Source of the DNA: Solwaraspora sp. WMMD792
GTDB lineage: Bacteria > Actinomycetota > Actinomycetes > Mycobacteriales > Micromonosporaceae
Assembly: GCF_029626105.1 (NCBI RefSeq)
Contig: NZ_JARUBH010000009.1
Span: 5,456,001 to 5,520,000, forward strand
Direction of reading: 5' to 3'
Length of the DNA stretch: 64,000 bases
Within the stretch, counting starts at the first letter, position 1. Each line of letters begins with the position of its first letter. The position numbers and the translations under genes are program-made. Below the pieces are notes generated by a model, which was not told the DNA's origin, searched no databases, and saw nothing but the letters and a program-made list of their open reading frames with translations. Positions 1-64,000 of the stretch are shown piece by piece.

Positions 1-1107
1 GACGGTGGAGGTCATCACCGCGAGTTCCCCCCACGGCATTCGTTTGAGGGTGGCGGGGGCGACGCTGTGCCAGTCGAACGTCGACACCGCGACGATGATC
101 ATCACGGCGACCAGGGCGGCCATCGGGATCCGGGCGACGATGTCGCCCAGGGAGACGACCAGGATCAGCAGGAACACCCCGGCCAGGAAGGTCGACAGCC
201 GGGTCCGGGCACCGGCCACCTTGACGTTGATCATCGTCTGGCCGATCATCGCGCAGCCACCCATGCCGCCGAAGAAGCCGGTGACGATGTTCGCCACCCC
301 CTGCCCCCACGACTCGCGGGTCTTGTTCGAGTGGGTGTCGGTGATGTCGTCGACCAGCTTGGCGGTCATCAGCGACTCCATCAGCCCGACCAGCGCGATC
401 CCGACCGCGTACGGGGCGATCACCTGCAGGGTCGCCCAGGTGTACGGGATCTGCGGCAGGACGAGCATCGGCAGGCTGTCCGGCAGGGCGCCCTGGTCAC
501 CGACGGTCGGCACGGCGAAGCCGGCGACGACCGTGACGACGGTCAGCACGACGATCGCGAACAGCGGCGCCGGCACCGCCCTCGTCAGCCGGGGCAGCCC
601 GACAATGATCACCAACGCGACGGCGACCATCGGATAGACCAGCCACGGCACCCCGATCAGGTAGGGCATCTGCGCTGCGAAGATCAGGATCGCCAGGGCG
701 TTGACGAAGCCGACCATCACGCTGCGCGGGACGAACCGCATCAGCCGGGCGACGCCGAGCACGGCGAGCAGCACCTGCAGCACCCCGCCGAGGATCACCG
801 CCGCCAGCAGATAGCCGAGCCCGTGGTCGCGGGCCAACGGGGCGACGATCAACGCGATCGCGCCGGTCGCCGCAGAGATCATCGCCGGCCGGCCACCGCA
901 GATCGCGATGGTCACCGCCATGGTGAACGACGCGAACAGCCCGACCCGTGGGTCGACCCCGGCGAGGATGGAGAACGAGATCGCCTCCGGGATCAACGCG
1001 AGCGCGACCACCAGGCCAGCGAGGACCTCGGTACGGAACACCTTCGGGGACAACCACGACGGGCGGGACAGACGCGGCCGGAACGCCGCAGGAGAGAACG
1101 CAGACAT
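1..1107 (-). CDS. SulP-family anion permease, 3' part beyond window
   Basis: The first 369 codons are visible and the gene runs off the left edge. The protein begins [13 protein letters not shown] and soon enters a hydrophobic core ([20 protein letters not shown], then [11 protein letters not shown]), the N-terminal signature of SulP sulfate/bicarbonate/dicarboxylate permeases. Further conserved stretches are [14 protein letters not shown] and [11 protein letters not shown], and many membrane helices follow. SulP proteins usually run to 480-560 residues and end in a cytoplasmic STAS domain, which would lie outside the window. The ATG is supported by a GGAAAAGG ribosome site four bases upstream. 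It is an inner-membrane transporter; which anion it carries cannot be told from this part. Confidence 0.9.
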
Positions 1108-1520
1108 ACAGCCTTTTCCGATCAGGGCGCGCGGCAGCGCGCGGGGTCTCGTGTCGGGATTCGCGGACCAGCACCGATCCCGGTGGTCGCGGCGGCACGA
1201 TCCGTCACGATCACGGTGACCCGAGAAGATGACCTGGTTGTTTCCTGGCGTCGTCGCCTCGGAAACCATCCCCCGCCGTGCAGGTCGAACAGCACGGACG
1301 GCTGGGGGCAATCTACCGTCGCGGAGGGGTAGGGATGGTGCGGAGGTGGCAATCGTCACCACCTCTACGTGGTGCCGCAGCCACCCGAGCCGTGGTCGCC
1401 GCTGCGGCACTGCGCACCCTGGCCGCTCCCGGCGGGCCCGAAGCCGTCGATATTCATCTATAGTTGTCGATGTGTTCACGCGCGCGTCCCGTCCCATCCA
1501 TCCGAGTCAGGACTAGACCG
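1108..1520. other. Divergent intergenic region
   Basis: This 413-base stretch separates the leftward permease from the rightward secreted protein and must hold both promoters. A TATAGT hexamer at 1459-1464 could be a -10 box for the rightward gene, but no convincing -35 stands 16-18 bases before it. Open frames here have no family resemblance. Confidence 0.4.
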
Positions 1521-3347
1521 ATGAAACGCATCCCCCTGAGAGCCATCGTCCCCGCCGGGCTCGCGGTCGCACTGATCACCGGTCCGCTGCCGGCACCGGC
1601 CGCCGCGCAGGCGACCGTCCCGATCACGCTGACCGGCACCAGCGCCACCAGCCCCAGTGCCGACGTCACGATCGCCGGGCGGGCCGTGACGATCACCGCA
1701 CCGGGCACCTACGAGGTCACCGGCACCCTCAACGACGGCTACCTCGACGTCGACGCCTCGGGCACCGTCAACCTGATCCTCAACGGCGCCGCCATCACCA
1801 ACTCCAGCAACGCACCGCTGCAGGTCACCGATGCCGACCAGGTCGTGATCACGCTCGCCGCCGGCACCACCAGCCGGCTCACCGACGCGACCAACTACGT
1901 CTATCCCGACCCGGACACCGACGAGCCGAACGCCGCCCTGTTCAGCCGCGCCGACCTGCGGATCACCGGCACCGGGGCGTTGACCGTACGCGGCAACGCG
2001 TACGACGGCATCACCAGCAAGGACGGCCTGGTCATCGAGTCGGGCACGATCACGGTGAACGCGGTCGACGACGGCATCCGGGGCAAGGACTTCCTCGACA
2101 TCACCGGAGGGAACATCGACGTCACCGCCGGCGGTGACGGCATCAGATCCGACGACACCGAGGCGGACCGGGGCCGGCTCACCATCACCAACGGCACCGT
2201 ACGGGTGAACGCCGGTGACGACGCCGTCAAGGGCGAGAACACCGTCGACATCTCCGGCGGCACGGTCACCGTCACCAACTCCTACGAGGCGATCGAGAGC
2301 CGGCAGGTGACCATCTCCGGTGGCACCGTCAACGTCACCGCCCGCGACGACGCGATCAACGCCGTCGAGGACGGGTACGGCGACTTCGAGGTGGCGCCGA
2401 ACGCGTTCGCCCGGTTCACCGGCGGGACCACCCTGGTCAACTCCAGCATCGACGGCATCGACTCCAACGGCACGGTGACCTTCGCCGGCGGCACGGTCGT
2501 GGTCAGCGGGCCGAGCAGCGGCAGCCCTGGCGAGGGCGCGATCGACGCCAACGGTGCGGTCCACTTCACCGGCGGCACGATGCTCGGGGCGGGATCGACC
2601 GCGCTGGCGGTGCTGAGTCTGCCGCCGACCTCCGGCCAGGGCTGGGCCGCTCCCCAACTGTCCAGCAGCCAGCCGGCCGGCACCCTGCTGCATCTGGTCT
2701 CCGGCGGCCAGGTACTTGTCTCCTACCGCGCCCCCAAAACGTTCCGGGAGGTGGTCTTCTCCTCCAACCGGATTCAGAACGGGCAGAACTACGACGTCTA
2801 CCTCGGCGGCAGCTTGTCCGGCCCGACGACCGGCGGCATGGCCACCACCGGCGGCAGCATCGCGGGAGCCAACCGGCTGATGACCGTCACCGCCGGGCAG
2901 TACCGCGGTGGTCTTGTCGGCTGGCCACCCGGCGGCCCTGGCTGGCCGCCGCCGCCGAACCCGACCACCCCGCCGCCGAACCCGACCACGCCACCACCGA
3001 ACCCGACCACGCCACCGCCGAACCCGACCACGCCGCCGCCGGGCGCCGGCGGCTGCACGGCGACCTACTCCGTGGTGGGCCAGTGGCAGGGCGGCTTCCA
3101 AGGCGACGTACGGGTAACCGCCGGCTCGTCCGCGATCCGCGGTTGGCGGGTGACCTGGACCTTCGCCAACGGCCAGACGATCAGCCAGTCCTGGAACGCG
3201 ACCATCAACGCCAGTGGCTCGGCGGTGACGGCGACCAACGTCTCCTTCAACGGCTCGCTCGGCGCTGGGGCCAGCACCACCTTCGGATTCATCGGCACCT
3301 GGAACGGCAGCAACGCCACTCCGAGCCTGACCTGCACCGCGACCTGA
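1521..3347 (+). CDS. Secreted carbohydrate-binding protein: Cthe_2159-type domain plus CBM2
   Basis: 608 residues. A signal peptide (MKRIPLRAIVPAGLAVALI... ending near PAAAQA) precedes about 400 residues of short repeated strands with recurring TISGGTV, DDGIRGKD and DDAVKGEN units, the pattern of the Cthe_2159/DUF4353 calcium-dependent polysaccharide-binding beta-helix. A Pro-Thr linker (repeated PNPTTPP, about residues 490-510) leads to a C-terminal CBM2 domain of about 100 residues starting GCTATYSVVGQW with the conserved tryptophans. Longer in-frame starts exist upstream, but only this ATG opens directly into a signal peptide. The likely role is extracellular binding of plant polysaccharide; no catalytic domain is apparent. 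A 16-bp perfect hairpin follows. Confidence 0.88.
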   Translation: MKRIPLRAIVPAGLAVALITGPLPAPAAAQATVPITLTGTSATSPSADVTIAGRAVTITAPGTYEVTGTLNDGYLDVDASGTVNLILNGAAITNSSNAPLQVTDADQVVITLAAGTTSRLTDATNYVYPDPDTDEPNAALFSRADLRITGTGALTVRGNAYDGITSKDGLVIESGTITVNAVDDGIRGKDFLDITGGNIDVTAGGDGIRSDDTEADRGRLTITNGTVRVNAGDDAVKGENTVDISGGTVTVTNSYEAIESRQVTISGGTVNVTARDDAINAVEDGYGDFEVAPNAFARFTGGTTLVNSSIDGIDSNGTVTFAGGTVVVSGPSSGSPGEGAIDANGAVHFTGGTMLGAGSTALAVLSLPPTSGQGWAAPQLSSSQPAGTLLHLVSGGQVLVSYRAPKTFREVVFSSNRIQNGQNYDVYLGGSLSGPTTGGMATTGGSIAGANRLMTVTAGQYRGGLVGWPPGGPGWPPPPNPTTPPPNPTTPPPNPTTPPPNPTTPPPGAGGCTATYSVVGQWQGGFQGDVRVTAGSSAIRGWRVTWTFANGQTISQSWNATINASGSAVTATNVSFNGSLGAGASTTFGFIGTWNGSNATPSLTCTAT

Positions 3348-3383
3348 CCGGAGAAACGCCGGCGCTCACCCGGCGTCCCGATC

Positions 3384-3420
3384 GGTGGGGCCCGACACCG
3401 CCTCGGTGTCGGGCCCCACC
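3384..3420 (+). terminator. GC-rich hairpin terminator
   Basis: Two perfect 16-base arms (3384-3399 and 3405-3420) with a 5-base loop start 36 bases after the stop codon of the CBM2 gene. There is no T-tract, as is common for actinobacterial terminators. Confidence 0.7.
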
Positions 3421-3472
3421 GGCACACCGACAGCGGATTGATTCTGCTGTGGAGGTACGCCAATATCGATCG

Positions 3473-4258
3473 ATGGAGCAAACCCGTGAAGACGACGTGG
3501 CGGTACGGCAGTTCTACGAAACCTACGGCTGGCAGCGCGGCTCATCCGGTCAGTATCAGGACGCGGAGGCGTTCGTCGACCTAAGGCCGGTGATGGATGG
3601 CTATCATCGACGCCGTGACCAGCGGGTCGCCCGGCTGCTGGCAGGCGACGGTCCGCTGCTGGACCTGGGGTGCGGTGGAGCGCCGGTGCCGGTCGACGGC
3701 GGCGGCCTACGGGTCAATCTCGACTTCGCGGCGGCGGCGTTGCGCGGCGCACGGCAGACCCTCGGCGACACCGCCAGCTACCTGCAGGCCGACATCTGCC
3801 AGCTGCCCTTTCCGGCGGACACCTTCGGCCGGGTGCTGTGCGCCCATGTGCTCTACCACCTCACGCCGGAGCGACAGACGCTGGCGCTCACGGAGATCTG
3901 CCGGATCCTGCGGCCGGGCGGCGTCGCCGTACTCGTGTACATCCAGACGTTCGCCCGCCTCCAGAACCTGGCCCGCCGGCTACGGCTGGACTCCCGGCCG
4001 GTGGCGGACCTCCCACCGTTGCCCTACCACCCGGTCGACCATCGCCGGCTGCAGGCCGGGCTGCGGGACCGGGCGCGGATCGAGGTTCGGAGCTGGTCGG
4101 TTCTCGCGCCGGAGATCACCCGTACGGTGGTGCCCGGCGGGCGGGTCGGCCGAGCGATGGTGGCCGGAGTCGCGGCGGTCGAAGACCGGCTGCCCCGCTG
4201 GAGCGCACGGCTCGCCCGCTACCCGATGCTGATCGTCCGCAAGGACCCGGAGGGGTAG
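3473..4258 (+). CDS. Class I SAM-dependent methyltransferase
   Basis: 261 residues from the ATG. The Rossmann motif I reads LLDLGCGGAPVPVDGGG, followed by NLDFAAAALRGAR (motif II region), ADICQLPFPADTFGRVLCAHVLYHL (motifs post-I and IV/V) and EICRILRPGGVAVLVYIQ, the layout of Methyltransf_11-type enzymes. The end of motif I is slightly unusual. A GGAGG lies at 3451-3455, 17 bases before this ATG; an in-frame GTG at 3449 would add eight residues but would overlap that GGAGG. The substrate is unknown and the neighbours give no pathway. Confidence 0.85.
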   Translation: MEQTREDDVAVRQFYETYGWQRGSSGQYQDAEAFVDLRPVMDGYHRRRDQRVARLLAGDGPLLDLGCGGAPVPVDGGGLRVNLDFAAAALRGARQTLGDTASYLQADICQLPFPADTFGRVLCAHVLYHLTPERQTLALTEICRILRPGGVAVLVYIQTFARLQNLARRLRLDSRPVADLPPLPYHPVDHRRLQAGLRDRARIEVRSWSVLAPEITRTVVPGGRVGRAMVAGVAAVEDRLPRWSARLARYPMLIVRKDPEG

Positions 4259-4637
4259 GTCCGGCAGATCCTCGCCAGGCAGCGGCGGCCCGCGATCGCG
4301 ACGGTGGAGCTGCCGCGACGTCGGGGAGCGCCCCGGGGACGGTCAGGACCGCGGGTGCTCCCCGAGCGGGAGTGGTGGGGTGGCGGTGGATCGTCTACGC
4401 GACGAGCTGACCGTCTTTAACCACAATGGAGTCTACCCCGTCGTGCACCGCCGCGTCGGTAGCCGAGCTCCGTCCCGGACCAGACGAGCAGGCCCGCTCG
4501 ATCGAGATCGCAGCAGCGGCCACCTCAACCAATGCGAGCAGCCAGCTCTTGACGGTACCCCGGCTGGACTGCGAAAAGGCACTATAGTCGAGCTCAGTCG
4601 CTGGCATCACTCGTGGCAGCCCAAGGGAGATAGATCG
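4259..4637 (+). other. Intergenic region upstream of the KAS III gene
   Basis: 379 bases with no supported gene. Composition is locally less GC-rich. A TATAGT at 4583-4588 is a reasonable -10 box for the downstream gene; the nearest TTGACG (4549-4554) is 28 bases away, too far for a standard promoter. An open frame from 4380 joins the KAS III frame but shows no family similarity. Confidence 0.35.
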
Positions 4638-5576
4638 ATGACTGGCTCACGCATTCTCTCCGTTGGGCACTACCAGCCCAGCCGGATCCTCACCAACGCC
4701 GACCTGTCGAAAATGGTCGACACCAGCGACGAATGGATCCAGTCCCGGGTCGGGATCCAGACCCGGCACATCGCCGAGCCGGACGAGACCGTCGACGAGA
4801 TGGCGGCGCACGCCGCCCGCAAGGCACTCGCCCAGAGCGGCCTGTCCCCCGCCGACATCGACTACGTCTCGGTCGCCACCTGCACCGCCATCGACCGGTC
4901 GCCGAACATGGCCGCCCGGGTCGCCGCCCGCCTCGGGCTCAGCCACCCGGCGGTCATCGACGTCAACGTCGCCTGCACCGGGTTCACCTACGCGCTGGCC
5001 GCGACCGACCACGCAGTACGCGCCGGCGCGGCGCGTAACGCCATCGTCGTCGGGGTGGAGAAGCTGTCCGACTTCGCCGACTGGACCGACCGTACGACGT
5101 GTGTGCTGGTCGGCGACGGCGCGGGAGCCGTGGTGCTGACCGCCGCCGACCAGCCCGGGATCGGTCCGGTCGTCTGGGGCTCGGTGCCGGAGATGTCCGA
5201 CGCGGTACGCATCGAGGGTCGTGCCGGCACGTTCCAGCAGGCCGGCCAGGCGGTCTACCGGTGGGCGACCACAGTGCTACCGACCATCGCCCGGCAGGTC
5301 TGCGAACGGGCCGGGGTGGCCCCGGCAGACCTCGCCGCGATCGTGCCGCACCAGGCAAACCTGCGCATCATCAGGTCGCTCGCCGAACGGATCGGCGCGC
5401 CGAACGCGATCGTGGCTGAGGACGTCGTCGAGTCCGGCAACACCTCCGCCGGCAGCATTCCGATCGCGTTGTCGAAGCTGGTGATGCGCGGCGACATACC
5501 GTCCGGCGCGCCGATCCTGCTGTTCGGCTTCGGCGGCGGCCTGTCCTACGGAGGCCAGGTCGTCCGCTGCCCGTGA
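4638..5576 (+). CDS. 3-oxoacyl-ACP synthase III family (KAS III)
   Basis: 312 residues, the usual FabH length. The thiolase-fold catalytic triad is complete: Cys113 in NVACTGF, His238 in VPHQANLRI and Asn268 in ESGNTSAGS, matching the FabH order C-H-N. The enzyme would condense an acyl-CoA starter with malonyl-ACP by decarboxylation. The ATG at 4638 follows AAGGGAGA, and the protein then begins RILSVGHYQPSRIL, typical of the family start. No acyl carrier protein, malonyltransferase or FabF lies near, so it may serve a specialised acyl product or starter-unit role instead of the housekeeping operon; that is inference. Confidence 0.9.
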   Translation: MTGSRILSVGHYQPSRILTNADLSKMVDTSDEWIQSRVGIQTRHIAEPDETVDEMAAHAARKALAQSGLSPADIDYVSVATCTAIDRSPNMAARVAARLGLSHPAVIDVNVACTGFTYALAATDHAVRAGAARNAIVVGVEKLSDFADWTDRTTCVLVGDGAGAVVLTAADQPGIGPVVWGSVPEMSDAVRIEGRAGTFQQAGQAVYRWATTVLPTIARQVCERAGVAPADLAAIVPHQANLRIIRSLAERIGAPNAIVAEDVVESGNTSAGSIPIALSKLVMRGDIPSGAPILLFGFGGGLSYGGQVVRCP

Positions 5577-5580
5577 CCAT

Positions 5581-5611
5581 CGACTGTCGCCGCCGGTACC
5601 GGCCACAGTCG
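5581..5611. terminator. Inverted repeat between convergent genes
   Basis: CGACTGT at 5581-5587 pairs with ACAGTCG at 5605-5611 around an inner palindrome CCGGTACCGG. It starts a few bases after the KAS III stop and lies between converging genes, so it could terminate either strand. Confidence 0.5.
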
Positions 5612-5683
5612 ACCCGCCGTCGGTCACGGTGCCGTTCAGCAACCGGGCCAGCTGCCGGCCAACGCCCGGACCGTGGTGCTCCC

Positions 5684-6544
5684 TTACCTGCGGCCCCGAC
5701 GACGGGACCGGGCCAGCCGGAGCAGGCCGGCACCGGCCAGTAGCACGACCAGGACCGTGGCCAGGACGGCCGCCCCCGCCTGGTCGAGCGTGGCGGCCAG
5801 CCACCGCTGGACCATGCCGGCACCGTCGATCAGCGGGTCGCCGCCCGACCCGCCGCGCAGCAGCCGGATCTCGTACCAGCCGTACCAGGCGACGTATCCG
5901 CCGGCGGCCACCAGCAACGCGCCGCCGACGCGGGACAGCAGCGGGGCCGCGCGGCGTACCCGCCGCAGCAGCCCGTCGCGGGCCAGCGCGACGGTGACGG
6001 CCGCGACCGCGACGGTCAGCCCCATGCCGGCGGCGTACGCCACGAACAGGGCCACTCCGGACGCGACCGAACCGGCGCGGAAGCTGGCCGCCACGATCGC
6101 CAGAAATGGAGCGATCGTGCAGGACAGCGACGCGGCGGCGTATGCCATCCCGAACACCACCATGGACAGTAGTGACCGGCTGGTGGCCGGGGCACGGGAC
6201 GGCATCATGCCGATCCCGGGCAGCTGCCGGCCGGCCAGCAGCACCCCGCCGAGCCCGATCAGCAGCAGCCCGATGCCGATGGTCAGCCACGGCAGGTGGC
6301 GCTGCACCGCCCCGGCCGCCGGTGCCACGACCAGGCCGAACACCCCGAAGACGACGACGAATCCGGTGGTCATCGCCGCCGTCGTGGTCAGTGCCCGACC
6401 GACGGCGGCCCCCCGACCGGTGGCGGCCGCGTCGTCGCCACTCACCAGGAAGGACAGGTACGCGGGCAGCAGCGCGAACCCGCACGGGTTGACCGCGGCG
6501 AGGGTGCCTGCCGCCAGGGCGAGTGCGAGGGGTGCGTCGGTCAT
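5684..6544 (-). CDS. ccdA: Cytochrome c biogenesis protein CcdA family
   Basis: 286 residues with about six membrane segments. The two buried redox cysteines of the CcdA/DsbD core are present: Cys21 in VNPCGFALLPAYLSF and Cys142 in LSCTIAPFLA. CcdA moves electrons from cytoplasmic thioredoxin across the membrane to an extracytoplasmic thiol-disulfide partner. Twenty-two bases upstream lies the gene for a thioredoxin-fold lipoprotein that is the obvious acceptor, so the two are almost certainly one transcript. The location beside copper genes suggests maintenance of thiols or cuproprotein assembly under copper stress; this is inference. It has an Arg-rich tail (SRRRGRR). Confidence 0.9.
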   Translation of the reverse strand: MTDAPLALALAAGTLAAVNPCGFALLPAYLSFLVSGDDAAATGRGAAVGRALTTTAAMTTGFVVVFGVFGLVVAPAAGAVQRHLPWLTIGIGLLLIGLGGVLLAGRQLPGIGMMPSRAPATSRSLLSMVVFGMAYAAASLSCTIAPFLAIVAASFRAGSVASGVALFVAYAAGMGLTVAVAAVTVALARDGLLRRVRRAAPLLSRVGGALLVAAGGYVAWYGWYEIRLLRGGSGGDPLIDGAGMVQRWLAATLDQAGAAVLATVLVVLLAGAGLLRLARSRRRGRR

Positions 6545-6566
6545 CAGATTGGGTGGCGGAGGTCGG

Positions 6567-7151
6567 CTAGCCGGCGATCAGCCGGTCGAGCATGCCGGGC
6601 AGCGCGTCGACGTCGACATGTCCCTTGTCGACGACTTCGCCATCGGCGTCGAGGACGACGAAGGTGCTCTGCGCGGTGATCTCGAAGTGCCGCCACACCG
6701 CGCCCTGCTCGTCGGCCAGTTGCGGAAAGCCGGACAACTCGGCCAGCTCGACGAAGTCGTGCATGGCCGGCACCCCGTCGAGCCCGGCCACGCCGACCAC
6801 GCTGGCGGTGTCGGCGTAGTCGGCGGCCAACGAGTTGACTCGGGCGGCCTGGCCGAGGCAGGTGGGACACCAGGGTGCCCAGAACCACAACACCGCCGGC
6901 TTCCCGGCCAGGCTGCGCCCGTCGAAGGTGTCACCGGCCAGGGTGTCTGCGGTGAAGGCATAGCTGGCGCTGACACCGCCACCGTCGGTGTCTGCACCGG
7001 TTTCGGGGTCGGTGTCCCCGGCTGGCGTGCTGGCACCGGTCCCGGTCCCGCCGGACGGTGGCGTGCCGTCCCCGTCAGCCGAAGTGGCGCAGCCGGCCAA
7101 CGCCACCGAGCTGGCGACGACGAGGCTGATGATCATCGACCGCACCCGCAT
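6567..7151 (-). CDS. Thioredoxin-fold (TlpA/redoxin-like) lipoprotein
   Basis: 194 residues. A type II signal peptide ends in the lipobox VALAGC with Cys21 as lipidation site, followed by a Gly/Thr/Pro-rich spacer and a thioredoxin fold with the active site WAPWCPTC (Cys95, Cys98) and a cis-Pro-region-like AQSTFVVLD. It should sit on the outer face of the membrane as an electron acceptor or thiol reductase for CcdA, encoded just downstream. The frame is open far upstream, across the divergent csoR gene, but the ATG at 7151 is the one that opens into the lipoprotein signal and has GGAG about 10 bases before it. Confidence 0.88.
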   Translation of the reverse strand: MRVRSMIISLVVASSVALAGCATSADGDGTPPSGGTGTGASTPAGDTDPETGADTDGGGVSASYAFTADTLAGDTFDGRSLAGKPAVLWFWAPWCPTCLGQAARVNSLAADYADTASVVGVAGLDGVPAMHDFVELAELSGFPQLADEQGAVWRHFEITAQSTFVVLDADGEVVDKGHVDVDALPGMLDRLIAG

Positions 7152-7230
7152 AATGTCCGCTCCGTCCCGACATCCGACGTCCGACGATGTTCCGGTAACC
7201 GTACCTGCCCGCCGGCTCGTTTCTCGCAGA

Positions 7231-7246
7231 TACCCCCTGGGGGTTG
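7231..7246. promoter_or_regulatory. Putative CsoR operator upstream of csoR
   Basis: TACCCCCTGGGGGTTG, a near-perfect palindrome of the C-run/G-run type bound by CsoR repressors, ends 13 bases before the csoR start. It would also cover the promoter of the divergent thioredoxin-like lipoprotein gene. Confidence 0.7.
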
Positions 7247-7259
7247 CTAGCCTACGGAG

Positions 7260-7553
7260 ATGACCAGCCAGACCACCCGCGGCTACACCGCCTCCAAGGA
7301 CCAGCTCCAGGCCCGGCTGCGCCGCATCGAGGGACAGGTGCGCGGCATCGAGCGGATGGTCGACGACGACCGGTACTGCATCGACGTGCTGACCCAGATC
7401 TCCGCCATCCAGGCAGCTCTGGACAAGGTCGCCCTCGGCCTGTTGGACGGGCACGCCCGGCACTGTATGCAGGAGGGTTCCGCCGAGGGCCGGGCGGACG
7501 AGATGGCCGCCGAAATGATGGCGGCGGTCGGTCGGCTGATGAAGCGAGGTTGA
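7260..7553 (+). CDS. csoR: Copper-sensing transcriptional repressor CsoR
   Basis: 97 residues of the all-helical CsoR/RcnR (DUF156) fold. The Cu(I) ligand triad is complete: Cys40 (RYCIDVL), His65 and Cys69 (HARHCM). The LRRIEGQVRGIERM stretch is the basic DNA-binding helix. On binding Cu(I) the tetramer leaves its operators. A CsoR-type palindrome lies just upstream and a second before copA, so this protein likely represses itself and copA. The ATG at 7260 follows CTACGGAG. The divergent thiol-redox genes may share the first operator. Confidence 0.93.
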   Translation: MTSQTTRGYTASKDQLQARLRRIEGQVRGIERMVDDDRYCIDVLTQISAIQAALDKVALGLLDGHARHCMQEGSAEGRADEMAAEMMAAVGRLMKRG

Positions 7554-7587
7554 CCTCGTCACACCCGCTGCCCGACCCGTGACGATC

Positions 7588-7602
7588 TACCCCCTAGGGG
7601 TA
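7588..7602. promoter_or_regulatory. Putative CsoR operator upstream of copA
   Basis: TACCCCCTAGGGGTA is a near-perfect palindrome nearly identical in its core to the box upstream of csoR. It lies between csoR and copA, 38 bases before the chosen copA start. Confidence 0.72.
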
Positions 7603-7640
7603 TGGTAGGTCCCGCCATCACCGCAGGCGAGGAGGACGGC

Positions 7641-9950
7641 ATGAGCAGCACCAGACCGGGCCGGGCCACGACGGCGACCCGGATCGAGCTGAGCATCAGC
7701 GGGATGACCTGCTCGTCCTGTGCGGCAAGGATCGAGAAGAAGCTCAACCGGATCGACGGGGTGACCGCGACGGTGAACTTCGCCACCGAGAAGGCCAGCG
7801 TCACCGTCGAGAGTCCGACCGTGACCACCGACGAGCTGGTCGACGTCGTACGCCGGACCGGCTACACCGCCCAGCTGCCCGCTCCCCCGCCACCACCACC
7901 GGACCCCGACGGCGCAGCGGATTCCGACAGTTCGGCGGAAAACGCCCGGCCGGGCGTCTCCGACGACCTTCGTTCGCTGCGTACCCGGCTCTGGGTCGCA
8001 CTGGCGCTCAGCGTGCCGGTGGTGGCCCTGGCGATGGTGCCCGCCTGGCAGTTCACCTACTGGCAGTGGGTCAGCCTGGCGCTGACCGTCCCGGTGGTGC
8101 TCTACGGCGGCCTGCCGTTCCACCGGGCCGCCTGGACGAATCTGCGGCACGGCGCGGCGACCATGGACACCCTGGTGTCGATGGGAACCCTCGCCGCCCT
8201 CGGCTGGTCGCTGTGGGCGCTGTTCTTCGGCACCGCCGGCACCCCCGGCATGACCCACCCGTTCAGCCTGTCCGTCGACCGGGGCATGGCCGCCGCCAAC
8301 ATCTACCTTGAGGTCGCCGCCGGGGTGACCGTCTTCATCCTGCTCGGCCGCTACTTCGAGAGCCGGGCCAAGCGCCGCGCCGGCGCGGCGCTGCGGGCCC
8401 TGCTCGAGCTGGGTGCCCGGGACGTCGCCGTGCTGCGCGACGGCGCGGAGAGCCGGATTCCGGTCGACCAGCTCGCGGTGGGTGACCGGTTCGTCGTCCG
8501 GCCCGGCGAGAAGATCGCCACCGACGGTGTGGTGACCGAGGGCTCCTCGGCGGTCGACGCCAGCATGGTCACCGGCGAGTCCGTGCCGGTCGAGGTCGCT
8601 CCCGGCGACCCGGTGGTCGGCGCCACCGTCAACGCCGGCGGCCGGCTGGTGGTGACGGCCACCCGGGTCGGCGCCGAGACCCAGCTCGCCCAGATGGCCC
8701 GGCTGGTGGAGCAGGCGCAGGCCGGCAAGGCGGCGGCGCAGCGGCTCGCCGACCGGATCTCCGGCGTCTTCGTGCCGATCGTCATCGCGCTCGCCGTCGG
8801 CACCCTCGGCTACTGGCTCGCCACCGGGGGCGGGGCCACCGTGGCGTTCACCGCAGCGGTCGCCGTACTGATCATCGCCTGCCCGTGCGCGCTCGGCCTG
8901 GCCACCCCGACGGCGCTGCTGGTCGGCACCGGGCGCGGTGCCCAGCTCGGGGTGCTGATCAGAGGCCCGGAGGTGCTGGAGTCCACCCGTCGGGTGGACA
9001 CCGTGCTGCTGGACAAGACCGGCACGGTCACCACCGGCACCATGACGCTGGTCGACGTGCTGGTCGACGGCGCCGACCCGGATCCCGACGAGCTGCTCCG
9101 GTTGGCCGGCGCGGTCGAGGCCGGGTCGGAGCACCCGATCGGCCGGGCGGTCGCCGGGGCCGCCGCCGAGCGGGTCGGGCCGCTACCGGCGGTGACCGAC
9201 TTCGCCGGCCGACACGGACTGGGCGTACGCGGCACCGTCGGCGGGCGTACCGTGCTGGTCGGTCGGCCGGCACTGCTGACCGACGACGGCCTGACCGTGG
9301 ACGCGGCGCTGGCCGACCGGATGGCCGCTGCCGAGGCCGCCGGCCGGACCGCGGTCATGGTCGGCTGGGACGGCCGGGCCCGGGGCGTGCTGGCCGTCGC
9401 CGACCGGGTCAAGCCGACCAGCCGGGCGGCGATCGACGCGCTGCGTCGGCTCGGCCTGACCCCGGTCCTGCTCACCGGGGACAACGCCACCGTCGCCCGG
9501 GCGGTCGCCGCCGAGGTCGGGGTCGACGAGGTGATCGCCGGGGTGCTGCCCGCCGACAAGGTGGACGCGGTCAAGCGGCTGCAGGCCGACGGTCGGGTGG
9601 TCGCGATGGTCGGTGACGGGGTGAACGACGCCGCCGCCCTGGCCCAGGCCGATCTCGGCCTGGCGATGGGGACCGGCACCGACGCCGCCATCGAGGCCGC
9701 CGATCTCACCCTGGTGCGGGGCGACCTCACCGCCGCCGTGGACGCCGTCCGGCTGTCCCGCCGCACCCTGCGGACCATCCAGGGCAACCTGTTCTGGGCG
9801 TTCGCCTACAACGTCGCGGCGCTGCCGTTGGCGGCGGCGGGCCTGCTCAACCCGATGATCGCGGGTGCGGCGATGGTGATGTCGTCGGCGTTCGTGGTCG
9901 CCAACAGTCTGCGGCTGCGCCGGTTCCGGCCGGTGGTGCTCAGCCGGTGA
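7641..9950 (+). CDS. copA: Copper-exporting P1B-type ATPase CopA
   Basis: 769 residues. One N-terminal HMA domain carries the Cu(I) site GMTCSSC (Cys24, Cys27). The transmembrane metal site is CPC at 414-416, the phosphorylated aspartate is Asp458 in DKTGT, and TGES, SEHPIG and [10 protein letters not shown] mark the actuator, nucleotide and hinge motifs. It pumps Cu(I) out of the cytoplasm. The ATG at 7641 has GGAGGA six bases upstream; an earlier in-frame ATG at 7602 overlaps the CsoR operator and is less likely. A 12-bp overlap of the tail with copZ on the other strand makes the two genes convergent. Confidence 0.95.
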
Positions 9951-10149
9951 CCAGCTCGTAGCCGGCCTCCTCGACGGCGGCGGCCACCGCCTGGTCACTG
10001 ACCGGCTGCTCGCTGGTGACGGTGACCCGGCCGGTGGCCAGGTCGACGTCCACGTCGGTGACCCCGGCGATCCCGCCGATCTCGGTGGACACCGAACCGA
10101 CGCAGTGGCTGCAGGTCATCCCCTGCACGGTGTAGGTGCTGACCGCCAT
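9940..10149 (-). CDS. copZ: Copper chaperone CopZ (HMA domain)
   Basis: 69 residues forming a single heavy-metal-associated domain with the Cu(I) site GMTCSHC (Cys13, Cys16) and the usual beta-alpha-beta-beta-alpha-beta pattern ([16 protein letters not shown]). It should hand Cu(I) to CopA and to CsoR. Its last 11 bases overlap the end of copA. A degenerate CsoR-like box stands about 50 bases upstream of its start. Confidence 0.93.
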
Positions 10150-10195
10150 CGGTCTCTCCCTCGCTACTCGTTCCGATCCGACTCGACCGCCGAGC

Positions 10196-10211
10196 TTACC
10201 CCTACCGGGAA
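10196..10211. promoter_or_regulatory. Weak CsoR-like box upstream of copZ
   Basis: TTACCCCTACCGGGAA keeps the C-run and a shortened G-run of the two good boxes. It is well placed to control copZ, but the right half is poor. Confidence 0.35.
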
Positions 10212-10305
10212 TGCGTATGTTGGCGGATCCGGAACCGTCGTCGGCCGGCGACCGGCGAGCACCCCATAGCCAAAGACCGATCCAGCGGGTAGAAACAGAT
10301 CATTC

Positions 10306-10333
10306 CCCGACGGCACCCGTGGGTGCCGTCGGG
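10306..10333. repeat. Perfect inverted repeat, 13-bp arms
   Basis: Arms 10306-10318 and 10321-10333 are exact reverse complements separated by only two bases. It lies downstream of no gene end (copZ starts to the left and reads away), so a terminator role is not obvious. An operator, or a hairpin in the leader of the rightward secreted protein, is possible. Confidence 0.6.
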
Positions 10334-10342
10334 CGATATCGA

Positions 10343-10354
10343 GAGAGCGCTCTC
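10343..10354. promoter_or_regulatory. LacI-family operator-like palindrome
   Basis: GAGAGCGCTCTC is a 12-bp perfect palindrome with the central CG typical of LacI-family operators. It resembles the GGGAGCGCTCCC core bound by CebR-type sugar regulators of actinomycetes. It sits 73 bases before the start of the secreted beta-helix-type protein. Confidence 0.55.
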
Positions 10355-10426
10355 ACGCACCTCTGACCGACCCACCCCACGCCGCGCCCGGGGGCAGCCG
10401 CCACCGGCGTGACCGGAAGGAATCCG

Positions 10427-12307
10427 ATGATCCGACGACACCCCGGCCGGCTCCGGCGGACCGCCGGCAGCCTCGCACTCGGCCTGGTCGTGACGACCGC
10501 CGCCGCCGGCCTGACCAGCGCCACGGCCGCCGCCGGCCCACCGCACCGGCCCGACCGGACCGACCTCGGCCCACACGTCACGGTCTTCCACCCGGGCATG
10601 CCGGTCGACGAGATCCAGGCCCGGCTGGACGCCGCGTACATCCGGCAGGTCGACAACGAGATGGGCCGGCAGCGGTACGCGTTCCTCTTCCGACCCGGTA
10701 GTTACGGCACCGCCGACCAGCCGCTGCACATCCGGGCCGGGTACTACACCGAGATCTCCGGCCTCGGTGCCAGCCCCACCGACGTGGTGATCAACGGCAA
10801 GATCGAGGCGTACAACCGCTGCCTGACCGACGGCGGCACCGGCAACTGCATCGCCCTGGTCAACTTCTGGCGAACGCTGTCCAACCTGTCCCTGCGCATC
10901 GACCCGACCGGGCAGGACGAGTGCCGGTCGACGGCGAACTTCTGGGCGGTGTCCCAGGCGGTCTCGATGCGGCGGGTGGACGTCAGCGGCGGCGGCCTGT
11001 CCTTGATGGACTACTGCACAGCCGGGCCGCAGTACGCCAGCGGCGGGTTCATCGCCGACTCCCGGCTGCCGGACGTCACCAACGGCTCCCAGCAGCAGTG
11101 GCTGACCCGCAACAGCGAGATCGGCAGCTGGTCCAACGGGGTGTGGAACCAGGTCTTCGCCGGCGTCGTCGGCGCACCGGACGACGCGGCGTTCCCCGAC
11201 CCGCCGTACACCACCCTGGACACGACACCGTTGCGCCGGGAGAAGCCGTACCTGTTCGTCGACCGGCGCGGGGCGTACCAGGTCCGGGTGCCGGCCGTGC
11301 AGCGTGACAGCACCGGCATCTCCTGGGGCGCCGGCCTGACACCGGGCCGTACGCTGCCGATCCGCGACTTCTTCGTCGCCACCCCCGCCGACCCGGTGCA
11401 CGTGATCAACAGCCAGCTCGCCCGGGGCCGCCACCTGCTGCTCACCCCCGGCGTCTACGACGTCGCCCGCAGCATCAAGGTCCGCCGACCGGACACGGTC
11501 GTGCTGGGCATCGGACACGCCACGCTGACCGCCCGGGACGGAGCGGTCCCGCTCGAGGTAGCCGGCGTACCCGGCGTGGTGGTCGCCGGGGTGACGATCG
11601 ATGCCGGGGAAACCGAGTCGCCGGTCCTGCTGCGGGTCGGCCGCGAACACGGCCGCAACCTGAGTACGCCGCGCAACCCGGTCACCCTGTCGGACGTGTA
11701 CTTCCGGGTCGGCGGCCCGCACATCGGCCGGACCGACACCGCGTTGCAGATCAACAGCGACCACGTGCTGATCGACCACACCTGGGTGTGGCGGGCCGAC
11801 CACGGAGTCGAAGGGTTCACCGAGGGCGTCAACGGTGACACCGACCGCTGGCACACCAACACCGGACGGTACGGCGTCGTGGTCAACGGCGATCACGTGA
11901 CCGCGACCGGACTGTTCGTCGAGCACTTCCAGCGGTACAACACGGTGTGGAACGGCGACCACGGCACCACCGTCCTCTACCAGAACGAGCTGCCGTACGA
12001 CCCGCCGAGCCAGGCCGACTGGATGAACGGCGACACCCCCGGCTGGGCCGGCTACAAGGTCGGCGACCACGTGCGGCACCACCAGCTGTACGGCGGCGGG
12101 GTGTACGTGTTCAACCAGAACGACCCGTCGATCCGCACCCGCAACGGCTTCGAGGTGCCGCACCGTCCCGGCGTACGGCTGCGGCACATCATGACCGTCA
12201 ACCTCAGCGCGGGCGCCATCGACCATGTGGTCAACGGGATCGGTGAGGCAGCCGACACGACCCGGGTCGGCGCGCCCGTCTACCTGGTCGAGTACCCGGT
12301 CCGGTAG
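10427..12307 (+). CDS. Secreted right-handed beta-helix-type protein, possibly carbohydrate-active
   Basis: 626 residues. The N-terminus has arginines then a hydrophobic run (RRTAGSLALGLVVTTAAAGL) ending in ATAAAG, an export signal that could be Sec or Tat. The mature part has many short strand-turn units (YYTEISGLGASPTDVVINGKIEAYNRC, RHLLLTPGVYDV, VVVAGVTIDAGE, LQINSDHVLIDHTWVW), the pattern of pectate-lyase/GH28/GH55-like beta-helices. Some close actinomycete relatives carry misleading names such as adenylyl cyclase or coagulation factor 5/8 protein. No catalytic residues can be assigned. ATG 10427 has GGAAGG six bases upstream. The LacI-type operator upstream supports a sugar-controlled extracellular role; this is inference. 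Confidence 0.75.
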   Translation: MIRRHPGRLRRTAGSLALGLVVTTAAAGLTSATAAAGPPHRPDRTDLGPHVTVFHPGMPVDEIQARLDAAYIRQVDNEMGRQRYAFLFRPGSYGTADQPLHIRAGYYTEISGLGASPTDVVINGKIEAYNRCLTDGGTGNCIALVNFWRTLSNLSLRIDPTGQDECRSTANFWAVSQAVSMRRVDVSGGGLSLMDYCTAGPQYASGGFIADSRLPDVTNGSQQQWLTRNSEIGSWSNGVWNQVFAGVVGAPDDAAFPDPPYTTLDTTPLRREKPYLFVDRRGAYQVRVPAVQRDSTGISWGAGLTPGRTLPIRDFFVATPADPVHVINSQLARGRHLLLTPGVYDVARSIKVRRPDTVVLGIGHATLTARDGAVPLEVAGVPGVVVAGVTIDAGETESPVLLRVGREHGRNLSTPRNPVTLSDVYFRVGGPHIGRTDTALQINSDHVLIDHTWVWRADHGVEGFTEGVNGDTDRWHTNTGRYGVVVNGDHVTATGLFVEHFQRYNTVWNGDHGTTVLYQNELPYDPPSQADWMNGDTPGWAGYKVGDHVRHHQLYGGGVYVFNQNDPSIRTRNGFEVPHRPGVRLRHIMTVNLSAGAIDHVVNGIGEAADTTRVGAPVYLVEYPVR

Positions 12308-12320
12308 CGGATACCCGGTC

Positions 12321-12345
12321 CTGCGGCGGGTACCCGGTGCCGCAG
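12321..12345 (+). terminator. Hairpin after the beta-helix gene
   Basis: CTGCGGC at 12321-12327 pairs with GCCGCAG at 12339-12345 around a GGGTACCC palindrome, 14 bases after the stop codon. Similar GGGTACCCG cores recur either side of it. Confidence 0.5.
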
Positions 12346-12409
12346 CGGGTACCCGCCCGGTCGAACGGTCACACCGAGTCGATCGGACAGGTTGCCACGA
12401 GGAGGCACG

Positions 12410-12604
12410 ATGTCGGGGAAACGACCAGGCAGCAAGGGGTACGACAACCAGCGCGCCCGGCTGCGCAAGGACTTGGAGAATTCGGGTACGGCGAACGACG
12501 CGGGTGCCGACGAGCTCGCCAACGAGATCCTGCAGGAACAGGCCGACCGCCGGGGCGTGCTGCGTACCGAACGGGGTCTCGGCCCGAAAGGGGAACGGTC
12601 CTAG
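12410..12604 (+). CDS. Small hydrophilic protein of unknown function
   Basis: 64 residues, very charged, with no membrane segment: MSGKRPGSKGYDNQRARLRKDLENSG, then a helical part ADELANEILQEQADRRGVLRTERG. GAGGAGG lies 5 bases before the ATG, a strong ribosome site, which supports real translation. Small proteins of this kind are frequent in actinomycetes, but I recognise no family. It stands alone between the secreted beta-helix gene and the phosphatase gene. Confidence 0.7.
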   Translation: MSGKRPGSKGYDNQRARLRKDLENSGTANDAGADELANEILQEQADRRGVLRTERGLGPKGERS

Positions 12605-12731
12605 GCCGCAGACGGTGACCGGCGAGAGAGCCGACTGGTGTCGCCGGCACCTGTGAGCCGTACGGCGGTCGACGCTGTCATTATCTGCTGGTACGCACCC
12701 GGAGAGATTTCCAGGTGCGCATCCGGGGAGG

Positions 12732-15293
12732 ATGACAGCTTTGACACAGGTCGCCGGCGAGCCGGCACGCTGGCGGGACCAGGCCGGGCAGTTGGGCCGG
12801 TCGGCGCTGATCGCGCTCTGCGTCGCCGCCGCGTACGCGCTCGGCTCCGGCTGCGCCTGGTTGCTGTTCCACGCCTCGGCCGTCGGCGCGGTGTTCTTCC
12901 CGCCGGCCGGGGTGACCCTCGGTGCGCTGGCGCTGACCCGCCGCCGACACTGGCCGTGGATCCTCGGTGCCGTCGGTCTCACCGAGTTCGGCATCGACCT
13001 GTGGCAAGGGCTCGGCCCGCTGAGCGCACTCGGCTTCGCGCTGACCAACGTCGTCGAACCGCTGGTCGGTGCCGCCGGGCTGCGGTGGCTGCGGCCGGGC
13101 CGGATCGACCTGACCCGGTACCGCGACGCGGCGGCGTTCCTGCTCTACCCGGTGGGCATCGGCCCGTTGGTCGGCGCGGTGATCGGGGCCACGACCAGCG
13201 CGGTCGGCACCGGCGGCGTCTGGTGGCCGGCGTTGGGCCGGTTCTGGGCCGGCGACGGGCTCGCGGTGCTCACCCTCGGTGCCGCCCTGGTCGGTCTCGA
13301 CGCGATCCGCGGCCGGGTCCGACTGTGGCAGCTGGTCCGGGGCGGTACGGCGTTGGCCGGCACCGGAGCGCTCACCGTCGTCGGTTTCTGGCCCCGCGAG
13401 CTGCCGCTGGCCTACCTGCCGGTGCCGGTGCTGCTCGCGGTCGGCTTCCGGGGCCGGGTGGCGACCATCGGGGCGGCCGGGTTCGTGATGGCGTTCGCCG
13501 CGAACCTGCTCAGCGCCGCCGGGCACGGGCCGTGGTCGGTGCTGGCCGGACAGCCCCGGCTGGAGGCGGCATCGCTGCAGGTCTACCTGGCGGTGGTGGT
13601 ACTCGGTGCCTGGGCGCTGGCGATCGCGGTGGCGGAGCGGGACCGGGCGCAAGCCGAGTCACGTCGTGAGGTGGCCGCCCGCCGGCGGTTGCAGGCGCTG
13701 CAGGACGTCACTGCCGGGCTGGCCACCGCCGCCACGTCCGACCAGGTGATCCGGGTGCTGGTCGACCGGGGCGTCGGCCTGGTCGCCGACCACGGCGCGG
13801 TGGCGCTCACCGATCAGGCCGGCGGCTCGGTCCGCTGCTGGCTGACGGCGGCCCTCGCCGAGCAGGTCACCGGAGGCTTCGCCACGTTCCCGCTCGACGG
13901 GCCGGACCGGTTGCCGGTCGTCGACGTGATCCGGACCGGCCGGCCGGTCCAACTGCCGACCCTGGCGGCGCTGGACGCGCGCTACCCCGTACTCGCCGAC
14001 GCCCACCTCCGGACCGGCACCCGCAGTCTGCTGGCGGTGCCGGTCAAGGTCGGCGACCGCTGCCTCGGTGCGCTGGCGTTCGCGTTCCGTCGCGACGACG
14101 CGATCACCCCGGAGGTGGTTTCGATCGCCCGTACCCTCGCCGAACTCGCGGGTCAGGCCGTCGACCGGGCAGCCATGTACGAGTCCGAGCACGCCGCCGC
14201 GCACCAGTTGCAACGGGCGTTGCTGCCGCAGATCTCGCCGGACCTGCCCGGCGTCACCGCTGCGGTCTGCTACCGGCCGGCGGAGCACGGTCGCGACGTC
14301 GGCGGCGACTGGTACGACGTGTTCGAACTGCCCGGCAACCGGGTGGGTATCGCCGTCGGGGACGTCGTCGGCCACGGGTTGTCGTCGGCGATCACCATGG
14401 GCCGGCTGCAGCAGTCGCTGCGCTCGGTGGCGCAGACCGGTGCGTCGCCGGTCGAGGTGCTGGAGGCGCTGGACACCGCCTGCCAGACGATCGACGGGGC
14501 CGACTTCGCGACCGTCGGGTACGCCGAGTACAGCCCCACCGACCGGGTGCTCACCTACGCCTGCGCGGGTCATCTGCCGCCGCTGCTGGTGGCCGGCGGG
14601 ACCAGCCGCTACCTGACCGACGCCCGGTCGCTGCCGCTGCGCCTGACCGCGCAGCCCCGGACCCAGGCCCAGATCGCGGTCCCCGACTCGGCGATGCTGG
14701 TCTGGTACTCCGACGGCCTGGTCGAGCGGCGCGGCCAGGTGATCGACGCCGGGTTGGACCGGCTGGGCCGGGCCGCCGCCGGGTTGTCCGGCACCGAGCC
14801 GCAGGTCTGGTGCGACCGGCTGCTGGACGCGATGACCGACGGCCAGGTGATCACCGACGACACGGTGGTGGCCTGCGTGCATCTGGACGGGCTGCCCACC
14901 GGCACGGACGGCTCTCCGGTGCTGCGGCTGACCCTGACCTCCCCCGCCGACCTGTCCGCCGCGCGCCGGGCGCTGCGGGACTGGTCCGCCGGAAACGACC
15001 TGACGTCGGATCAGGTCGACGCGCTGCTGGCCACCTGCAACGAGGCCCTGATCAACTCGTTGGAGCACGCCTACCACGGGCGGCCGGACGGCCCGGTCGC
15101 GTTGCAGGTGATGTTGCTGGACCGGCAGCAGGTCCGGGTCGAGGTCACCGACCGGGGACACTGGCGGGGCCACTCGCACGACGGGTCCGACCGGGGGCGC
15201 GGGATCGATCTGATCAACCGGATGGCCCGCCGGCTGGTGCTCGACCTCTCCGGTGCCGGCACCCGGGTCACCATCACCCTGCCGGGCCGGTAG
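12732..15293 (+). CDS. MASE1-GAF-PP2C (SpoIIE-type) phosphatase with C-terminal HATPase domain
   Basis: About 853 residues. Residues 20-300 form a multi-helix MASE1 membrane sensor (GAVFFPPAGVTLGALAL), 320-475 a GAF domain, 490-690 a PP2C/SpoIIE serine phosphatase (GRDVGGDWYDVFELPGNRVGIAVGDVVGHG, FATVGYAEY, YACAGHLPPLLV, YSDGLVERRG) and 720-850 an anti-sigma-type HATPase_c (NEALINSLEHAY, GRGIDLINRMARRL). It likely acts on a partner-switching anti-sigma/anti-anti-sigma pathway, both dephosphorylating and binding partners. GGGGAGG at 12725-12731 abuts the ATG at 12732, so the in-frame TTG at 12741, nine bases after it, may be the true start. A near-palindrome just upstream (12694-12719) could shape the leader. 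Confidence 0.9.
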   Translation: MTALTQVAGEPARWRDQAGQLGRSALIALCVAAAYALGSGCAWLLFHASAVGAVFFPPAGVTLGALALTRRRHWPWILGAVGLTEFGIDLWQGLGPLSALGFALTNVVEPLVGAAGLRWLRPGRIDLTRYRDAAAFLLYPVGIGPLVGAVIGATTSAVGTGGVWWPALGRFWAGDGLAVLTLGAALVGLDAIRGRVRLWQLVRGGTALAGTGALTVVGFWPRELPLAYLPVPVLLAVGFRGRVATIGAAGFVMAFAANLLSAAGHGPWSVLAGQPRLEAASLQVYLAVVVLGAWALAIAVAERDRAQAESRREVAARRRLQALQDVTAGLATAATSDQVIRVLVDRGVGLVADHGAVALTDQAGGSVRCWLTAALAEQVTGGFATFPLDGPDRLPVVDVIRTGRPVQLPTLAALDARYPVLADAHLRTGTRSLLAVPVKVGDRCLGALAFAFRRDDAITPEVVSIARTLAELAGQAVDRAAMYESEHAAAHQLQRALLPQISPDLPGVTAAVCYRPAEHGRDVGGDWYDVFELPGNRVGIAVGDVVGHGLSSAITMGRLQQSLRSVAQTGASPVEVLEALDTACQTIDGADFATVGYAEYSPTDRVLTYACAGHLPPLLVAGGTSRYLTDARSLPLRLTAQPRTQAQIAVPDSAMLVWYSDGLVERRGQVIDAGLDRLGRAAAGLSGTEPQVWCDRLLDAMTDGQVITDDTVVACVHLDGLPTGTDGSPVLRLTLTSPADLSAARRALRDWSAGNDLTSDQVDALLATCNEALINSLEHAYHGRPDGPVALQVMLLDRQQVRVEVTDRGHWRGHSHDGSDRGRGIDLINRMARRLVLDLSGAGTRVTITLPGR

Positions 15294-15328
15294 TCGACCA
15301 CCGGGTGGGCGGTCGACTACCGGCCCGG
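15282..15328 (+). terminator. Long perfect hairpin spanning the phosphatase stop codon
   Basis: Arms 15282-15299 and 15311-15328 are 18-base exact reverse complements with an 11-base loop. The left arm contains the last codons and stop of the phosphatase gene. It lies between convergent genes and can act on both strands. Confidence 0.75.
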
Positions 15329-15363
15329 TGGTCAGCTCCGGTGGCCCGGTGGTCAGCTCCGGA
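15322..15363. repeat. Tandem 21-bp duplication at a convergent gene end
   Basis: Copies at 15322-15342 and 15343-15363 differ at one base. The right copy contains the stop codon of the leftward protease gene, and the left copy overlaps the terminator arm. Confidence 0.75.
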
Positions 15364-16132
15364 TCGCCTGGCGAATCCAGTCGGTGATGTTGTCGACCCG
15401 CGAGGTCGTCTCGACGTCGGAGTGCGGACAGCCCGGGCCGAAGCTCTCCACCGACACCAGCGCCGGGCCGTGGCGACCCCGCTCGACGAAGTACGGGGCA
15501 CCGGAGTCGTACGGGCAGGCGCTGGTGTCCGGGTGCGGGTACCGGCCGGTCACGCCGATGGTCGAGTCGGCGACCTCGGTGACGGCGAACAGCCCGGTGC
15601 GCAGCACGGTCGACGGCACCGGGTCGACCGAGTTGTCGGCACCGTATCCGGTGAGCCGGACGATGGCGCCGACCCGCGGCGGCCGGTGGGCCAGGGCGAT
15701 CGGCTTGATGCCGCGGACCGGCTGGTCCAGCTTTGCCAGCGCCAGGTCGTTGGTGGGCGACTGGCGTACCGCGATCACGGTGGCGACCTGGCCGCCGTCG
15801 CCGGTGAGGTCCGCCCGGCCGACGGTCGCGGTGGTCAGGTCGGCGACCGGGCGGTCGACCCGTACGCCGTCGAAGGTCCGGAAGCAGTGCCCGGCGGTGA
15901 CCACCCACTGCGGGTGGATCAGGGCTCCGGAGCAGGCGCTGTTACGGCGGCCACCGTCGGCCGTCGGGATTCCGGTCATCGTCAACTTCACCGAGAACCG
16001 GTACTTGCCGTCGGGGACGATCGTGCCGTTGGCGACGGCACCGGCCGGCCCGGCGGTGACGAGGCCGAGGCCGGCCGTCACGGCCAGCGCGAGGGCCGCC
16101 GTGGCCAGGCGGGAGGCGAGGGTACGGGACAC
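15353..16132 (-). CDS. Secreted trypsin-like serine protease (S1 family)
   Basis: 259 residues with a signal peptide (LATAALALAVTAGLGLVTAGPAGA). The chymotrypsin-fold triad is His82 (TAGHC), Asp129 (NDLALAKL) and Ser210 in CPYDSGAPYF. The usual GDSGGP around the serine is changed to YDSGAP, which alters the oxyanion-loop context but keeps DSG. ACSGALI and WVVTAGHC are classical. No clear pro-peptide or processing site is seen. About 200 bases upstream on the same strand is an I36-type peptidase inhibitor gene, a natural protease-inhibitor pairing. Confidence 0.88.
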   Translation of the reverse strand: MSRTLASRLATAALALAVTAGLGLVTAGPAGAVANGTIVPDGKYRFSVKLTMTGIPTADGGRRNSACSGALIHPQWVVTAGHCFRTFDGVRVDRPVADLTTATVGRADLTGDGGQVATVIAVRQSPTNDLALAKLDQPVRGIKPIALAHRPPRVGAIVRLTGYGADNSVDPVPSTVLRTGLFAVTEVADSTIGVTGRYPHPDTSACPYDSGAPYFVERGRHGPALVSVESFGPGCPHSDVETTSRVDNITDWIRQAIRS

Positions 16133-16329
16133 AGTGGTTCCTTGTCGGATGGCCGCACCGGACGACCGGGTCGCAGGCTGGGCGGTACCGGAGCCGGCGG
16201 GCAGCGGACGTTGGACGTCTCGACGCTAGGTCGGCCCCTGACCATCGGACATGGACATTTCCCTACATCTGTCCGGCACGCCGCGACGGCGATACCGATT
16301 CACTGTCCGGTCCTGACGGAATGGTGTCG

Positions 16330-16863
16330 TCAGGTGCACGCGCGGTAGACGTAGTCGGCCCGGTTGCGGTGCGGTGAGACGTCGGGCATGGTCCGGCGGG
16401 CCGTGTCGACCACGAAGAGTTTGGTGTCGGTCGGGCCGGTCTCGTCGAGGAAGGTGGTGCTGCCGTAGTTGAGGTTGTAGTGCACGGACTCGGTCCGGTT
16501 GCGCCACCCCCAGCGGCCGAGGTCCTGCCATCCGCAGTCGCTGAGCCGGCCCCGCGGATAGGTGTAGTTGGTGCCGTCGTAGAAGCAGAACCAGCCGCCG
16601 GGGCAGTCCGGTCCGGCGAGCGGCCTGGCTTCGGCGGGGCGGGCAACGCTGACGATGAACACCCCGCCGGAGTAGGCGATGTCGGTCTGGTTGATCTGGG
16701 TGCCGCCGGGGTGGGCTGCCAGGTAGGCGTCCACCCGTGACTGGACATTGGTGGGCCCGGCGGCGGCGACGCCGGACTGCAGTCCGGTGGCCAGCACGGC
16801 GACGGCCAGTAGAGCGGGCGCCAGCCGCCGGCTTAGCAGGCGGGTCCGAATGCGTTGCGTCAT
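16330..16863 (-). CDS. Secreted peptidase inhibitor family I36-like protein
   Basis: 177 residues. A signal peptide (RRLAPALLAVAVLATGLQSGVAAAG) is followed by a short helical spacer and a C-terminal domain CPGGWFCFYDGTNYTYPRGRL...GWRNRTESV, the beta/gamma-crystallin-like fold of the Streptomyces metalloprotease inhibitor SMPI group (peptidase inhibitor I36). Cysteines in CPGGWFC and SDCGW would form disulfides. The ATG at 16863 opens into the signal; a start farther upstream at 16920 would delay it. It lies upstream of, and in the same direction as, the serine protease gene with 197 bases between, so the two may be co-expressed but need separate promoters or a long leader. Confidence 0.82.
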   Translation of the reverse strand: MTQRIRTRLLSRRLAPALLAVAVLATGLQSGVAAAGPTNVQSRVDAYLAAHPGGTQINQTDIAYSGGVFIVSVARPAEARPLAGPDCPGGWFCFYDGTNYTYPRGRLSDCGWQDLGRWGWRNRTESVHYNLNYGSTTFLDETGPTDTKLFVVDTARRTMPDVSPHRNRADYVYRACT

Positions 16864-17249
16864 GGCGGGCTCCAGTTGGTCCGAGTGGCGGTCCAGAAGT
16901 GGGTTGGGCGTACCGGCCACGCCACCGTCACCCTCAGTGCTCAGTCAGAAACTTCTCGACACGACACCGCCGACGATAGCCAATCGACCAACGAGATCGC
17001 CATATCCGCGTCGGTAAATAAATGAACAGCAGTCACGTCCCTCCGACCCGGAGTGAGCTGCAACTTCCGGCCAGCAACTGCCACCACGCAAAGCGCGACT
17101 TTCTCATGTTCCACATCCTGGAACAATTGACCATGATCAACAAAAATCATCGGGCACGATCTGGCACGCTGACGCCTCTTATAAGACGGATGCCGGACCC
17201 GGCAGCTCCGATTGCGACGACGTCACCGTAACGAGCACCGAGGAGCATT
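16864..17249. other. Divergent intergenic region, locally AT-rich
   Basis: 386 bases between the inhibitor gene and the sigma-factor gene, with the most AT-rich segment of this part at about 17010-17190. TATAAG at 17180-17185 could be a -10 box for the sigma operon, without a good -35. A 69-codon frame at 17022-17231 has neither a ribosome site nor family resemblance and is not called. Confidence 0.4.
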
Positions 17250-17810
17250 GTGGATGCAGAAGATGCGGCAGAGCTCGATGCCTGGCTCGGGGAACAGGTG
17301 AGTCAGCATCATGCGCTGCTGTGGACGATATTGTTTCAGCGCCTCGAGGACACCGGAGTCGCCGAAGATCTTCTGCAGGAGACATTCGTCAGGGCATGGC
17401 TGCACCGTGCGGACGGTCACCAGATCCGGCATCCGAGGGCGTGGCTCTACCGGGTGGCCCGACGACTGGCCGAGAGACGCCTGGGCAAGGACCGTCGCAG
17501 CCAGCAGACCCGGCGTACCACCTCGCTGACCCTGGTGGTCAGCAACGACGGTGACCTGGGCGCCGGGATCCTGCGGCAGGACGTGGCCCGGCTCGGTCGG
17601 CGGCTCAGCGTCAAGGACCGGGAGTGCCTGCTGCTGACCAGCTACGGCGTCAGCACGGCCGACATCGCCGCCATGTTGCGGATGAGCCCGGCAGCGGTAC
17701 GGCGATCGCTGCGCCGGACCCGCCGCGCGTTGCACAAGCTACGGGACGAGGTGCAGGGCCGGCGTACCCGGCGTACCTGGCGCATCCCGGCCAGACGTGG
17801 GAAGGACTGA
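17250..17810 (+). CDS. ECF-type RNA polymerase sigma-70 factor
   Basis: 186 residues. Region 2 reads ALLWTILFQRLEDTGVAEDLLQETFVRAWLHR with the DLLQETFVRAW signature of region 2.2, then ADGHQIRHPRAWLYRVARRLAERRL; region 4 has VSTADIAAMLRMSPAAVRRSLRRTRRALHKLRDEV, an HTH for the -35 element. The GTG at 17250 has AGGAG five bases before it. Its stop is two bases from the start of a single-pass membrane protein, so the pair forms a sigma/partner operon. The N-terminal part is short and the inter-domain linker is basic. Confidence 0.88.
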   Translation: MDAEDAAELDAWLGEQVSQHHALLWTILFQRLEDTGVAEDLLQETFVRAWLHRADGHQIRHPRAWLYRVARRLAERRLGKDRRSQQTRRTTSLTLVVSNDGDLGAGILRQDVARLGRRLSVKDRECLLLTSYGVSTADIAAMLRMSPAAVRRSLRRTRRALHKLRDEVQGRRTRRTWRIPARRGKD

Positions 17811-17812
17811 CC

Positions 17813-18943
17813 ATGGATCAGGAGCCGGCCGAGGACGGGTTCCGCCGCGACGAGCTGGTGCAGCTGGCCGTCCGGGCGCTGCTGCCCAGACAGGGACGGA
17901 TTCCGCCGCCACCCGAGATCGACGTCACGAACCTGATAGCCGTTGCGCATCAGCGCCGGTCGGCGCAGGAATCGACCCGCTGGCGGTGGCGGCTGTGGCG
18001 GCCGCAGCTGTGGCGGGTCCTGGTCCCCGCCGTCGTGCTGGTGGTGCTGCTGATCGTCGGGATCGAGGCCGTCCGCCCGTACAGCGTGCCCGGGACGGCC
18101 GGACCGGACCCGGCCGTGTCTGGGCCGGCCGGACCGGACCCGGCCGGGTCGGACACCACCGACCCGGTCCTCGCCGACCCGGAACAGCCGCTGCCGCTGA
18201 CCGCCGGCCCGGGCACCGCCCCGGCCCGCCACCAGCTGGCGGCGATCGCCCGGCACGTCCACTCACTCGACCAACCAGCACTCGACCAACCAGCGCTGGA
18301 TCAACCGGTGCCAGACCAGCCGGCCACCACCGACCGCTACACCTACGTCCACCTGCGGGCCTGGTGGCGCGACGATCCCGCCACCGGGCAGGACGGCGGA
18401 GCATACGACCGGCGACTGTGGTGGGCCGCCGACCGGTCCGGGCAGGAGACCCGGGTCGACCCGGCGGAACCGGACCGGCCCGCCGAGGTGGTCGAGTACC
18501 CGCCCGGCGCGCTCGGTGTCGCCGTACCCGCTCCCGCCGCCGACCGGACGGTGCTGGCCGGCCAGCTCGCCGAGGAGCAGCCGATGCACGAAGGCCCGCA
18601 GGCCGCGCTCCGGGCGGTGGTCGGCCTCTACCGGTTCCACGACCTGTCCCCGGCCCAGCGGGCCGCCGCTCTGGCTGTCCTCGCCGACGCGGAGCTGGTC
18701 ACCCACGGTCCGGTGCTGGACCGCGTCGGCCGGTCCGGGGTCGCGGTCAGCGCGACCGGCGAGATGGACGGCCGACCGGTGCGGGACACCGCCGTGATCG
18801 ACCCCGCTACCGGTCGGCTGCTCAGCTACGAGCGGGTGGCCCTACCCGCCGACGACCGCGCGGCGGCCGGCACGGTCACCCGCTACCTGGTGTTCCTGCG
18901 CTCCGGCCGGGTCGATCGACTCGGCGCCGAACCGGCCGACTGA
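17813..18943 (+). CDS. CU044_5270-family membrane protein, partner of the sigma factor
   Basis: 376 residues. A cytoplasmic part of about 65 residues (MDQEPAEDGFRRDELVQLAVRALLP...) precedes one membrane helix (VLVPAVVLVVLLIVGIEAV) and an extracytoplasmic domain. The stalk contains repeats of GPDPAG and then LDQPALDQPALDQPVPDQPA. The later part (YTYVHLRAWW, LWWAADRSGQETR, YRFHDLSPAQRAAALAVLAD, ATGRLLSYERV) matches the CU044_5270 family commonly encoded directly after ECF sigma genes. It probably senses an envelope signal and restrains the sigma factor. GGAAGGA is six bases before the ATG. Confidence 0.82.
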   Translation: MDQEPAEDGFRRDELVQLAVRALLPRQGRIPPPPEIDVTNLIAVAHQRRSAQESTRWRWRLWRPQLWRVLVPAVVLVVLLIVGIEAVRPYSVPGTAGPDPAVSGPAGPDPAGSDTTDPVLADPEQPLPLTAGPGTAPARHQLAAIARHVHSLDQPALDQPALDQPVPDQPATTDRYTYVHLRAWWRDDPATGQDGGAYDRRLWWAADRSGQETRVDPAEPDRPAEVVEYPPGALGVAVPAPAADRTVLAGQLAEEQPMHEGPQAALRAVVGLYRFHDLSPAQRAAALAVLADAELVTHGPVLDRVGRSGVAVSATGEMDGRPVRDTAVIDPATGRLLSYERVALPADDRAAAGTVTRYLVFLRSGRVDRLGAEPAD

Positions 18944-18945
18944 AC

Positions 18946-19008
18946 CGTCACCGGGTACCCGCCCAGGACGGCCGGCATGAACCTGCGGCGGGCGGGTACC
19001 CGGTGACG
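18946..19008. repeat. Perfect inverted repeat, 19-bp arms, abutting the next start codon
   Basis: Arms 18946-18964 and 18990-19008 are exact reverse complements with a 25-base loop. The left arm starts three bases after the upstream stop and the right arm ends at the base before the ATG of the GH15 gene. It could terminate the sigma operon, hide the ribosome site of the next gene, or be a protein site. Confidence 0.75.
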
Positions 19009-20823
19009 ATGCCCGACATCGCCAGCTACGGGCTCCTCAGTGACTGCCAGGGAGCGGCGTTGCTGTCCGCAGACGGCTCCGTCGACTGGTGGTGCCCGGC
19101 CCGGTTCGACGCGCCGAGCGTCTTCGCCCGGCTGCTCGACCCCGACGCCGGACACTGGTCCATCACCCCGGTCGACGGGCACCGCACCGCCCGCCGCTAC
19201 CTGGCGGACACCATGGTGCTGCAGACCGACTTCCGGACCACCAACGGCGAGCTGCGGCTCACCGACGCGCTGGCCCTCGGCCACGGCGAACGCGGCCACC
19301 ACATCGGCGGTGCCTCGCCACATGTGCTGCTGCGCCGGGTCGACGTCCTCTCCGGCACGGTGGAGGTCGATGTCGACCTGGTGGTACGGCCCGAGTACGG
19401 CCGGGTCGTCCCGGTGGTGACCGGCGACGACGGGCGGATCGAGCTGGTCGGCGGCAGTGACCGGCTGATCCTGACCGGCGACCCGCTGCCGGCCGAGTTG
19501 TCCGCCGGGGTGGACCGGATCGGCGGCCGGCTCACCCGCACCGCCGGGCAGACCGTACGGTTCGCGCTGCGGCACCTGCGCGCCGACGACACCGCACCAC
19601 CGGCCGACGACCGGCGGTGCGGCGTCGACGACACGGTCGCCGGCTGGCGGTCCTGGGCCGACGAGCACCACAGCTACCAGGGGCTCTACCAGGAGCAGGT
19701 ACGGCGCAGCGCGCTGGTGCTGCAGGCGCTGACCTATCAGCCGACCGGTGCGGTGGTGGCCGCGCCGACCACTTCGCTGCCCGAGGAGGTCGGCGGCGGC
19801 GCGAACTGGGACTACCGGTACGCCTGGCTGCGCGACGGGGCGTTCACCATGCAGGCGCTGTGGGTGGCCGCCTGCCCCGACGAGGCGCACCGGTTCTTCG
19901 ACTGGATCGCCGACTCGGTCGGCGAGTTACCGTCCGACCAGCCAGTACCGATCATGTTCGGGGTCGGCGGCGAGCGGGACCTGACCGAGCACGATCTGGA
20001 GCACCTACGTGGCTACCGGGCCTCGACGCCGGTCCGGGTCGGCAACGACGCCTGGCGGCAGCGGCAGCTCGACGTACTCGGCGAGGTGATGCACGGTGCC
20101 TGGATCCTGCGCGACCGGCTCGGCGACCTGGCGGCGGGCACCGTACACCTGCTTCGTGGCCTTGCCGAACGAGCCTGCCGCACCTGGTCCCAGCCGGATT
20201 CCGGGATCTGGGAGGGTCGGGAGGGCGAACGCCACTACCTCACCTCGAAGCTGATGTGCTGGGTGGCGCTGGACCGGGCCATCGGGCTGGCGCCGGCGCT
20301 GCACGCCGAGCGTGACGTCGACCGTTGGCAGCGGACCCGGGAACAGATCCGCGCGGCGATCCTCGACCAGGGGTGGAGCGACCGGCGCCAGGCGTTCACC
20401 GGTGCGTTCGGCTCCGACCATCTCGACGCCGGCGTCCTGATCATGCCGATCATGGGTTTCCTGCCCGGCACCGACCACAGGGTGGTCGCCACGATCGACG
20501 CCATCGAGGCGGACCTGACCCACCACGGCCTGGTCCAGCGATGGACCGGCGGCGAGGACGAAGGAGCCTTCCTGATCTGCTCCTACTGGCTGGCCGAGGC
20601 CCTCGCGCTGGCCGGCCGGCACGACCGGGCCCGCCAGGTCTTCGAGGTGGCCACCGCGTGTGCGAACGATCTCGGTCTGCTCGCCGAGGAGGTGGACCGC
20701 CGCGACGGCGGCCTGATCGGCAACTTCCCGCAGGGGCTGTCGCACATCGGCCTGATCAACGCGGCGTGGACGCTGACCCAGACCGGGGAGGCGTCGCGAC
20801 CACCGGGCCCACCCGGCGGGTGA
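19009..20823 (+). CDS. Glycoside hydrolase family 15 (glucoamylase/trehalase-like)
   Basis: 604 residues, the usual length of cytoplasmic actinobacterial GH15 enzymes, without signal peptide. It begins MPDIASYGLLSDCQGAALLSADGSVDWWCPARFDAPSVFARLLD, the family N-terminal beta domain, and continues into an (alpha/alpha)6 barrel with ANWDYRYAWLRDGAFTMQAL, GIWEGREGERHYLTSKLMCWVALDRA and EDEGAFLICSYWLAEAL. Relatives include trehalases and glucan glucohydrolases; the substrate is not settled by sequence. An in-frame GTG at 19003 is an alternative start. Either start lies in or just after the right arm of the long inverted repeat, and no free Shine-Dalgarno is visible. The last 68 bases overlap the convergent glycosyltransferase remnant. 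Confidence 0.88.
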   Translation: MPDIASYGLLSDCQGAALLSADGSVDWWCPARFDAPSVFARLLDPDAGHWSITPVDGHRTARRYLADTMVLQTDFRTTNGELRLTDALALGHGERGHHIGGASPHVLLRRVDVLSGTVEVDVDLVVRPEYGRVVPVVTGDDGRIELVGGSDRLILTGDPLPAELSAGVDRIGGRLTRTAGQTVRFALRHLRADDTAPPADDRRCGVDDTVAGWRSWADEHHSYQGLYQEQVRRSALVLQALTYQPTGAVVAAPTTSLPEEVGGGANWDYRYAWLRDGAFTMQALWVAACPDEAHRFFDWIADSVGELPSDQPVPIMFGVGGERDLTEHDLEHLRGYRASTPVRVGNDAWRQRQLDVLGEVMHGAWILRDRLGDLAAGTVHLLRGLAERACRTWSQPDSGIWEGREGERHYLTSKLMCWVALDRAIGLAPALHAERDVDRWQRTREQIRAAILDQGWSDRRQAFTGAFGSDHLDAGVLIMPIMGFLPGTDHRVVATIDAIEADLTHHGLVQRWTGGEDEGAFLICSYWLAEALALAGRHDRARQVFEVATACANDLGLLAEEVDRRDGGLIGNFPQGLSHIGLINAAWTLTQTGEASRPPGPPGG

Positions 20824-21475
20824 CCGGGCGGTCGTCGTCCGTCGGCGGCAACGCGGCCACCGCCCTCAGGTCCAGGCCGGCGAGGCTCTCCCGGTACCGC
20901 TGGTCGTCGCGGATCCGCCGCACCGCCGCGGCGATCCGGTCGGCGCAGCCGATGTCCAGCAGCCGGTACGCGGCGTCCCGCCCGGTGCGGGCACCCGCGT
21001 CGAGGTTGATCCCGATGCCGAGTCGGGCCGCCTGCCGGGCGACCAGCGGCTGATCGCCGAAGAACGGCACGACGACCATCGGCACCCCGGCGAGGATCGC
21101 CTCGTGGAAGCTGTTGCTGCCGCCGTGGGTGACGAACACGTCTGCCCGGCTGAGCACCCGCTGCTGGTCGACGGCGTGCCGGATCACCCAGTTCGCCGGG
21201 TACCGGTCCAGGATCCGGCGGCCCCGGGTCGGGAAGACCACCGTCAGGTCGGCCGAGGACCAGTGCCGGGCCAGGCCGGCGACGCACCGGCGCAGCGCGC
21301 CGACCAGCTCCGGCTCGGCGTACCAGAGGTTGTCCAGCACCTCGGTGCCGAAGGACAGGTAGACGACCGACCGGGCCGGGCCGGTGCCCCGGCGCTGCCG
21401 GTCTGCGCCCCGGCCGTCCTGGCTGGCCGGCCGGTTCCGGGACGGCCAGCCGTCGGAGAGGTACCCGGCGAAGCG
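20756..21475 (-). pseudogene. Glycosyltransferase (MGT/UGT type), C-terminal part, separated by IS insertion
   Basis: 240 codons including stop. It contains FAGYLSDGWPSR, SVVYLSFGTEVLDN, VTHGGSNSFHEAILAGVPMVVVPFFGDQPLVARQ, the nucleotide-sugar-binding C-terminal half of GT1 macrolide/UDP-glycosyltransferases. The N-terminal half lies at 23249-23836. Removing 21476-23248 joins 196 and 240 codons in frame and restores VGYR-FAGYLSDG, giving a normal 435-residue enzyme. As it stands this half has no start with a ribosome site, except internal ATGs such as 21340. The 3' end overlaps the GH15 gene by 68 bases. The likely activity lost is glycosylation of a small molecule. Confidence 0.9.
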
Positions 21476-21640
21476 TTGACATCCTCGCCGTCCTAATCGG
21501 CGGCGATTCCAGCCACGCCGCGCGTGACACGCGCAGTGTTCTGGTGGGTTACCGTTTCACCGCGCGGTGCCGGGACGGGTCCCGGTCCTACCCGCGCTCC
21601 ACGGTCGTTGAAGTCCGCCTGCCCGGCGGCCTTGATGTTG
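21476..21640 (-). ncRNA. Putative omega RNA (TnpB guide RNA scaffold)
   Basis: In IS605-type elements the TnpB guide RNA is made from the 3' end of tnpB through the right end of the element, with the guide taken from flanking DNA. Here that region contains a GCGCGTG/CACGCGC hairpin (21520-21534) and the end hairpin (21486-21505). The guide would start at 21475 reading leftward as CGCTTCGCCGGGTACC. The 5' limit given is a guess; no direct evidence for transcription exists. Confidence 0.4.
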
Positions 21641-22734
21641 ATCGCGGCGTTGACGTCCCGGTCGTGGTGACTGCCACACGGACAGACCCACGACCGGACG
21701 TCCAGCGCCATCCGCTGGTTGATCCGGCCGCAGTCCGAGCACATCCGGGTGGACGGGAGCCACCGGTCCACCCGGGCGAACGTGCGTCCGTATCTCGCCG
21801 CCTTGTACTCCAGCATGGCGACGAACGACGACCATCCGGCGTCGTGGACGGACTTCGCCAGCCGGGTCCGGCCGAGACCGACGACACACAGGTCCTCGAC
21901 GTACACCGCTTGATTGTCACGGATGATCGTCGTGGACAGCTTGTGCTGCCAGTCCCGCCGGGTGTCGGCCACCCGGGCGTGTGCCCTGGCGACCTTCACG
22001 ACGGCCTTCCCACGGCGGTTGCTGCCCCGCTGTTTGCGGGACAGGGCCTGTTGCAGCCGTTTGAGCTTGCGGGCCGCGCGGCGCAGGAACCTGGGTGCGG
22101 CGACCTTCGTGCCGTCGGACATGACGGCGAAGTGCGTCAGCCCCAGATCGATCCCCACCTCGGCGTCCACCTCGGGCAGCGGCTCGTCCTCGCTGGTCCG
22201 CACGACGAACGAGGCGAAGTACCTTCCGGCGGCGTCCCGGATGACCGTCACGGACGACGGGTCCGACGGCAGTGTCCGGGACCAGCGCACCGTGAGATCG
22301 CCGATCTTCGGCAGCCGCAGGCGGCCGTTGTCCAGGACCGTGAACCGGGAATTGCGGGTGAAGCGGATGGCCTGCCGGTTGTCCTTACGGGACCGGAACC
22401 TCGGCGGCGCGACCTGGCGGCCTTTACGCCTGCCCGACACGGAGTGGAAGAAGTTGCGGTACGCGGCGTTCAGGTCCGCGAGGGCCTGCTGCAACACCAC
22501 CGCCGACACCTCACCCAGCCACGCCCGCTCCGGAGTCGCCTTGGCCCGCGTGATGACCCGCTTCGACAGCTCGGCGTCCGACACGTACGGCAGACCCTGC
22601 TCGTAGGCCTCCTGCCGGAGGCGCAGCCCGTCGTTGAACACCACCCGGGCGCATCCGAACGCCCGGGCCAGCGCGATCTGCTGGCCGGGTGTCGGGTAGA
22701 CCCGGAACTGGTACCGGAGCTGCACGAACCACAC
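21493..22734 (-). CDS. tnpB: RNA-guided endonuclease TnpB of the IS605-like element
   Basis: 413 residues, full length. The RuvC-like active site is complete: Asp196 (VGIDLGLTHF), Glu280 (AVYVEDLCVVG) and Asp360 (HDRDVNAAINIKAAG). A zinc finger with CSDCG and CPCG lies between the last two motifs. The N-terminal WFVQLRYQFRVYPTPGQQIALARAFG start is characteristic. It should cut DNA next to a transposon-associated motif using the guide RNA from the element end, helping retain the element. The start is 16 bases from that of tnpA on the other strand, implying overlapping divergent promoters. No disabling change is visible. Confidence 0.93.
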   Translation of the reverse strand: MWFVQLRYQFRVYPTPGQQIALARAFGCARVVFNDGLRLRQEAYEQGLPYVSDAELSKRVITRAKATPERAWLGEVSAVVLQQALADLNAAYRNFFHSVSGRRKGRQVAPPRFRSRKDNRQAIRFTRNSRFTVLDNGRLRLPKIGDLTVRWSRTLPSDPSSVTVIRDAAGRYFASFVVRTSEDEPLPEVDAEVGIDLGLTHFAVMSDGTKVAAPRFLRRAARKLKRLQQALSRKQRGSNRRGKAVVKVARAHARVADTRRDWQHKLSTTIIRDNQAVYVEDLCVVGLGRTRLAKSVHDAGWSSFVAMLEYKAARYGRTFARVDRWLPSTRMCSDCGRINQRMALDVRSWVCPCGSHHDRDVNAAINIKAAGQADFNDRGARVGPGPVPAPRGETVTHQNTARVTRGVAGIAAD

Positions 22735-22750
22735 GATATCATGTTGGTCT

Positions 22751-23167
22751 ATGGCAGAATTTGAGGGTATCCGTACCGGCAGGCACTGCGTCTTCGCGAT
22801 GCATGTTCATTTGGTTTTCGTGACGAAGTTCCGGCACACGGTGTTCGCCGACCGGCACCTGACCCGCATGGAACAGATCATGCGGGACGTATGCACGGAC
22901 TTCGAGGCCGAACTGGTCGAGTTCAACGGCGGCTACAACCATGTCCACCTGCTGGTCGACCACCCACCCAAAGTCGCCGTGGCCCGCCTGGTCAACTCGC
23001 TCAGGGGCGCCTCGTCGCGCCGCCCGCGGCAGGAGTTCCCCGACCTCGCACGCCACTACTACCGGGCCAACAAGCTCTGGTCGGGCTCGTACTTCGCCGG
23101 CTCCGTCGGCGGCGCGCCACCAAGCATCGTGAAGCAGTACATCGAGCAGGAAAACCGGCCAGCTTAG
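22751..23167 (+). CDS. tnpA: IS200/IS605 transposase TnpA (Y1 HUH)
   Basis: 138 residues, standard length. The HUH metal motif is His64-Val-His66 in YNHVHLLVDHPPK and the catalytic nucleophile is Tyr130 in VKQYIEQEN. AMHVHLVFVTKFRH is the usual N-terminal strand. It excises and inserts the element as a single strand by recognising the end hairpins. It is transcribed toward the left-end hairpin at 23214-23229. With both genes intact the element looks autonomous and recent. Confidence 0.93.
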   Translation: MAEFEGIRTGRHCVFAMHVHLVFVTKFRHTVFADRHLTRMEQIMRDVCTDFEAELVEFNGGYNHVHLLVDHPPKVAVARLVNSLRGASSRRPRQEFPDLARHYYRANKLWSGSYFAGSVGGAPPSIVKQYIEQENRPA

Positions 23168-23213
23168 AGCACTGCCCGGACCCGGGCGGCCCTCCCAGCG
23201 CGGGCCTTCACCC

Positions 23214-23229
23214 CCGGCCTGAAGGCCGG
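23214..23229. repeat. Left-end hairpin of the IS605-like element
   Basis: CCGGCC, four-base loop TGAA, GGCCGG: a perfect 6-bp stem 19 bases inside the left boundary. TnpA of this family recognises such subterminal hairpins. Confidence 0.7.
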
Positions 23230-23248
23230 AGCACCGGCCCGCATTCCG

Positions 23249-23836
23249 GTAGCCGACCGTCGCGCGGTTGGCGCGGAAGTCGGGCGGCGTGACCGCACGG
23301 TACGACCAGAGGATGTTCTGCTCGGCCGGCAGGTGCAGACAGTTCGAGACGAGTTCCACCGTGACCGGGTCGAGCCTGACGCCGTACCGCCGGTCCAGAG
23401 CGTCCAGTGCCGCCGTGTTCGGCGGTGCCGTCAGGCAGTGCCGCAGATATCCGGCGTCCGTCATCGGTCCGACCAGTCCCGGCACCGAGCACCACGCCGG
23501 CACGCCCAGCCGGCGGGCGACCAGTGCGCCCTCGATCGCGCAGAAGTCGTACAGCACCAGGTCGGGGCGGTAGGCGCGGGCCACCGCCAGGCATTCGCCG
23601 AACAACCGGTACGCCCGGTCGAACACCCGGTCCGCCGGGGTGTTGCGGAACTCGCGGCAGCCCGGCAACGCGACGGTCGACCCGGCCAGGTCACCCAACC
23701 GGGGCACGGTGGTCTGCCGGTCGACGAGCACCAGGCGGAAGCTGTCCTCGGCCCGGTGCCGGCGGATCAGCCGTTTCAGGATGTTGAGGTGTCCCTCGTT
23801 GGGGATGCTGAATACGAGCACCCGTCGTCGCGGCAT
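23249..23836 (-). pseudogene. Glycosyltransferase (MGT/UGT type), N-terminal part, separated by IS insertion
   Basis: Exactly 196 codons from the ATG at 23836 to the insertion point. It starts MPRRRVLVFSIPNEGHLNILKRLIRRHR, the GHxNP-like acceptor-domain opening of MGT-type glycosyltransferases, and includes DLVLYDFCAIEGALVARRLGVPAWCSVPG. Reading continues into the element (GRCSGLQAGGEG...) and would give a truncated chimera without the nucleotide-sugar domain. The C-terminal half is at 20756-21475. It is divergent from the GH3 gene 92 bases away. An MGT gene between GH15 and GH3 genes suggests a glycoside-modifying neighbourhood. Confidence 0.9.
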
Positions 23837-23928
23837 CCCGCACCTTTCCCGCCGGCCGACCCGACAAACCACCCGGATACCGGCAGAACCGCCTACCCGG
23901 CGGCGCGCACCCCGTTACCGTCGGCCCA

Positions 23929-25695
23929 GTGACCACCCAGCAGCCGACCGTCACCCAGCCACGGCCATCGCAGCAGCAGGCGGACGACCTGTTGGGCCGG
24001 ATGAACCTGGCGGAAAAGGCCGGCCTGCTGTTCCACCCGATGATCGGCATCGGTCCGGGTGGCACCCTCGCACCGGCCGACCCGGACGCCGGGCTGCTCG
24101 CCGCCGAGGAGATCGTCCTGCACCGCCGGATCAGCCACGTCAACCTGGTCGGCGTCGCGGCACCGGCCGACCTTGCCCGCTGGCACAACCAGCTGCAGGA
24201 CCTGGCCGCGTCGACCCGACTCGGCGTACCGGTGACGGTCGCCACCGATCCCCGGCACGCCCGGTCCGCCAACCCCAACACGACGGCGCTGGCCGGTGCC
24301 TTCTCCGTCTGGCCGGAACCGCTGGGGCTGGCCGCGACCGGCGACCCGGAGCTGGTCCGGCGGCACGCCGACACCGTCCGGCGGGAGTACCTGGCGGTCG
24401 GCATCCGGGCCGCGCTGCACCCGCAGGCCGACGTCGCCACGGACCCGCGCTGGCCACGGGTGCTGGGCACCTTCGGCGAGGACCCGGAGCTGGTCAGCCG
24501 GCTGACGGTCGCGTACCTGTCCGGTTTGCAGGGTCCGACGCTCGGACCGGACAGCGTCGCCGCGCTGGTCAAGCATTTCCCGGGCGGCGGCCCGGTCCGC
24601 ACCGGCGAGGACCCCCATTTCCGGTACGGCGCCGAGCAGGCCTACCCGGGTGGCCGCCTCGCCGCCCACCTGGCGCCGTTCGTGGCGGCCGTGCGGGCCG
24701 GCGCCGCGCAGGTGATGCTCGGCTACGGGCTGCCGGTCGGCACCGAACTGCCGCCGGTGGCGTTCGCCTTCAACCACGAGGTGGTGACCGGGCTGCTGCG
24801 CCAGCAGCTCGGCTTCACCGGGGTGATCTGCGCCGACTGGGGCGTACTGACCGACGCCTGTTTCCGGGGCAAGGACCGGCCGGCCCGCGCCTGGGGCGTC
24901 GAACATCTCGAACCGGCGCAGCGGCTGCGTACCGCGCTGCACGCCGGGGTGGACCAGTTCGGCGGCGAGGCCCGCCCGGACCTGGTGGTCGACCTGGTCC
25001 GCAGCGGCCAGGTCACCGAGGACCGGATCGACGAGTCCGCCCGCCGCGTCCTGCACGACAAGCTGCGGCTCGGCCTGTTCGAGCACCGCTACGTCGACCC
25101 GGAGCACGCCGTGCAGCTGGTCGGTGGCCCGCCGGCCCGCGCCGCCGGGCTGGCCGCCCAACGGGCCTGTGTGACGCTGCTGCGTCAGGCTCCGTCGGAC
25201 AGCCCGGCCCGGTTGCCGCTCGCCCCCGGCCTGCGGGTGTACGCCGAAGGCCCGCTGCGGGCCGCGCTGGGTGGCAGGTGGCCGGTGGTGTCGGATCCGC
25301 GCCAGGCGGACGTGGCGGTGCTGCGGCTGGCCGCGCCGTACGAGCGGCGGACCGGCCCGGTGGAGGCGTACTTCCACGCCGGACCGTTGGAGTTCCCGCC
25401 GGGCACGCTGGACCGGGTGCTGGCGGTCGCTGCGGTGGTGCCGACCGTCGCGGACGTCTACCTCGACCGGCCGGCGGTGCTCACCCCGCTCGCCGACCGG
25501 GTCGGCACCCTGCTGGTCAGTTTCGGCGTCGAGGACACCGCGCTGGTCGACGTACTCGCCGGGGAGCCGGCACCGACCGGCCGGCTGCCGGTCGACCTGC
25601 CGGCCAGCCAGCGGGCCGTGCTCGCCGGGCAGCCGGACGCCCCGTTCGACGACCCGGACCCGCTGTTCCCGTACGGCCACGGGCTGACGTACTGA
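23929..25695 (+). CDS. Glycoside hydrolase family 3 protein
   Basis: 588 residues, GTG start, no signal peptide. The N-terminal TIM-barrel domain has LVKHFPGGGPVRTGEDPHF (substrate pocket KHFPG) and GVICADWGVLTD, where Asp303 is in the place of the nucleophile. A second alpha/beta domain runs from about residue 395 to the end (VPTVADVYLDRPAVL, PVDLPASQ, FPYGHGLTY), typical of GH3 beta-glucosidases and beta-N-acetylhexosaminidases. It lacks the third fibronectin-like domain. ATDPRHA near residue 105 resembles the glucosidase group. The start has no clear Shine-Dalgarno. It is divergent from the interrupted glycosyltransferase. Confidence 0.86.
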   Translation: MTTQQPTVTQPRPSQQQADDLLGRMNLAEKAGLLFHPMIGIGPGGTLAPADPDAGLLAAEEIVLHRRISHVNLVGVAAPADLARWHNQLQDLAASTRLGVPVTVATDPRHARSANPNTTALAGAFSVWPEPLGLAATGDPELVRRHADTVRREYLAVGIRAALHPQADVATDPRWPRVLGTFGEDPELVSRLTVAYLSGLQGPTLGPDSVAALVKHFPGGGPVRTGEDPHFRYGAEQAYPGGRLAAHLAPFVAAVRAGAAQVMLGYGLPVGTELPPVAFAFNHEVVTGLLRQQLGFTGVICADWGVLTDACFRGKDRPARAWGVEHLEPAQRLRTALHAGVDQFGGEARPDLVVDLVRSGQVTEDRIDESARRVLHDKLRLGLFEHRYVDPEHAVQLVGGPPARAAGLAAQRACVTLLRQAPSDSPARLPLAPGLRVYAEGPLRAALGGRWPVVSDPRQADVAVLRLAAPYERRTGPVEAYFHAGPLEFPPGTLDRVLAVAAVVPTVADVYLDRPAVLTPLADRVGTLLVSFGVEDTALVDVLAGEPAPTGRLPVDLPASQRAVLAGQPDAPFDDPDPLFPYGHGLTY

Positions 25696-25741
25696 TCCCT
25701 GGTAGATGGGCTCAGCGGATCCCCTGGTGGATGCCTCAGCG
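25694..25741. repeat. Imperfect tandem 24-bp duplication between convergent stops
   Basis: Copies 25694-25717 and 25718-25741 share GATCCC-CTGGT-GATG-CTCAGCG with a few differences. The first overlaps the GH3 stop codon and the second contains the stop codon of the leftward permease gene. Confidence 0.65.
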
Positions 25742-26455
25742 GCGCGGTTCCCAGCGGAACAGCCGGGCTGCCAGCGCGACGGCGACGACGACCCAGCCGA
25801 GGGTGGGTGCCAGCAGGGTCAGTGAGTCCGTCACGGCGACGCCGCCGTTCCAGGCGTCGACGACCAGTTCGGTGGCCGCGCCGCCGGGGAGCAGCCGCTT
25901 GAGCAGGGTGAGTTCCTCGGTGCCGCTGATACCGACCCAGCTCATCACGGCGATGACGCCGAGGCTGACCGGCAGCGTGGTCACCTGGGCGTGCTCGGGT
26001 GAGTTCGTCAGCCCGGCGGTGGCCAGCCCCAGACCGATCAACATGGTCGTCGTCGCGACGACGGCCGCCACCAGCAGCGGAACGTTCGCCGGCTGGCCGG
26101 AGACCACGGCCAGCACGGTCAGGATCCCGGTGACCTGGAGCAGGGCGATGACGGTGGCCGGGGTGAGCAGTCCGGCGAGGATCTGCGGGTCGCTCGCCGT
26201 GGTGGAGCGCAGCCGTTTGAGGAAGAGGTTCTGCCGGCGGGAGGCCAACGTGGTCACCGTGGTGGCGTACAGCCCGAACGCGCCCACGGTGAACACCACC
26301 ACCGCCGCGATGTACCCGAGGCTGCCCAGCGTCGCAAAGGCTTCGTGCTGGTAGATGAAGAACCCGCTGACCGCCACGGGCATGACGAAACTCGTGACCA
26401 GCACGAGCCGGTTGCGGAAGATCTGGGTCAGTTCACTGACGGCTATGGAGAGCAT
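25736..26455 (-). CDS. ABC-2 type transporter permease
   Basis: 239 residues with six predicted membrane helices: MLSIAVSELTQIFRNRLVLVTSFVMPVAVSGFFIY, GYIAAVVVFTVGAFGLYATTVTTLASRRQNLFLKRLRSTTAS, LLTPATVIALLQVTGILTVLAVV, and so on. The RNRL amphipathic start and the LKRLR elbow are standard for ABC-2 permeases of drug/lipid exporters. The ATP-binding gene lies 55 bases upstream on the same strand, and a DesK/NarL two-component pair is divergent to it, a common regulatory arrangement for such exporters. Confidence 0.9.
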   Translation of the reverse strand: MLSIAVSELTQIFRNRLVLVTSFVMPVAVSGFFIYQHEAFATLGSLGYIAAVVVFTVGAFGLYATTVTTLASRRQNLFLKRLRSTTASDPQILAGLLTPATVIALLQVTGILTVLAVVSGQPANVPLLVAAVVATTTMLIGLGLATAGLTNSPEHAQVTTLPVSLGVIAVMSWVGISGTEELTLLKRLLPGGAATELVVDAWNGGVAVTDSLTLLAPTLGWVVVAVALAARLFRWEPRR

Positions 26456-26510
26456 GGCGTTACGTTCCGTCCTTCAAGGATTCGGTACGGAGAGGGAGTT
26501 CGGTACGGGT

Positions 26511-27407
26511 TCATTCGGTGCCGATGGCGCGGAACACGTCGTCGAGCCGGGTCGGCCCGGCTTCGAGGCCACGCAGCTCCACGGCGTGGTCGTGCGCCCA
26601 GCGCAGCAGGGTGTGCAGGTCCCGCTGCAGGTCGAGGGTCTCGATGCGCAGCGCGTCGCCGTCGCCCGGCTCGGCCGGCAGCGGTAGCGCCGGGGTCGGG
26701 GCCGACGCGGACGCCGGCAGCGAGAAGCTGATCACCGCCGGCAGGGACCGGGTCAGTTCGGCGACGGTCCCCTCCCGGCGCAGGGTGCCCTGGTGCATCA
26801 GACCGATCCGGTCGGCGCGCTGCTGGGCCTCTTCCAGGTAGTGCGTGGTGAGCACGACGGTCGAGCCGTCCGCACGCAGGTTGTCGATGACGTCCCACAG
26901 TCCGTCGCGGGACTGGATGTCCAGCCCGGTGGTCGGCTCGTCCAGGAAGATCAGCTCCGGTGCCCCGTACACGGCGGTGGCGAAATCCAACCGCCGTTTC
27001 TCCCCGCCGGAGAGCTGGGCGACCAGGGTGCCGGCCTTGCCGGTGAGGTCGACCAGGTCGAGCACCCGGTCGACGTGGTCGACCCGCTGACTGAGTTTCC
27101 CGATCAGCCGGACCGACTCCCGCACAGTGAGGTCCGGGGAGAATCCGCTCTCCTGGAGCATGATGCCCATCCTGGGCCGTACGGCTGCCCGGTCATCGGG
27201 GCGCTGCCCGAAGACCCGCACCACCCCCGAGGTCGCCGTCCGGTGACCTTCGATGGTTTCCAGCGCCGAGGTCTTCCCGGCCCCGTTCGTGCCGAGCAGG
27301 GCGTAGAGCTCGCCCCGGCGTACCTGGAAGGAAAGGTCCTTGACGGCGTGAAAGTCTCCGTAGGCGACGTTGAGGCGTTCGACCTCGATAACTGGTGTGG
27401 TGGACAT
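26511..27407 (-). CDS. ABC transporter ATP-binding protein
   Basis: 298 residues. Walker A GTNGAGKT, Q-loop MLQESGFSPDLTV, signature LSGGEKRR, Walker B LIFLDEPTTGLD and switch TTHYLEEA are all present. The C-terminal extension of about 90 residues is of the DrrA/CcmA drug-exporter type. It powers the ABC-2 permease encoded just downstream. The ATG at 27407 begins MSTTPVIEVERLNVAYGD. The operon is divergent from the sensor kinase gene, whose response regulator probably controls it. The exported substrate is unknown. Confidence 0.92.
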   Translation of the reverse strand: MSTTPVIEVERLNVAYGDFHAVKDLSFQVRRGELYALLGTNGAGKTSALETIEGHRTATSGVVRVFGQRPDDRAAVRPRMGIMLQESGFSPDLTVRESVRLIGKLSQRVDHVDRVLDLVDLTGKAGTLVAQLSGGEKRRLDFATAVYGAPELIFLDEPTTGLDIQSRDGLWDVIDNLRADGSTVVLTTHYLEEAQQRADRIGLMHQGTLRREGTVAELTRSLPAVISFSLPASASAPTPALPLPAEPGDGDALRIETLDLQRDLHTLLRWAHDHAVELRGLEAGPTRLDDVFRAIGTE

Positions 27408-27541
27408 GCCGTCAATTTCAGCGCTGACCGCGCCCGCCGGTCAGTGCGACCACGTCACCACTTCGGGATGACATTCCCGCCGGTGCACCCGTGACGTAGT
27501 GTCACTGGTGGCCAGCCCGGAACCGGACGAATACTCAGCAG

Positions 27542-28690
27542 ATGCCCGAGCACACCGAGCCCACGCGGCGACGGCTGCGCAAACTCAACCTCGTCATGCT
27601 GGCCCCGCCGCTCGCCGTCGGCGGGGCTATCGTGGTGGTGGCGGACTCCCGCACCTGGTGGGACGCGCTCATCCTGGCCTCGGGCGTGGTCGCGGCACTG
27701 GTGGCCTTCGAGCGGTGGACGGCACGCGACCTGCCCCGGTTCGCCCCGGCCTGTCTGATCGTCACCGCCGCCGTCTGGCCGCTCGGCGTACTGATGATCG
27801 ACAGCCCGCGTGCGTTCTACGGCCTGGCCCTCGTCGGCTCCCTCGTCGTCCCCTACTTGAAGCGGCACCGGGCTGCGGCGGCCGTCGGTCTCGTCGGCTA
27901 CGTCGCGGCGGTCGGCGCGACGCGGCTGCTGGTGTCGTCCGAGAGCGTCTCCGACGTCCTCCTGCAGTACGTCGTCCTTCCCGCCGGTGCCGTCGCGGTG
28001 ATCACCGGCCTGATGTTTCCGAACAAGCGGTTCTACGACGTCGTCGACGAGTTGCAGGAGTCCCGCCGGCGTGAAGCGGAGCTGGCCGTCTTTCGGGAAC
28101 GCGCCCGGTTCGCCAGCGACCTGCACGACATCCAGGGCCACACCTTGCACGTGGTGAAGCTGAAGATCGCGTTGGCCCGCAAACTGGTCCGTACCGACCC
28201 CGACCGGGTCGACAACGAGCTGCGGGAGATCTATTCCCTGGTCAGCGACACCATCAACCAGACGAAGGAGCTCGCCTACGCGCAGCGGCGACTCAACCTC
28301 TCCGCCGAGCTGGAGAACGCCAAGAACCTCTTCGAAGCCGCCGGCATCCGGGTCCGCGTCGACCGTGAGGCCGAAGTCGACACCCGCGCCGACGAACTGC
28401 TCGGCCAGGTCCTGCGCGAGACGACGACCAACATCCTGCGGCACGCACAGGCCACCCAGGTGAAGATCACCCTGTCCGGTTCGGGCATCACCGTGGTCAA
28501 CGACGGCGCACCGCAGAGTCCGCTGCCCGAGCTGCGTGGCCTGGCCGCGCTGCGGGACCGGGTGGCCGGCAGCGCCGGTGAGCTCACCGTGGAGCAGTCC
28601 GATGGGCGTTTCCTGACGGCTGCGACCTTCCCGCGCACCGGCCCGCGCACCGGCCCGCGCACTGGCTCCGCACCGATGGAGGACCGATGA
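27542..28690 (+). CDS. DesK-type sensor histidine kinase
   Basis: 382 residues. About five or six membrane helices fill residues 15-165. The HisKA_3 dimerisation helix carries His195 in FASDLHDIQGHTLHVVKLK, with the LHD motif of this class. The HATPase domain follows (ETTTNILRHAQATQVKI, N-box) and ends before a tail of three GPRTG repeats. The last four bases overlap the start of the response regulator gene (ATGA). Homologues usually sense membrane or envelope state and induce the neighbouring ABC exporter, here divergent. The ribosome site is weak. Confidence 0.9.
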   Translation: MPEHTEPTRRRLRKLNLVMLAPPLAVGGAIVVVADSRTWWDALILASGVVAALVAFERWTARDLPRFAPACLIVTAAVWPLGVLMIDSPRAFYGLALVGSLVVPYLKRHRAAAAVGLVGYVAAVGATRLLVSSESVSDVLLQYVVLPAGAVAVITGLMFPNKRFYDVVDELQESRRREAELAVFRERARFASDLHDIQGHTLHVVKLKIALARKLVRTDPDRVDNELREIYSLVSDTINQTKELAYAQRRLNLSAELENAKNLFEAAGIRVRVDREAEVDTRADELLGQVLRETTTNILRHAQATQVKITLSGSGITVVNDGAPQSPLPELRGLAALRDRVAGSAGELTVEQSDGRFLTAATFPRTGPRTGPRTGSAPMEDR

Positions 28691-29310
28691 CGCAGGCCGA
28701 TGCCCCGGCGACCACCGTGGTGCTCGCCGACGACGAAGTCCTGCTCCGCAAGGCGATGGCCGCGCTGCTGCCGCTCGAAGGCGACATCACCGTGCTCGCC
28801 GAAGCCGCCGACGGCGCGTCGGCTGTCGAGGCGACCCTGCACCACCGGCCCGACGTCCTCGTCATCGACCTGGAGATGCCCGGCGTGGACGGGCTCGCCG
28901 CCGTCGCCCAGATCCGGCAGACCCGGCCCGAACAGGTCATCCTGATGCTGACCCGGCACGCCCGACCGGGTGTGCTGCGCCGCGCTCTCCGGCTCGGCGT
29001 ACAGGGCTTCGTCAGCAAGTCGGCCGAGCCCGCGCACATCGCCTCGGTCATCGGCACCCTGCACGCGGGCAAGCGGTGGATCGATCCGGACGTTTCCGCG
29101 CTCGCCGTCATCGACGACTGCCCACTGACCGACCGGGAGGTCGACGTGCTGCGGGCCACCGGCGACGGGTACTCGGTAGCCGACATCGCCGTCCGGCTCC
29201 ACCTCGCCGAGGGCACCGTACGCAACTATCTGTCCAACGCGATGCAGAAGACCCAGACCCGGACCCGGCACGACGCGGCCCGCTACGCCCGCGAACACGA
29301 CTGGCTCTGA
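28687..29310 (+). CDS. NarL/FixJ-family response regulator
   Basis: 207 residues. The receiver has acidic residues in LADDEVLL and the phospho-acceptor Asp61 in VIDLEMPG; the C-terminal LuxR-type HTH is LTDREVDVLRATGDGYSVADIAVRLHLAEGTVRNYLSNAMQKTQTRTRHDAARYA. It is translationally coupled to the sensor kinase by a 4-base overlap. It likely regulates the divergent ABC exporter genes (25736-27407). Confidence 0.92.
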   Translation: MTQADAPATTVVLADDEVLLRKAMAALLPLEGDITVLAEAADGASAVEATLHHRPDVLVIDLEMPGVDGLAAVAQIRQTRPEQVILMLTRHARPGVLRRALRLGVQGFVSKSAEPAHIASVIGTLHAGKRWIDPDVSALAVIDDCPLTDREVDVLRATGDGYSVADIAVRLHLAEGTVRNYLSNAMQKTQTRTRHDAARYAREHDWL

Positions 29311-29350
29311 ACCCGTCGGGGTACGCCGTACGGCCGCACGGCCGGGCAGG

Positions 29351-29806
29351 TCAGTCGCGGCGCTGCAACCGGTGCAGCACGGCGGCGGCGACCAGGCCGT
29401 ACGCCAGGTGCGGCACGATGTCCGACGCCCAGTCGGCGGCGCTCCACTGCCGCGGGTCGGTCACCTTGAGCAGGGTCATCGGCGCGTCCGAGCCGGCCAT
29501 CGCCAACATGGCGAGCAGGCCGGTGGCCGCCCAGACCGGGGCCCGGCGGGGTCCGGCCACGGCGTACAGCGCTCCGGCGCCGAGGCCGGTGGCGTAGCCG
29601 AGCAGCGGCCCGAGCCCGGCCCGCCGGTTGCTGGCTGTCTCCTCGTCGCCCAGGTCGACGTGCAGCGTCTCGGCGAGCCGGCCGACGCTACGCTGCGGGG
29701 TGCTGCTCGCCGGCCGGGCCCGGCCGGCCATGTCGAGGTAGGTGACCATGTTGAGGGCGCTGGTGCCGGCGGCACCGGCCAGCAGCCCACTCCAGATTCG
29801 CCGCAT
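29351..29806 (-). CDS. Small membrane protein of unknown function
   Basis: 151 residues with four hydrophobic segments (IWSGLLAGAAGTSALNMVTYL, LLGYATGLGAGALYAVAG, APVWAATGLLAMLAMAG, IVPHLAYGLVAAAVLHRL). No catalytic motif is visible. Proteins of this layout are common in actinomycetes and uncharacterised. It stands alone, convergent with the response regulator gene and divergent from the toxin-antitoxin pair. Confidence 0.7.
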   Translation of the reverse strand: MRRIWSGLLAGAAGTSALNMVTYLDMAGRARPASSTPQRSVGRLAETLHVDLGDEETASNRRAGLGPLLGYATGLGAGALYAVAGPRRAPVWAATGLLAMLAMAGSDAPMTLLKVTDPRQWSAADWASDIVPHLAYGLVAAAVLHRLQRRD

Positions 29807-29938
29807 ACGCAGGCTCGTACCCGCCCGCCGGGAGGTTGACGCAGCGGAGCAGCGGGGAATTTTGTCCGTAATTCACGATGTTGCCAAGCTTCCCACGTCC
29901 ACCTTGCGAATCTTACGTTTTAATCGGACCCTAGCAGC

Positions 29939-30445
29939 ATGACAGCTGCCAGGGTCATGGATGAGCAGACGATCCTCCCCGACGCCGCCGACAGCGCGGA
30001 AGTCGTCGACCTGCTGCAAGTGCTCCGTGATCGGGGACACCAGCCGCCGACCGGCCGCGCTCGGCTGGTGAGCGCCGATGGCAGCGCGTCCCGGCCGATT
30101 CCCGACGGCCTGCACGACATTCTCGTCAAGGCACTTGAGGCACTGGCCAGCGGCTATGCCGTGACGATCGCCCCGCAACATACGACTCTCACTACGCAGC
30201 AAGCCGCCGACATGCTCGGCATCTCGCGGCCGACCCTGACGAAACTCCTGGAGGAAGGGAAAATTCCTCACGAACGCCCGAACAGCCATCGTCGCATCAA
30301 GCTCGCGGACGTACTGCGGTATCAGGAGCAGCGGCGGGTGGAGCGTAGGCAACTGCTAGACCAACTGACAGCCGAGAGCATCGCTCTGGGGCTGTACGAC
30401 CTCACCGCCGACGAATCCACTGAAGGCGATGACAACCAGGTGTGA
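29939..30445 (+). CDS. Excisionase-family DNA-binding antitoxin
   Basis: 168 residues. An N-terminal region of about 75 residues precedes a MerR/excisionase-type HTH (TTQQAADMLGISRPTLTKLLEEGKIPHERPNSHRRIKLADVLRYQEQRR), and an acidic tail ends the protein. The PIN toxin gene follows after 44 bases. This arrangement, with the antitoxin first, is typical of type II PIN modules, where the antitoxin binds the toxin and its own promoter. An in-frame ATG at 29957 with AGGG before it is an alternative start. Base composition is lower in GC than the flanks, which suggests horizontal gain. Confidence 0.85.
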   Translation: MTAARVMDEQTILPDAADSAEVVDLLQVLRDRGHQPPTGRARLVSADGSASRPIPDGLHDILVKALEALASGYAVTIAPQHTTLTTQQAADMLGISRPTLTKLLEEGKIPHERPNSHRRIKLADVLRYQEQRRVERRQLLDQLTAESIALGLYDLTADESTEGDDNQV

Positions 30446-30489
30446 AGCGGACGGTTTCACCGTAGGCCAGGTACGCCTAAGCTCATCTG

Positions 30490-31116
30490 GTGCCGTTCTC
30501 CGCCCTCCTCGATGCGAACGTCTTGGTTCCGAACCTGTTACGAGACACCCTCCTGCGGATTGCCGAAGCCGATCTCTACCGCCCCCTGTGGAGTGCTGAA
30601 ATTCTCGCGGAGACGCGACGCACGATCGTGCGGCTTCGGCCGAACATTGACCACGGACGTCTCGATGCGATGTTCACGAGCATGAACAAGGCGTTCACCG
30701 ACGCCCTGGTCACCGGATATGAGTCCCTCACCGTGGAGATGAAGAACGATTCCGGCGATCGACACGTCCTGGCTGCAGCCGTCGCTGGCCGAGCAGACGT
30801 CGTGGTGACGAACAACGTCAGACACTTCCCCCGTGAGGTCATGGATCCGCTCAACATCGAAACACTGACACCCGACCGCTTCCTGTGCCTTCAATACGAT
30901 CTGGCGCCGGTCCTGGTGGTCGATGTGATCAAGCGGCAGAGCGCGGAAACGGGCAGAGCGGAAGGAAACCCAAAGATCAGTTTGGACGACCTGCTTGACC
31001 GGCTCAGCGCGTGCGGCGCTCCGAGATTCGCCGATCACCTGCAGAGTCTTCTCGCCGCGGCGAAGGTCCGGCCGCGTTCGCCGACCACATCGACGCCACG
31101 CTTCGTCCAGCCATAG
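30490..31116 (+). CDS. PIN-domain toxin (ribonuclease)
   Basis: 208 residues, GTG start. The first 135 residues are a PIN domain with conserved acids: Asp in LLDANVLVPN, Glu in AEILAETRRT, Asp in DSGDRHVLAAAVAGRADVVVTNN, the metal site of PIN ribonucleases. A C-terminal extension of about 70 residues follows, longer than a minimal VapC. It is the partner of the excisionase-type antitoxin upstream. The RNA target cannot be predicted. Confidence 0.87.
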   Translation: MPFSALLDANVLVPNLLRDTLLRIAEADLYRPLWSAEILAETRRTIVRLRPNIDHGRLDAMFTSMNKAFTDALVTGYESLTVEMKNDSGDRHVLAAAVAGRADVVVTNNVRHFPREVMDPLNIETLTPDRFLCLQYDLAPVLVVDVIKRQSAETGRAEGNPKISLDDLLDRLSACGAPRFADHLQSLLAAAKVRPRSPTTSTPRFVQP

Positions 31117-31182
31117 CGCAGGCTAAGCTTCGTTGCCGTGGCAGGACGCCCCGCCGTACGGTGGCGGTGGCAGGTGATCCGA

Positions 31183-31923
31183 ATGAGTGCCGAAGGTACG
31201 GGAGCCGGCTGGCCCGGCACGATTCACGTGGGTGAACCGCACGGCGGCGAAATCTCCACCCGGTTGAACTGGTTACGGGCCGGGGTGCTGGGCGCCAACG
31301 ACGGCATTGTGTCGACGGCGGGTCTCGTCGTGGGAGTGGCCGGCGCGACCATCGCCACCGGCCCCGTCCTGACCGCGGGGGTCGCGGGAGTGGCGGCGGG
31401 CGCCGTCTCCATGGCCCTGGGTGAGTACGTGTCGGTGAGCAGCCAACGTGACTCCGAACGGGCGCTACTGGCGAAGGAACGCACCGAGCTCGAACGGTTC
31501 CCCGAGCAGGAGCTGGACGAGCTGACCGCGCTCTACGTCGCAAAGGGCCTGACGGCCGGGACCGCCCGGCTGGTGGCGGAGGAGCTGACCGCGAAGGACG
31601 CCTTCGCCGCGCACGCCGACATCGAGCTGCGGATCGACCCAGATTCGTTGACGAATCCCTGGCACGCGGCCGGCGCCTCGGCGATCGCCTTCACCCTGGG
31701 GTCGCTGCTGCCGCTGATCGCGATCCTGCTGCCACCACCCGGCGCGCGGGTCCCCGTGACGTTCGCTGTCGTGCTGCTCACGCTCGCGATGACGGGTGCG
31801 GTGAGCGCGAGACTTGGCTCCGCCCGCGTGGGTCGGGCCGTCGTCAGACTCGTCGCTGGCGGTGCCCTGGCCATGGCCGTCACCTTTGCCATCGGGCAAC
31901 TCGTCGGCGCGACGGTGCTCTGA
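31183..31923 (+). CDS. VIT/CCC1-family (Fe/Mn) transporter
   Basis: 246 residues from the ATG at 31183, with about five membrane helices. The opening EISTRLNWLRAGVLGANDGIVSTAGLVVGVAGA and AGAVSMALGEYVSVSSQRDSERALL are the family signatures, with the charged cytoplasmic helices in the middle. These proteins move Fe(II) or Mn(II) across membranes. A GTG at 31138 would add 15 residues without similarity. The gene converges on the sensor kinase gene with nine bases between stops. Confidence 0.87.
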   Translation: MSAEGTGAGWPGTIHVGEPHGGEISTRLNWLRAGVLGANDGIVSTAGLVVGVAGATIATGPVLTAGVAGVAAGAVSMALGEYVSVSSQRDSERALLAKERTELERFPEQELDELTALYVAKGLTAGTARLVAEELTAKDAFAAHADIELRIDPDSLTNPWHAAGASAIAFTLGSLLPLIAILLPPPGARVPVTFAVVLLTLAMTGAVSARLGSARVGRAVVRLVAGGALAMAVTFAIGQLVGATVL

Positions 31924-31932
31924 GCCAGCCGG

Positions 31933-33327
31933 TCACCCGCTGGAACCTGCCGACAAACGTGGGGCCAGCGGAAGCCGGATGGTGAACGTGCTGCCCTGGC
32001 CGGGCCGCGACTGCGCGTCTACGGCGCCGCCGTGTGCCGCGACGAGTTCGCGGACCACCGCGAGACCGATGCCGGCCCCGACGGCGGACCGGCTGTTCCG
32101 GCCACGCCAGAAACGGTCGAAGACGTGCGGCAGGTCGGCGGGTTCGATGCCAGGTCCGGTGTCGGCGACCCGGATGCGCGCGTGGTGGTCGACGGTGTCG
32201 ACGCTGACCTGGACCTGGTCGCCCGGTCGGCAGTAGCGGGCGGCGTTGGTCAGCAGGTTGGTGACGGCCTGGTGGAGCCGATCGGGGTCGGCGTGTACCG
32301 GGACCGGGGAGCGGATGTCACGGTCGACGCGAAGGCCGGCGCTGCGCAGCCGGGGTTCCTGACCGTCGAGCGCGGCGGTGACGATGCCGGCGAGGTCGAC
32401 ATCGGCGCGGCGCAGCGACAGCGCCGCGGACTCGGCCGCCGACAACTCGGCGAGATCCTCCACCACCCGGCCCAGCCGCAGGCTCTGATCGTGCAGGCTG
32501 GCCAGCCGGGCCGGGTCCGGCTCGGCCAGGCCGTCGCGTAGCTCCTCCAGGCCGGCCTGCAGGGAGGCAAGTGGGGTACGCAGTTCGTGGGCGACGTCGG
32601 CCGACAGTTGCCGACGTACCTGTTCCGCCTGCGTCACCTGGTCGGCCATCGCGTCGACCGCGCTGGCGAGCTCGCCGAGTTCGCCGGGGGCGCGCAGCCG
32701 GGCGCGCACGGCCCGGTCACCGCCGGCGAAGGCACGGGCGGCCCGGGTCACCGCGACCAGCGGCACGCTGAGCCGGCAGGCGACGTACCAGCTCACGGCC
32801 AGGGCGAGCAGCAGCGCGGCAACGCCAGCGGCGGCGACCCACTGCCAGGCGACCGCGCGTCCACCGGTCACGGGTGCGCGGCCGAAGATGAGTTCGACTG
32901 TTCCCACGTCCTGACCGGCGACCCGGACGGTGGCGGTCTCCAGCGTGCCGGTCGCTGCGGTGCCGGTGGCGTCGTGGTGGGCGCCCCGCATGGGGCCGGA
33001 GCCGGCGGGTGCCCGGCCGGGCCACACCATCGCGCCGGTGGCGTCCCGGATGACCAGTTGCGCGCCGGCCGCCTCGGCGATGGCCCGTGCAGCGGTCAGG
33101 TCGGCGGCGGACCAGCCACCGGTCGCAGGGTAGCCGTCGGCGACGGCTACCGCCGTACGGGTGGCGGCCGCTTCGCGGTTGGCGCGTTCGGCGGTGGCCA
33201 GTCCCCGGTCGGTGCCGATGAGCGCGGCGATGGTCAGGATGGCGACGGAGGACAGGGCCACTGCGGCGAACGCGGCGAGCAGCCGTCGGCCGAGCGGGCC
33301 GAATACAGCGGTCGGGTCACCGGTCAC
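31933..33327 (-). CDS. Sensor histidine kinase with HAMP domain
   Basis: 464 residues. Two membrane helices (LAAFAAVALSSVAILTIAALIG near 15-40 and WVAAAGVAALLLALAVSWYVAC near 165-185) flank an extracytoplasmic sensor. A HAMP linker, HisKA with His247 in ADVAHELRTPLASL, and HATPase with N, G1 (VADTGPGIEPADLPHVFDRFWRG) and G2 boxes follow. The start overlaps the 3' end of the OmpR-type regulator gene by 11 bases, so the two are coupled. A DUF2202 protein gene upstream may be in the same regulon. Confidence 0.93.
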   Translation of the reverse strand: MTGDPTAVFGPLGRRLLAAFAAVALSSVAILTIAALIGTDRGLATAERANREAAATRTAVAVADGYPATGGWSAADLTAARAIAEAAGAQLVIRDATGAMVWPGRAPAGSGPMRGAHHDATGTAATGTLETATVRVAGQDVGTVELIFGRAPVTGGRAVAWQWVAAAGVAALLLALAVSWYVACRLSVPLVAVTRAARAFAGGDRAVRARLRAPGELGELASAVDAMADQVTQAEQVRRQLSADVAHELRTPLASLQAGLEELRDGLAEPDPARLASLHDQSLRLGRVVEDLAELSAAESAALSLRRADVDLAGIVTAALDGQEPRLRSAGLRVDRDIRSPVPVHADPDRLHQAVTNLLTNAARYCRPGDQVQVSVDTVDHHARIRVADTGPGIEPADLPHVFDRFWRGRNSRSAVGAGIGLAVVRELVAAHGGAVDAQSRPGQGSTFTIRLPLAPRLSAGSSG

Positions 33328-34009
33328 GGCCGAGGACCAGCCGGTATCCGACGCCGAGCACGGTCGCGATGATCTCGCCCGGGTCGGCAGCGAGCTTGCG
33401 GCGCAGGTTCTTCACATGTGAGTCGATGGTCCGTTCGTAGCCGGCGAACTCGTAGCCTCGGACCCGGTTGACCAGTTCGTAGCGGGAGAACACCCGGCCG
33501 GGCGCGGACGCCATGGTGGTCAACAGACCCCACTCGGTCGGGGTCAGCTCCAGCAGTCGGCCGGCCAGCCACGCCTCGTGCCGGGCCTCGTCGATCCGTA
33601 GCCGACCGGCTCCGTACGAGGCCGGGCCCGGCTCGGTGGCGCCACCGCGCAGGCGGTGCAGAACGGCCTGCACCCGTAGGACGAGTTCGGTGGGGCTGAA
33701 CGGCTTGGTGACGTAGTCGTCGGCGCCGTGCTGCAGTCCCCGGATGCGGTCGTCCACGCCGCTGCGGGCGGTCAGCACGATGGTCGGCACGTCGCCGTCG
33801 GCGCGGGCCGCGGCCAGCACGTCGAGGCCGTCGACGTCGGGCAGCCCCAGGTCGAGCACGACCAGATCGATGCCGCCTTCGTCGAGCAGGCGGACGGCCT
33901 CGGCTCCGGAGTGGGTGGTGTGGGCTTGCAGACCGGCCCGTTCCAGGTAGCGGCGCAGCAGCTCGCGGATTTCCCGATCGTCCTCGACGACAAGCACGGT
34001 GCCGGCCAT
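33317..34009 (-). CDS. OmpR/PhoB-family response regulator
   Basis: 230 residues. Receiver with Asp10/Asp11 and the phospho-acceptor Asp53 (VVLDLGLPDVDG), Thr in IVLTARSG and Lys in VTKPFSPTELVLR; winged-helix C-terminal domain with LTPTEWGLLTTMASAPGRVFSRYELVNRV and YERTIDSHVKNLRRKL. It is cotranscribed with the sensor kinase. It lies 170 bases downstream of a DUF2202 gene on the same strand, a likely target or co-transcribed member. Confidence 0.94.
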   Translation of the reverse strand: MAGTVLVVEDDREIRELLRRYLERAGLQAHTTHSGAEAVRLLDEGGIDLVVLDLGLPDVDGLDVLAAARADGDVPTIVLTARSGVDDRIRGLQHGADDYVTKPFSPTELVLRVQAVLHRLRGGATEPGPASYGAGRLRIDEARHEAWLAGRLLELTPTEWGLLTTMASAPGRVFSRYELVNRVRGYEFAGYERTIDSHVKNLRRKLAADPGEIIATVLGVGYRLVLGRDR

Positions 34010-34179
34010 GACTCCACCTCATCGCGGTCAGCCGGTGGGGCGGCAGAGCCGTTCGGCCTCTCCCCACCCGCCCGACGGCACGTCCTGCCGCGCGGTCGCC
34101 CCTTGCGGTGCAACGCGGAGGACCTGCGCCAGCCGACCGGCTGTGCCGGTGCGTCGACTGACGCAGGTCCGGTGCTGGA

Positions 34180-34875
34180 CTACCGGGTAGCCCAGGTGGT
34201 GAACGCGGTCAGGTGGCGCTGCGAGGCGGCCAACAGGTGCTGGTACACCCGGTCCACGTCACCCGCGCTCAGCCCGGTGAGGGCCTGCTGCAGGCTGTCG
34301 ATGTCGGCCTGCTCGACCTGCTGCCCGACGCCGAACGCAGCGCTCTGGCTGGTCAGACCTTCGGCCAGCAGCCGGTCGTAGGTCGCCTGCACGGCCGGGT
34401 CGGAGAACTGACCGGCCGGCTGGTCCGCGGTCGGGTCGTCGAGCCCGTACCGGTCCAGCAGGGTACGCACCGCCGCCAGGTGCTGGTCCTCGGCGGCGGC
34501 GATCCGGTCGAAGACCACCGCCGGGTACTCGTCGGCGAACGCCCGGTACAGATCCCCGGCAAGCTTCTCCTCCTGCGCCATGCTGGCCAGGGTGGCCTTC
34601 TGCTGCTCAGTCAACGTGCCGGACGGCACGTCCGCCGACGGGTACAGGCAGCTACCGTCACGGGAAGCCGCCCCCATGCCGTTGCCGGCCCTTCCCATGC
34701 CGTTGCCAGCGGTTCCCGGGCCCATGTGAGACATCGGGCCGGACCACGAGGCGCTCACCGACGGGTTGCCGAACGGCCCCGCCCCGGCGATCGCCGGGGC
34801 CGTCACCGCCACCGCTGCGGCGGTGAGCACACCACCGGCCACCAGCGCCGTCGCCAGCCGAGTCTTCCTGTTCAT
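34180..34875 (-). CDS. Secreted DUF2202 (ferritin-like) protein
   Basis: 231 residues. A signal peptide (TALVAGGVLTAAAVAVTAPAIAGAG) is followed by a Gly/Met-rich segment with GNGMG repeats and a DUF2202 four-helix domain: TLTEQQKATLASMAQEEKLAGDLYRAFADEYPAVVFDRIAAAEDQHLAAVRTLLDRYG. The EEK, and later AEDQH, carry the Glu and His residues of ferritin-like diiron sites. GGAGGAGGGG precedes the ATG at 34875; an earlier ATG at 34914 lacks this. It precedes the OmpR-type two-component genes on the same strand, suggesting that the pair senses metal or oxidative conditions (inference). Confidence 0.85.
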   Translation of the reverse strand: MNRKTRLATALVAGGVLTAAAVAVTAPAIAGAGPFGNPSVSASWSGPMSHMGPGTAGNGMGRAGNGMGAASRDGSCLYPSADVPSGTLTEQQKATLASMAQEEKLAGDLYRAFADEYPAVVFDRIAAAEDQHLAAVRTLLDRYGLDDPTADQPAGQFSDPAVQATYDRLLAEGLTSQSAAFGVGQQVEQADIDSLQQALTGLSAGDVDRVYQHLLAASQRHLTAFTTWATR

Positions 34876-35013
34876 GACCCCTCCTCCGGTCGCGTCGATC
34901 ACTTTCACGTTCACCGTCGCTCGCAGCGGTGCACGCGCTGTGACGCCGATGTGCAGAACGTGTGGAGACCTCAGGGTCCGTGCCGCGCGGCGAGCGGCCT
35001 CAGCCGCGGCGCG

Positions 35014-36219
35014 TCACCCCGTACACAGTGCGGCGTCGACGAGCGCGGCCCGCTCGGCGGCGACGGACTTGTCGGTCACCGACCCGGTGAGCGAGGTGAC
35101 CGTGAGGGTCGCCGCGCGGCCGTCGTCGGTGGCACCGTTGGTGGTCGAGTAGCCCGGGATGTCGCCGCCGTGGCCCCAGGCCACCCCGCCGCAGCTCAAC
35201 GGGGTACTGAAGAGTCCGAGCCCGTACCTCAGGTCCGACTGCGGGTGTACGGCGACGGTGGTACGCATCTCGGCCAGCTGCGCCGGTTTGAGCAGCTTGC
35301 CGTCGAGCAGCGCCCGCAGGAACGTGTTGAGGTCGGCCGGGGTGGAGATCAGTTGCCCGGCGGCCCAGCCCCAGCTCGGGTCCATCCGGGTGAAGTCGAG
35401 CAGTTCCTTGGTGGCGTCGTCGAGCTGGTAGCCCTTGGGGTGCCTGCCCCGGATGCCTTCCTCACCGACCTCGGGCGCGTACGTGTGCCGCAGGCCGAGC
35501 CGTTCGATGATCCGGGTGGTGACCAGCTCGTTGAACGGGCGGCCGGTGACCCGTTGGGCGATCAGCCCGGCCAGCAGGTAGTTGGTGTTGCTGTAGGACC
35601 AGGTGCCGGCCGGCCGGCCTTCCATGGCGTTGGCCATGTCGAGCAGGTCCCGGGGTTCGAGGTAGATGTGCTGGTACGGCGGGATGTCGATCATTTTCGG
35701 GAACATCGAGTCGGTGTAGTCGGGCAGTCCGCTGGTGTGCTGCAGCAGCTGGCGGACGGTGATCGCGTCGGGATCGACGCCAGGGCTGCGGACCAGGCCC
35801 GGCAGGTACGTCTCGACCGAGGCGTCGAGGTCCACTGTGCCTTCGTCGACGAGCTGCAGCACGACGACGGAGGCGAACATCTTGCTGGCGCTGCCGATGC
35901 GTACCTGGCCGTTTCTCGGCACCTTCGCGCCGGTGTGCAGATCGCCGACGCCGGCCGTGTAGTGGCGGGTCCGGCCGCGCTGGTCCCGCACGGCGGCCAG
36001 CGCGCCGGGGTGCCGGTCGGGGCCGACGAGGGCGTCGATGCGCTGCGAGATGGCGTCGGGGCGTTGCCCGATGGCGTCGGGGCGGGTCTCGGCCTGGGCG
36101 GCGGTGACCGGACCGGCGGCCGCGAGCCCGCCGGCGGCGATCGCGGCGGCCGTCGCGATGGTGACGATCCGGCGACGCGACCGGGTGGGCCGGTTCGGTA
36201 GGGAGACTGAGGTGGGCAC
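35014..36219 (-). CDS. Secreted serine hydrolase, beta-lactamase/DD-peptidase fold (copy 1)
   Basis: 401 residues. The signal segment (RIVTIATAAAIAAGGLAAAGPVTAAQA) leads to a class C beta-lactamase/penicillin-binding fold: Ser110-x-x-Lys113 in GSASK, Tyr motif YSNTNY and HGG in WGHGGDIPGYS. These enzymes include D-alanyl-D-alanine carboxypeptidases and esterases. An in-frame frame extends to 36303, but the GTG at 36219 follows GGAG and gives a sensible signal. Downstream of, and similar to, the next serine hydrolase gene, from which it probably arose by duplication. Confidence 0.85.
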   Translation of the reverse strand: MPTSVSLPNRPTRSRRRIVTIATAAAIAAGGLAAAGPVTAAQAETRPDAIGQRPDAISQRIDALVGPDRHPGALAAVRDQRGRTRHYTAGVGDLHTGAKVPRNGQVRIGSASKMFASVVVLQLVDEGTVDLDASVETYLPGLVRSPGVDPDAITVRQLLQHTSGLPDYTDSMFPKMIDIPPYQHIYLEPRDLLDMANAMEGRPAGTWSYSNTNYLLAGLIAQRVTGRPFNELVTTRIIERLGLRHTYAPEVGEEGIRGRHPKGYQLDDATKELLDFTRMDPSWGWAAGQLISTPADLNTFLRALLDGKLLKPAQLAEMRTTVAVHPQSDLRYGLGLFSTPLSCGGVAWGHGGDIPGYSTTNGATDDGRAATLTVTSLTGSVTDKSVAAERAALVDAALCTG

Positions 36220-36299
36220 GGTAGGTGGCTCCTTCACTCGGGGGATGGGGGGTGCCGCCCCGGCCGGGACGCGCCGAGCATCCCGGCCGGGGCGCGGGG

Positions 36300-37499
36300 T
36301 CACTTACCGGCGCACAGGGCGGCGTCGAACGCGTCCAGGACCTGGAAGACGCCGTCGGGGACCGGGCTCGACTCGGCGGTCATCACGATGGTCACGGCGC
36401 GACCGTCGGCGGTGATGGCGGTACGGCTGGAGTATCCGTCGATGTCACCGCCGTGTCCCCAGGCGCGACCGCCGCAGGTGAGGTCGTATCCGGTGGTGCC
36501 GAGGCCGTAGTGCCACACCAGGTCCGGGAAGGCCTCGCCGCCGGGCAGGAAGACCTTGCTGTCGCGCATCTCGGCCAGGGTCGCCGGCTTGATCAGCTTT
36601 CCGTTCTGCAGCGCCACCAGGAACTTGTTGAGGTCACTCGGGGTGGAGATCATCTGGCCGGCCGCCCAGGCGATGGAGGGGTCCACCTGGGTGGTGTCGA
36701 CCCACTTCATCGTCTCCGGGTCCGGCAGGTAGCCCTTGGCGTGCGGCCGACGGATGGTCTTGTCACCGACGCTCGGCCAGTACGTCTCGTGCAGCCGGGC
36801 CGGCTTCAGGATCTTGTTGGTGATCACTTCGGACAGCGGGCGACCGGTGACCTTCTGCACCAGCAGGCCGGCCAGGATGTAGTTGGTGTTGCGGTACTGC
36901 ACCTGCCCGCCGGGTGCCGGGGCGTGCGCCGGCTGGGAGAACGCCGAGTCGATCATGTCACGCGGCTCGTAGTACCGGTCGCCCCAGACGGAGACGTCGG
37001 GCAGTTCGTACTCCGGCAGGCCGCTGGTCATGCTCAGCAGGTGGCGGACGGTGATGGTGTGTCCGTCGAAGCCCTCGCCACGGACCAGCCCCGGCAGGTA
37101 CGTCTCGATCGGCTCGTCCAGTTTGACCTTGCCCTCGTCGACGAGCTGCAGGACGGCGACGGCGGTGTACATCTTGGTGTTGCTCGCCATCCGCACGTAC
37201 CCGTCGGTGGGCACCTTCGCCCGGGTACGTGGGTCGTTGACGCCGGCGGTGTAGTTGGTGACGCGGCCCCTGCTGTCCCGTACCGAGACCAGCGCCCCGG
37301 GGGCGACGCCGGCCTTGACCAGCGCGTCGATGCTGGTCTGGATGGAGTCCTTCTTCGGGCGGTGGTGGGCCTGCGCGGCGTCGGCGTACTGGATGCCGAT
37401 GCCGGCGAACCCGACCAGCGCGACGAGCGCCAGTGCGGCGGCGCTGCGGCGACCGAGCCCGAACCGCTTGCGCGGGGTCGTGGTGTGTTGCGGTGACAT
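36300..37499 (-). CDS. Secreted serine hydrolase, beta-lactamase/DD-peptidase fold (copy 2)
   Basis: 399 residues. A membrane-targeting segment (RSAAALALVALVGFAGIGI) precedes the catalytic domain. SxxK is Ser106-Asn-Thr-Lys109; the Tyr motif is YRNTNY instead of YSNTNY, and the third motif is HGG in AWGHGGDIDGYSS. AGGAGG lies before the ATG at 37499. It shares many blocks with the neighbour at 35014 (ETYLPGLVR, SGLPEY/SGLPDY, NYILAGL/NYLLAGL, WAAGQMISTPSDLN), so the two are tandem paralogues. Eighty bases separate them, consistent with an operon. Confidence 0.86.
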   Translation of the reverse strand: MSPQHTTTPRKRFGLGRRSAAALALVALVGFAGIGIQYADAAQAHHRPKKDSIQTSIDALVKAGVAPGALVSVRDSRGRVTNYTAGVNDPRTRAKVPTDGYVRMASNTKMYTAVAVLQLVDEGKVKLDEPIETYLPGLVRGEGFDGHTITVRHLLSMTSGLPEYELPDVSVWGDRYYEPRDMIDSAFSQPAHAPAPGGQVQYRNTNYILAGLLVQKVTGRPLSEVITNKILKPARLHETYWPSVGDKTIRRPHAKGYLPDPETMKWVDTTQVDPSIAWAAGQMISTPSDLNKFLVALQNGKLIKPATLAEMRDSKVFLPGGEAFPDLVWHYGLGTTGYDLTCGGRAWGHGGDIDGYSSRTAITADGRAVTIVMTAESSPVPDGVFQVLDAFDAALCAGK

Positions 37500-37595
37500 T
37501 GGAACCTCCTGGTGGGTGTTCGGATCGGGCGCACGGTGCGCCGATCCACGGAGCCGACGACGGTTCGTCGGCACCTGCGGTGGACTGGCTGGCGG

Positions 37596-40133
37596 TTACT
37601 CCTTGACGCCGATGCTGTTGACCGGTGGCGTCCGCAGGAGTGCGCTGATGGGGGCGATGGTGGTGACCAGCGCGAGCAGCGTGGTACCGCCGATGATCGA
37701 GATCCAGCCGAGCGGCGGGACGTAGGGGACCAGCTGTCCGGTCATCATCCGGACCACCGAGACCAACGTGACGGCGGCGATGGCACCACCGATGAGCAGC
37801 GACGTGCCGAGCAGGCCGACCTGTTCGGCGTGCACCATCCGCTTGACCTGGCGGGTGGTGACGCCGACCAGGCGCAGCAGGGCCAGTTCACGGCTGCGGG
37901 TCAGCGCCGCCATGATCATGGTGTTGGCGGCGGCGAGGGCGGCGTAGCCGACCATGACCCCGATGACCAGCTTGTTCATCCAGGCGCTGAGCGCCAGGTC
38001 GGTGGCGAGCTGGGCACCGACCGCGCCGGTGTCGATCAGGCCGCTGCCCGGGTACCGCTCGACCAGGCCGGCGAGCCCGGCGACGGCCTCGGCGTTGCCC
38101 GGTTCGGTGCGGATCAGGACCTCGTCGTCGAGGTTGGTCGGGGTGTGGCCGTCGACCGTCTCCCGGTTGAGGGTCACGTCCCCGAAGGCCAGCCCGCGTT
38201 CGTAGATGGCGACCAGCCGCAACGTCACCGGGGTGCCGTCGCCGAGCCAGATCTCGACCTGGTCGCCGAGATCCACTCCCAGGGTGGATGCCTGCAGGTT
38301 GGACAGTGCCACGGTGTCGCCACGCAGGTCGGCGAGGCTGCCGTCGGTGACCGACAGGTCCATGGTCCGGTCGGCCCCGTCGGGGTCGATTGCCTGGGCT
38401 CCGAAGGGTTCGGCGCCCCCCATCACCGGCAGGATCACCGAGGTACGCCGGATCGGTGTGGCGGCGACGACGCCGGGCAGCTCGCGGGCGTCCGCTGCGG
38501 CGCTCACCGGCAGCCCGACCGCCGACATCAGGGTGTGCTGGGCCAACGTGCCGTCGCGGGTCTGGGCGATGGCCTGCCGGTCCAGGTTGTCCTGCAGGAA
38601 CCAGATCGAGCCGCCGAAGCCGACCGACAGCACCAGCGCGGTCAGCACGGTCGCCATGCCCTGCGCGTTCGCCCGCAGGTTGGCCGCCGCCAGGTATCCG
38701 CTGTCGCCCCACACGGCGCGCAGCACCGGGCCGAGTACCTGTGCGGCGTACCGGTTGATCCACGGCGCGAGCAGTGCGGCGGCGAGCACGAAGACGAACA
38801 GCATGCCCAGCGCCGCACTGAGTCCGGCCTGGCCGCGCAGGGCGGTGGTGAACATGGTCAAGGTGACCCCGCCGCCGAGCGCGATCAGACCGGCGAACAG
38901 CCGCAGGATGCTGCTGCGGGCCGGCTCCACGGCGATCTCACCGAGCGCCTCGGTCGGCCGGATCCGCACCGTACGGCGGGCCGCGATCAGCGCCGCCGAC
39001 ACCGCCACCAGCACGGTCGCCACGCTGACCGCCACGGCGGTGAGCACCCCGCCGTCGAACGGGAAGCCGTGCGGGATGAAGCCACGGTCCATCAGCTGCC
39101 GGTGCACCCAGTCGGTCGCCCACAGCCCGGCGGGGATGCCGAGCACCACCGCGACGATGGCCAACTGTGCGACCTCGGCGACGACCAGCAGCCGTACCTG
39201 TCCCGGGGTCGCCGCGACGGCGCGCAACAGGGCCAGGTCGCGGCGGCGGTGGCGGACCGCCAGGCCGATCGTTCCGGCGACGACGAACATGACGAGCCCG
39301 GCGACGTAGCCACCGAGTACGGAACCGAGCTGGATCAGCATGTCGGCCGCCATGAGCGCCTCGGACTGTTCGAGTCCGGCCCGTTCGGTGCCGGTGTAGA
39401 CCGTCGCGCCGGATTCGGCGGCCAGCCGGCCGACCTCGGCCGTCACGGCCGCCGGGTCCGCGCCGGCGGCCAGGACGATCCCGATCACTCCGGCCTGGTC
39501 CGGGTTGGCGCTGAGCGCGGCGGCGTGGTCGTCGGTGAAGAACAGCGCGGGCGGCTGGTCACCGGCGGCGGTACGGTCCACGATGCCGCTGATCCGGTAC
39601 TGCTGCACCGAGCCGGCGGCGAGGACCGGAACCTGGTCGCCGGGGCGCAGCTGGCCGCCGGCCGCCGAGGCGAGCCGGGCGTCGATGGCGACCTCGTCGG
39701 TGGTGTCCGGCTGGTCGCCGTCGACGATCCGGTACGGGGTGAGCGCGGCGCTGCTCCAACCGTGCCCGAGCGCCCCCTGCGCGGTCTCGTCGATCGGCAC
39801 CACTGCCTGGATCGACCGGTCGGTGGCGGCGACCGCCACGCCGGGCAGCTGCCCGATGCGTTCGGCCAGGGTGACGGGCACGCTTCCGCCGGTGGGCAGG
39901 TCCACGGTGACCGTGGACGTCTCGCCGAACTCGGTGGTCTCGATGGTCATGTCGCGATCCGCGACCAGGATGTCGGCGGCGCCGTACCGCTGCGGTTCGG
40001 GGGTGAACCGCATCCCGGATTCGACCATCACGCCCATCGACATGAGGATCATGACGCCGCAGGTGAGCGCGACGAGGGTGGCGACGGCGCTGCCGATGCG
40101 GTGGCGCAGCATCCGGAGGGCGAGCATCAGCAT
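37596..40133 (-). CDS. FtsX/MacB-like ABC transporter permease
   Basis: 845 residues with two FtsX-type domains and about ten membrane helices: one at the N-terminus (HRIGSAVATLVALTCGVMILMSMGVMV), a first group of three near residues 260-390, a second group around 425-490, and a C-terminal trio ending near 840. The large extracytoplasmic segments resemble the MacB periplasmic core domains of antimicrobial or lipoprotein exporters. Three bases after the stop of its ATP-binding gene it starts, so the pair is one transcript. The nearby NarL/DesK genes probably regulate it. Confidence 0.9.
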   Translation of the reverse strand: MLMLALRMLRHRIGSAVATLVALTCGVMILMSMGVMVESGMRFTPEPQRYGAADILVADRDMTIETTEFGETSTVTVDLPTGGSVPVTLAERIGQLPGVAVAATDRSIQAVVPIDETAQGALGHGWSSAALTPYRIVDGDQPDTTDEVAIDARLASAAGGQLRPGDQVPVLAAGSVQQYRISGIVDRTAAGDQPPALFFTDDHAAALSANPDQAGVIGIVLAAGADPAAVTAEVGRLAAESGATVYTGTERAGLEQSEALMAADMLIQLGSVLGGYVAGLVMFVVAGTIGLAVRHRRRDLALLRAVAATPGQVRLLVVAEVAQLAIVAVVLGIPAGLWATDWVHRQLMDRGFIPHGFPFDGGVLTAVAVSVATVLVAVSAALIAARRTVRIRPTEALGEIAVEPARSSILRLFAGLIALGGGVTLTMFTTALRGQAGLSAALGMLFVFVLAAALLAPWINRYAAQVLGPVLRAVWGDSGYLAAANLRANAQGMATVLTALVLSVGFGGSIWFLQDNLDRQAIAQTRDGTLAQHTLMSAVGLPVSAAADARELPGVVAATPIRRTSVILPVMGGAEPFGAQAIDPDGADRTMDLSVTDGSLADLRGDTVALSNLQASTLGVDLGDQVEIWLGDGTPVTLRLVAIYERGLAFGDVTLNRETVDGHTPTNLDDEVLIRTEPGNAEAVAGLAGLVERYPGSGLIDTGAVGAQLATDLALSAWMNKLVIGVMVGYAALAAANTMIMAALTRSRELALLRLVGVTTRQVKRMVHAEQVGLLGTSLLIGGAIAAVTLVSVVRMMTGQLVPYVPPLGWISIIGGTTLLALVTTIAPISALLRTPPVNSIGVKE

Positions 40134-40136
40134 GGC

Positions 40137-40910
40137 TCAGCTCCCCTGGGTGACGAGCTGGCGGCGGCCGAGCCACGCCAACTGCTCGGCGATCTGCTCC
40201 GCACCCGGCTGGGGCATGTCCCGCACGATCCGACCGTCGGCCAGGACCATCACCCGGTCGGCGTACGAGGCCGCCACCGGGTCGTGGGTCACCATGATCA
40301 CCGTCTGCTGCGCGTCGTCGACCACCGACCGCAGCAGGGCCAGCACGTCGGCGGCGGTCTGGGTGTCCAGCGCGCCGGTCGGCTCGTCACAGAAGATCAC
40401 CTCGGGGCGCATCGCCAGGGCCCGGGCGATCGCCACCCGCTGCTGCTGCCCGCCGGACAGCTCGGCGGGGCGGTGGTGCAGCCGGTCGCCGAGCCCGACC
40501 CGGTCGACCACCTGGCGCAGCCAGGCGGCGTCCGGGCGTACCCCGGACAGCCGCAGCGGCAGGTGGATGTTCTCCTCGACGGTCAGCGCGCCGATCAGGT
40601 TGAAGGCCTGGAAGACGAAGCCGATCCGGCTGCGCCGGAGCTTGGTCAGCTTCGTCTCGGACAGCCGGGACAGCTCCTGGCCGCCGATCCACACCTGCCC
40701 GGAGCAGGGCCGGTCTAGGCCGGCCGCGGTCTGCAGCAGGGTGCTCTTGCCGGAACCGGACGGACCCATCACCGCCGTGAACGTGCCGCGGTGGAAATCC
40801 GCGTCGACGCCGGCGAGTGCGGTGACCGCCTGCGGTCCGGAACCATACGTACGGGCGAGCTGTATCACGCGGACCGCCGGGTCGGCAGTCTGTCCAACGC
40901 GGACGGTCAT
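40137..40910 (-). CDS. MacB/LolD-like ABC transporter ATP-binding protein
   Basis: 257 residues. Walker A GPSGSGKST, Q-loop FVFQAFNLIGALTVEENI, signature LSGGQQQR, Walker B VIFCDEPTGALD and THD switch are complete, and FVFQAFNL is typical of the LolD/MacB group. GGAGG at 40920-40924 lies nine bases before the ATG at 40910; an in-frame TTG at 40918 is too close to it. The two-component genes upstream are on the same strand. Confidence 0.93.
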   Translation of the reverse strand: MTVRVGQTADPAVRVIQLARTYGSGPQAVTALAGVDADFHRGTFTAVMGPSGSGKSTLLQTAAGLDRPCSGQVWIGGQELSRLSETKLTKLRRSRIGFVFQAFNLIGALTVEENIHLPLRLSGVRPDAAWLRQVVDRVGLGDRLHHRPAELSGGQQQRVAIARALAMRPEVIFCDEPTGALDTQTAADVLALLRSVVDDAQQTVIMVTHDPVAASYADRVMVLADGRIVRDMPQPGAEQIAEQLAWLGRRQLVTQGS

Positions 40911-41062
40911 CTCGACCAACCTCCATGTCGTCAGAGGACGTTTACATGGAGAACGCTATGGTCAGACGGGCCTTCGGACGATCCAGCGTACTGGCCGACC
41001 GGGGTAGCGCAGGCTGTACCAACCGCGCCGCCGGGCGACGCCAGCTACGGCGCTGGGCGTCG

Positions 41063-41722
41063 CTAACCGCGCCGCTGGGCGTCTTCGAGGTAGCGCAGGA
41101 CCGCCGTCACCCGCCGGTCGGCGCGGTCGTCCGGGGCGAGTCCGAGCTTGGCGAAGATGCTGCGGATGTGCTTGTGGACGGCCCCGTCGGTGACGAACAG
41201 CCGCTGCGCGATCGCCGTGTTGCCGAGTCCTTCGGCCATCAGGGCGAGCACGTCGCGTTCCCGGGCGCTGAGCCGGCTCAGGTCGCTGTCGGGACGGCTG
41301 CGGGCGAACAGCTGCCCGACCACCTCCGGGTCGATCGCCGTACCGCCGTCGGCGACCCGGTGCAGCGCGGCGAGGAACTCCTCGACCCGGCCGACCCGCT
41401 CCTTGAGCAGGTAGCCGAGCCGGACCGCGCCGCCGGCGAGCAGGTCGGTGGCGAACGCCTGCTCGACGTACGCGGACAGCACCAGCACCGCGAGGTCCGG
41501 TCGACGGCGCCGGGCCTCGACGGCGGCGACGATGCCTTCGTTGGTGTGCGTGGGCGGCATCCGGACGTCGACGATCGCGACGTCCGGCCGGAACTCGTCC
41601 ACGGCGGCCAGGAACGTCGTCGGCGAGTCGGCGGTGGCGACCACGTCGAGCCCTTCGGCCCGCAGCAGCAGCGCCAGACCCTCCCGCAGCAGGGCGTCGT
41701 CCTCGGCGATCACGATCCGCAT
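41063..41722 (-). CDS. NarL/FixJ-family response regulator
   Basis: 219 residues. Acidic pair in IAEDDALLREG, phospho-acceptor Asp52 in AIVDVRMPP followed by THTNEG (common in actinomycete DesR-like regulators), and a LuxR-type HTH LSARERDVLALMAEGLGNTAIAQRLFVTDGAVHKHIRSIFAKLGL. It overlaps the end of the kinase gene by 13 bases. The ABC exporter genes 150 bases downstream on the same strand are the likely targets. Confidence 0.93.
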   Translation of the reverse strand: MRIVIAEDDALLREGLALLLRAEGLDVVATADSPTTFLAAVDEFRPDVAIVDVRMPPTHTNEGIVAAVEARRRRPDLAVLVLSAYVEQAFATDLLAGGAVRLGYLLKERVGRVEEFLAALHRVADGGTAIDPEVVGQLFARSRPDSDLSRLSARERDVLALMAEGLGNTAIAQRLFVTDGAVHKHIRSIFAKLGLAPDDRADRRVTAVLRYLEDAQRRG

Positions 41723-43002
41723 GGCAGCTCCACGAGTAGTGTCGTCGGCCCACCGGGTGGGCTGGTCAGGGTGAACCGGCCGTCGTGTGCTTCCACCCGC
41801 CGCCGGATGCCGCCGATCCCCGAGCCGCTGCCGTCACTGGCACCGCCCCGGCCGTCATCGACGACCGACACGTGCAGCCGGTCGCCGCTGCGGTGCACGG
41901 TGACCGCGGCCGAGGCGGCACCACTGTGCCGGGCGACGTTGGTCAGCGCCTCCGCGACCACGAAGTACGCCGTCGACTCGACCGACGCGGCGCACCGGCC
42001 CGCGACGTCGACCTGCACCGTGCACGGCACCCCGCAGCCGGCGGCCAGGCCGTCGAGCGCGGCGGCGAGCCCCCGGTCGTCGAGCACCGGCGGCAGGATC
42101 GAGCGGACCACGGTGCGCAGCTCCGCGAGGGCCAGTTCGGCCGAGTCGTGCGCGCGGTCCAGGATCTCCGCCGCCCGCGCCGGATCCCGGACCATCGCCC
42201 GCCGCGCGGCACCCAGCAGTACGGTGACCGCGACCAGCCGGTTCTGCGCCCCATCGTGCAGGGACCGCTCGATGCGACGCAGCTCGACGGCGTGCGCGTC
42301 CAGCGCGGCCGCCCGGGTGGCGGTCAGTTCGGCGATCCGCAGCGACGTGTCGACGTCGCGCGGTGGGGCCAGCAACCGTCGCCCCGGCAGCGCCTGCAGC
42401 CCGGCCATCGTCGGGCCGAGCGCCACGGTCGCGGCGAGCCAGCCGACCCCGATCAGCCCCACCAGCAGCGCGTCGGGCAACCCGTCGATCCGCCAGTCGA
42501 TGAACCCCGGGCCGCCCGCCTCCGGCGGCAGCACCCAGTAGTACATCGGGAACAGCAGGTTCTGCACGGCGGAGATCGGCAGCGACAGCCCGAGCACACC
42601 CAGCCCGAACCCGACGGTGCCGTGCGCGGCCACGAACGCGGCCTCGCGCCGCACCCACGGATCGTGCAGGACGCCGCGCAGGCCGGTGGGGACCGGCGGC
42701 GGCAGGGGCAGATCGCGGTCCCATCGCGACAGTCGGGCCCGTTCCCGGTTGGCGGCCAGCCGGACCGCCTTCGCCGCCGACGGGACCATCACCAGGCCGA
42801 TGCCGACCACGCAGGCGAGCGCCACCAGGACCAGCATCACGACGGCCGCCAGCGCCAGGATCGCCGTACCGAGGCCGCCGACGAGGTGTTCGATGGCGTC
42901 GACCGACATCCGTACGCCGCGACGGGCGTACCGCCGCACGGTGGACCCACGGCCGCCCGGCCCCGCCGCTGTCGCACGCCCGACGGTGTCTATGCGCGGC
43001 AT
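41710..43002 (-). CDS. DesK-type sensor histidine kinase with putative sensor domain
   Basis: 430 residues. A membrane sensor of four helices (IEHLVGGLGTAILALAAVVMLVLVALACVVGIGLVMV near 35-75, AAHGTVGFGLGVLGLSLPI near 130, LLVGLIGVGWLAATVALGP near 185) precedes the HisKA_3 helix with His249 in RIERSLHDGAQNRLVAV and the HATPase (EALTNVARHSGASAA-like N box; GSGIGGIRRRVEAHDG). The ATG at 43002 has GGGGAGG seven bases upstream; a later ATG at 42909 has no ribosome site. It acts with the overlapping regulator gene. Confidence 0.92.
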   Translation of the reverse strand: MPRIDTVGRATAAGPGGRGSTVRRYARRGVRMSVDAIEHLVGGLGTAILALAAVVMLVLVALACVVGIGLVMVPSAAKAVRLAANRERARLSRWDRDLPLPPPVPTGLRGVLHDPWVRREAAFVAAHGTVGFGLGVLGLSLPISAVQNLLFPMYYWVLPPEAGGPGFIDWRIDGLPDALLVGLIGVGWLAATVALGPTMAGLQALPGRRLLAPPRDVDTSLRIAELTATRAAALDAHAVELRRIERSLHDGAQNRLVAVTVLLGAARRAMVRDPARAAEILDRAHDSAELALAELRTVVRSILPPVLDDRGLAAALDGLAAGCGVPCTVQVDVAGRCAASVESTAYFVVAEALTNVARHSGAASAAVTVHRSGDRLHVSVVDDGRGGASDGSGSGIGGIRRRVEAHDGRFTLTSPPGGPTTLLVELPCGS

Positions 43003-43151
43003 CGCGTACCTCCCCGGCCCCAGACGATAGGCGACAAGCGCCGGATCCAGCGCTCTGCGGCCCAGGAAGTACAGCCTGCTGTACCAGGCGGTTCAGTTCG
43101 TCACCGTCGTCGGGGTACGGACGGCTGGCGGCGGTTCCCGCCAGTGCAGCG

Positions 43152-44943
43152 TCATGACCAGGTCTTCTTCAACTCTGTTGTGGTGGTGGTGTGGGTGCCG
43201 TCGGGGTGGAGGCGGACAGTGACAGGTTCGCCGGGCCGGGTGGCGGCGTGGCGGTGTAGCTGGGTGATGTGGTGGGTTGTGGTGTCGGGGAGGGAGCCGG
43301 TCGTCGCGGTGTGTTGTGGGACGGGTATCGGCGTGGTCGGGTCGGTGGGGATGGTGGCGCGCAGTGCGCCGTGCAGGTAGCGGTAGCAGAGTGCGGTGGC
43401 TTCGGGCAGAGCGGCGCTGGTGGGGACGGGGTCGACGGCCAAGGGCGTGGTGGGTTCGACGACCCGGACCGACCAGGAGTGGCCCTGGGACAGTTCGGGT
43501 CGGCCGATGGTGTCGCGGTGGTCGATGACGGTGATGTCGAGGGCGAGGCCGAGGCCGCGCACCAGGGCGGCGAGTTCGTCGAGGGTGGGGCCGGGCCAGC
43601 CGGTGGCGAGGACCATGATCCGGGCGCCGTCGTGGGTGGCGCCGACTTCACCGAGGTACGCGTCGAGCGGGTCGCCGCCGCCGTGGGGGACCTGGCTGAC
43701 GCCGTTACGCAGGTGCTGGTCGATGCTGTGTTCGCCGTCGATGTCGGTCAGGTCGGTCGGCTGCACGCCGAACTGCGCGGCGAGCGAGCCGATCTGGTAG
43801 TGCTCGGGCAGTTGCCACACCGTGCTGCCGGACGGCCGGTCGGCGGGCACCGGTGTGGGTGGTGGTTGGTTGGTGTCGGCGGGTCGCCAGTTGCGGTGCA
43901 CGGTCCGGCCGCGTAGGTCGGTGACGGTGAGCACCGCGCCGCGTCGGACCTGGCGGGTGCCGTAGCAGTCGAGGCAGTACGGCGGGTCGGGCCGGTCGGC
44001 GCACCGGGTGCAGGGGTGGGTGGGGATCGGCTCGCCCCAGTGTTTCGGGTGCGGTGGTTCCCAGCCGCGGACGAATCGGCCGGGGGTGTCGGCGGGTCGC
44101 AGGCTGGTGTGCCACCAGTGCCGGTTACGCCAGATCGCCTGCGCGCCGCCGTGCTGCCCGGCGTCGGCGACCATCCGGCGTTCGACCTGGTCCAGGTCGT
44201 GGCCGCCGGGGTGCCCGTCCAACCCGACCGGCACCGCACGCCCGGTGAGGGCGTCGTCGGTGAGGTAGTGGGCGGGTAGGTGCGGGTTGGCGACGGTCAG
44301 GCCGGTCACCGCCCGTTCGGCGGGGATGGTGGCGAGCGCGGTCGGCAGGTCGGCGATCCACCGGTGCTGGTAGTCGGGCACCGCACCGCCGGCGTGTTCG
44401 AACCGGACGTCCCAGCTCAGCCCACGCCCGATGGAGCTGGGCCGCACTTCGAGGACCAGGTCGACGTGCAACTGATCGGCGAGCGCGCACAACCGGCCGA
44501 GCAGCCGCCCCGGATCACCGGGTGGCGGCGGCTCGCTACTGCGGCCGATCAGCACCAGCCACGGCGTCACCAACCGTTCGGCGAGCGCCGCCGCTTCCCA
44601 CCGCAGCCGGTCGGAATCCGGGATGCCGGGCTGCCACTGCCGGGGCAGCGTCAACCCCGACGACGGCAGCCGGCCCGGTTCGTCGGGGAAGTCCGGGTCA
44701 CGCAGCGTCGCGGCGGCCACCCCGGCACGCTGGGCGAGGTCGGCGATGATCGGCGCGTACGGCAGCCACCACGTACCCCCCCGGAGTCGGCAGCGGCGTG
44801 AACGAGCCCGGAACCAAACTGGTGGAGGCGACCTGCCCGGTGTCGAGGTTCGCGACGGTGAACACGCGTTGCGCCCGCCGCCGGTCCGCGCCGACGCCGA
44901 CGATGTGCAGCGAGCTGGCCGGCACCTTGTTGACGCCGTTCAC
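43152..44943 (-). CDS. Large protein of unknown function with CxxC zinc ribbon, frameshifted at a G7 run
   Basis: The GTG at 44943 overlaps the upstream stop (GTGA) and opens MNGVNKVPASSLHIVGVGADRRRAQRVF. At 44776-44782 a run of seven C (G on the coding strand) puts the rest out of frame; with six, PTPGG-TWWLPYAPIIADLAQRAG reads on without a break to the stop at 43152, giving 596 residues. The middle has a zinc ribbon, CTRCADRPDPPYCLDCYGT, and the C-terminal part repeats a block like VLVLEVRPSS/GLALDITVIDHRD with QGHSWSVRVVEP. No known family is recognised. It may be a pseudogene, a slippage-regulated gene or a sequencing error. Confidence 0.65.
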
Positions 44944-45365
44944 GCCGCCACCCCCGCCCCGAACCGGTGCGACTGCTCGAACTGCTGCGACTGCCAGTCC
45001 CGCAACGCCTGCTTGAGCCGGGCGTTTTCGTCGCGGGTGGAGCCAAGTTCGGCGCGCAGCGCGGTCAACTCGTCGGCCACCAGGTGCAGAAACGCCCGCA
45101 CCTCGACCGGGTCGCAGCCACGCCGCGTCCGGTCGCCGAACCGGCGCTCCCGGACCAGGCCGGGGCTGATCGACGGCCGCACCGCCCTGCCGTACAGGTG
45201 ACCGGCAGCGTTCGGGGCAGGCGTCACCGACCGACGCGGCCCAGTCGCCACGTCGATCGGCCGCCGGTTGTGGCGGGCGATCTCAGCGAGCAACCGCCGG
45301 TTACGCCGACTCCCCACCGGAGCCCGCCGAAACAGGTCAAGGAATCCACGCACAGCAGGAACCAC
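44940..45365 (-). CDS. DivIVA-domain-like protein
   Basis: 141 residues, GTG start (or GTG 45353, which is better spaced from AAAGG). The N-terminal half is basic. The core VRERRFGDRTRRGCDPVEVRAFLHLVADELTALRAELGSTRDENARLKQAL matches the DivI1A repeat (F-x-x-x-x-x-R-x-G-Y/C-D-x-x-E-V-x-x-F-L) and continues into a short coiled coil. DivIVA-type proteins bind curved membrane at poles. The 3' end overlaps the next gene by four bases, so the two are translationally coupled. No membrane helix. Confidence 0.75.
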   Translation of the reverse strand: MVPAVRGFLDLFRRAPVGSRRNRRLLAEIARHNRRPIDVATGPRRSVTPAPNAAGHLYGRAVRPSISPGLVRERRFGDRTRRGCDPVEVRAFLHLVADELTALRAELGSTRDENARLKQALRDWQSQQFEQSHRFGAGVAA

Positions 45366-45440
45366 CTTTCACACAGTCCAGAAACCTTCAGAGGTACGGA
45401 TAGAGGGCGCGCGGCTCAGGTAGCGCTGCCGCCGCCGGGG

Positions 45441-45701
45441 TCAGCGGTGGGGCCGGCGCGGGCGGGGAGCCCAGCGGAGACCGTCACGCTGGACGAAGAT
45501 CTCCCGACGTTCACGGGCTTCACCGTCCGGTGCCAACACATACCCGGTGAGCCAGACCCAGCCCTGATAGGTCAGCTTCGTGTCCACTGTCGTCACCCGT
45601 AACCGGAAACCCCGCCCGGCCGCGAACTGCACACTCGCCCCGCCATCGATGATCAACTCGTCACCGGGGCGAGGATCCGCCGGTGACCGGTCGGCCGGCA
45701 C
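45441..45701 (-). CDS. Small protein of unknown function, beta-rich
   Basis: 86 residues from the GTG at 45701, one base after the stop of the small membrane protein gene. It contains PGDELIIDGGASVQFAAGRGFRLRVTTVDTKLTYQGWVWLTGYVLAPDGEARERREIFVQRDGLRW, alternating strands like a small beta barrel. No family is recognised. A longer in-frame start at 45821 would overlap the membrane protein gene and is less likely. It lies 75 bases upstream of the DivIVA-like gene. Confidence 0.6.
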   Translation of the reverse strand: MPADRSPADPRPGDELIIDGGASVQFAAGRGFRLRVTTVDTKLTYQGWVWLTGYVLAPDGEARERREIFVQRDGLRWAPRPRRPHR

Positions 45702-45702
45702 G

Positions 45703-45831
45703 CTACCGATCAGCCGCCGGCACCGTCGTCCGACCGCAGTCGGGACACCACCGCGACTTGATCTTGAAACTGAACAACCCGACGAAGAACCCGAGCAGGA
45801 TTCCGGAAACCAGGGCACCAAGCGCCACCAT
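45703..45831 (-). CDS. Single-pass membrane miniprotein with CxxC
   Basis: 42 residues: one hydrophobic helix (MVALGALVSGILLGFFVGLF) followed by SFKIKSRWCPDCGRTTVPAADR, a short cytoplasmic-looking tail with a CPDC knuckle. GGAAGGG stands about nine bases before the ATG, supporting translation. It heads the run of genes toward the DivIVA-like protein, with one base between its stop and the next start. The CxxC could bind zinc or join another chain. Confidence 0.6.
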   Translation of the reverse strand: MVALGALVSGILLGFFVGLFSFKIKSRWCPDCGRTTVPAADR

Positions 45832-45983
45832 GATCAACCCTTCCAAATGGACTGGGCGGCCAATGGGCAGCCGCCGTGCTGAGCACCAATTCACCAGGCG
45901 CTACGCCAGATCTTCCGCGCCTTCTGGTTGACAATCAGATGTCGATAGAGCAACGATCTCACTCGATCTTGATAGGCGGCAGG

Positions 45984-46018
45984 TGTCACGGCGGTGACAG
46001 GTCAAAGTCCCCTGTCAT
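45984..46018. promoter_or_regulatory. Repeated TGTCA/TGACA operator-like region
   Basis: TGTCAC (45984-45989) and GTGACA (45994-45999) form an inverted repeat with a 4-base spacer, and a third TGTCA follows at 46014-46018, so ACAGG and CCTGT also face each other. It ends 32 bases before the XRE/TPR regulator start, fitting an autoregulatory site. The GGATAC at 46036-46041 could be a -10 box, which would leave a very short or absent leader. Confidence 0.45.
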
Positions 46019-46049
46019 ATCACCCCCCGTGTGGTGGATACTCGAAGCC

Positions 46050-47306
46050 ATGAGGGATGAGCTTGAGGAAGACTCCCGGCCGGCGTGGGCGCAGCGGCTT
46101 CGCTCGGAGCGGACTGCCCGGGGGTGGTCCCAGAGTGACGCGGTACGGGCGCTCAGGGCACACGCAGCCGAACCGCTGCCCTCCGACAACACCCTGTTGC
46201 GCAACTGGAAGCGGTGGGAAGCCGGCAGCTCCGAGCCCGATCTTTTTTACAAGACGCTGATCGCCAAGACCTACGGCACTGTCACGGCAGCGTTCTTCCC
46301 TCGCCAGGGTGGGGCACACGTCGAAGCGGACCTACTGGCGGACAGTGGCCTGGAGACCCTTGAGATCCTCTCCCGCATTCGCGCCTCGGATGTCTCCGCA
46401 GCCATGCTTGACGCACTCCATATTACGGCCGACCGGCTTTGCTGTGAGTACCCATACGCTCCCCCGTATCAGCTTTATGTTGAGGGAAAGGCGTGGCTTC
46501 GACGCCTCACGAGTCTCATGGACCGCCGTTTGACGCTCGCGCAGCACAAAGAGGTCCTGTCGCTTGCTGGTCTGGTTGCCTTGCTCGTCGGGTGTGTCGA
46601 ATACGACTTGGGGCTGCGGCGAGAAGCGGAAAGCACCCGTAAGGCGGCGCTGGCCCTCGGCGAAGAGGCGGGCGATGCTGCAGTCGTCGGATGGGCGCAC
46701 GAGATGCGCGCTTGGTACGCGCTGACACAAAGTGATTACCGGGGAGCCTTAGCCGCCGCTGAGATAGGGGTAGCGAAGGCCCCCGGTCAAAGTGTTGCTG
46801 TGCAGCTAGCAGCGCAGCAGGCCAAGGCATGGGCACGTATCGGAGACCGCAGACAAGTGGAGACTGCACTTGATCGGGGACGGTCGCTCCTAGAATCACT
46901 GCCCTATCCAGAGGATACCGACCACCATTTTGTTGTTGATCCGTCGAAGTTCGACTTCTACGCGATGGACTGCTACCGGCTGGCCCGAGAAGACCAGCTT
47001 GCCGAGATTTACGCCCATGAAGTCATACGGTCTTCCACGGATCCGGACGGCACCGAACGAAAGCCAATGAGGAACGCCGAGGCTCGTTTGACACTAGGTG
47101 TGGTATCGGCGCGCAGAGGGGAGATTGAGGAGGCCGTGGCCAACGGCCGACAAGCGCTGTCGGGCGACCGCAGGTCCCTACCGTCACTCCTCATGTGCTC
47201 CCGAGAGCTAGGGCAGCTGTTGCAGGAGCAGTACCCGAAGCACCCTGAGGCGCTAGCCTTCCTGGACGAGCTTCGAGTCCTCAGCACCCCAGCAGGCTTC
47301 CGGTAG
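46050..47306 (+). CDS. XRE-family HTH regulator with TPR-like C-terminal domain
   Basis: 418 residues. The N-terminal HTH covers WAQRLRSERTARGWSQSDAVRALRAHAAEPLPSDNTLLRNWKRWEAGSSEPD, an actinomycete subtype with an insertion before the recognition helix. From about 100 to the end the protein is alpha-helical with TPR-like pairs (ARKAALALGEEAGDAAVVGWAHEMRAWYALTQSDYRGALAAAEIGVAKAP, RLTLGVVSARRGEIEEAVANGRQAL). Such proteins often respond to a small ligand or peptide. A clear Shine-Dalgarno is missing. It is divergent from the CxxC/DivIVA-like genes, which it may control through the TGTCA sites. GC is lower than in housekeeping genes of the window. Confidence 0.85.
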   Translation: MRDELEEDSRPAWAQRLRSERTARGWSQSDAVRALRAHAAEPLPSDNTLLRNWKRWEAGSSEPDLFYKTLIAKTYGTVTAAFFPRQGGAHVEADLLADSGLETLEILSRIRASDVSAAMLDALHITADRLCCEYPYAPPYQLYVEGKAWLRRLTSLMDRRLTLAQHKEVLSLAGLVALLVGCVEYDLGLRREAESTRKAALALGEEAGDAAVVGWAHEMRAWYALTQSDYRGALAAAEIGVAKAPGQSVAVQLAAQQAKAWARIGDRRQVETALDRGRSLLESLPYPEDTDHHFVVDPSKFDFYAMDCYRLAREDQLAEIYAHEVIRSSTDPDGTERKPMRNAEARLTLGVVSARRGEIEEAVANGRQALSGDRRSLPSLLMCSRELGQLLQEQYPKHPEALAFLDELRVLSTPAGFR

Positions 47307-47681
47307 CTCAGGAATCCATCCACGGGTGTTGCAGTCAGGGCAACAAATCCGGTTTCGCCCATCTCCGAACACAGCCTCACCGGATCCTGCACACAGCTGG
47401 CAGGTCGAAGCGGAGGACGGCCGGTCCGGCATGAGATGTCTCAATTCCGGGTAGCGGCGCGCTGCCTGGACGTGGGCGAACTCGTACTCGTTGGCATCGG
47501 CGGGGCGCAACCTACCGTCGTCTTCGTCGATGAACACCTCGCCCGACTCTGACATGAAGAAGGAGATTCCCAGGGTGCCGTAGACACCGAGCAGTCCGAG
47601 TTCCCGCGCCATCGCGGCAGCGGGATGGGCGGCCGAAGCCTGGTCCTCGACGAGCCTCGCAAAGTCCCCAGACACTTCCAC
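47253..47681 (-). CDS. Zinc-ribbon protein of unknown function
   Basis: 142 residues, GTG start. The first 90 residues are helical and acidic (ARLVEDQASAAHPAAAMARELGLLGVYGTLGISFFMSESGEVFIDEDDGRL); then CQLCAGSGEAVFGDGRNRICCPDCNTRGW forms a DnaJ-like CxxCxGSG/CCxxC zinc ribbon. The 3' end overlaps the end of the XRE/TPR gene by 54 bases on the other strand. I do not recognise the family. Confidence 0.65.
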   Translation of the reverse strand: MEVSGDFARLVEDQASAAHPAAAMARELGLLGVYGTLGISFFMSESGEVFIDEDDGRLRPADANEYEFAHVQAARRYPELRHLMPDRPSSASTCQLCAGSGEAVFGDGRNRICCPDCNTRGWIPELPEACWGAEDSKLVQEG

Positions 47682-47966
47682 GAGGCGAACATACTCTCAG
47701 ACTCCACTCACCGGTCCCCATCGCATCCTGGCCGGTCGGCGTCCGAGGTCTCGTCAGCCTGGCCTGATCTGTTCATCGAGGACCCTGATGGAGGCGACGA
47801 CCAGGGGCGGTCGCTGCAAGAACGACGCGAACGCATGGGCACGCCAGGCCGCCTGTGACTGGACGGTGTACGTCGAAGCCCGCGACATCCGCTACTCACG
47901 ATGAGTAACGGTGGAGGTGACCCGGCTCCAGGATTGCGGCATGAGTGACGATGTGCGGCAAGTGGA
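47682..47966. other. Intergenic region before the broken isomerase-like gene
   Basis: 285 bases without a well-supported gene. A 38-codon frame on the + strand (47788-47904, with NDANAWARQAACDWTVYVEARDIRY) has a plausible composition but no ribosome site, and may be the tail of a lost gene. Confidence 0.3.
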
Positions 47967-48314
47967 CTATTCGATCGCCGCTTTCAAGACCCAGGAGGTG
48001 GGTCGAGGACGGCCGGGGAGGTCAGTGCGCCCGGTGGACCACAGGAGCACCTGGACCGGATCGCCGGCCGGGGCGTGGGGAAAGAGCCGCGTCAGCACGG
48101 CGCTACAGAGTGATCTCGGCGGATGCCAGTGGATGCCGAGCCCTTCGGCGATGTCGTAGGTGTGCACCAGCGTCTCGTTCACGCCCAGTGCCGCGAAGCC
48201 GCTTGGGTCGGTCGGTCCCCAGTGCCAGGCCCGTACCGACGGGTCGGATGCGGCCAGCATGGTGCTCAACAATCGTCCTGCGCCGGTGACTGTTCGCAGC
48301 AGATCGCGGGGAGA
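47967..48314 (-). pseudogene. Maleylpyruvate isomerase/DinB-like protein, C-terminal part, separated by an insertion
   Basis: Frame contains GVNETLVHTYDIAEGLGIHWHPPRSLCSAVLTRLFPHAP...LLWSTGR, the end of a mycothiol-dependent maleylpyruvate isomerase/DinB-type four-helix protein (HTYDIA holds a metal-ligand histidine). The missing N-terminal part lies at 49701-50007. Joining 50007-49701 to 48226-47967 gives an uninterrupted 188-residue protein, with one 88-base copy of the flanking repeat removed. A new ATG inside the inserted element's left end (48329) could start a 120-residue fragment. Confidence 0.82.
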
Positions 48315-48315
48315 C
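48227..48315. repeat. Direct repeat, copy A (about 88-89 bp)
   Basis: Identical over 89 bases to 49701-49789, in the same orientation; the two copies sit exactly at the two ends of the 1.39-kb element. The last base is shared with the element's terminal C, so the true duplicated length is 88 or 89. It codes for the SPRDLLRTVTGAGRLLSTMLAASDPSVR part of the broken gene. Confidence 0.92.
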
Positions 48316-49700
48316 CCGACTTGGCTCATTTAGTGCGTGCTAGGAAAGGCGTCGAGTGCACTTGGAGGCCGACGCGCAAAGGTCGGCGGCGGCGATGATC
48401 GGTCACCGCCGGAACACCGCTGGCCCTGCGGTCGAGACCGGCGCCGCGAGCACCACCCAGAATGGGAGACCGTCCTGTCCCGCCGACCACCAAGATCAAG
48501 TTTTACGACTGGCTGACCTCGCTGTTGCCTCCCCGTTGTACCGTCGCACAAATGCCGCGTCATACCCCGAGGCGCCTACGCGACCAGGTAGGCAAGCAGA
48601 GACAGGAAAGACAGCACACCAAAATCAACCTCTACGTGGAGCGCGGGGGTACCGCTGTCTTTGGTAACGCCTCTACGATCAGCACCGACACGATTAACTC
48701 GCCCGGCGAGCGCGCGACATTTGCCGATGACGTGATGCCGGCAACGCTGACCACACTGCCGATCCTCGTCGTCATCCTCTTGTTGGCCTTGACCGATCAG
48801 ACGGTGCTGCTCCGATCCATCGTGCAAGAAGGCAACCCGCTGGGCCTGGTGGCCCTATTCATTCCACTATTCTCGCCGGTCATCGTGGCTTCTCTCGTCT
48901 ATTTCGCGAAGGTTCGCGGATGGCTTCGCCTCAGCGCGGGCTGGACCAACGTGCTGGCGTTGGTGCCCGCCGGCGTCCTCGGGCTGTTCGTGCCGCTGAA
49001 CTATCTCGGCCTGCAACTGGTCGTGTTCGGGGTCAGCCTTACCTGGCTGCGCGTACGGCATCGCCGGTCGCGCTGGCGGATCGTCGTCCTGGCGTTGGTG
49101 ATTACCGGATCTTTGGCGGGGTTGGGCGCCGTGGCGGAGTGGAAATGGCCTTGGACCGACCACCTCCCCAGAGTGGCTGTCGGCCGCATCGTCGATGGTT
49201 TAACCAGGATGAATGTGCATGATCGGCCGCAAAGCCGATCTGTTCTCGTCATCAGCGTGAATGACGCGTACGCCCTCGTCGCGTCACAGGGCTATCCGCC
49301 GACTGTGGAGACCATTTCGCTCGAGACCCTGCAAGAGGGTCGTGTGTGTCAGCTCAAGCCTCGCTGGAACCAGGTCAGCCTCATCAGACACCTGACGGGC
49401 GGCGCCGACAAACTGGCCAATTCCGTCGAGGTCTGTATGAGCCAGTAGCCACTCGAAGTGCACTTGGTGCGGGTAGAGGACGGCAACCAACGCGCTGTCG
49501 TCGGCCAATTTGCGGGAGTCACGCGACGGTCGCCAGTATATGCAATGTGACCTACGGGGACCGCTGGCCGGTCCCGTAGGCGTCGACCCCACGTGGTCGT
49601 ACAACTTTGTTAAGGACCTCTTAGTGCACGCCTCCCGACACAACACCCCAGTTCACAGCCCTACAGAGCCTCGAATCAGCCGACCGTGAGCCAAGTCGGG
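48315..49700. mobile_element. 1.39-kb element with 14-bp perfect terminal inverted repeats, no transposase
   Basis: The ends are CCCGACTTGGCTCA at 48315-48328 and its exact reverse complement at 49687-49700. Outside the ends lie perfect 88-base direct repeats, and the element splits a protein gene that closes in frame when it and one repeat copy are removed. Inside there is one convincing gene, a membrane protein on the + strand, and no transposase or integrase, so if mobile it would depend on an enzyme supplied elsewhere. The 88-base duplication is far longer than ordinary transposon target duplications. Confidence 0.7.
48462..49448 (+). CDS. Membrane protein carried by the TIR-bounded element
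   Basis: 328 residues from ATG 48462, or 298 from the in-frame ATG at 48552; neither has a strong ribosome site. The N-terminal part contains KINLYVERGGTAVFGNASTISTDTIN, a short strand-rich motif, then four to five membrane helices (LPILVVILLLALTD, LVALFIPLFSPVIVASLVYFA, WTNVLALVPAGVLGLFVPLNYLGLQLVVFGVSL, IVVLALVITGSLAGLGAVA) and a soluble C-terminal domain of about 95 residues (VLVISVNDAYALVASQGYPPTVETISLETL). No known family is recognised. It is the only cargo of the element. GC content is visibly below that of the flanks. Confidence 0.65.
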   Translation: MGDRPVPPTTKIKFYDWLTSLLPPRCTVAQMPRHTPRRLRDQVGKQRQERQHTKINLYVERGGTAVFGNASTISTDTINSPGERATFADDVMPATLTTLPILVVILLLALTDQTVLLRSIVQEGNPLGLVALFIPLFSPVIVASLVYFAKVRGWLRLSAGWTNVLALVPAGVLGLFVPLNYLGLQLVVFGVSLTWLRVRHRRSRWRIVVLALVITGSLAGLGAVAEWKWPWTDHLPRVAVGRIVDGLTRMNVHDRPQSRSVLVISVNDAYALVASQGYPPTVETISLETLQEGRVCQLKPRWNQVSLIRHLTGGADKLANSVEVCMSQ

Positions 49701-49789
49701 AGGCCCGTACCGACGGGTCGGATGCGGCCAGCATGGTGCTCAACAATCGTCCTGCGCCGGTGACTGTTCGCAGCAGATCGCGGGGAGAC
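49701..49789. repeat. Direct repeat, copy B (about 88-89 bp)
   Basis: Exact copy of 48227-48315 in the same orientation, immediately beside the right terminal inverted repeat of the element. Confidence 0.92.
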
Positions 49790-50007
49790 GCGTCGTCGCG
49801 TACCACCAGGTCGAACGGGAGGTACGCGGAGTCGGGCCGGGCGGCGAGTTGCCCGGCGAACGCGAGAAGGTCATGCGCGACATGGGCAGCTGTTTCCCAA
49901 CAGCTCCAGTCGAGCGCGCCGGCCGGGCGTCCCCAGTCCGCCGACTCGTGCGGTGTCAGCGCCCGGACCATCTCGGCCACGGCTTGGTCGACATCACGGC
50001 TGTCCAT
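49701..50007 (-). pseudogene. Maleylpyruvate isomerase/DinB-like protein, N-terminal part, separated by an insertion
   Basis: From the ATG at 50007: MDSRDVDQAVAEMVRALTPHESADWGRPAGALDWSCWETAAHVAHDLLAFAGQLAA, a DinB-type bundle with the HVAHD metal histidines. At 49701 the frame enters the inserted element and ends after a short unrelated tail. The C-terminal part is at 47967-48226. The start has no good ribosome site; the frame is open to 50082. The intact protein would probably be a mycothiol-dependent isomerase or related small-molecule enzyme. Confidence 0.8.
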
Positions 50008-50174
50008 CCGGCGCACAACCAGGAGCCTGCCAGATCCTGCGCCGCCCGGCCGTACCCCCAAACACCCCGCGCACCGGGGCATACGGCTCTATCGGCACCT
50101 GACTTTGGGCTGGTGACTCTGGGTGATCGGTGTGTTGATCGGCACATGCGGACGCCGAGCCGCTGCTGCCGTTG

Positions 50175-50238
50175 CGTCGAGTGGAGGGCTCAGGCACGTT
50201 ATTCGCGCGAATAACGTGCCTGAGCCCTCCACTCGACG
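50175..50238. repeat. 64-bp perfect palindrome
   Basis: Two 32-base arms (50175-50206 and 50207-50238) are exact reverse complements with no spacer; the centre reads ATTCGCGCGAAT. It lies in non-coding DNA 170 bases upstream of the broken isomerase gene. It would fold into a very stable hairpin when single-stranded or transcribed. Between 50239 and 50515 I see no supported gene. Confidence 0.9.
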
Positions 50239-50515
50239 GCATACCGAGACTTGAGGGACAGAGCCGCACATCGGCATGAGGGGAAGCCGAGGCAACAGTT
50301 GGCTCAGCAACACCCGTCACGCAACGCCACCGACCTGCACCTCCAGCAGGTAGACGGCCAGACTCCGGACGTGGCCCGAACCCGGCAGGTGCGCTTGCCC
50401 GTACCCACCTCGGCGAACCGGTCTATCGACAACCGGCAACCTGGTCTTTGCCGGCCTCGTAGCGCGTATCGCGATCCACAGGACAGGCCAGATAGCCAGT
50501 AGGCAGATAGCGAAG

Positions 50516-50803
50516 TTGCGGCAAGACCAAGAGTTGAGTGACCTCATCCGGGGGGTTGCCTCCTTCGTGGCTGATACGAGGAAGCGCTACCAGGAAGGCC
50601 AGCAGTTCTCTGCCCTGGCGATGGAAGGCATGATCCGAGCCGCCCTCGGCGAGCCGGACCTGATCGACGACATCGACGCGGAGACCGCCTTCTCGATGCA
50701 GATCGCCGTGCTCGGCACACTGCTGCAAGACCGACAGTGGACTGAGGTCGAGCTGGAGGAGTTCATCCGCGAAGTCGAGCAGACCGCCGCTCAGTACATG
50801 TAG
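50516..50803 (+). CDS. Small helical protein of unknown function
   Basis: 95 residues: ELSDLIRGVASFVADTRKRYQEGQQFSALAMEGMIRAALGEPDLIDDIDAETAFSMQIAVLGTLLQDRQWTEVELEEFIREVEQTAAQYM, acidic and fully helical. The TTG at 50516 is the first usable start with no strong ribosome site, so the N-terminus is uncertain. Codon use looks real. No family is recognised and no membrane helix or metal site is seen. Confidence 0.55.
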   Translation: MRQDQELSDLIRGVASFVADTRKRYQEGQQFSALAMEGMIRAALGEPDLIDDIDAETAFSMQIAVLGTLLQDRQWTEVELEEFIREVEQTAAQYM

Positions 50804-50905
50804 TCGCCACACTCGCCTGCTAATGATCCACAGCGGCTGTTCGACTTGACACGCTGAGGATGTGTCAGACCAAGCGCATCCGATCGCCCGGCTCGATCGT
50901 CCGGC

Positions 50906-51265
50906 TCAGCTGAGGCGGGCGGCGAGGGTGTCGAGGTCGTCGACGAACCAGACCTGGTTGCCCCGGTTCGACTCGACGACCAGGTCACGCAATGCCGTAC
51001 TGCCGGCGGTGTGGCCGGTGATGTCGCCGACCACGACCAACCGCAGCCGGTAGTTGACGAACTTCTGCATGATGCTGCCGGCCAGCCCGCTGCGCAGCGC
51101 GAAGAAGCGTTCGTCCAGCCGCGCGACCGGGATCGCGACGATCTCGGCACCGGCGAACGTCTGGCCGATCACGTCCAGCGCGTCCTGCTCGCCAGCGATT
51201 GTCGGCCCGTCGGCGGCGCAGACCAGCACCGGTACGCCGGCCAGTTCGACGATCTCGTCAGCCAT
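50906..51265 (-). CDS. DUF4180 domain-containing protein
   Basis: 119 residues covering the whole DUF4180 domain: GEQDALDVIGQTFAGAEIVAIPVARLDERFFALRSGLAGSIMQKFVNYRLRLVVVGDITGHTAGSTALRDLVVESNRGNQVWFVDDLDTL. The fold is unassigned functionally; members often sit beside regulators. Its start lies inside the end of the HTH gene (8-base overlap), so both are made together. It is divergent to the SWIM/VWA/MoxR operon. Confidence 0.88.
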   Translation of the reverse strand: MADEIVELAGVPVLVCAADGPTIAGEQDALDVIGQTFAGAEIVAIPVARLDERFFALRSGLAGSIMQKFVNYRLRLVVVGDITGHTAGSTALRDLVVESNRGNQVWFVDDLDTLAARLS

Positions 51266-51743
51266 CGCCGCGTACCCCCTCTCCGTTGTCCGTCCGGAAC
51301 AATCCGCTGCCCGGACGCGTCACCGCGTCGATGGTGGACAGGATCTCCGCGACCGCGTCCGGGCCACCGAAGACCACGATCTTCAGCCGGTCTCGCGCCG
51401 GGTCGTACCCGGTCTGCAGCCGCAGCGGCGGCGCGGCCGACGCTCGGCTGCCGCCCTGCGCGCCGGCGACCAGCAGGGTGCTCAACCGGTCGGCGTCGGC
51501 GGACGTCAAGCCGTCGATGTCGACCACCGCGGAGACCTCGACCACCGGGTCGGCCGGCTCGGCGGAGCCTGCGGACCCGGCCGGACGGCCGGTGAACGCG
51601 TCGAGGTCGGCCGGTGCGATCCGGTACTGCTTGCCGATCCGTACGGCCGGCAGCCGTCCGTCCCGGATGTAACTACGCACCGTACGCACATGCAGGTCAA
51701 GCTGCTCTGCGACTTCCTCCACCGAGAGCCACGACTTCGCCAT
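51258..51743 (-). CDS. Excisionase-type HTH DNA-binding protein
   Basis: 161 residues. The first 55 are a MerR/excisionase HTH, KSWLSVEEVAEQLDLHVRTVRSYIRDGRLPAVRIGKQYRIAPADLDAFTG; after a Ser/Ala/Pro linker a C-terminal domain of about 85 residues follows (VVEVSAVVDIDGLTSADADRLSTLLVAG, LKIVVFGGPDAVAEILSTIDA), possibly a ligand- or partner-binding fold. The gene is coupled to DUF4180 by an 8-base overlap, and is divergent from the SWIM/VWA/MoxR operon with 211 bases between, where it may bind. Confidence 0.86.
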   Translation of the reverse strand: MAKSWLSVEEVAEQLDLHVRTVRSYIRDGRLPAVRIGKQYRIAPADLDAFTGRPAGSAGSAEPADPVVEVSAVVDIDGLTSADADRLSTLLVAGAQGGSRASAAPPLRLQTGYDPARDRLKIVVFGGPDAVAEILSTIDAVTRPGSGLFRTDNGEGVRGDG

Positions 51744-51954
51744 TCTTCCCCATCAGCATCTATTCGATGTACGGCAGGGAAGTTTAGCGCATCGGTCGGC
51801 CACCGACCACGATCCGGGCCGGTCACCGCCCGCCACCCCGGTTTGTCGCACCGGGGCGATACAACTTCTCGGGTACGGATCACCGGTCCGCAGCCCCGCC
51901 GTCTGAGATGACGGCTGACGACGGCTGCGGTCGACACGCCTGGAGGGCAACCCA

Positions 51955-52470
51955 GTGGACGCGGACGACGCCGCCTGGCAGCGGCGAAGCATGGTACGGG
52001 TGGTGCCCACCGCACGACCCCGCAAGCTGGCGAAGGTCCCCTTCGTCGAGATGGCGGACGGACGCCTGCAGGGCGTCGTCTCCAGCGGCTCGGACATCGG
52101 GCGGGTGTACGTGTCGTCGGTCGCCGCCGGCAGCTACGAGGTCAGCTGCAGCACCAACAACAACCGGCCGTGCGGCGGGCTGCGCGGCGGCGACTACGCG
52201 TGCAACCACCTGACCGCGCTCGCCGACGAGGCCATCGTGCAGTACGGCGGCGACCGGGTCGCCCGCTTCCTGCGCCTGGAGACCAACGACGAGGTGACCA
52301 TCGGCAACGAGATCTTCTGGGCGATCGGCCGGACCACCCTCGCCGGCACGTCGCCGGCGGCGGCCGTGTTCAGCCGGTTCCTGCACCACCTGTCCTACCT
52401 AGACCTGCCGGGCGCGGTCGAGCCGCTGCCCGAGCTGAGCTGGTTCCCGGCCGGGGCGGGGGCCCGCTGA
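51955..52470 (+). CDS. Small Cys/His zinc-binding (SWIM-like) protein, first gene of the MoxR-VWA operon
   Basis: 171 residues, GTG start with GGAGGG upstream. The key feature is Cys65, Cys73, Cys83-x-His85 in YEVSCSTNNNRPCGG...YACNHLTAL, reminiscent of the SWIM zinc finger (CxC...CxH) that accompanies MoxR-VWA systems, although the first pair is spaced by seven residues. The rest (VRVVPTARPRKLAKVPFVEMADGRLQGVVSSG; FSRFLHHLSYLDLPGAVEPLP) is unassigned. The stop overlaps the next start (TGATG). SWIM domains bind DNA or protein. Confidence 0.65.
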   Translation: MDADDAAWQRRSMVRVVPTARPRKLAKVPFVEMADGRLQGVVSSGSDIGRVYVSSVAAGSYEVSCSTNNNRPCGGLRGGDYACNHLTALADEAIVQYGGDRVARFLRLETNDEVTIGNEIFWAIGRTTLAGTSPAAAVFSRFLHHLSYLDLPGAVEPLPELSWFPAGAGAR

Positions 52471-53894
52471 TGCGCGGGGCACAGCTCGACGACCTGCGCG
52501 ACGGCGTACCGGCCGGGGTCGCCGAAGCGCTCGCCGTGATCGACCGGTTCGACCAGGCGATGACCGGCGGCTTCGGCCGGCTCGACCCGCAGGGTACGGC
52601 GGCCCTGGCCGAGCTGGCCGGCGCGGTCTCGGCCACCCCGCTCGGCGCGGCGGCGGCCGAAGCCGTCGACAAGGTGACCGCCGGCTCGGTCGGTGAGGAG
52701 CAGTTGCTGCTGCTGGCCGCCGCCCGTACGGCCGTGGTGGGCGCGGTGCACGACGCGCTGCGGGACCGGCTCGACGGCACGCTCGGCCGCGACCGGGCGC
52801 AGTGGACGGCGCCGACCACGGCCGCCGCCCCGGCCGACGGACGGCTGCTGGCGGCCCGTTCCTGGCTGGCCGAGCTGGCGCTCGCCGGCTGGCGCAACGT
52901 CGACCACGACCTGGTGTCGGCCAGCCAGCAGGCACTGACCGCGCTGCTCGCCGACCCGGTCCGACGCCGGATCGCGGTGCTGCTCGACGGGCTCGCCAAC
53001 GAGCTGCGCTACACCAGCCCGGTGGCCACCATGGAGCGGATTCCGGCGCGTCGCTGGGCCGACCTGTGGACCCGCAGCATGCTGTTGACCAGCCCGCAGA
53101 GCGGGCCGGCAGCGCCGGAAACGGTCTCCGGCCGACTGCTGATCGTCGGTGCCGACGTGCAGGAGCACCCCACCGCCGTACAGCTGCAGGTGCACGCGGT
53201 GTTGGAGGCTGCCGGCGGGGGCGGCGACGCCGACCGGTCCCGGCTGGTCCGGGTCAACGTCTCCGCCGCCAAGGTCGACACGATCGTCGGCCCGGTGGTG
53301 TGGCAGCTGCTCGCCGACCATCCGGTGCTGCTCGCCGCCCTGGCCGGCCGGCTCAGCCTCGACGTCACCGACCTGCCGCTGCTGCCCGGCGGCGACCTGC
53401 TCTGGCGCGACGACCAGGCCCGCCCCGGCGAGCCGACCGACCCGTTCGCCGTCGCCCAGGTGCAGCTCGGTGAGGCGCTCGCCCCAGCCGTACCGCCGCT
53501 GGACCGGCACCCGGTCGCCATCGCCGAGCCGGTGCTGCTGGAGGGCTACACCGTGGTCACCGACGACGACGGGCTCGGCTTCGAGGTCGACGGCACCCGG
53601 GTGGCCGTCGACGTCGACCGGCTGCCCGGCTGCGGACCGATCACCGCCGAACTGCTGGCCAAGTCGTCGGCCTGCATCGGGCTGCTGCGCTGGGACGGTG
53701 ACGCGGCGGCCGGCCCCGGCTGGTCGGTGCAGCCGATCGGCATGCAGGCGACGGTGAAGCGCAAGCAGCTCGACCTGCACACCGGCGACTGGGCGCAGGG
53801 GCCGACCGACCCCAAGGTCGCCAAGGCGGTGGCCCGCTCCGGCGACAGTGTCGCGATGCTCCGGGAGCGGGCGGGACGGTTGCTGCGCAAATGA
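52470..53894 (+). CDS. Unrecognised 474-aa protein of the MoxR-VWA operon
   Basis: 474 residues, no signal peptide or membrane helix. It has an alpha-helical N-terminal half (GVAEALAVIDRFDQAMTGGFGRLD; EEQLLLLAAARTAVVGAVHDALRDRLDG; LLAARSWLAELALAGWRNVDHDLVSASQQAL) and, from about residue 195, SPVATMERIPARRWADLWTRSMLLT followed by strand-rich sequence (GRLLIVGADVQEHPTAVQLQVHAVLE, AIAEPVLLEGYTVVTDDDGLGFEVDG). It is linked by a 1-base overlap to the SWIM-like gene and a 4-base overlap to the VWA gene, so it must belong to the complex. I recognise no domain. Confidence 0.8.
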   Translation: MRGAQLDDLRDGVPAGVAEALAVIDRFDQAMTGGFGRLDPQGTAALAELAGAVSATPLGAAAAEAVDKVTAGSVGEEQLLLLAAARTAVVGAVHDALRDRLDGTLGRDRAQWTAPTTAAAPADGRLLAARSWLAELALAGWRNVDHDLVSASQQALTALLADPVRRRIAVLLDGLANELRYTSPVATMERIPARRWADLWTRSMLLTSPQSGPAAPETVSGRLLIVGADVQEHPTAVQLQVHAVLEAAGGGGDADRSRLVRVNVSAAKVDTIVGPVVWQLLADHPVLLAALAGRLSLDVTDLPLLPGGDLLWRDDQARPGEPTDPFAVAQVQLGEALAPAVPPLDRHPVAIAEPVLLEGYTVVTDDDGLGFEVDGTRVAVDVDRLPGCGPITAELLAKSSACIGLLRWDGDAAAGPGWSVQPIGMQATVKRKQLDLHTGDWAQGPTDPKVAKAVARSGDSVAMLRERAGRLLRK

Positions 53895-55336
53895 CCGATT
53901 CGATGATCAACTATCACGAGAACCGGCGCCAGGTGCTCTACTGGCGGCTGCTGGCCCGGCTGTTCGACGGGCAGGAGCAGGCCGCGCTGGAACGCACCAG
54001 CATGGCGGTGGTCGACGAGCTGGGGCTGCCGGCCGCGCTGCTCGACCCGGCGGTCGCCATCGACACCGTCGTGCAGCGTTTCCCGGAGCTGGCCGACGAG
54101 CTGCCCGGCCTGCTCGTGCCGCCGGCTGAGGGCGAGAGCACCGGCGAGCAGCCGGCTGTGGGCGAGAGCACCGGCGAGCAGCCGGCTGCGGGCGAGAGCA
54201 CCGGCGAGTCGCCGGCTGCGGGCGAGAGCACCGGCGAGTCGCCGGCCGAGGACGGCTCGGCAGGCGACAAGGCCGCCGGGGAGTCGTCGGTGCAGGTCGG
54301 GGCCGACGAGGTACGCCGGGCGGCGCTGGCGTCGAAGCTGCTGCTCAACGTCTTCGCCACCGGCAGCGGTGACGTCTCCGCCGGTCAGCTGGCCGGCTGG
54401 CAGTCCGACGCCGGGTGGTACCAGCAGGCCTGCGGGGCCACACCGGGCCGCCGCGACGGGGTGCTCGGCGCCATCGAGGCCGACCTGGTACGCCGGATGC
54501 GGCTGCGCGAGGTGCTGGCCGATCCGGCGCTGGCCCGCCAGCTCACCCCGAGCATGTCGCTGATCGAGCAGCTGCTGCGGGACAAGTCGAACCTGTCCGG
54601 GGTGGCGCTGGCCAACGCCAAGGCGTTGATCCGCCGGTTCGTCGACGAGGTCGCCGAGGTGCTCAAGACCCAGGTGCAGCAGACCAGCGTCGGCACCATC
54701 GACCGGTCGGTCCCGCCGAAGCGGGTGTTCCGCAACCTCGACCTGAACCGCACCATCTGGAAGAACCTGCCGAACTGGAGTCCGCAGGACGAGCGGCTCT
54801 ACGTCGACCGGCTGTACTACAAGCAGACCGCGAAGCGGACCACCCCGGCCCGCATGATCGTCGTCGTCGACCAGTCCGGCTCGATGGTCGACGCGATGGT
54901 CAACTGCACCATCCTGGCGTCGATCTTCGCCGGATTGCCCAAGGTGGACGTACACCTGGTCGCCTACGACACCCGGGCGCTGGACCTGACGCCGTGGGTG
55001 CACGACCCGTTTGAGGTGCTGCTGCGCACCCAGCTGGGCGGCGGCACCGACGGCATGGCCGCGTTGGAGCTGGCCCGGCCGAAGATCGCCGACCCGCGCA
55101 ACACCGTGCTGGTGTGGATCTCCGACTTCTACGAGTGGAAGTCGCAGGAGGTCTTCGACGGGCTGCAGGCGGTGCACCGCAGCGGCGCCCGGCTGATCCC
55201 GGTCGGCTCGGTCTCCAGCGGCGGCCAGCAGAGCGTCAACCCGTGGTTCCGACAACGGCTCAAGGACCAGGGCACCCCGGTGCTGTCCGGGCACGTCCGC
55301 AAGCTCGTCGTCGAGCTCAAGAACTTCCTCACCTGA
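53891..55336 (+). CDS. VWA-domain protein of the MoxR-VWA operon (YehP-like)
   Basis: 481 residues. Residues 1-75 are helical; 77-120 are an acidic low-complexity linker of four GESTGE repeats; 130-300 form a helical domain; the VWA domain occupies about 320-480 with a complete MIDAS, Asp327-x-Ser-x-Ser in VVDQSGSMVD, and later GGGTDGMAAL and WISDFYEW. VWA proteins of this class work with a MoxR AAA ATPase to remodel a partner. The start overlaps the previous stop by ATGA. The cluster resembles the E. coli yehL-yehM-yehP-yehQ set. Confidence 0.9.
   Translation: MTDSMINYHENRRQVLYWRLLARLFDGQEQAALERTSMAVVDELGLPAALLDPAVAIDTVVQRFPELADELPGLLVPPAEGESTGEQPAVGESTGEQPAAGESTGESPAAGESTGESPAEDGSAGDKAAGESSVQVGADEVRRAALASKLLLNVFATGSGDVSAGQLAGWQSDAGWYQQACGATPGRRDGVLGAIEADLVRRMRLREVLADPALARQLTPSMSLIEQLLRDKSNLSGVALANAKALIRRFVDEVAEVLKTQVQQTSVGTIDRSVPPKRVFRNLDLNRTIWKNLPNWSPQDERLYVDRLYYKQTAKRTTPARMIVVVDQSGSMVDAMVNCTILASIFAGLPKVDVHLVAYDTRALDLTPWVHDPFEVLLRTQLGGGTDGMAALELARPKIADPRNTVLVWISDFYEWKSQEVFDGLQAVHRSGARLIPVGSVSSGGQQSVNPWFRQRLKDQGTPVLSGHVRKLVVELKNFLT
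54121..54240 (+). repeat. Four tandem 30-bp repeats inside the VWA gene
   Basis: Units at 54121, 54151, 54181 and 54211 differ at only a few bases and each encode about ten residues of type PAxGESTGEx. The copy number could change by slippage without breaking the frame. Confidence 0.9.
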
Positions 55337-55389
55337 CCTACCCCTTTCCACTCGCCGTACGAGCACCGTCGACTAGGAGAAACCGCATC

Positions 55390-56505
55390 ATGACCGCAGA
55401 GATGCTGCGCGCCCCCGCCGAGATCAAGTACGCCGAGGAGCTCGACTGGCTCGAATCGATCGACGACAGCCCGAAGCCGTACTCGTGGCGGTTGAGCCCG
55501 AAGATGGTGCGCCTGTTCATCCTCGGGTCCGAGCGCGCCGACGGCCTCGACCGGGAGATCCCGCAGAAGTGGTTCGGTGACCGCAGCTTCGTCGAACGCA
55601 GCATCGTCACGCTCGCCTCCGACCGGGGTCTGCTGCTGATCGGCGACCCGGGCACCGGCAAGAGCTGGCTGGCCGAGCTGCTCGCGGCCGCGATCTGCCG
55701 CAACTCGACCCTGGTGGTGCAGGGCACCGCCGGCACCACCGAGGACCACATCAAGTACTCGTGGAACGTGTCGATGGTGATCGCCAAGGGCCAGTCCCGG
55801 CAGTCGATGATCCCGTCGCCGATCATGACCGCGATGGAGCAGGGCGTGATCGGCCGGTTCGAGGAGCTGACTCGCTCCACCAGCGACGTGCAGGACGCGC
55901 TGATCTCGATCCTGTCCGAGAAGTACGTCTCCATCCCTGAGCTGGACTCGGACAACATCGTCTTCGCCCAGCCCGGATTCTCGATCATCGCCACCGCGAA
56001 CAGCCGCGACCGGGGCGTCAACGACCTGTCGTCGGCACTCAAGCGTCGGTTCAACTTCGTCCGGATCCCGGTGATCACCAACAAGCGCAGTGAAGCGGAG
56101 ATCGTCCGGTTCCGCACCACCGAGCTGCTGCGTCGCCACCAGATCGAGCTGGAGGTGCCGCCCACCCTGCTGGACGTGCTGCTGCAGAGCTTCGCCGACC
56201 TGCGTAAGGCCGCCGCGTCGGCGACCAGCGACGACGAGAAGCTGGAGTCGGCGCTGTCCACCGCCGAGCAGATCGGTGTGCTGGAGGACGCGATCCTGCA
56301 CAGCCAGTTCTTCGGCGACCGGACGCTGCGCGCCGAGACGCTGGCCAGCTCGATGGTCGGTTCGCTGGCCCGGCGCAGCCCGGAGGACCTGGCGATCCTG
56401 AACAAGTTCTGGCACGGGGTGATCGAGCCGCGCAGCAAGGCCGACGGCGGCGAGTGGCCGGCCTTCCTCGAAGGCGGCCGGCAGAGCATCGCGACCCTGT
56501 CATGA
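55390..56505 (+). CDS. MoxR-type AAA ATPase (YehL-like)
   Basis: 371 residues. Walker A is GDPGTGKS at residues 85-92. The Walker B region is less usual: GVIGRFEELTRS, with a pair of Glu following a strand, as in this MoxR branch. Sensor 1 is IIATANSRDRGVNDLSSALKRRFNF, with Asn, and arginine finger RR. It would drive remodelling of a client with the VWA protein as adaptor. Start ATG 55390 follows AGGAGA with a 53-base gap after the VWA gene. Its stop overlaps the next ATG. The nearest matches by motif are the MoxR-VWA systems described for the yeh cluster. Confidence 0.92.
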   Translation: MTAEMLRAPAEIKYAEELDWLESIDDSPKPYSWRLSPKMVRLFILGSERADGLDREIPQKWFGDRSFVERSIVTLASDRGLLLIGDPGTGKSWLAELLAAAICRNSTLVVQGTAGTTEDHIKYSWNVSMVIAKGQSRQSMIPSPIMTAMEQGVIGRFEELTRSTSDVQDALISILSEKYVSIPELDSDNIVFAQPGFSIIATANSRDRGVNDLSSALKRRFNFVRIPVITNKRSEAEIVRFRTTELLRRHQIELEVPPTLLDVLLQSFADLRKAAASATSDDEKLESALSTAEQIGVLEDAILHSQFFGDRTLRAETLASSMVGSLARRSPEDLAILNKFWHGVIEPRSKADGGEWPAFLEGGRQSIATLS

Positions 56506-56546
56506 GCAAGCCCGTCATGAGCAAGCCCGTCATGAGCGAGCCCGTC
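56502..56546 (+). repeat. Triplicated 15-bp unit carrying the start codon
   Basis: ATGAGCAAGCCCGTC at 56502 and 56517 and a one-base variant at 56532 follow each other directly, giving three in-frame ATGs. Only the first overlaps the MoxR stop. Confidence 0.9.
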
Positions 56547-59489
56547 ACGGGTACGCCGGCCGCGGGTGCGTCATCGGACAGCCGGTTCGGGGCGTTGCGG
56601 GAGCAGTTGGCGGACGCCGCGACGGCGTTCGCCGACTCGCCTGACGCGTTGACCGGCATCCTCGCCGGCCTGGTCGACGACGTCGACCACGCGCTCGGCG
56701 AGGAGTTGGAGATCTTCCCGGTCTGCCACCACTCCCCGTCGTCGGCGTTGGCGATGGCCCGCCGGCTGCGCGACAAGCAGCCCAAGGTGATCTACCTGGA
56801 GCTGTGCGAGGACATGCAGCCGCTGCTGACCGAGCTGCGCAACTGCGAGCTGCCGGTGGCGTTGCAGGCCTTCGCCAGCGATCTGGACGGTTTCCCCGCC
56901 GGGTCCGGTCCGTTGAGCGTGATCGCGCCGATCACCGAGGCGTCCGCCGAATACCAGGCGATCGCGTACGCGCTGGAGACACCGGGCGTCGAACTGCTGC
57001 TGGTGGACCGCTCCACCGACCACGTCTTCCAGTGGCAGTCCGATGACCGGACGGAGCCGGCCGCCCCGGCGGACGGCGACGACGAGGCGGCGCGGCAGGA
57101 CCAGCAGGGCCAGGCCGGCGGCGAGGACGACGAGAAGGCGCTGCACGGCGACGCCGTCGGTGTCGGCATCGGCGACCTGCGCCCCGGGTTCGCCGAGCTG
57201 GAGGCGTACCTGCTGCACCACGGCAAGGTGCGGCACTGGTCGGAATGGTGGGACCAGTACGTCGAGCAGCCACTGATCGGCGCCGACCACGACACGTACC
57301 GGCAGGTCATGGTCATGATCGGCAGCCTGTTCCGGCGGCTGCGGCCGAGCGACGCGGCGCGACTCGACCACGACGAGGACCGGGAACGCTACATGTGGAC
57401 CCGAATGCGCGAACACCTCGCCGCCTCCGGTGCCGACCCGGCCGACTGCCTGTACGTCTGCGGCGCGTTCCACGCGGCCAGCCGGGTCGAGCAGTTCGGC
57501 GTACGGTCGACCGCACCGTTCGAGATCACCGCACGGACCGGCACCAAGTGGCGGTACGGGCTGATCCCGTCCAGCCACTCGGCGATCGAGGCACAGTTCG
57601 GGCTGGCCGGTGGCTCGGTGTCGATCGCCGCCAGCACCTGGCAGAAGGCGCTGACCGGCAGCAAGGTCACCCCGTACCGGCTGGCCGGGCAGCAGGGCGG
57701 CCGCAAGAGTTCGGCCCGCAAGCCGAAAGCGGCGGCCCGGCCGACAGCCGGCGGCGCTACGGCGGGAGCGGTCGTCAGCGACGACCGGCTCAGCGGCTTC
57801 CTGGCCGCCCCGAGCCGGCCCGGCGAGCTCGACGAGGCCGAGTTGCGCGGCTGGTCGGTCGACATCGTCCGGCTGGCCCGCCGCAACGGCTACCTGGCCA
57901 GCACCGCCGACGCGATCGCCATCTTCGAGACGGCGGTGCTGCTGGCCGGGATGCGCAACCGACGCCGGCCCACCCCGTACGACTTCGCCGACGCCGCGGT
58001 CACCTGCATCGAGAAGGACGTGGTGCCGGGCCGGCGCGACGTCCGCCGGCTCTGCGAGATCATGTTCGGCGGTGACCGGATCGGTCGGGTCGGCTACGAC
58101 GCGCTGCCACCGCTGGCCCGCGACGTCTACGACCGGCTGGCGCCCCTCGGGCTGGACCCGAAGCGGCGTACCGTGCAGCGGGCGCTGCTGGACCTGCACG
58201 GGCAGCCGGAGCTGCGACCCTGCTCCGATCTGTTGTGGATGCTGCGGCGGCTGCTGCCACCGGAGGTGGTCCGGCCGATCATGGGTGAGCGGCGGCTCGG
58301 CGAGCAGTCGGTCCAGGAGAGCTGGGACGTCGCGATCGGTCGCCACCAGCGGTCGATCATCGAGCTCGGCTACGAGGGTGTGACCATCGAGCAGGTGCTC
58401 GAACAGCGGCTACGCCGGGCGGCCTGGGATCCGCAGGCCACGGCGGCACACGCCCTCGCGGCGGTCGAGGACTCACTGCTGTTCCTGAGCAATCGGCGGC
58501 TCACCGACGAGCTCGGTGCCCGTGCCGTGCAGCTGCTCGCCGCCGAGCGCACCGCCGACGGGGCACCGGAGGTGTTGCAGCGGATTCGGCAGTTGCTGGC
58601 GTACTACCGCACCAGCGGTGAGCCGGAGCTGCCAACCTGGTGCCAGGACTTCGTCAGCACCGGGTACGCGCACTACTGCACCCTGCTGCCGACCGCGTTC
58701 GTCGACGACGAGACCGGGCTGCGGCAGGTGGCGGCGATGCTGGGCTTCCTGATGACCATGGAGAGCGTCGCCATGGCGTTGGGCTGCGACCGGACCCAGC
58801 TGGAGCTGGCGGTACGCCAGTCGCATCCGGAGGCACCGGCGAAGATCGCGTTGCACTGGGCGGCGCAGTCCCAACTCGGTCAGCTGCCGCTGGCCGAGCT
58901 GCGCGACCGGTGCACGGATCTGCTGGCCAGCCCGCTCACCGTCGGGGCGTTCCCGCACTACCTGAGCGGGTTCGTGCAGGCGCTGGAGCCGGTGCCGACG
59001 CTGGCACCGTTCGTGGTGGAGGTGCTGTCGGCGGCGTTCGGCCAGCTGCCCGACCCGGTGCTGCTGCCCTGGCTGCCGACGCTGATCACCACGCTGCGGG
59101 AGCAGGCCGGCGAGTTGGTGCCGATCCTGGTCCGGGAGGCCGGCCGTACCTTCCCGGCGTCGCTGCCCGCGTTGGACTCCTGGACCCCGCCGTGGGCCGC
59201 GGCCGCCCCAACCGCCACGCGGACCGGCTCGGCGGGCGACGGCGCGGGACCGGCGGCGGAGGCCGCCCGGTACGCGATGTCCGGGCCGGTGCCGCAGCTG
59301 CTGGCCGAGTATCCGCTGGCCGCCGTGGCGGTGGCGGATCTGCTGGACTGCGCGGCCGACCCGGTAGGTGCCGCAGCCGCCGCGCCATCGACCACCGGGG
59401 ATCCGGCGGTGGCCGACCTGCTGGAGCGGTTCCCGGCGAGCGCGGCCGGGGTCGCCGCGCACGTCGGACTGGTCCCCGCCGCCGGCTGA
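56502..59489 (+). CDS. DUF5682-family protein (YehM-like)
   Basis: 995 residues. The opening EIFPVCHHSPSSALAMARRLRDKQPKVIYLELCEDM is the DUF5682 signature (FPVxHHSP), followed by ADFYRQVM-like REHLAASGADPADCLYVCGAFHAASR near residue 310, resembling TraB/erythromycin-esterase-like His-rich folds. A basic hinge (RKSSARKPKAAARPTAG near 405) separates it from a long helical C-terminal part. A charged linker, DDEAARQDQQGQAGGEDDEKALHGD, lies near 190-210. The gene overlaps the MoxR stop by four bases and has three possible in-frame ATG starts from a 15-bp triplication. It is the largest partner in the set. Confidence 0.88.
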   Translation: MSKPVMSKPVMSEPVTGTPAAGASSDSRFGALREQLADAATAFADSPDALTGILAGLVDDVDHALGEELEIFPVCHHSPSSALAMARRLRDKQPKVIYLELCEDMQPLLTELRNCELPVALQAFASDLDGFPAGSGPLSVIAPITEASAEYQAIAYALETPGVELLLVDRSTDHVFQWQSDDRTEPAAPADGDDEAARQDQQGQAGGEDDEKALHGDAVGVGIGDLRPGFAELEAYLLHHGKVRHWSEWWDQYVEQPLIGADHDTYRQVMVMIGSLFRRLRPSDAARLDHDEDRERYMWTRMREHLAASGADPADCLYVCGAFHAASRVEQFGVRSTAPFEITARTGTKWRYGLIPSSHSAIEAQFGLAGGSVSIAASTWQKALTGSKVTPYRLAGQQGGRKSSARKPKAAARPTAGGATAGAVVSDDRLSGFLAAPSRPGELDEAELRGWSVDIVRLARRNGYLASTADAIAIFETAVLLAGMRNRRRPTPYDFADAAVTCIEKDVVPGRRDVRRLCEIMFGGDRIGRVGYDALPPLARDVYDRLAPLGLDPKRRTVQRALLDLHGQPELRPCSDLLWMLRRLLPPEVVRPIMGERRLGEQSVQESWDVAIGRHQRSIIELGYEGVTIEQVLEQRLRRAAWDPQATAAHALAAVEDSLLFLSNRRLTDELGARAVQLLAAERTADGAPEVLQRIRQLLAYYRTSGEPELPTWCQDFVSTGYAHYCTLLPTAFVDDETGLRQVAAMLGFLMTMESVAMALGCDRTQLELAVRQSHPEAPAKIALHWAAQSQLGQLPLAELRDRCTDLLASPLTVGAFPHYLSGFVQALEPVPTLAPFVVEVLSAAFGQLPDPVLLPWLPTLITTLREQAGELVPILVREAGRTFPASLPALDSWTPPWAAAAPTATRTGSAGDGAGPAAEAARYAMSGPVPQLLAEYPLAAVAVADLLDCAADPVGAAAAAPSTTGDPAVADLLERFPASAAGVAAHVGLVPAAG

Positions 59490-59504
59490 CAGTGGCCCGG
59501 GGGG

Positions 59505-59538
59505 CGCCGGTGCCGGCGGTACGCCGCCGGCACCGGCG
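59505..59538 (+). terminator. Hairpin with TACG loop after the MoxR-VWA operon
   Basis: Arms 59505-59519 and 59524-59538 (15 bases, perfect) enclose TACG, a stable UNCG-type RNA tetraloop. It begins 16 bases after the DUF5682 stop and should end the operon transcript. Confidence 0.8.
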
Positions 59539-59729
59539 AGGCCGGGGCACTCGTACCCCTCGACATGCTAGGTTTGCCGCGTTGCAGTTGATTTCTTCAT
59601 GCCGCCTGCCTGATCGCAGCCGGCAGCAGCCGGGCATTGGCAGATTCTGCCGGTCTCTCCGGACGGAGATTGATGAGTGCGGCAGCAGAGGTCCGCACGT
59701 CGCGGACCCGTCACCGGCTAGGAGCAGAC

Positions 59730-59933
59730 ATGGCAATCGGCACCGTGAAGTGGTTCAACGCTGACAAGGGTTTCGGCTTCATCACCCAGGACAGCGGAGA
59801 AGCTGACGTCTTCGCCCACTTCACCGCGATCGCATCCAGCGGTTTCCGTACCCTGGAAGAGAACCAGCGGGTGGAGTTCGACGTCGAGCAGGGGCAGAAG
59901 GGCCTGCAGGCGGCCAACATCCGGGTGATCTGA
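59730..59933 (+). CDS. Cold-shock protein (CspA family)
   Basis: 67 residues, a single OB-fold cold-shock domain: [34 protein letters not shown] with RNP-1 KGFGFI and RNP-2 VFAHF intact. It binds single-stranded RNA/DNA as an RNA chaperone. TAGGAG is placed six bases before the ATG at 59730. The region from 59539 to 59729 is non-coding and probably holds a long 5' leader, as usual for this family. A methyltransferase frame begins two bases after the stop. Confidence 0.94.
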
Positions 59934-59935
59934 GG

Positions 59936-60676
59936 TTGTCCCCGTCCCTTGGGACGCGACCGTCGACGGCGTCGTCCCAGGGCGGGCTGGCACCGGATCC
60001 CCTGCAACGGCAACTCTTCGACGACGCCGCAGGCACCGACACCGGCGGGGCGGACCAGCTCCGGCTGACCAGGGTGCCGCTCGCGGCGGAGATCAAGCTG
60101 TTCCTCGCCGACGATCCGACGCTGCTCTGGGCCCGGCTGGAAGCCGCCGCCGGCCGGCGGCTACCGCCGCCGTACTGGGCCTCGGCGTGGGCCGGCGGCC
60201 AGGCACTGGCCCGCTACCTGCTCGACAACCCCGACGTGGTCGCCGGGCGGCGGGTGCTCGATCTCGCGTCCGGCTCCGGGCTGGTCGCCATCGCGGCGGC
60301 GATGGCCGGTGCCGCGACGGTCACCGCAAACGACATCGATCCGTACGCCGCGACGGCGATAGCGCTCAACGCCGTGGTCAACGACGCCCGGCTCACCACC
60401 ACCGTCGACGACCTGCTCGACGGCACCGTGACCGAGGTGGATCTGGTGCTGGCCGGCGACGCGTTGTACAACGCCGAACTCGCCACCCGGGTGCTGCCGT
60501 TCCTCGGCCGGTGCGCCGACCGGGGCGTGCGGGTGCTGGTGGGTGACCCGGGCAGGGGCCACTGCACCTTCGACCGGCTCGAACCGGTCGTCAGCTACCA
60601 CCAGCTGAACGCGGGTGCCGCCGAGGATTCGTTGCTCGACTGCACCCAGGTACTGACCCTCCTGCCCCGTCGCTGA
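59936..60676 (+). CDS. SAM-dependent methyltransferase (protein-lysine or NNMT-like)
   Basis: 246 residues if it begins at the TTG at 59936, close behind the cold-shock gene; the family similarity starts around residue 45 (RVPLAAEIKLFLADD), so the true start may be internal. Motif I is VLDLASGSGLVAIAAA, then NDIDPYAATAIALNAVVN (motif II) and VDLVLAGDALYNAELATRVLPFL (motif IV). This GDALY(N) type with PYWASAWAGGQALARYLL before motif I resembles the ETFB/METTL20-like and PrmA-related protein methyltransferases. Its substrate is unknown. Confidence 0.8.
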   Translation: MSPSLGTRPSTASSQGGLAPDPLQRQLFDDAAGTDTGGADQLRLTRVPLAAEIKLFLADDPTLLWARLEAAAGRRLPPPYWASAWAGGQALARYLLDNPDVVAGRRVLDLASGSGLVAIAAAMAGAATVTANDIDPYAATAIALNAVVNDARLTTTVDDLLDGTVTEVDLVLAGDALYNAELATRVLPFLGRCADRGVRVLVGDPGRGHCTFDRLEPVVSYHQLNAGAAEDSLLDCTQVLTLLPRR

Positions 60677-60777
60677 GCTAGAGGCAGCGGATGAGCGCGG
60701 AAGCGGTGCAGGGCCGCCGAGTGGTCCCGGCACGCCGGACGGCGCAACCGGGACCACGGCCAGCGGTCGCCGTACGG

Positions 60778-62073
60778 CTATCCGACCGGTACCGGCCCCG
60801 CGTTGCCGGGCAGCCGGGTCACGCTGGGCGGCAGCTGGGTCGGACCGGCGGACCGGCTCGCCGACGCGTCGGTCGGGCAGAGCGCGGTCAGCAGCAGCGT
60901 CTGCCAGGCGACGTCGACCGGGTGCGCGTCCGGGAACCCGACGTCGTAGTGGCTGAGGTTGATGCCGGTGGAGAGCTGACGCGCGCCGTCCCGGCTGTGC
61001 AGCGAGATCGTCAGGTGGCCGAGCACCGCGCCGTCGTGTCCCCAGAACTCGCCGCACGGCAACGGCGCCGAGTAGATACCGAGCCCGTAGCCGCCGAACT
61101 GCGGTGCGGACGGGTCGAACGGGACCGTGGTGAGCATTTCGTCGAGGGTGTCCGCGTCGAGCAGTTCACCGCCGAGCAGCGCCCGGTAGAACGTGTTCAG
61201 GTCGGCGGTGGTGGCGATCATCTCGCCGGCGGTCCACGCCCAGCTCATGTTGAACTCGCCGAGGTCCCGCACACCGTACGACGCGAAGTAGGCGCCACCG
61301 TGCGGGCCGCGGATCGTCGGGTCGACGCCGGGGAAGTAGGTGCCGTGCAGCCGCAGCGGTCGCAGGATGCGTCGCTGCACCTCGGCGACGGGGTCGTTGC
61401 CGGTGACCGCCTCGATCAGCAGGCCGGCGAGGATGTAGTTGGTGTTGGAGTAGCTGAACATCGCGCCGGGTGCGTTGGTCGGCGGCATCGCCAGGCCCGT
61501 CGCGACCAGGTCCGCCGGCGGGTACGTGGTGACCTGCATCTGGCTGATGGCGGCGTTCGAGGTGACCATCGCGTTGGTGTAGTTGCCGATGCCGCTGGTG
61601 TGGTTGAGCAGCATCCGTACGGTGACCTGCTCGCCCACTTCACCGGGCACCGTCTCGGGCAGCCACTGCCCGATCGGGTCGTCGAGCCCGAGCCGGCCTT
61701 CGTCAACCAGCTGAAGCACCGTGGTGGCGACGAACGTCTTGGTGATGCTGCCGATCCGATGCCGCATCCACGGCTGCATCGGGCGAGGTTTGGTGGCGTA
61801 CGCGTGTCCGGCGGCGGCCTGCCACTCGTGCCGGCCGTCGCGGACGGCGGCCAGGACGCCGGGTGCACCGGCTTCCGGCACGTCGTCGAGTACGGACTGC
61901 AGCTCGGCGCGGTCGATGGCGTCGCCGGGCGAGCCACCCGACGCGGATCCACCGGCGGACGGGCCGGTTGACGGGCTGGGTCGTGCTGCGGCGGAAGCCG
62001 GCACGACGGCGATCGCCGCCACCAACGTCACGCTGGTGGCGGCGACCCGGAGTGTCCTGAAAAGGCTAGACAT
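60778..62073 (-). CDS. Secreted serine hydrolase, beta-lactamase/DD-peptidase fold (copy 3)
   Basis: 431 residues. Signal peptide RTLRVAATSVTLVAAIAVVPASAAA, then a linker rich in Ser/Gly, and the catalytic domain with Ser109-Ile-Thr-Lys112 (GSITKTF), YSNTNY and HDG in WGHDGAVLG. It is in the same broad family as 35014-37499, but the third motif is HDG, and a proline-rich tail follows. The TMEDxxLN-like block ATTADLNTFYRALLGG is shared. No neighbour shows a regulatory link. Confidence 0.87.
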   Translation of the reverse strand: MSSLFRTLRVAATSVTLVAAIAVVPASAAARPSPSTGPSAGGSASGGSPGDAIDRAELQSVLDDVPEAGAPGVLAAVRDGRHEWQAAAGHAYATKPRPMQPWMRHRIGSITKTFVATTVLQLVDEGRLGLDDPIGQWLPETVPGEVGEQVTVRMLLNHTSGIGNYTNAMVTSNAAISQMQVTTYPPADLVATGLAMPPTNAPGAMFSYSNTNYILAGLLIEAVTGNDPVAEVQRRILRPLRLHGTYFPGVDPTIRGPHGGAYFASYGVRDLGEFNMSWAWTAGEMIATTADLNTFYRALLGGELLDADTLDEMLTTVPFDPSAPQFGGYGLGIYSAPLPCGEFWGHDGAVLGHLTISLHSRDGARQLSTGINLSHYDVGFPDAHPVDVAWQTLLLTALCPTDASASRSAGPTQLPPSVTRLPGNAGPVPVG

Positions 62074-62173
62074 ATTTACATGTTGAGCGCCCGACGGCGG
62101 TAACGCATCGTGCTCAGGTGCGAGAGCCGGCTCCCGCTGGCGGACGACCCGGCCTCCTGCCCACCGACGGTGG

Positions 62174-63796
62174 TCACTCTGGAGCGGAGACCGTCACCGT
62201 TGCCCGCCGCCGTACGGTCAGCAGCAGCGCCACGCCGAGCGCCACCGCGACGGCACCGACGCCGACGACCGTGCCGACCGGCGCGCCGGTGATCGGCAGG
62301 TAGTCGCCGTCGCCGGCCCCGCCGCCACCCGGTTCACCGTCCGGGTCGTCGCCCGCACCGGTGAAGACGATGGCGACGGTGTTGTTCGACGGGTCGGACT
62401 CGGTCGACGGCCCGCCGCTGTCGGCGACGATCGTTCCGTCCGTACCCGGCGTTGATTTGATCTTCAGTTGGAGGGTGTGGGTGATCCGCCCGCCGCCGGA
62501 CGCCGTGGCCGGGAAGATGCTCTCGAAGTTGCACCGCAACGCCGCCGACTCGGGCAGCCGGGTCCCCGGCTCGCCCTCGGTGTAGCACCAGTCGGACGGC
62601 AGCAGGACGGTGCCCGACGGCGCGGTGACGGTCACGCCCGGTCCACTTCCGTCGGACGGCCCGTTGTTGACGACGGTGAAGGTCAGGTCGACGGTCTCGC
62701 CCGGCTCGCCGGTCACCGGCTCGGCCGTCACCGCGATGTCGAACGTGTTCGGCTTGGTGTGGACGGTGAAGTAGTCGACGTTGTCCTCGGTGTCGATCTC
62801 CTCGATCAGCGCCGCCGCCGAACGACCGGCCGACGCCTGGGCCTTCGCCAGCGCCTCGTTGATCGACTTCCCGCCGGCCGTCGACGCCCGTGCCTGCGCC
62901 TGCGCCGGGTCCTCAGCGACCAGCCGCGCCTCGAACGACCCGCTCGTCTCGCCCGGACCAGCCAGGTTGTTGCCGAAGTACAGGTCGAACAACGACTCGC
63001 CCTGCTCGTCGACGAGGAACAGGGTCTCCCCCGGCGCCAGCGGGATGGTCAGCGCGCAGGTGACCCGGCTCGGGCCGTACGCGTACCCCTCCGTCTTCGG
63101 GTCGTTCGGCCAGTAGGAGACGTAGTCACAGTCGGTGTACTCGTCGACAAAGCCGACTCCGGTCGGCAGGTCCAGCCCGATCGTGTAGCTGTCGGCGGTG
63201 CTGTCACCCTCGTTGAGCACTGCGGCGTACAGCGGGGCGGTGTCGCCCGGTCCGACCCGGTCCTGCTCGGTGTTGATGTCGTCGACCAGGGCGACCAGGT
63301 CGGGGCCGGAGGCCAGTACGGACACCGGGAAGGTCTCGGTGTTGTTGGCCGGGATGGCGTCCTGCTCGGCCGAGCTGATGGTGACGGTCATGGTGCCGGC
63401 GTCACCCGGCGTGGCACCGGCCCGGCTGGCCAGCCGCACCGGGTAGATGTGGTCGGTCAATCCGGCGGCGAGGGCACCGTACGCGCAGCTGACGACCCGG
63501 TCGGCGATCTCGCAGCCAGGGTGGTAGCCCTCGGCCAGCTGCACCGCGTCGTCGACGCCGGTGGCGTCGACGACGATGGTCACGTCGCTCGCCGGCGCAT
63601 CGCCGTAGTTGTAGACGTACATGCCGAGGGTGACGCCGGAGTTGTCCACCTCGGCGACCGGCTCCCGGTCGAACGAGACGAACAGGTCCGGCCCCGGGTT
63701 CTGGGCGGCGGCCGGAGCGGCCGCGGCGACGACGAGGGCACCGGCGAGCAGGGTGCCGGCTCCGAGCCGGCGCCAACCGGCTGCGTTCAGCATCAT
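62174..63796 (-). CDS. Surface protein with CARDB/DUF11-like repeats and LPxTG-like sorting signal
   Basis: 540 residues. A signal peptide (RLGAGTLLAGALVVAAAAPAAAQ) leads into several immunoglobulin-like repeats of the DUF11/CARDB kind (FDREPVAEVDNSGVTLGMYVYNYGDAPASDVTIVV; DIAVTAEPVTGEPGETVDLTFTVVNNGPSDGSG; SDPSNNTVAIVFTG). The C-terminus has a Gly-rich spacer, YLPITGAP, a hydrophobic helix (VGTVVGVGAVAVALGVALLL) and a basic tail (RRRA), the layout of sortase substrates. No sortase gene is in the window. Role probably adhesion or envelope structure. Confidence 0.85.
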   Translation of the reverse strand: MMLNAAGWRRLGAGTLLAGALVVAAAAPAAAQNPGPDLFVSFDREPVAEVDNSGVTLGMYVYNYGDAPASDVTIVVDATGVDDAVQLAEGYHPGCEIADRVVSCAYGALAAGLTDHIYPVRLASRAGATPGDAGTMTVTISSAEQDAIPANNTETFPVSVLASGPDLVALVDDINTEQDRVGPGDTAPLYAAVLNEGDSTADSYTIGLDLPTGVGFVDEYTDCDYVSYWPNDPKTEGYAYGPSRVTCALTIPLAPGETLFLVDEQGESLFDLYFGNNLAGPGETSGSFEARLVAEDPAQAQARASTAGGKSINEALAKAQASAGRSAAALIEEIDTEDNVDYFTVHTKPNTFDIAVTAEPVTGEPGETVDLTFTVVNNGPSDGSGPGVTVTAPSGTVLLPSDWCYTEGEPGTRLPESAALRCNFESIFPATASGGGRITHTLQLKIKSTPGTDGTIVADSGGPSTESDPSNNTVAIVFTGAGDDPDGEPGGGGAGDGDYLPITGAPVGTVVGVGAVAVALGVALLLTVRRRATVTVSAPE

Positions 63797-63893
63797 GATT
63801 CTCCTGTGGACGGGACAGGAGCCGGACTCTATCGACAGTCCACGAGGTCTGCCACCCCGATCACACCACCGGGATCAGATTGCGTCCGAGATT

Positions 63894-64000
63894 TCACCCG
63901 CGCTTCGAATTCATCCGCAGCTGCTCGAAGTCGGTGGTCAACGCGAACGGGTCGGCCACCCGTACCGGCTCCCGGCGGTGCATCTCGGCGGCCAGCTCCC
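63894..64000 (-). CDS. C-terminal end of an unknown gene
   Basis: The last 34 codons and TGA stop of a leftward gene that begins beyond the window: the visible end reads ELAAEMHRREPVRVADPFALTTDFEQLRMNSKRG. Codon-position GC pattern fits coding DNA. No family can be assigned from this piece. It is followed by 97 bases before the surface-protein gene on the same strand. Confidence 0.5.
   Translation of the reverse strand, partial: ELAAEMHRREPVRVADPFALTTDFEQLRMNSKRG

Follow-up and report, generated by a model that had tools for sequence, protein, structure and literature searches.

Within the window (the whole stretch of 64,000 nucleotides that was analysed, from Solwaraspora sp. WMMD792), a gene of the maleylpyruvate isomerase N-terminal domain type is interrupted by a cassette that carries a single gene, ends in terminal inverted repeats (TIRs) and lies between two copies of a long direct repeat (Table 1). 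Both pairs of repeats are as the original prediction had described them, and the same applies to the content of the element, i.e., one membrane protein, whose long open reading frame matches no family in Pfam, NCBIfam, or PADLOC, and no recombinase. The direct repeat is 88 bp in length, or 89 bp with the ambiguous C at 48315/49789 included, and a perfect repeat of this size abutting perfect inverted ends is not a matter of chance. The whole element gives one match in its own genome at E <= 0.001; an exact match to the 14-base end at G000:C9:737450 has no partner end within 8 kb.

Table 1. Features of the cassette and of the interrupted gene (window coordinates)
Feature	Position	Strand	Remarks
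Interrupted host gene, maleylpyruvate isomerase N-terminal domain type	47967..50029	-	Reading frame; Pfam MDMPI_N in both parts
Target duplication, copy 1	48227..48314	.	Identical to 49701-49788; single in G003 and G005
Transposase-less IS1634-type cassette	48315..49700	+	1386 bp; perfect 14-bp TIRs and 88-bp repeats
Left TIR, CCCGACTTGGCTCA	48315..48328	+	First 26 bases of the element identical to one L069 end
Rest of the IS-derived left end	48329..48360	+	Likeness to L069
Passenger membrane-protein gene	48552..49448	+	~298 aa; likely start is the second Met
IS-derived subterminal right end	49621..49686	+	Together with the TIR, 68/80 bases equal the other L069 end
Right TIR	49687..49700	-	Perfect 14-bp inverted repeat of the left TIR
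Target duplication, copy 2	49701..49788	.	Identical to 48227-48314

Removal of the element together with one copy of the repeat yields a single open frame of 215 codons, which includes the 188 residues that excision had been said to restore. Pfam MDMPI_N is matched by both halves of the interrupted gene, the C-terminal half scoring just over the curated cut-off (24.5 bits; cut-off 24.2) and the N-terminal half below it (17.5 bits). Natural empty sites, which the original prediction had proposed to look for, were found when 2.7 kb of the locus was searched against six genomes of the same genus: in two of them (G003 and G005) the gene is uninterrupted, the 88 bp occur once, and there is no element. 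The alignment crosses the site in 586 gapless columns in G003 (543 identical) and in 431 columns in G005 (410 identical, with gaps of 4 and 1), which corresponds to a divergence from the joined flanks of the window of 7% and 5% of columns, respectively. Because the 88 bp are single in both empty sites, the repeat in the window is a real target duplication, and because its two copies are identical while G003 and G005 differ by 7% and 5%, the insertion appears to be fairly recent. Just past the interrupted gene, at 50175-50238, lies a perfect palindrome of 64 bp; the matches listed include similar stretches at seven other places in the same genome and also in G002, G003, G005, and G006, and the palindrome is a member of a dispersed palindromic repeat family.

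The longest open reading frame of the passenger gene starts at 48462 and ends at 49448 (328 aa); since most close relatives align from approximately residue 30, the ATG at 48552 is probably the start. Hydropathy reveals approximately four membrane-like hydrophobic regions, from residue 89 of the long frame onward. A scan of genome contigs with the passenger protein gave no relative, and the relatives came from a separate genome search, in which protein identities were 85, 59, and approximately 50%. With distant matches included, the protein occurs in 13 of the 354 genomes of the host's family (the window's own genome and G026 being counted) and in none of the six same-genus genomes searched. 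The copy in G026, from another genus of the family, is 85% identical at the protein level and 86% identical in DNA over element positions 1-1182; it retains the left insertion sequence (IS) end, and neither a recognised right end nor a flanking repeat was found there. Changes between the window and G026 genes number 36, 15, and 52 at codon positions 1, 2, and 3, and dN/dS is 0.25 for residues 31-328 as a whole, 0.165 for residues 103-328, and 0.63 for residues 31-102. Thus, the passenger is under purifying selection, and the dN/dS pattern indicates that the gene has been retained, with the strictest conservation in its membrane part; the weaker constraint on residues 31-102 was counted against the explanation preferred below. 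The relatives of approximately 50% identity (L189-L192, in the related genomes G261, G340, G339, and G244, respectively) are 86-94% identical to one another and share a core of approximately 1 kb, with no long direct repeats around it and no ends of the window's type. Their mostly different surroundings suggest that the passenger gene family also spreads by other means.

The ends of the cassette are derived from an IS. In a search of 354 genomes of the host's family for the end pattern, with one mismatch allowed, ends of the window's type were matched in 15. Among them is a full-length relative with a transposase, such as the original prediction had sought: a complete element of 1707 bp in Micromonospora sp. 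MP36 (L069 in G298), which has the same 14-bp ends and a 182-bp repeat. Its transposase belongs to the IS1634 family (352.7 bits on NF033559, cut-off 100) and falls inside the long-duplication clade described below. As the termini of the window element match those of L069 (26/26 bases on the left and 68/80 on the right), the former is an IS1634-type element in which the passenger replaces the transposase; at the left end, exact identity stops at 48340, and the likeness past there is weaker. Micromonospora gifhornensis (G227) has a comparable element, which contains a nested IS and has a repeat of 40 bp, and small elements with nearly the same ends occur within the window's genus in G001 (380 bp, 38-bp repeat) and in G002 (1298 bp with a nested IS, 21-bp repeat). 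A solo end in G001, which reads CCCGACTTGGCTCA and is 86% identical over the right 80 bp of the window element, indicates that this type of element has been in the genus. Thirteen loci (the G026 copy included) that have an end without a partner end where expected show no flanking repeat and were taken as solo, broken, or unclassified.

With regard to classification, the window element does not encode an IS1634-type DDE transposase and is therefore not an autonomous member of the family. Both of its ends are homologous to those of an autonomous clade member and are abutted by a long perfect target duplication (88 bp), as in a non-autonomous derivative of the IS1634 long-duplication clade; a host transposase with matching ends, which would be a supporting feature only, was not found. 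A passenger between IS ends without a transposase is characteristic of a mobile insertion cassette (MIC), which the element very likely is. Two other elements, L064 and L075, were rejected as cargo cassettes of this kind, since a nested IS of approximately 920 bp lies inside each (L064, 2332-4958; L075, 3319-4616); in L064, it adjoins the TTTAG of the left end. When window positions 49596-49620 are read in reverse complement (AGGTCCTTAACAAAG beside CTAAG), they look by eye like the L065 sequence that follows TTTAG (AGGTCCTAACAAG), and this stretch is possibly a relic of a nested IS adjoining the passenger.

A duplication of 88 bp, which the original prediction had regarded as abnormal, is not so in this group of elements. 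In the genome from which the window comes, there are five IS1634 copies, and their repeats measure 222, 245, 202, 116, and 1004 bp (the first two are 221 and 244 bp if the ends are set one base otherwise), and four copies that are identical over 1649 bp account for the repeats of 116, 202, 245, and 1004 bp. In the host's family, 70 IS1634-family loci were considered, namely 69 of the 100 matches listed (at most four candidates were scored per genome) and the fifth own-genome copy; ten loci whose ends were not placed (L141, L144, L147, L155, L156, and L171-L175) and one that runs to a contig end (L116) were left out of the counts. The tree of 43 distinct transposases contains a clade of 17 with a support of 100/100, and every element of this set with a repeat of more than 9 bp falls within it. 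Of its 23 copies with both flanks, 17 have repeats of at least 15 bp, three have repeats of 5 bp, and three have none (for one of the latter, L145, the ends are uncertain), whereas outside the clade no repeat of more than 9 bp was found in 36 copies (Fisher p 4e-10). Long duplication is a trait of the transposase clade that matches the ends of the window element.

Two copies from G321, 16 order-level copies, and 42 named copies from other actinobacteria were added to this set, the order-level and named ones having been found with the clade's profile rather than placed on the tree. Four of the 20 order-level loci were left out as their ends were not placed (L231, L231b, L238, and L240); 79 of the 80 named loci were processed (L370 was left out), of which five had been counted before and 42 offered ends and flanks that could be used. 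In all, 51 of the 83 copies have long repeats, 12 have repeats of 5-8 bp, and 20 have none, within fetched flanks of approximately 4 kb, beyond which longer repeats escape detection. Among five G321 copies with no difference over 1770 bp, the repeats measure 5, 15, 23, 459, and 615 bp, which means that duplications of ordinary and of very great length come from a single transposase acting on a single pair of ends. In the group to which the window element belongs, repeats of 15-1004 bp are common. Ordinary short duplications in relatives had been offered as a means of refuting the original prediction; since 5-bp, very long, and missing duplications are all seen, sometimes from identical copies, this cannot be applied as written.

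It should be noted that two of the 20 repeat-less copies (L333 and L334 in Gordonia sp. ABSL11-1, NZ_JASXSI010000015.1) are the two ends of one structure: they lie approximately 20 kb apart, and their outer flanks share a 352-bp repeat. This is a composite transposon of approximately 22 kb, of the IS1634 long-duplication type, that moved as a unit. At L232 (G547), two neighbouring IS copies are accompanied by three occurrences of a 91-bp repeat, which looks like a tandem amplification of the IS together with the repeat; the latter was counted once.

The ends of the long repeats, read inward from each end, carry a target signature. The first set comprises 21 insertions, among them the window element and three other elements without an IS1634 transposase; here, T was found at +1 in 20/42 and A at +5 in 18/42 ends. 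The corresponding counts were 10/18 and 8/18 in the second set and 31/50 (p 5e-11) and 20/50 (p 0.001) in the third, where these were the sole two of 120 position-base tests below 0.01. The two later sets together give 41/68 and 28/68, and all sets 61/110 and 46/110. A third candidate, C at -1, was dropped as part of the signature (25/42 in the first set, but 3/18 and 16/50 later). In ten exact 5-bp duplications, the first base is T (6/10) or C (4/10) and the last is A (9/10), so that each end of a long repeat, with T at +1 and A at +5, has the look of a complete 5-bp target; two of the ten (L131 and L138) have the same 5 bp as those with which the element end begins. At +2 and +4, the 5-bp duplications have C (10/10) and G (8/10), respectively, neither of which is clearly enriched at long-repeat ends across the three sets. 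In the window, T at +1 is present at one end of the repeat and A at the other, and there is no A at +5 at either. The signature is found in repeat-less copies as well: 19 of the 20 (without L145) provide 36 readable junctions, with T at +1 in 18/36 (p 6e-6) and A at +5 in 13/36 (p 0.02), and therefore these copies look like genuine insertions. When one of them (L129) was checked for a deletion, only one flank matched another genome well.

On these grounds, it is very likely that the window element is a MIC in which ends of the long-duplication IS1634 clade enclose a membrane-protein gene and which was moved in trans by an IS1634-type transposase, with the 88-bp duplication as the result. Against this count the lack of a cognate transposase in the assembly (see below), the single intact copy of the cassette found, the G026 copy without a recognised right end, and a further small element with such ends (L074 in G004), which has no repeat. 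Movement in trans itself is probable: an IS1634-type transposase supplied in this way would have put the cassette into the maleylpyruvate isomerase-like gene, and the same enzyme would have produced the 88-bp duplication. In the window's own assembly, no transposase has ends that match those of the cassette (36 candidates scored; five clade copies found), and the five resident clade copies, whose ends are CCCGAGTCTTATCA / CCTGACTCTTATCA, have 9/14 bases in common with the cassette ends. The source might thus have been a cognate element that has since disappeared or is located beyond the assembled sequence; alternatively, the resident copies might cross-recognise the cassette. Action in trans, which belonged to one of the mechanisms that the original prediction had envisaged, is the most likely course; the element itself is of the known IS1549/IS1634 kind.

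As for the way in which such a duplication could arise, the two-ended 5-bp-target pattern and the range of 5 to 615 bp from identical copies suggest that the two ends of one clade element may be joined at two separately chosen targets of the 5-bp type. This reading is tentative, and its chances might be put not far below even. The targets could sit on sister duplexes or on one duplex; if they coincided, a 5-bp repeat would result, if they lay apart in one order, a long repeat of up to approximately 1 kb, and if they lay apart in the opposite order, no repeat (a deletion). The observations agree with this only in part, as the +2 and +4 bases are not clearly enriched and the repeat ends of the window element fit partly. 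It is also possible, if rather doubtful, that there is a single concerted insertion with a very wide stagger, in which the ends are joined to opposite strands of one duplex at points separated by 88 bp, leaving gaps for the host to fill. This would be the simplest extension of ordinary DDE transposition, and every long repeat counted is indeed free of mismatches and adjoins the ends to within one or two bases. However, repeat length ranges from 5 to 615 bp among identical copies, a half-site would not be expected to show A at +5 at both ends, 30 repeat lengths show no helical phasing at 5, 10, 10.5, or 11 bp, and some copies have T at +1 at their junctions and yet lack a repeat. Those repeat-less copies, as well as a complete 5-bp target at each repeat end, are what would be predicted if two nearby 5-bp insertions on sister chromosomes were followed by unequal recombination between the copies, with a deletion as the reciprocal product; nevertheless, this is unlikely, since 51 of 83 copies would each have required two insertions within approximately 1 kb, which is improbable unless transposition strongly favours nearby sites.

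Two simpler origins of the repeat, both raised in the original prediction, retain next to no probability. Integration of a circular molecule by homologous recombination through 88 bp common to it and the target would fit the geometry, i.e., direct repeats flanking an insert, but relatives with the same or like ends have repeats of unrelated sequence and many lengths beside their inverted ends, and the G026 relative has no match outside the element. Equally hard to credit is an 88-bp tandem repeat that was already present in the host gene or was created by an assembly error: no point in its favour was found, the empty sites in G003 and G005 have a single copy, and the same arrangement recurs in many other assemblies.

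By itself, the transposase-less cassette is a modest variant, and the comparison that it prompted matters more. The long-duplication trait is now tied to one transposase clade, and the two-ended target signature can tell wide-stagger from two-target models. If the two-target reading is true, the clade would be a natural source of duplications and deletions on a local scale, with the window cassette showing that it can carry unrelated genes. The range of 5 to 615 bp from identical copies and the T at +1 and A at +5 at long-repeat ends are new here.

Cassettes of the MIC231/IS231 type in the Bacillus cereus group likewise consist of IS ends and a passenger without a transposase and are mobilised in trans, as the window element may have been. 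The two differ in the ends, which are of the IS1634 type in the window, whereas IS231 is described as an IS4-family element with duplications of 10-12 bp (PMC2266710). The same source gives 5-6 bp as the rule for IS1634-family duplications and reports long variable direct repeats (8-514 bp) for IS1549 and IS1634, published in 1998-99, for which no mechanistic model had been proposed as of 2008 (PMC2266710); none is evident in later literature, as far as listings of it indicate. A Geobacillus member of the family is described with a 6-bp duplication (PMC8024623). Long variable repeats are thus known already, and 88 bp is ordinary here. Compared by description, IS1549 of Mycobacterium smegmatis and IS1634 of Mycoplasma mycoides share these repeats with the window element and have the transposase type of its autonomous partner L069; unlike them, the window element has a passenger gene and no transposase. 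The small elements of G001 and G002 (TIR CCCGACTTGGGTCA) also have long repeats and no IS1634 transposase but lack the passenger membrane gene. No passenger cassette on IS1634-type ends was found in the available text of the literature that treats the IS1634 family together with passengers. In Tn6097, which is described as having two copies of ISPfe2 (IS1634 family), ends of this family likewise move other genes (PMC9330008); however, Tn6097 is a composite with complete insertion sequences, whereas the window element forms one unit and has no transposase, and it is the combination of a passenger cassette with long-duplication IS1634-type ends that is new.
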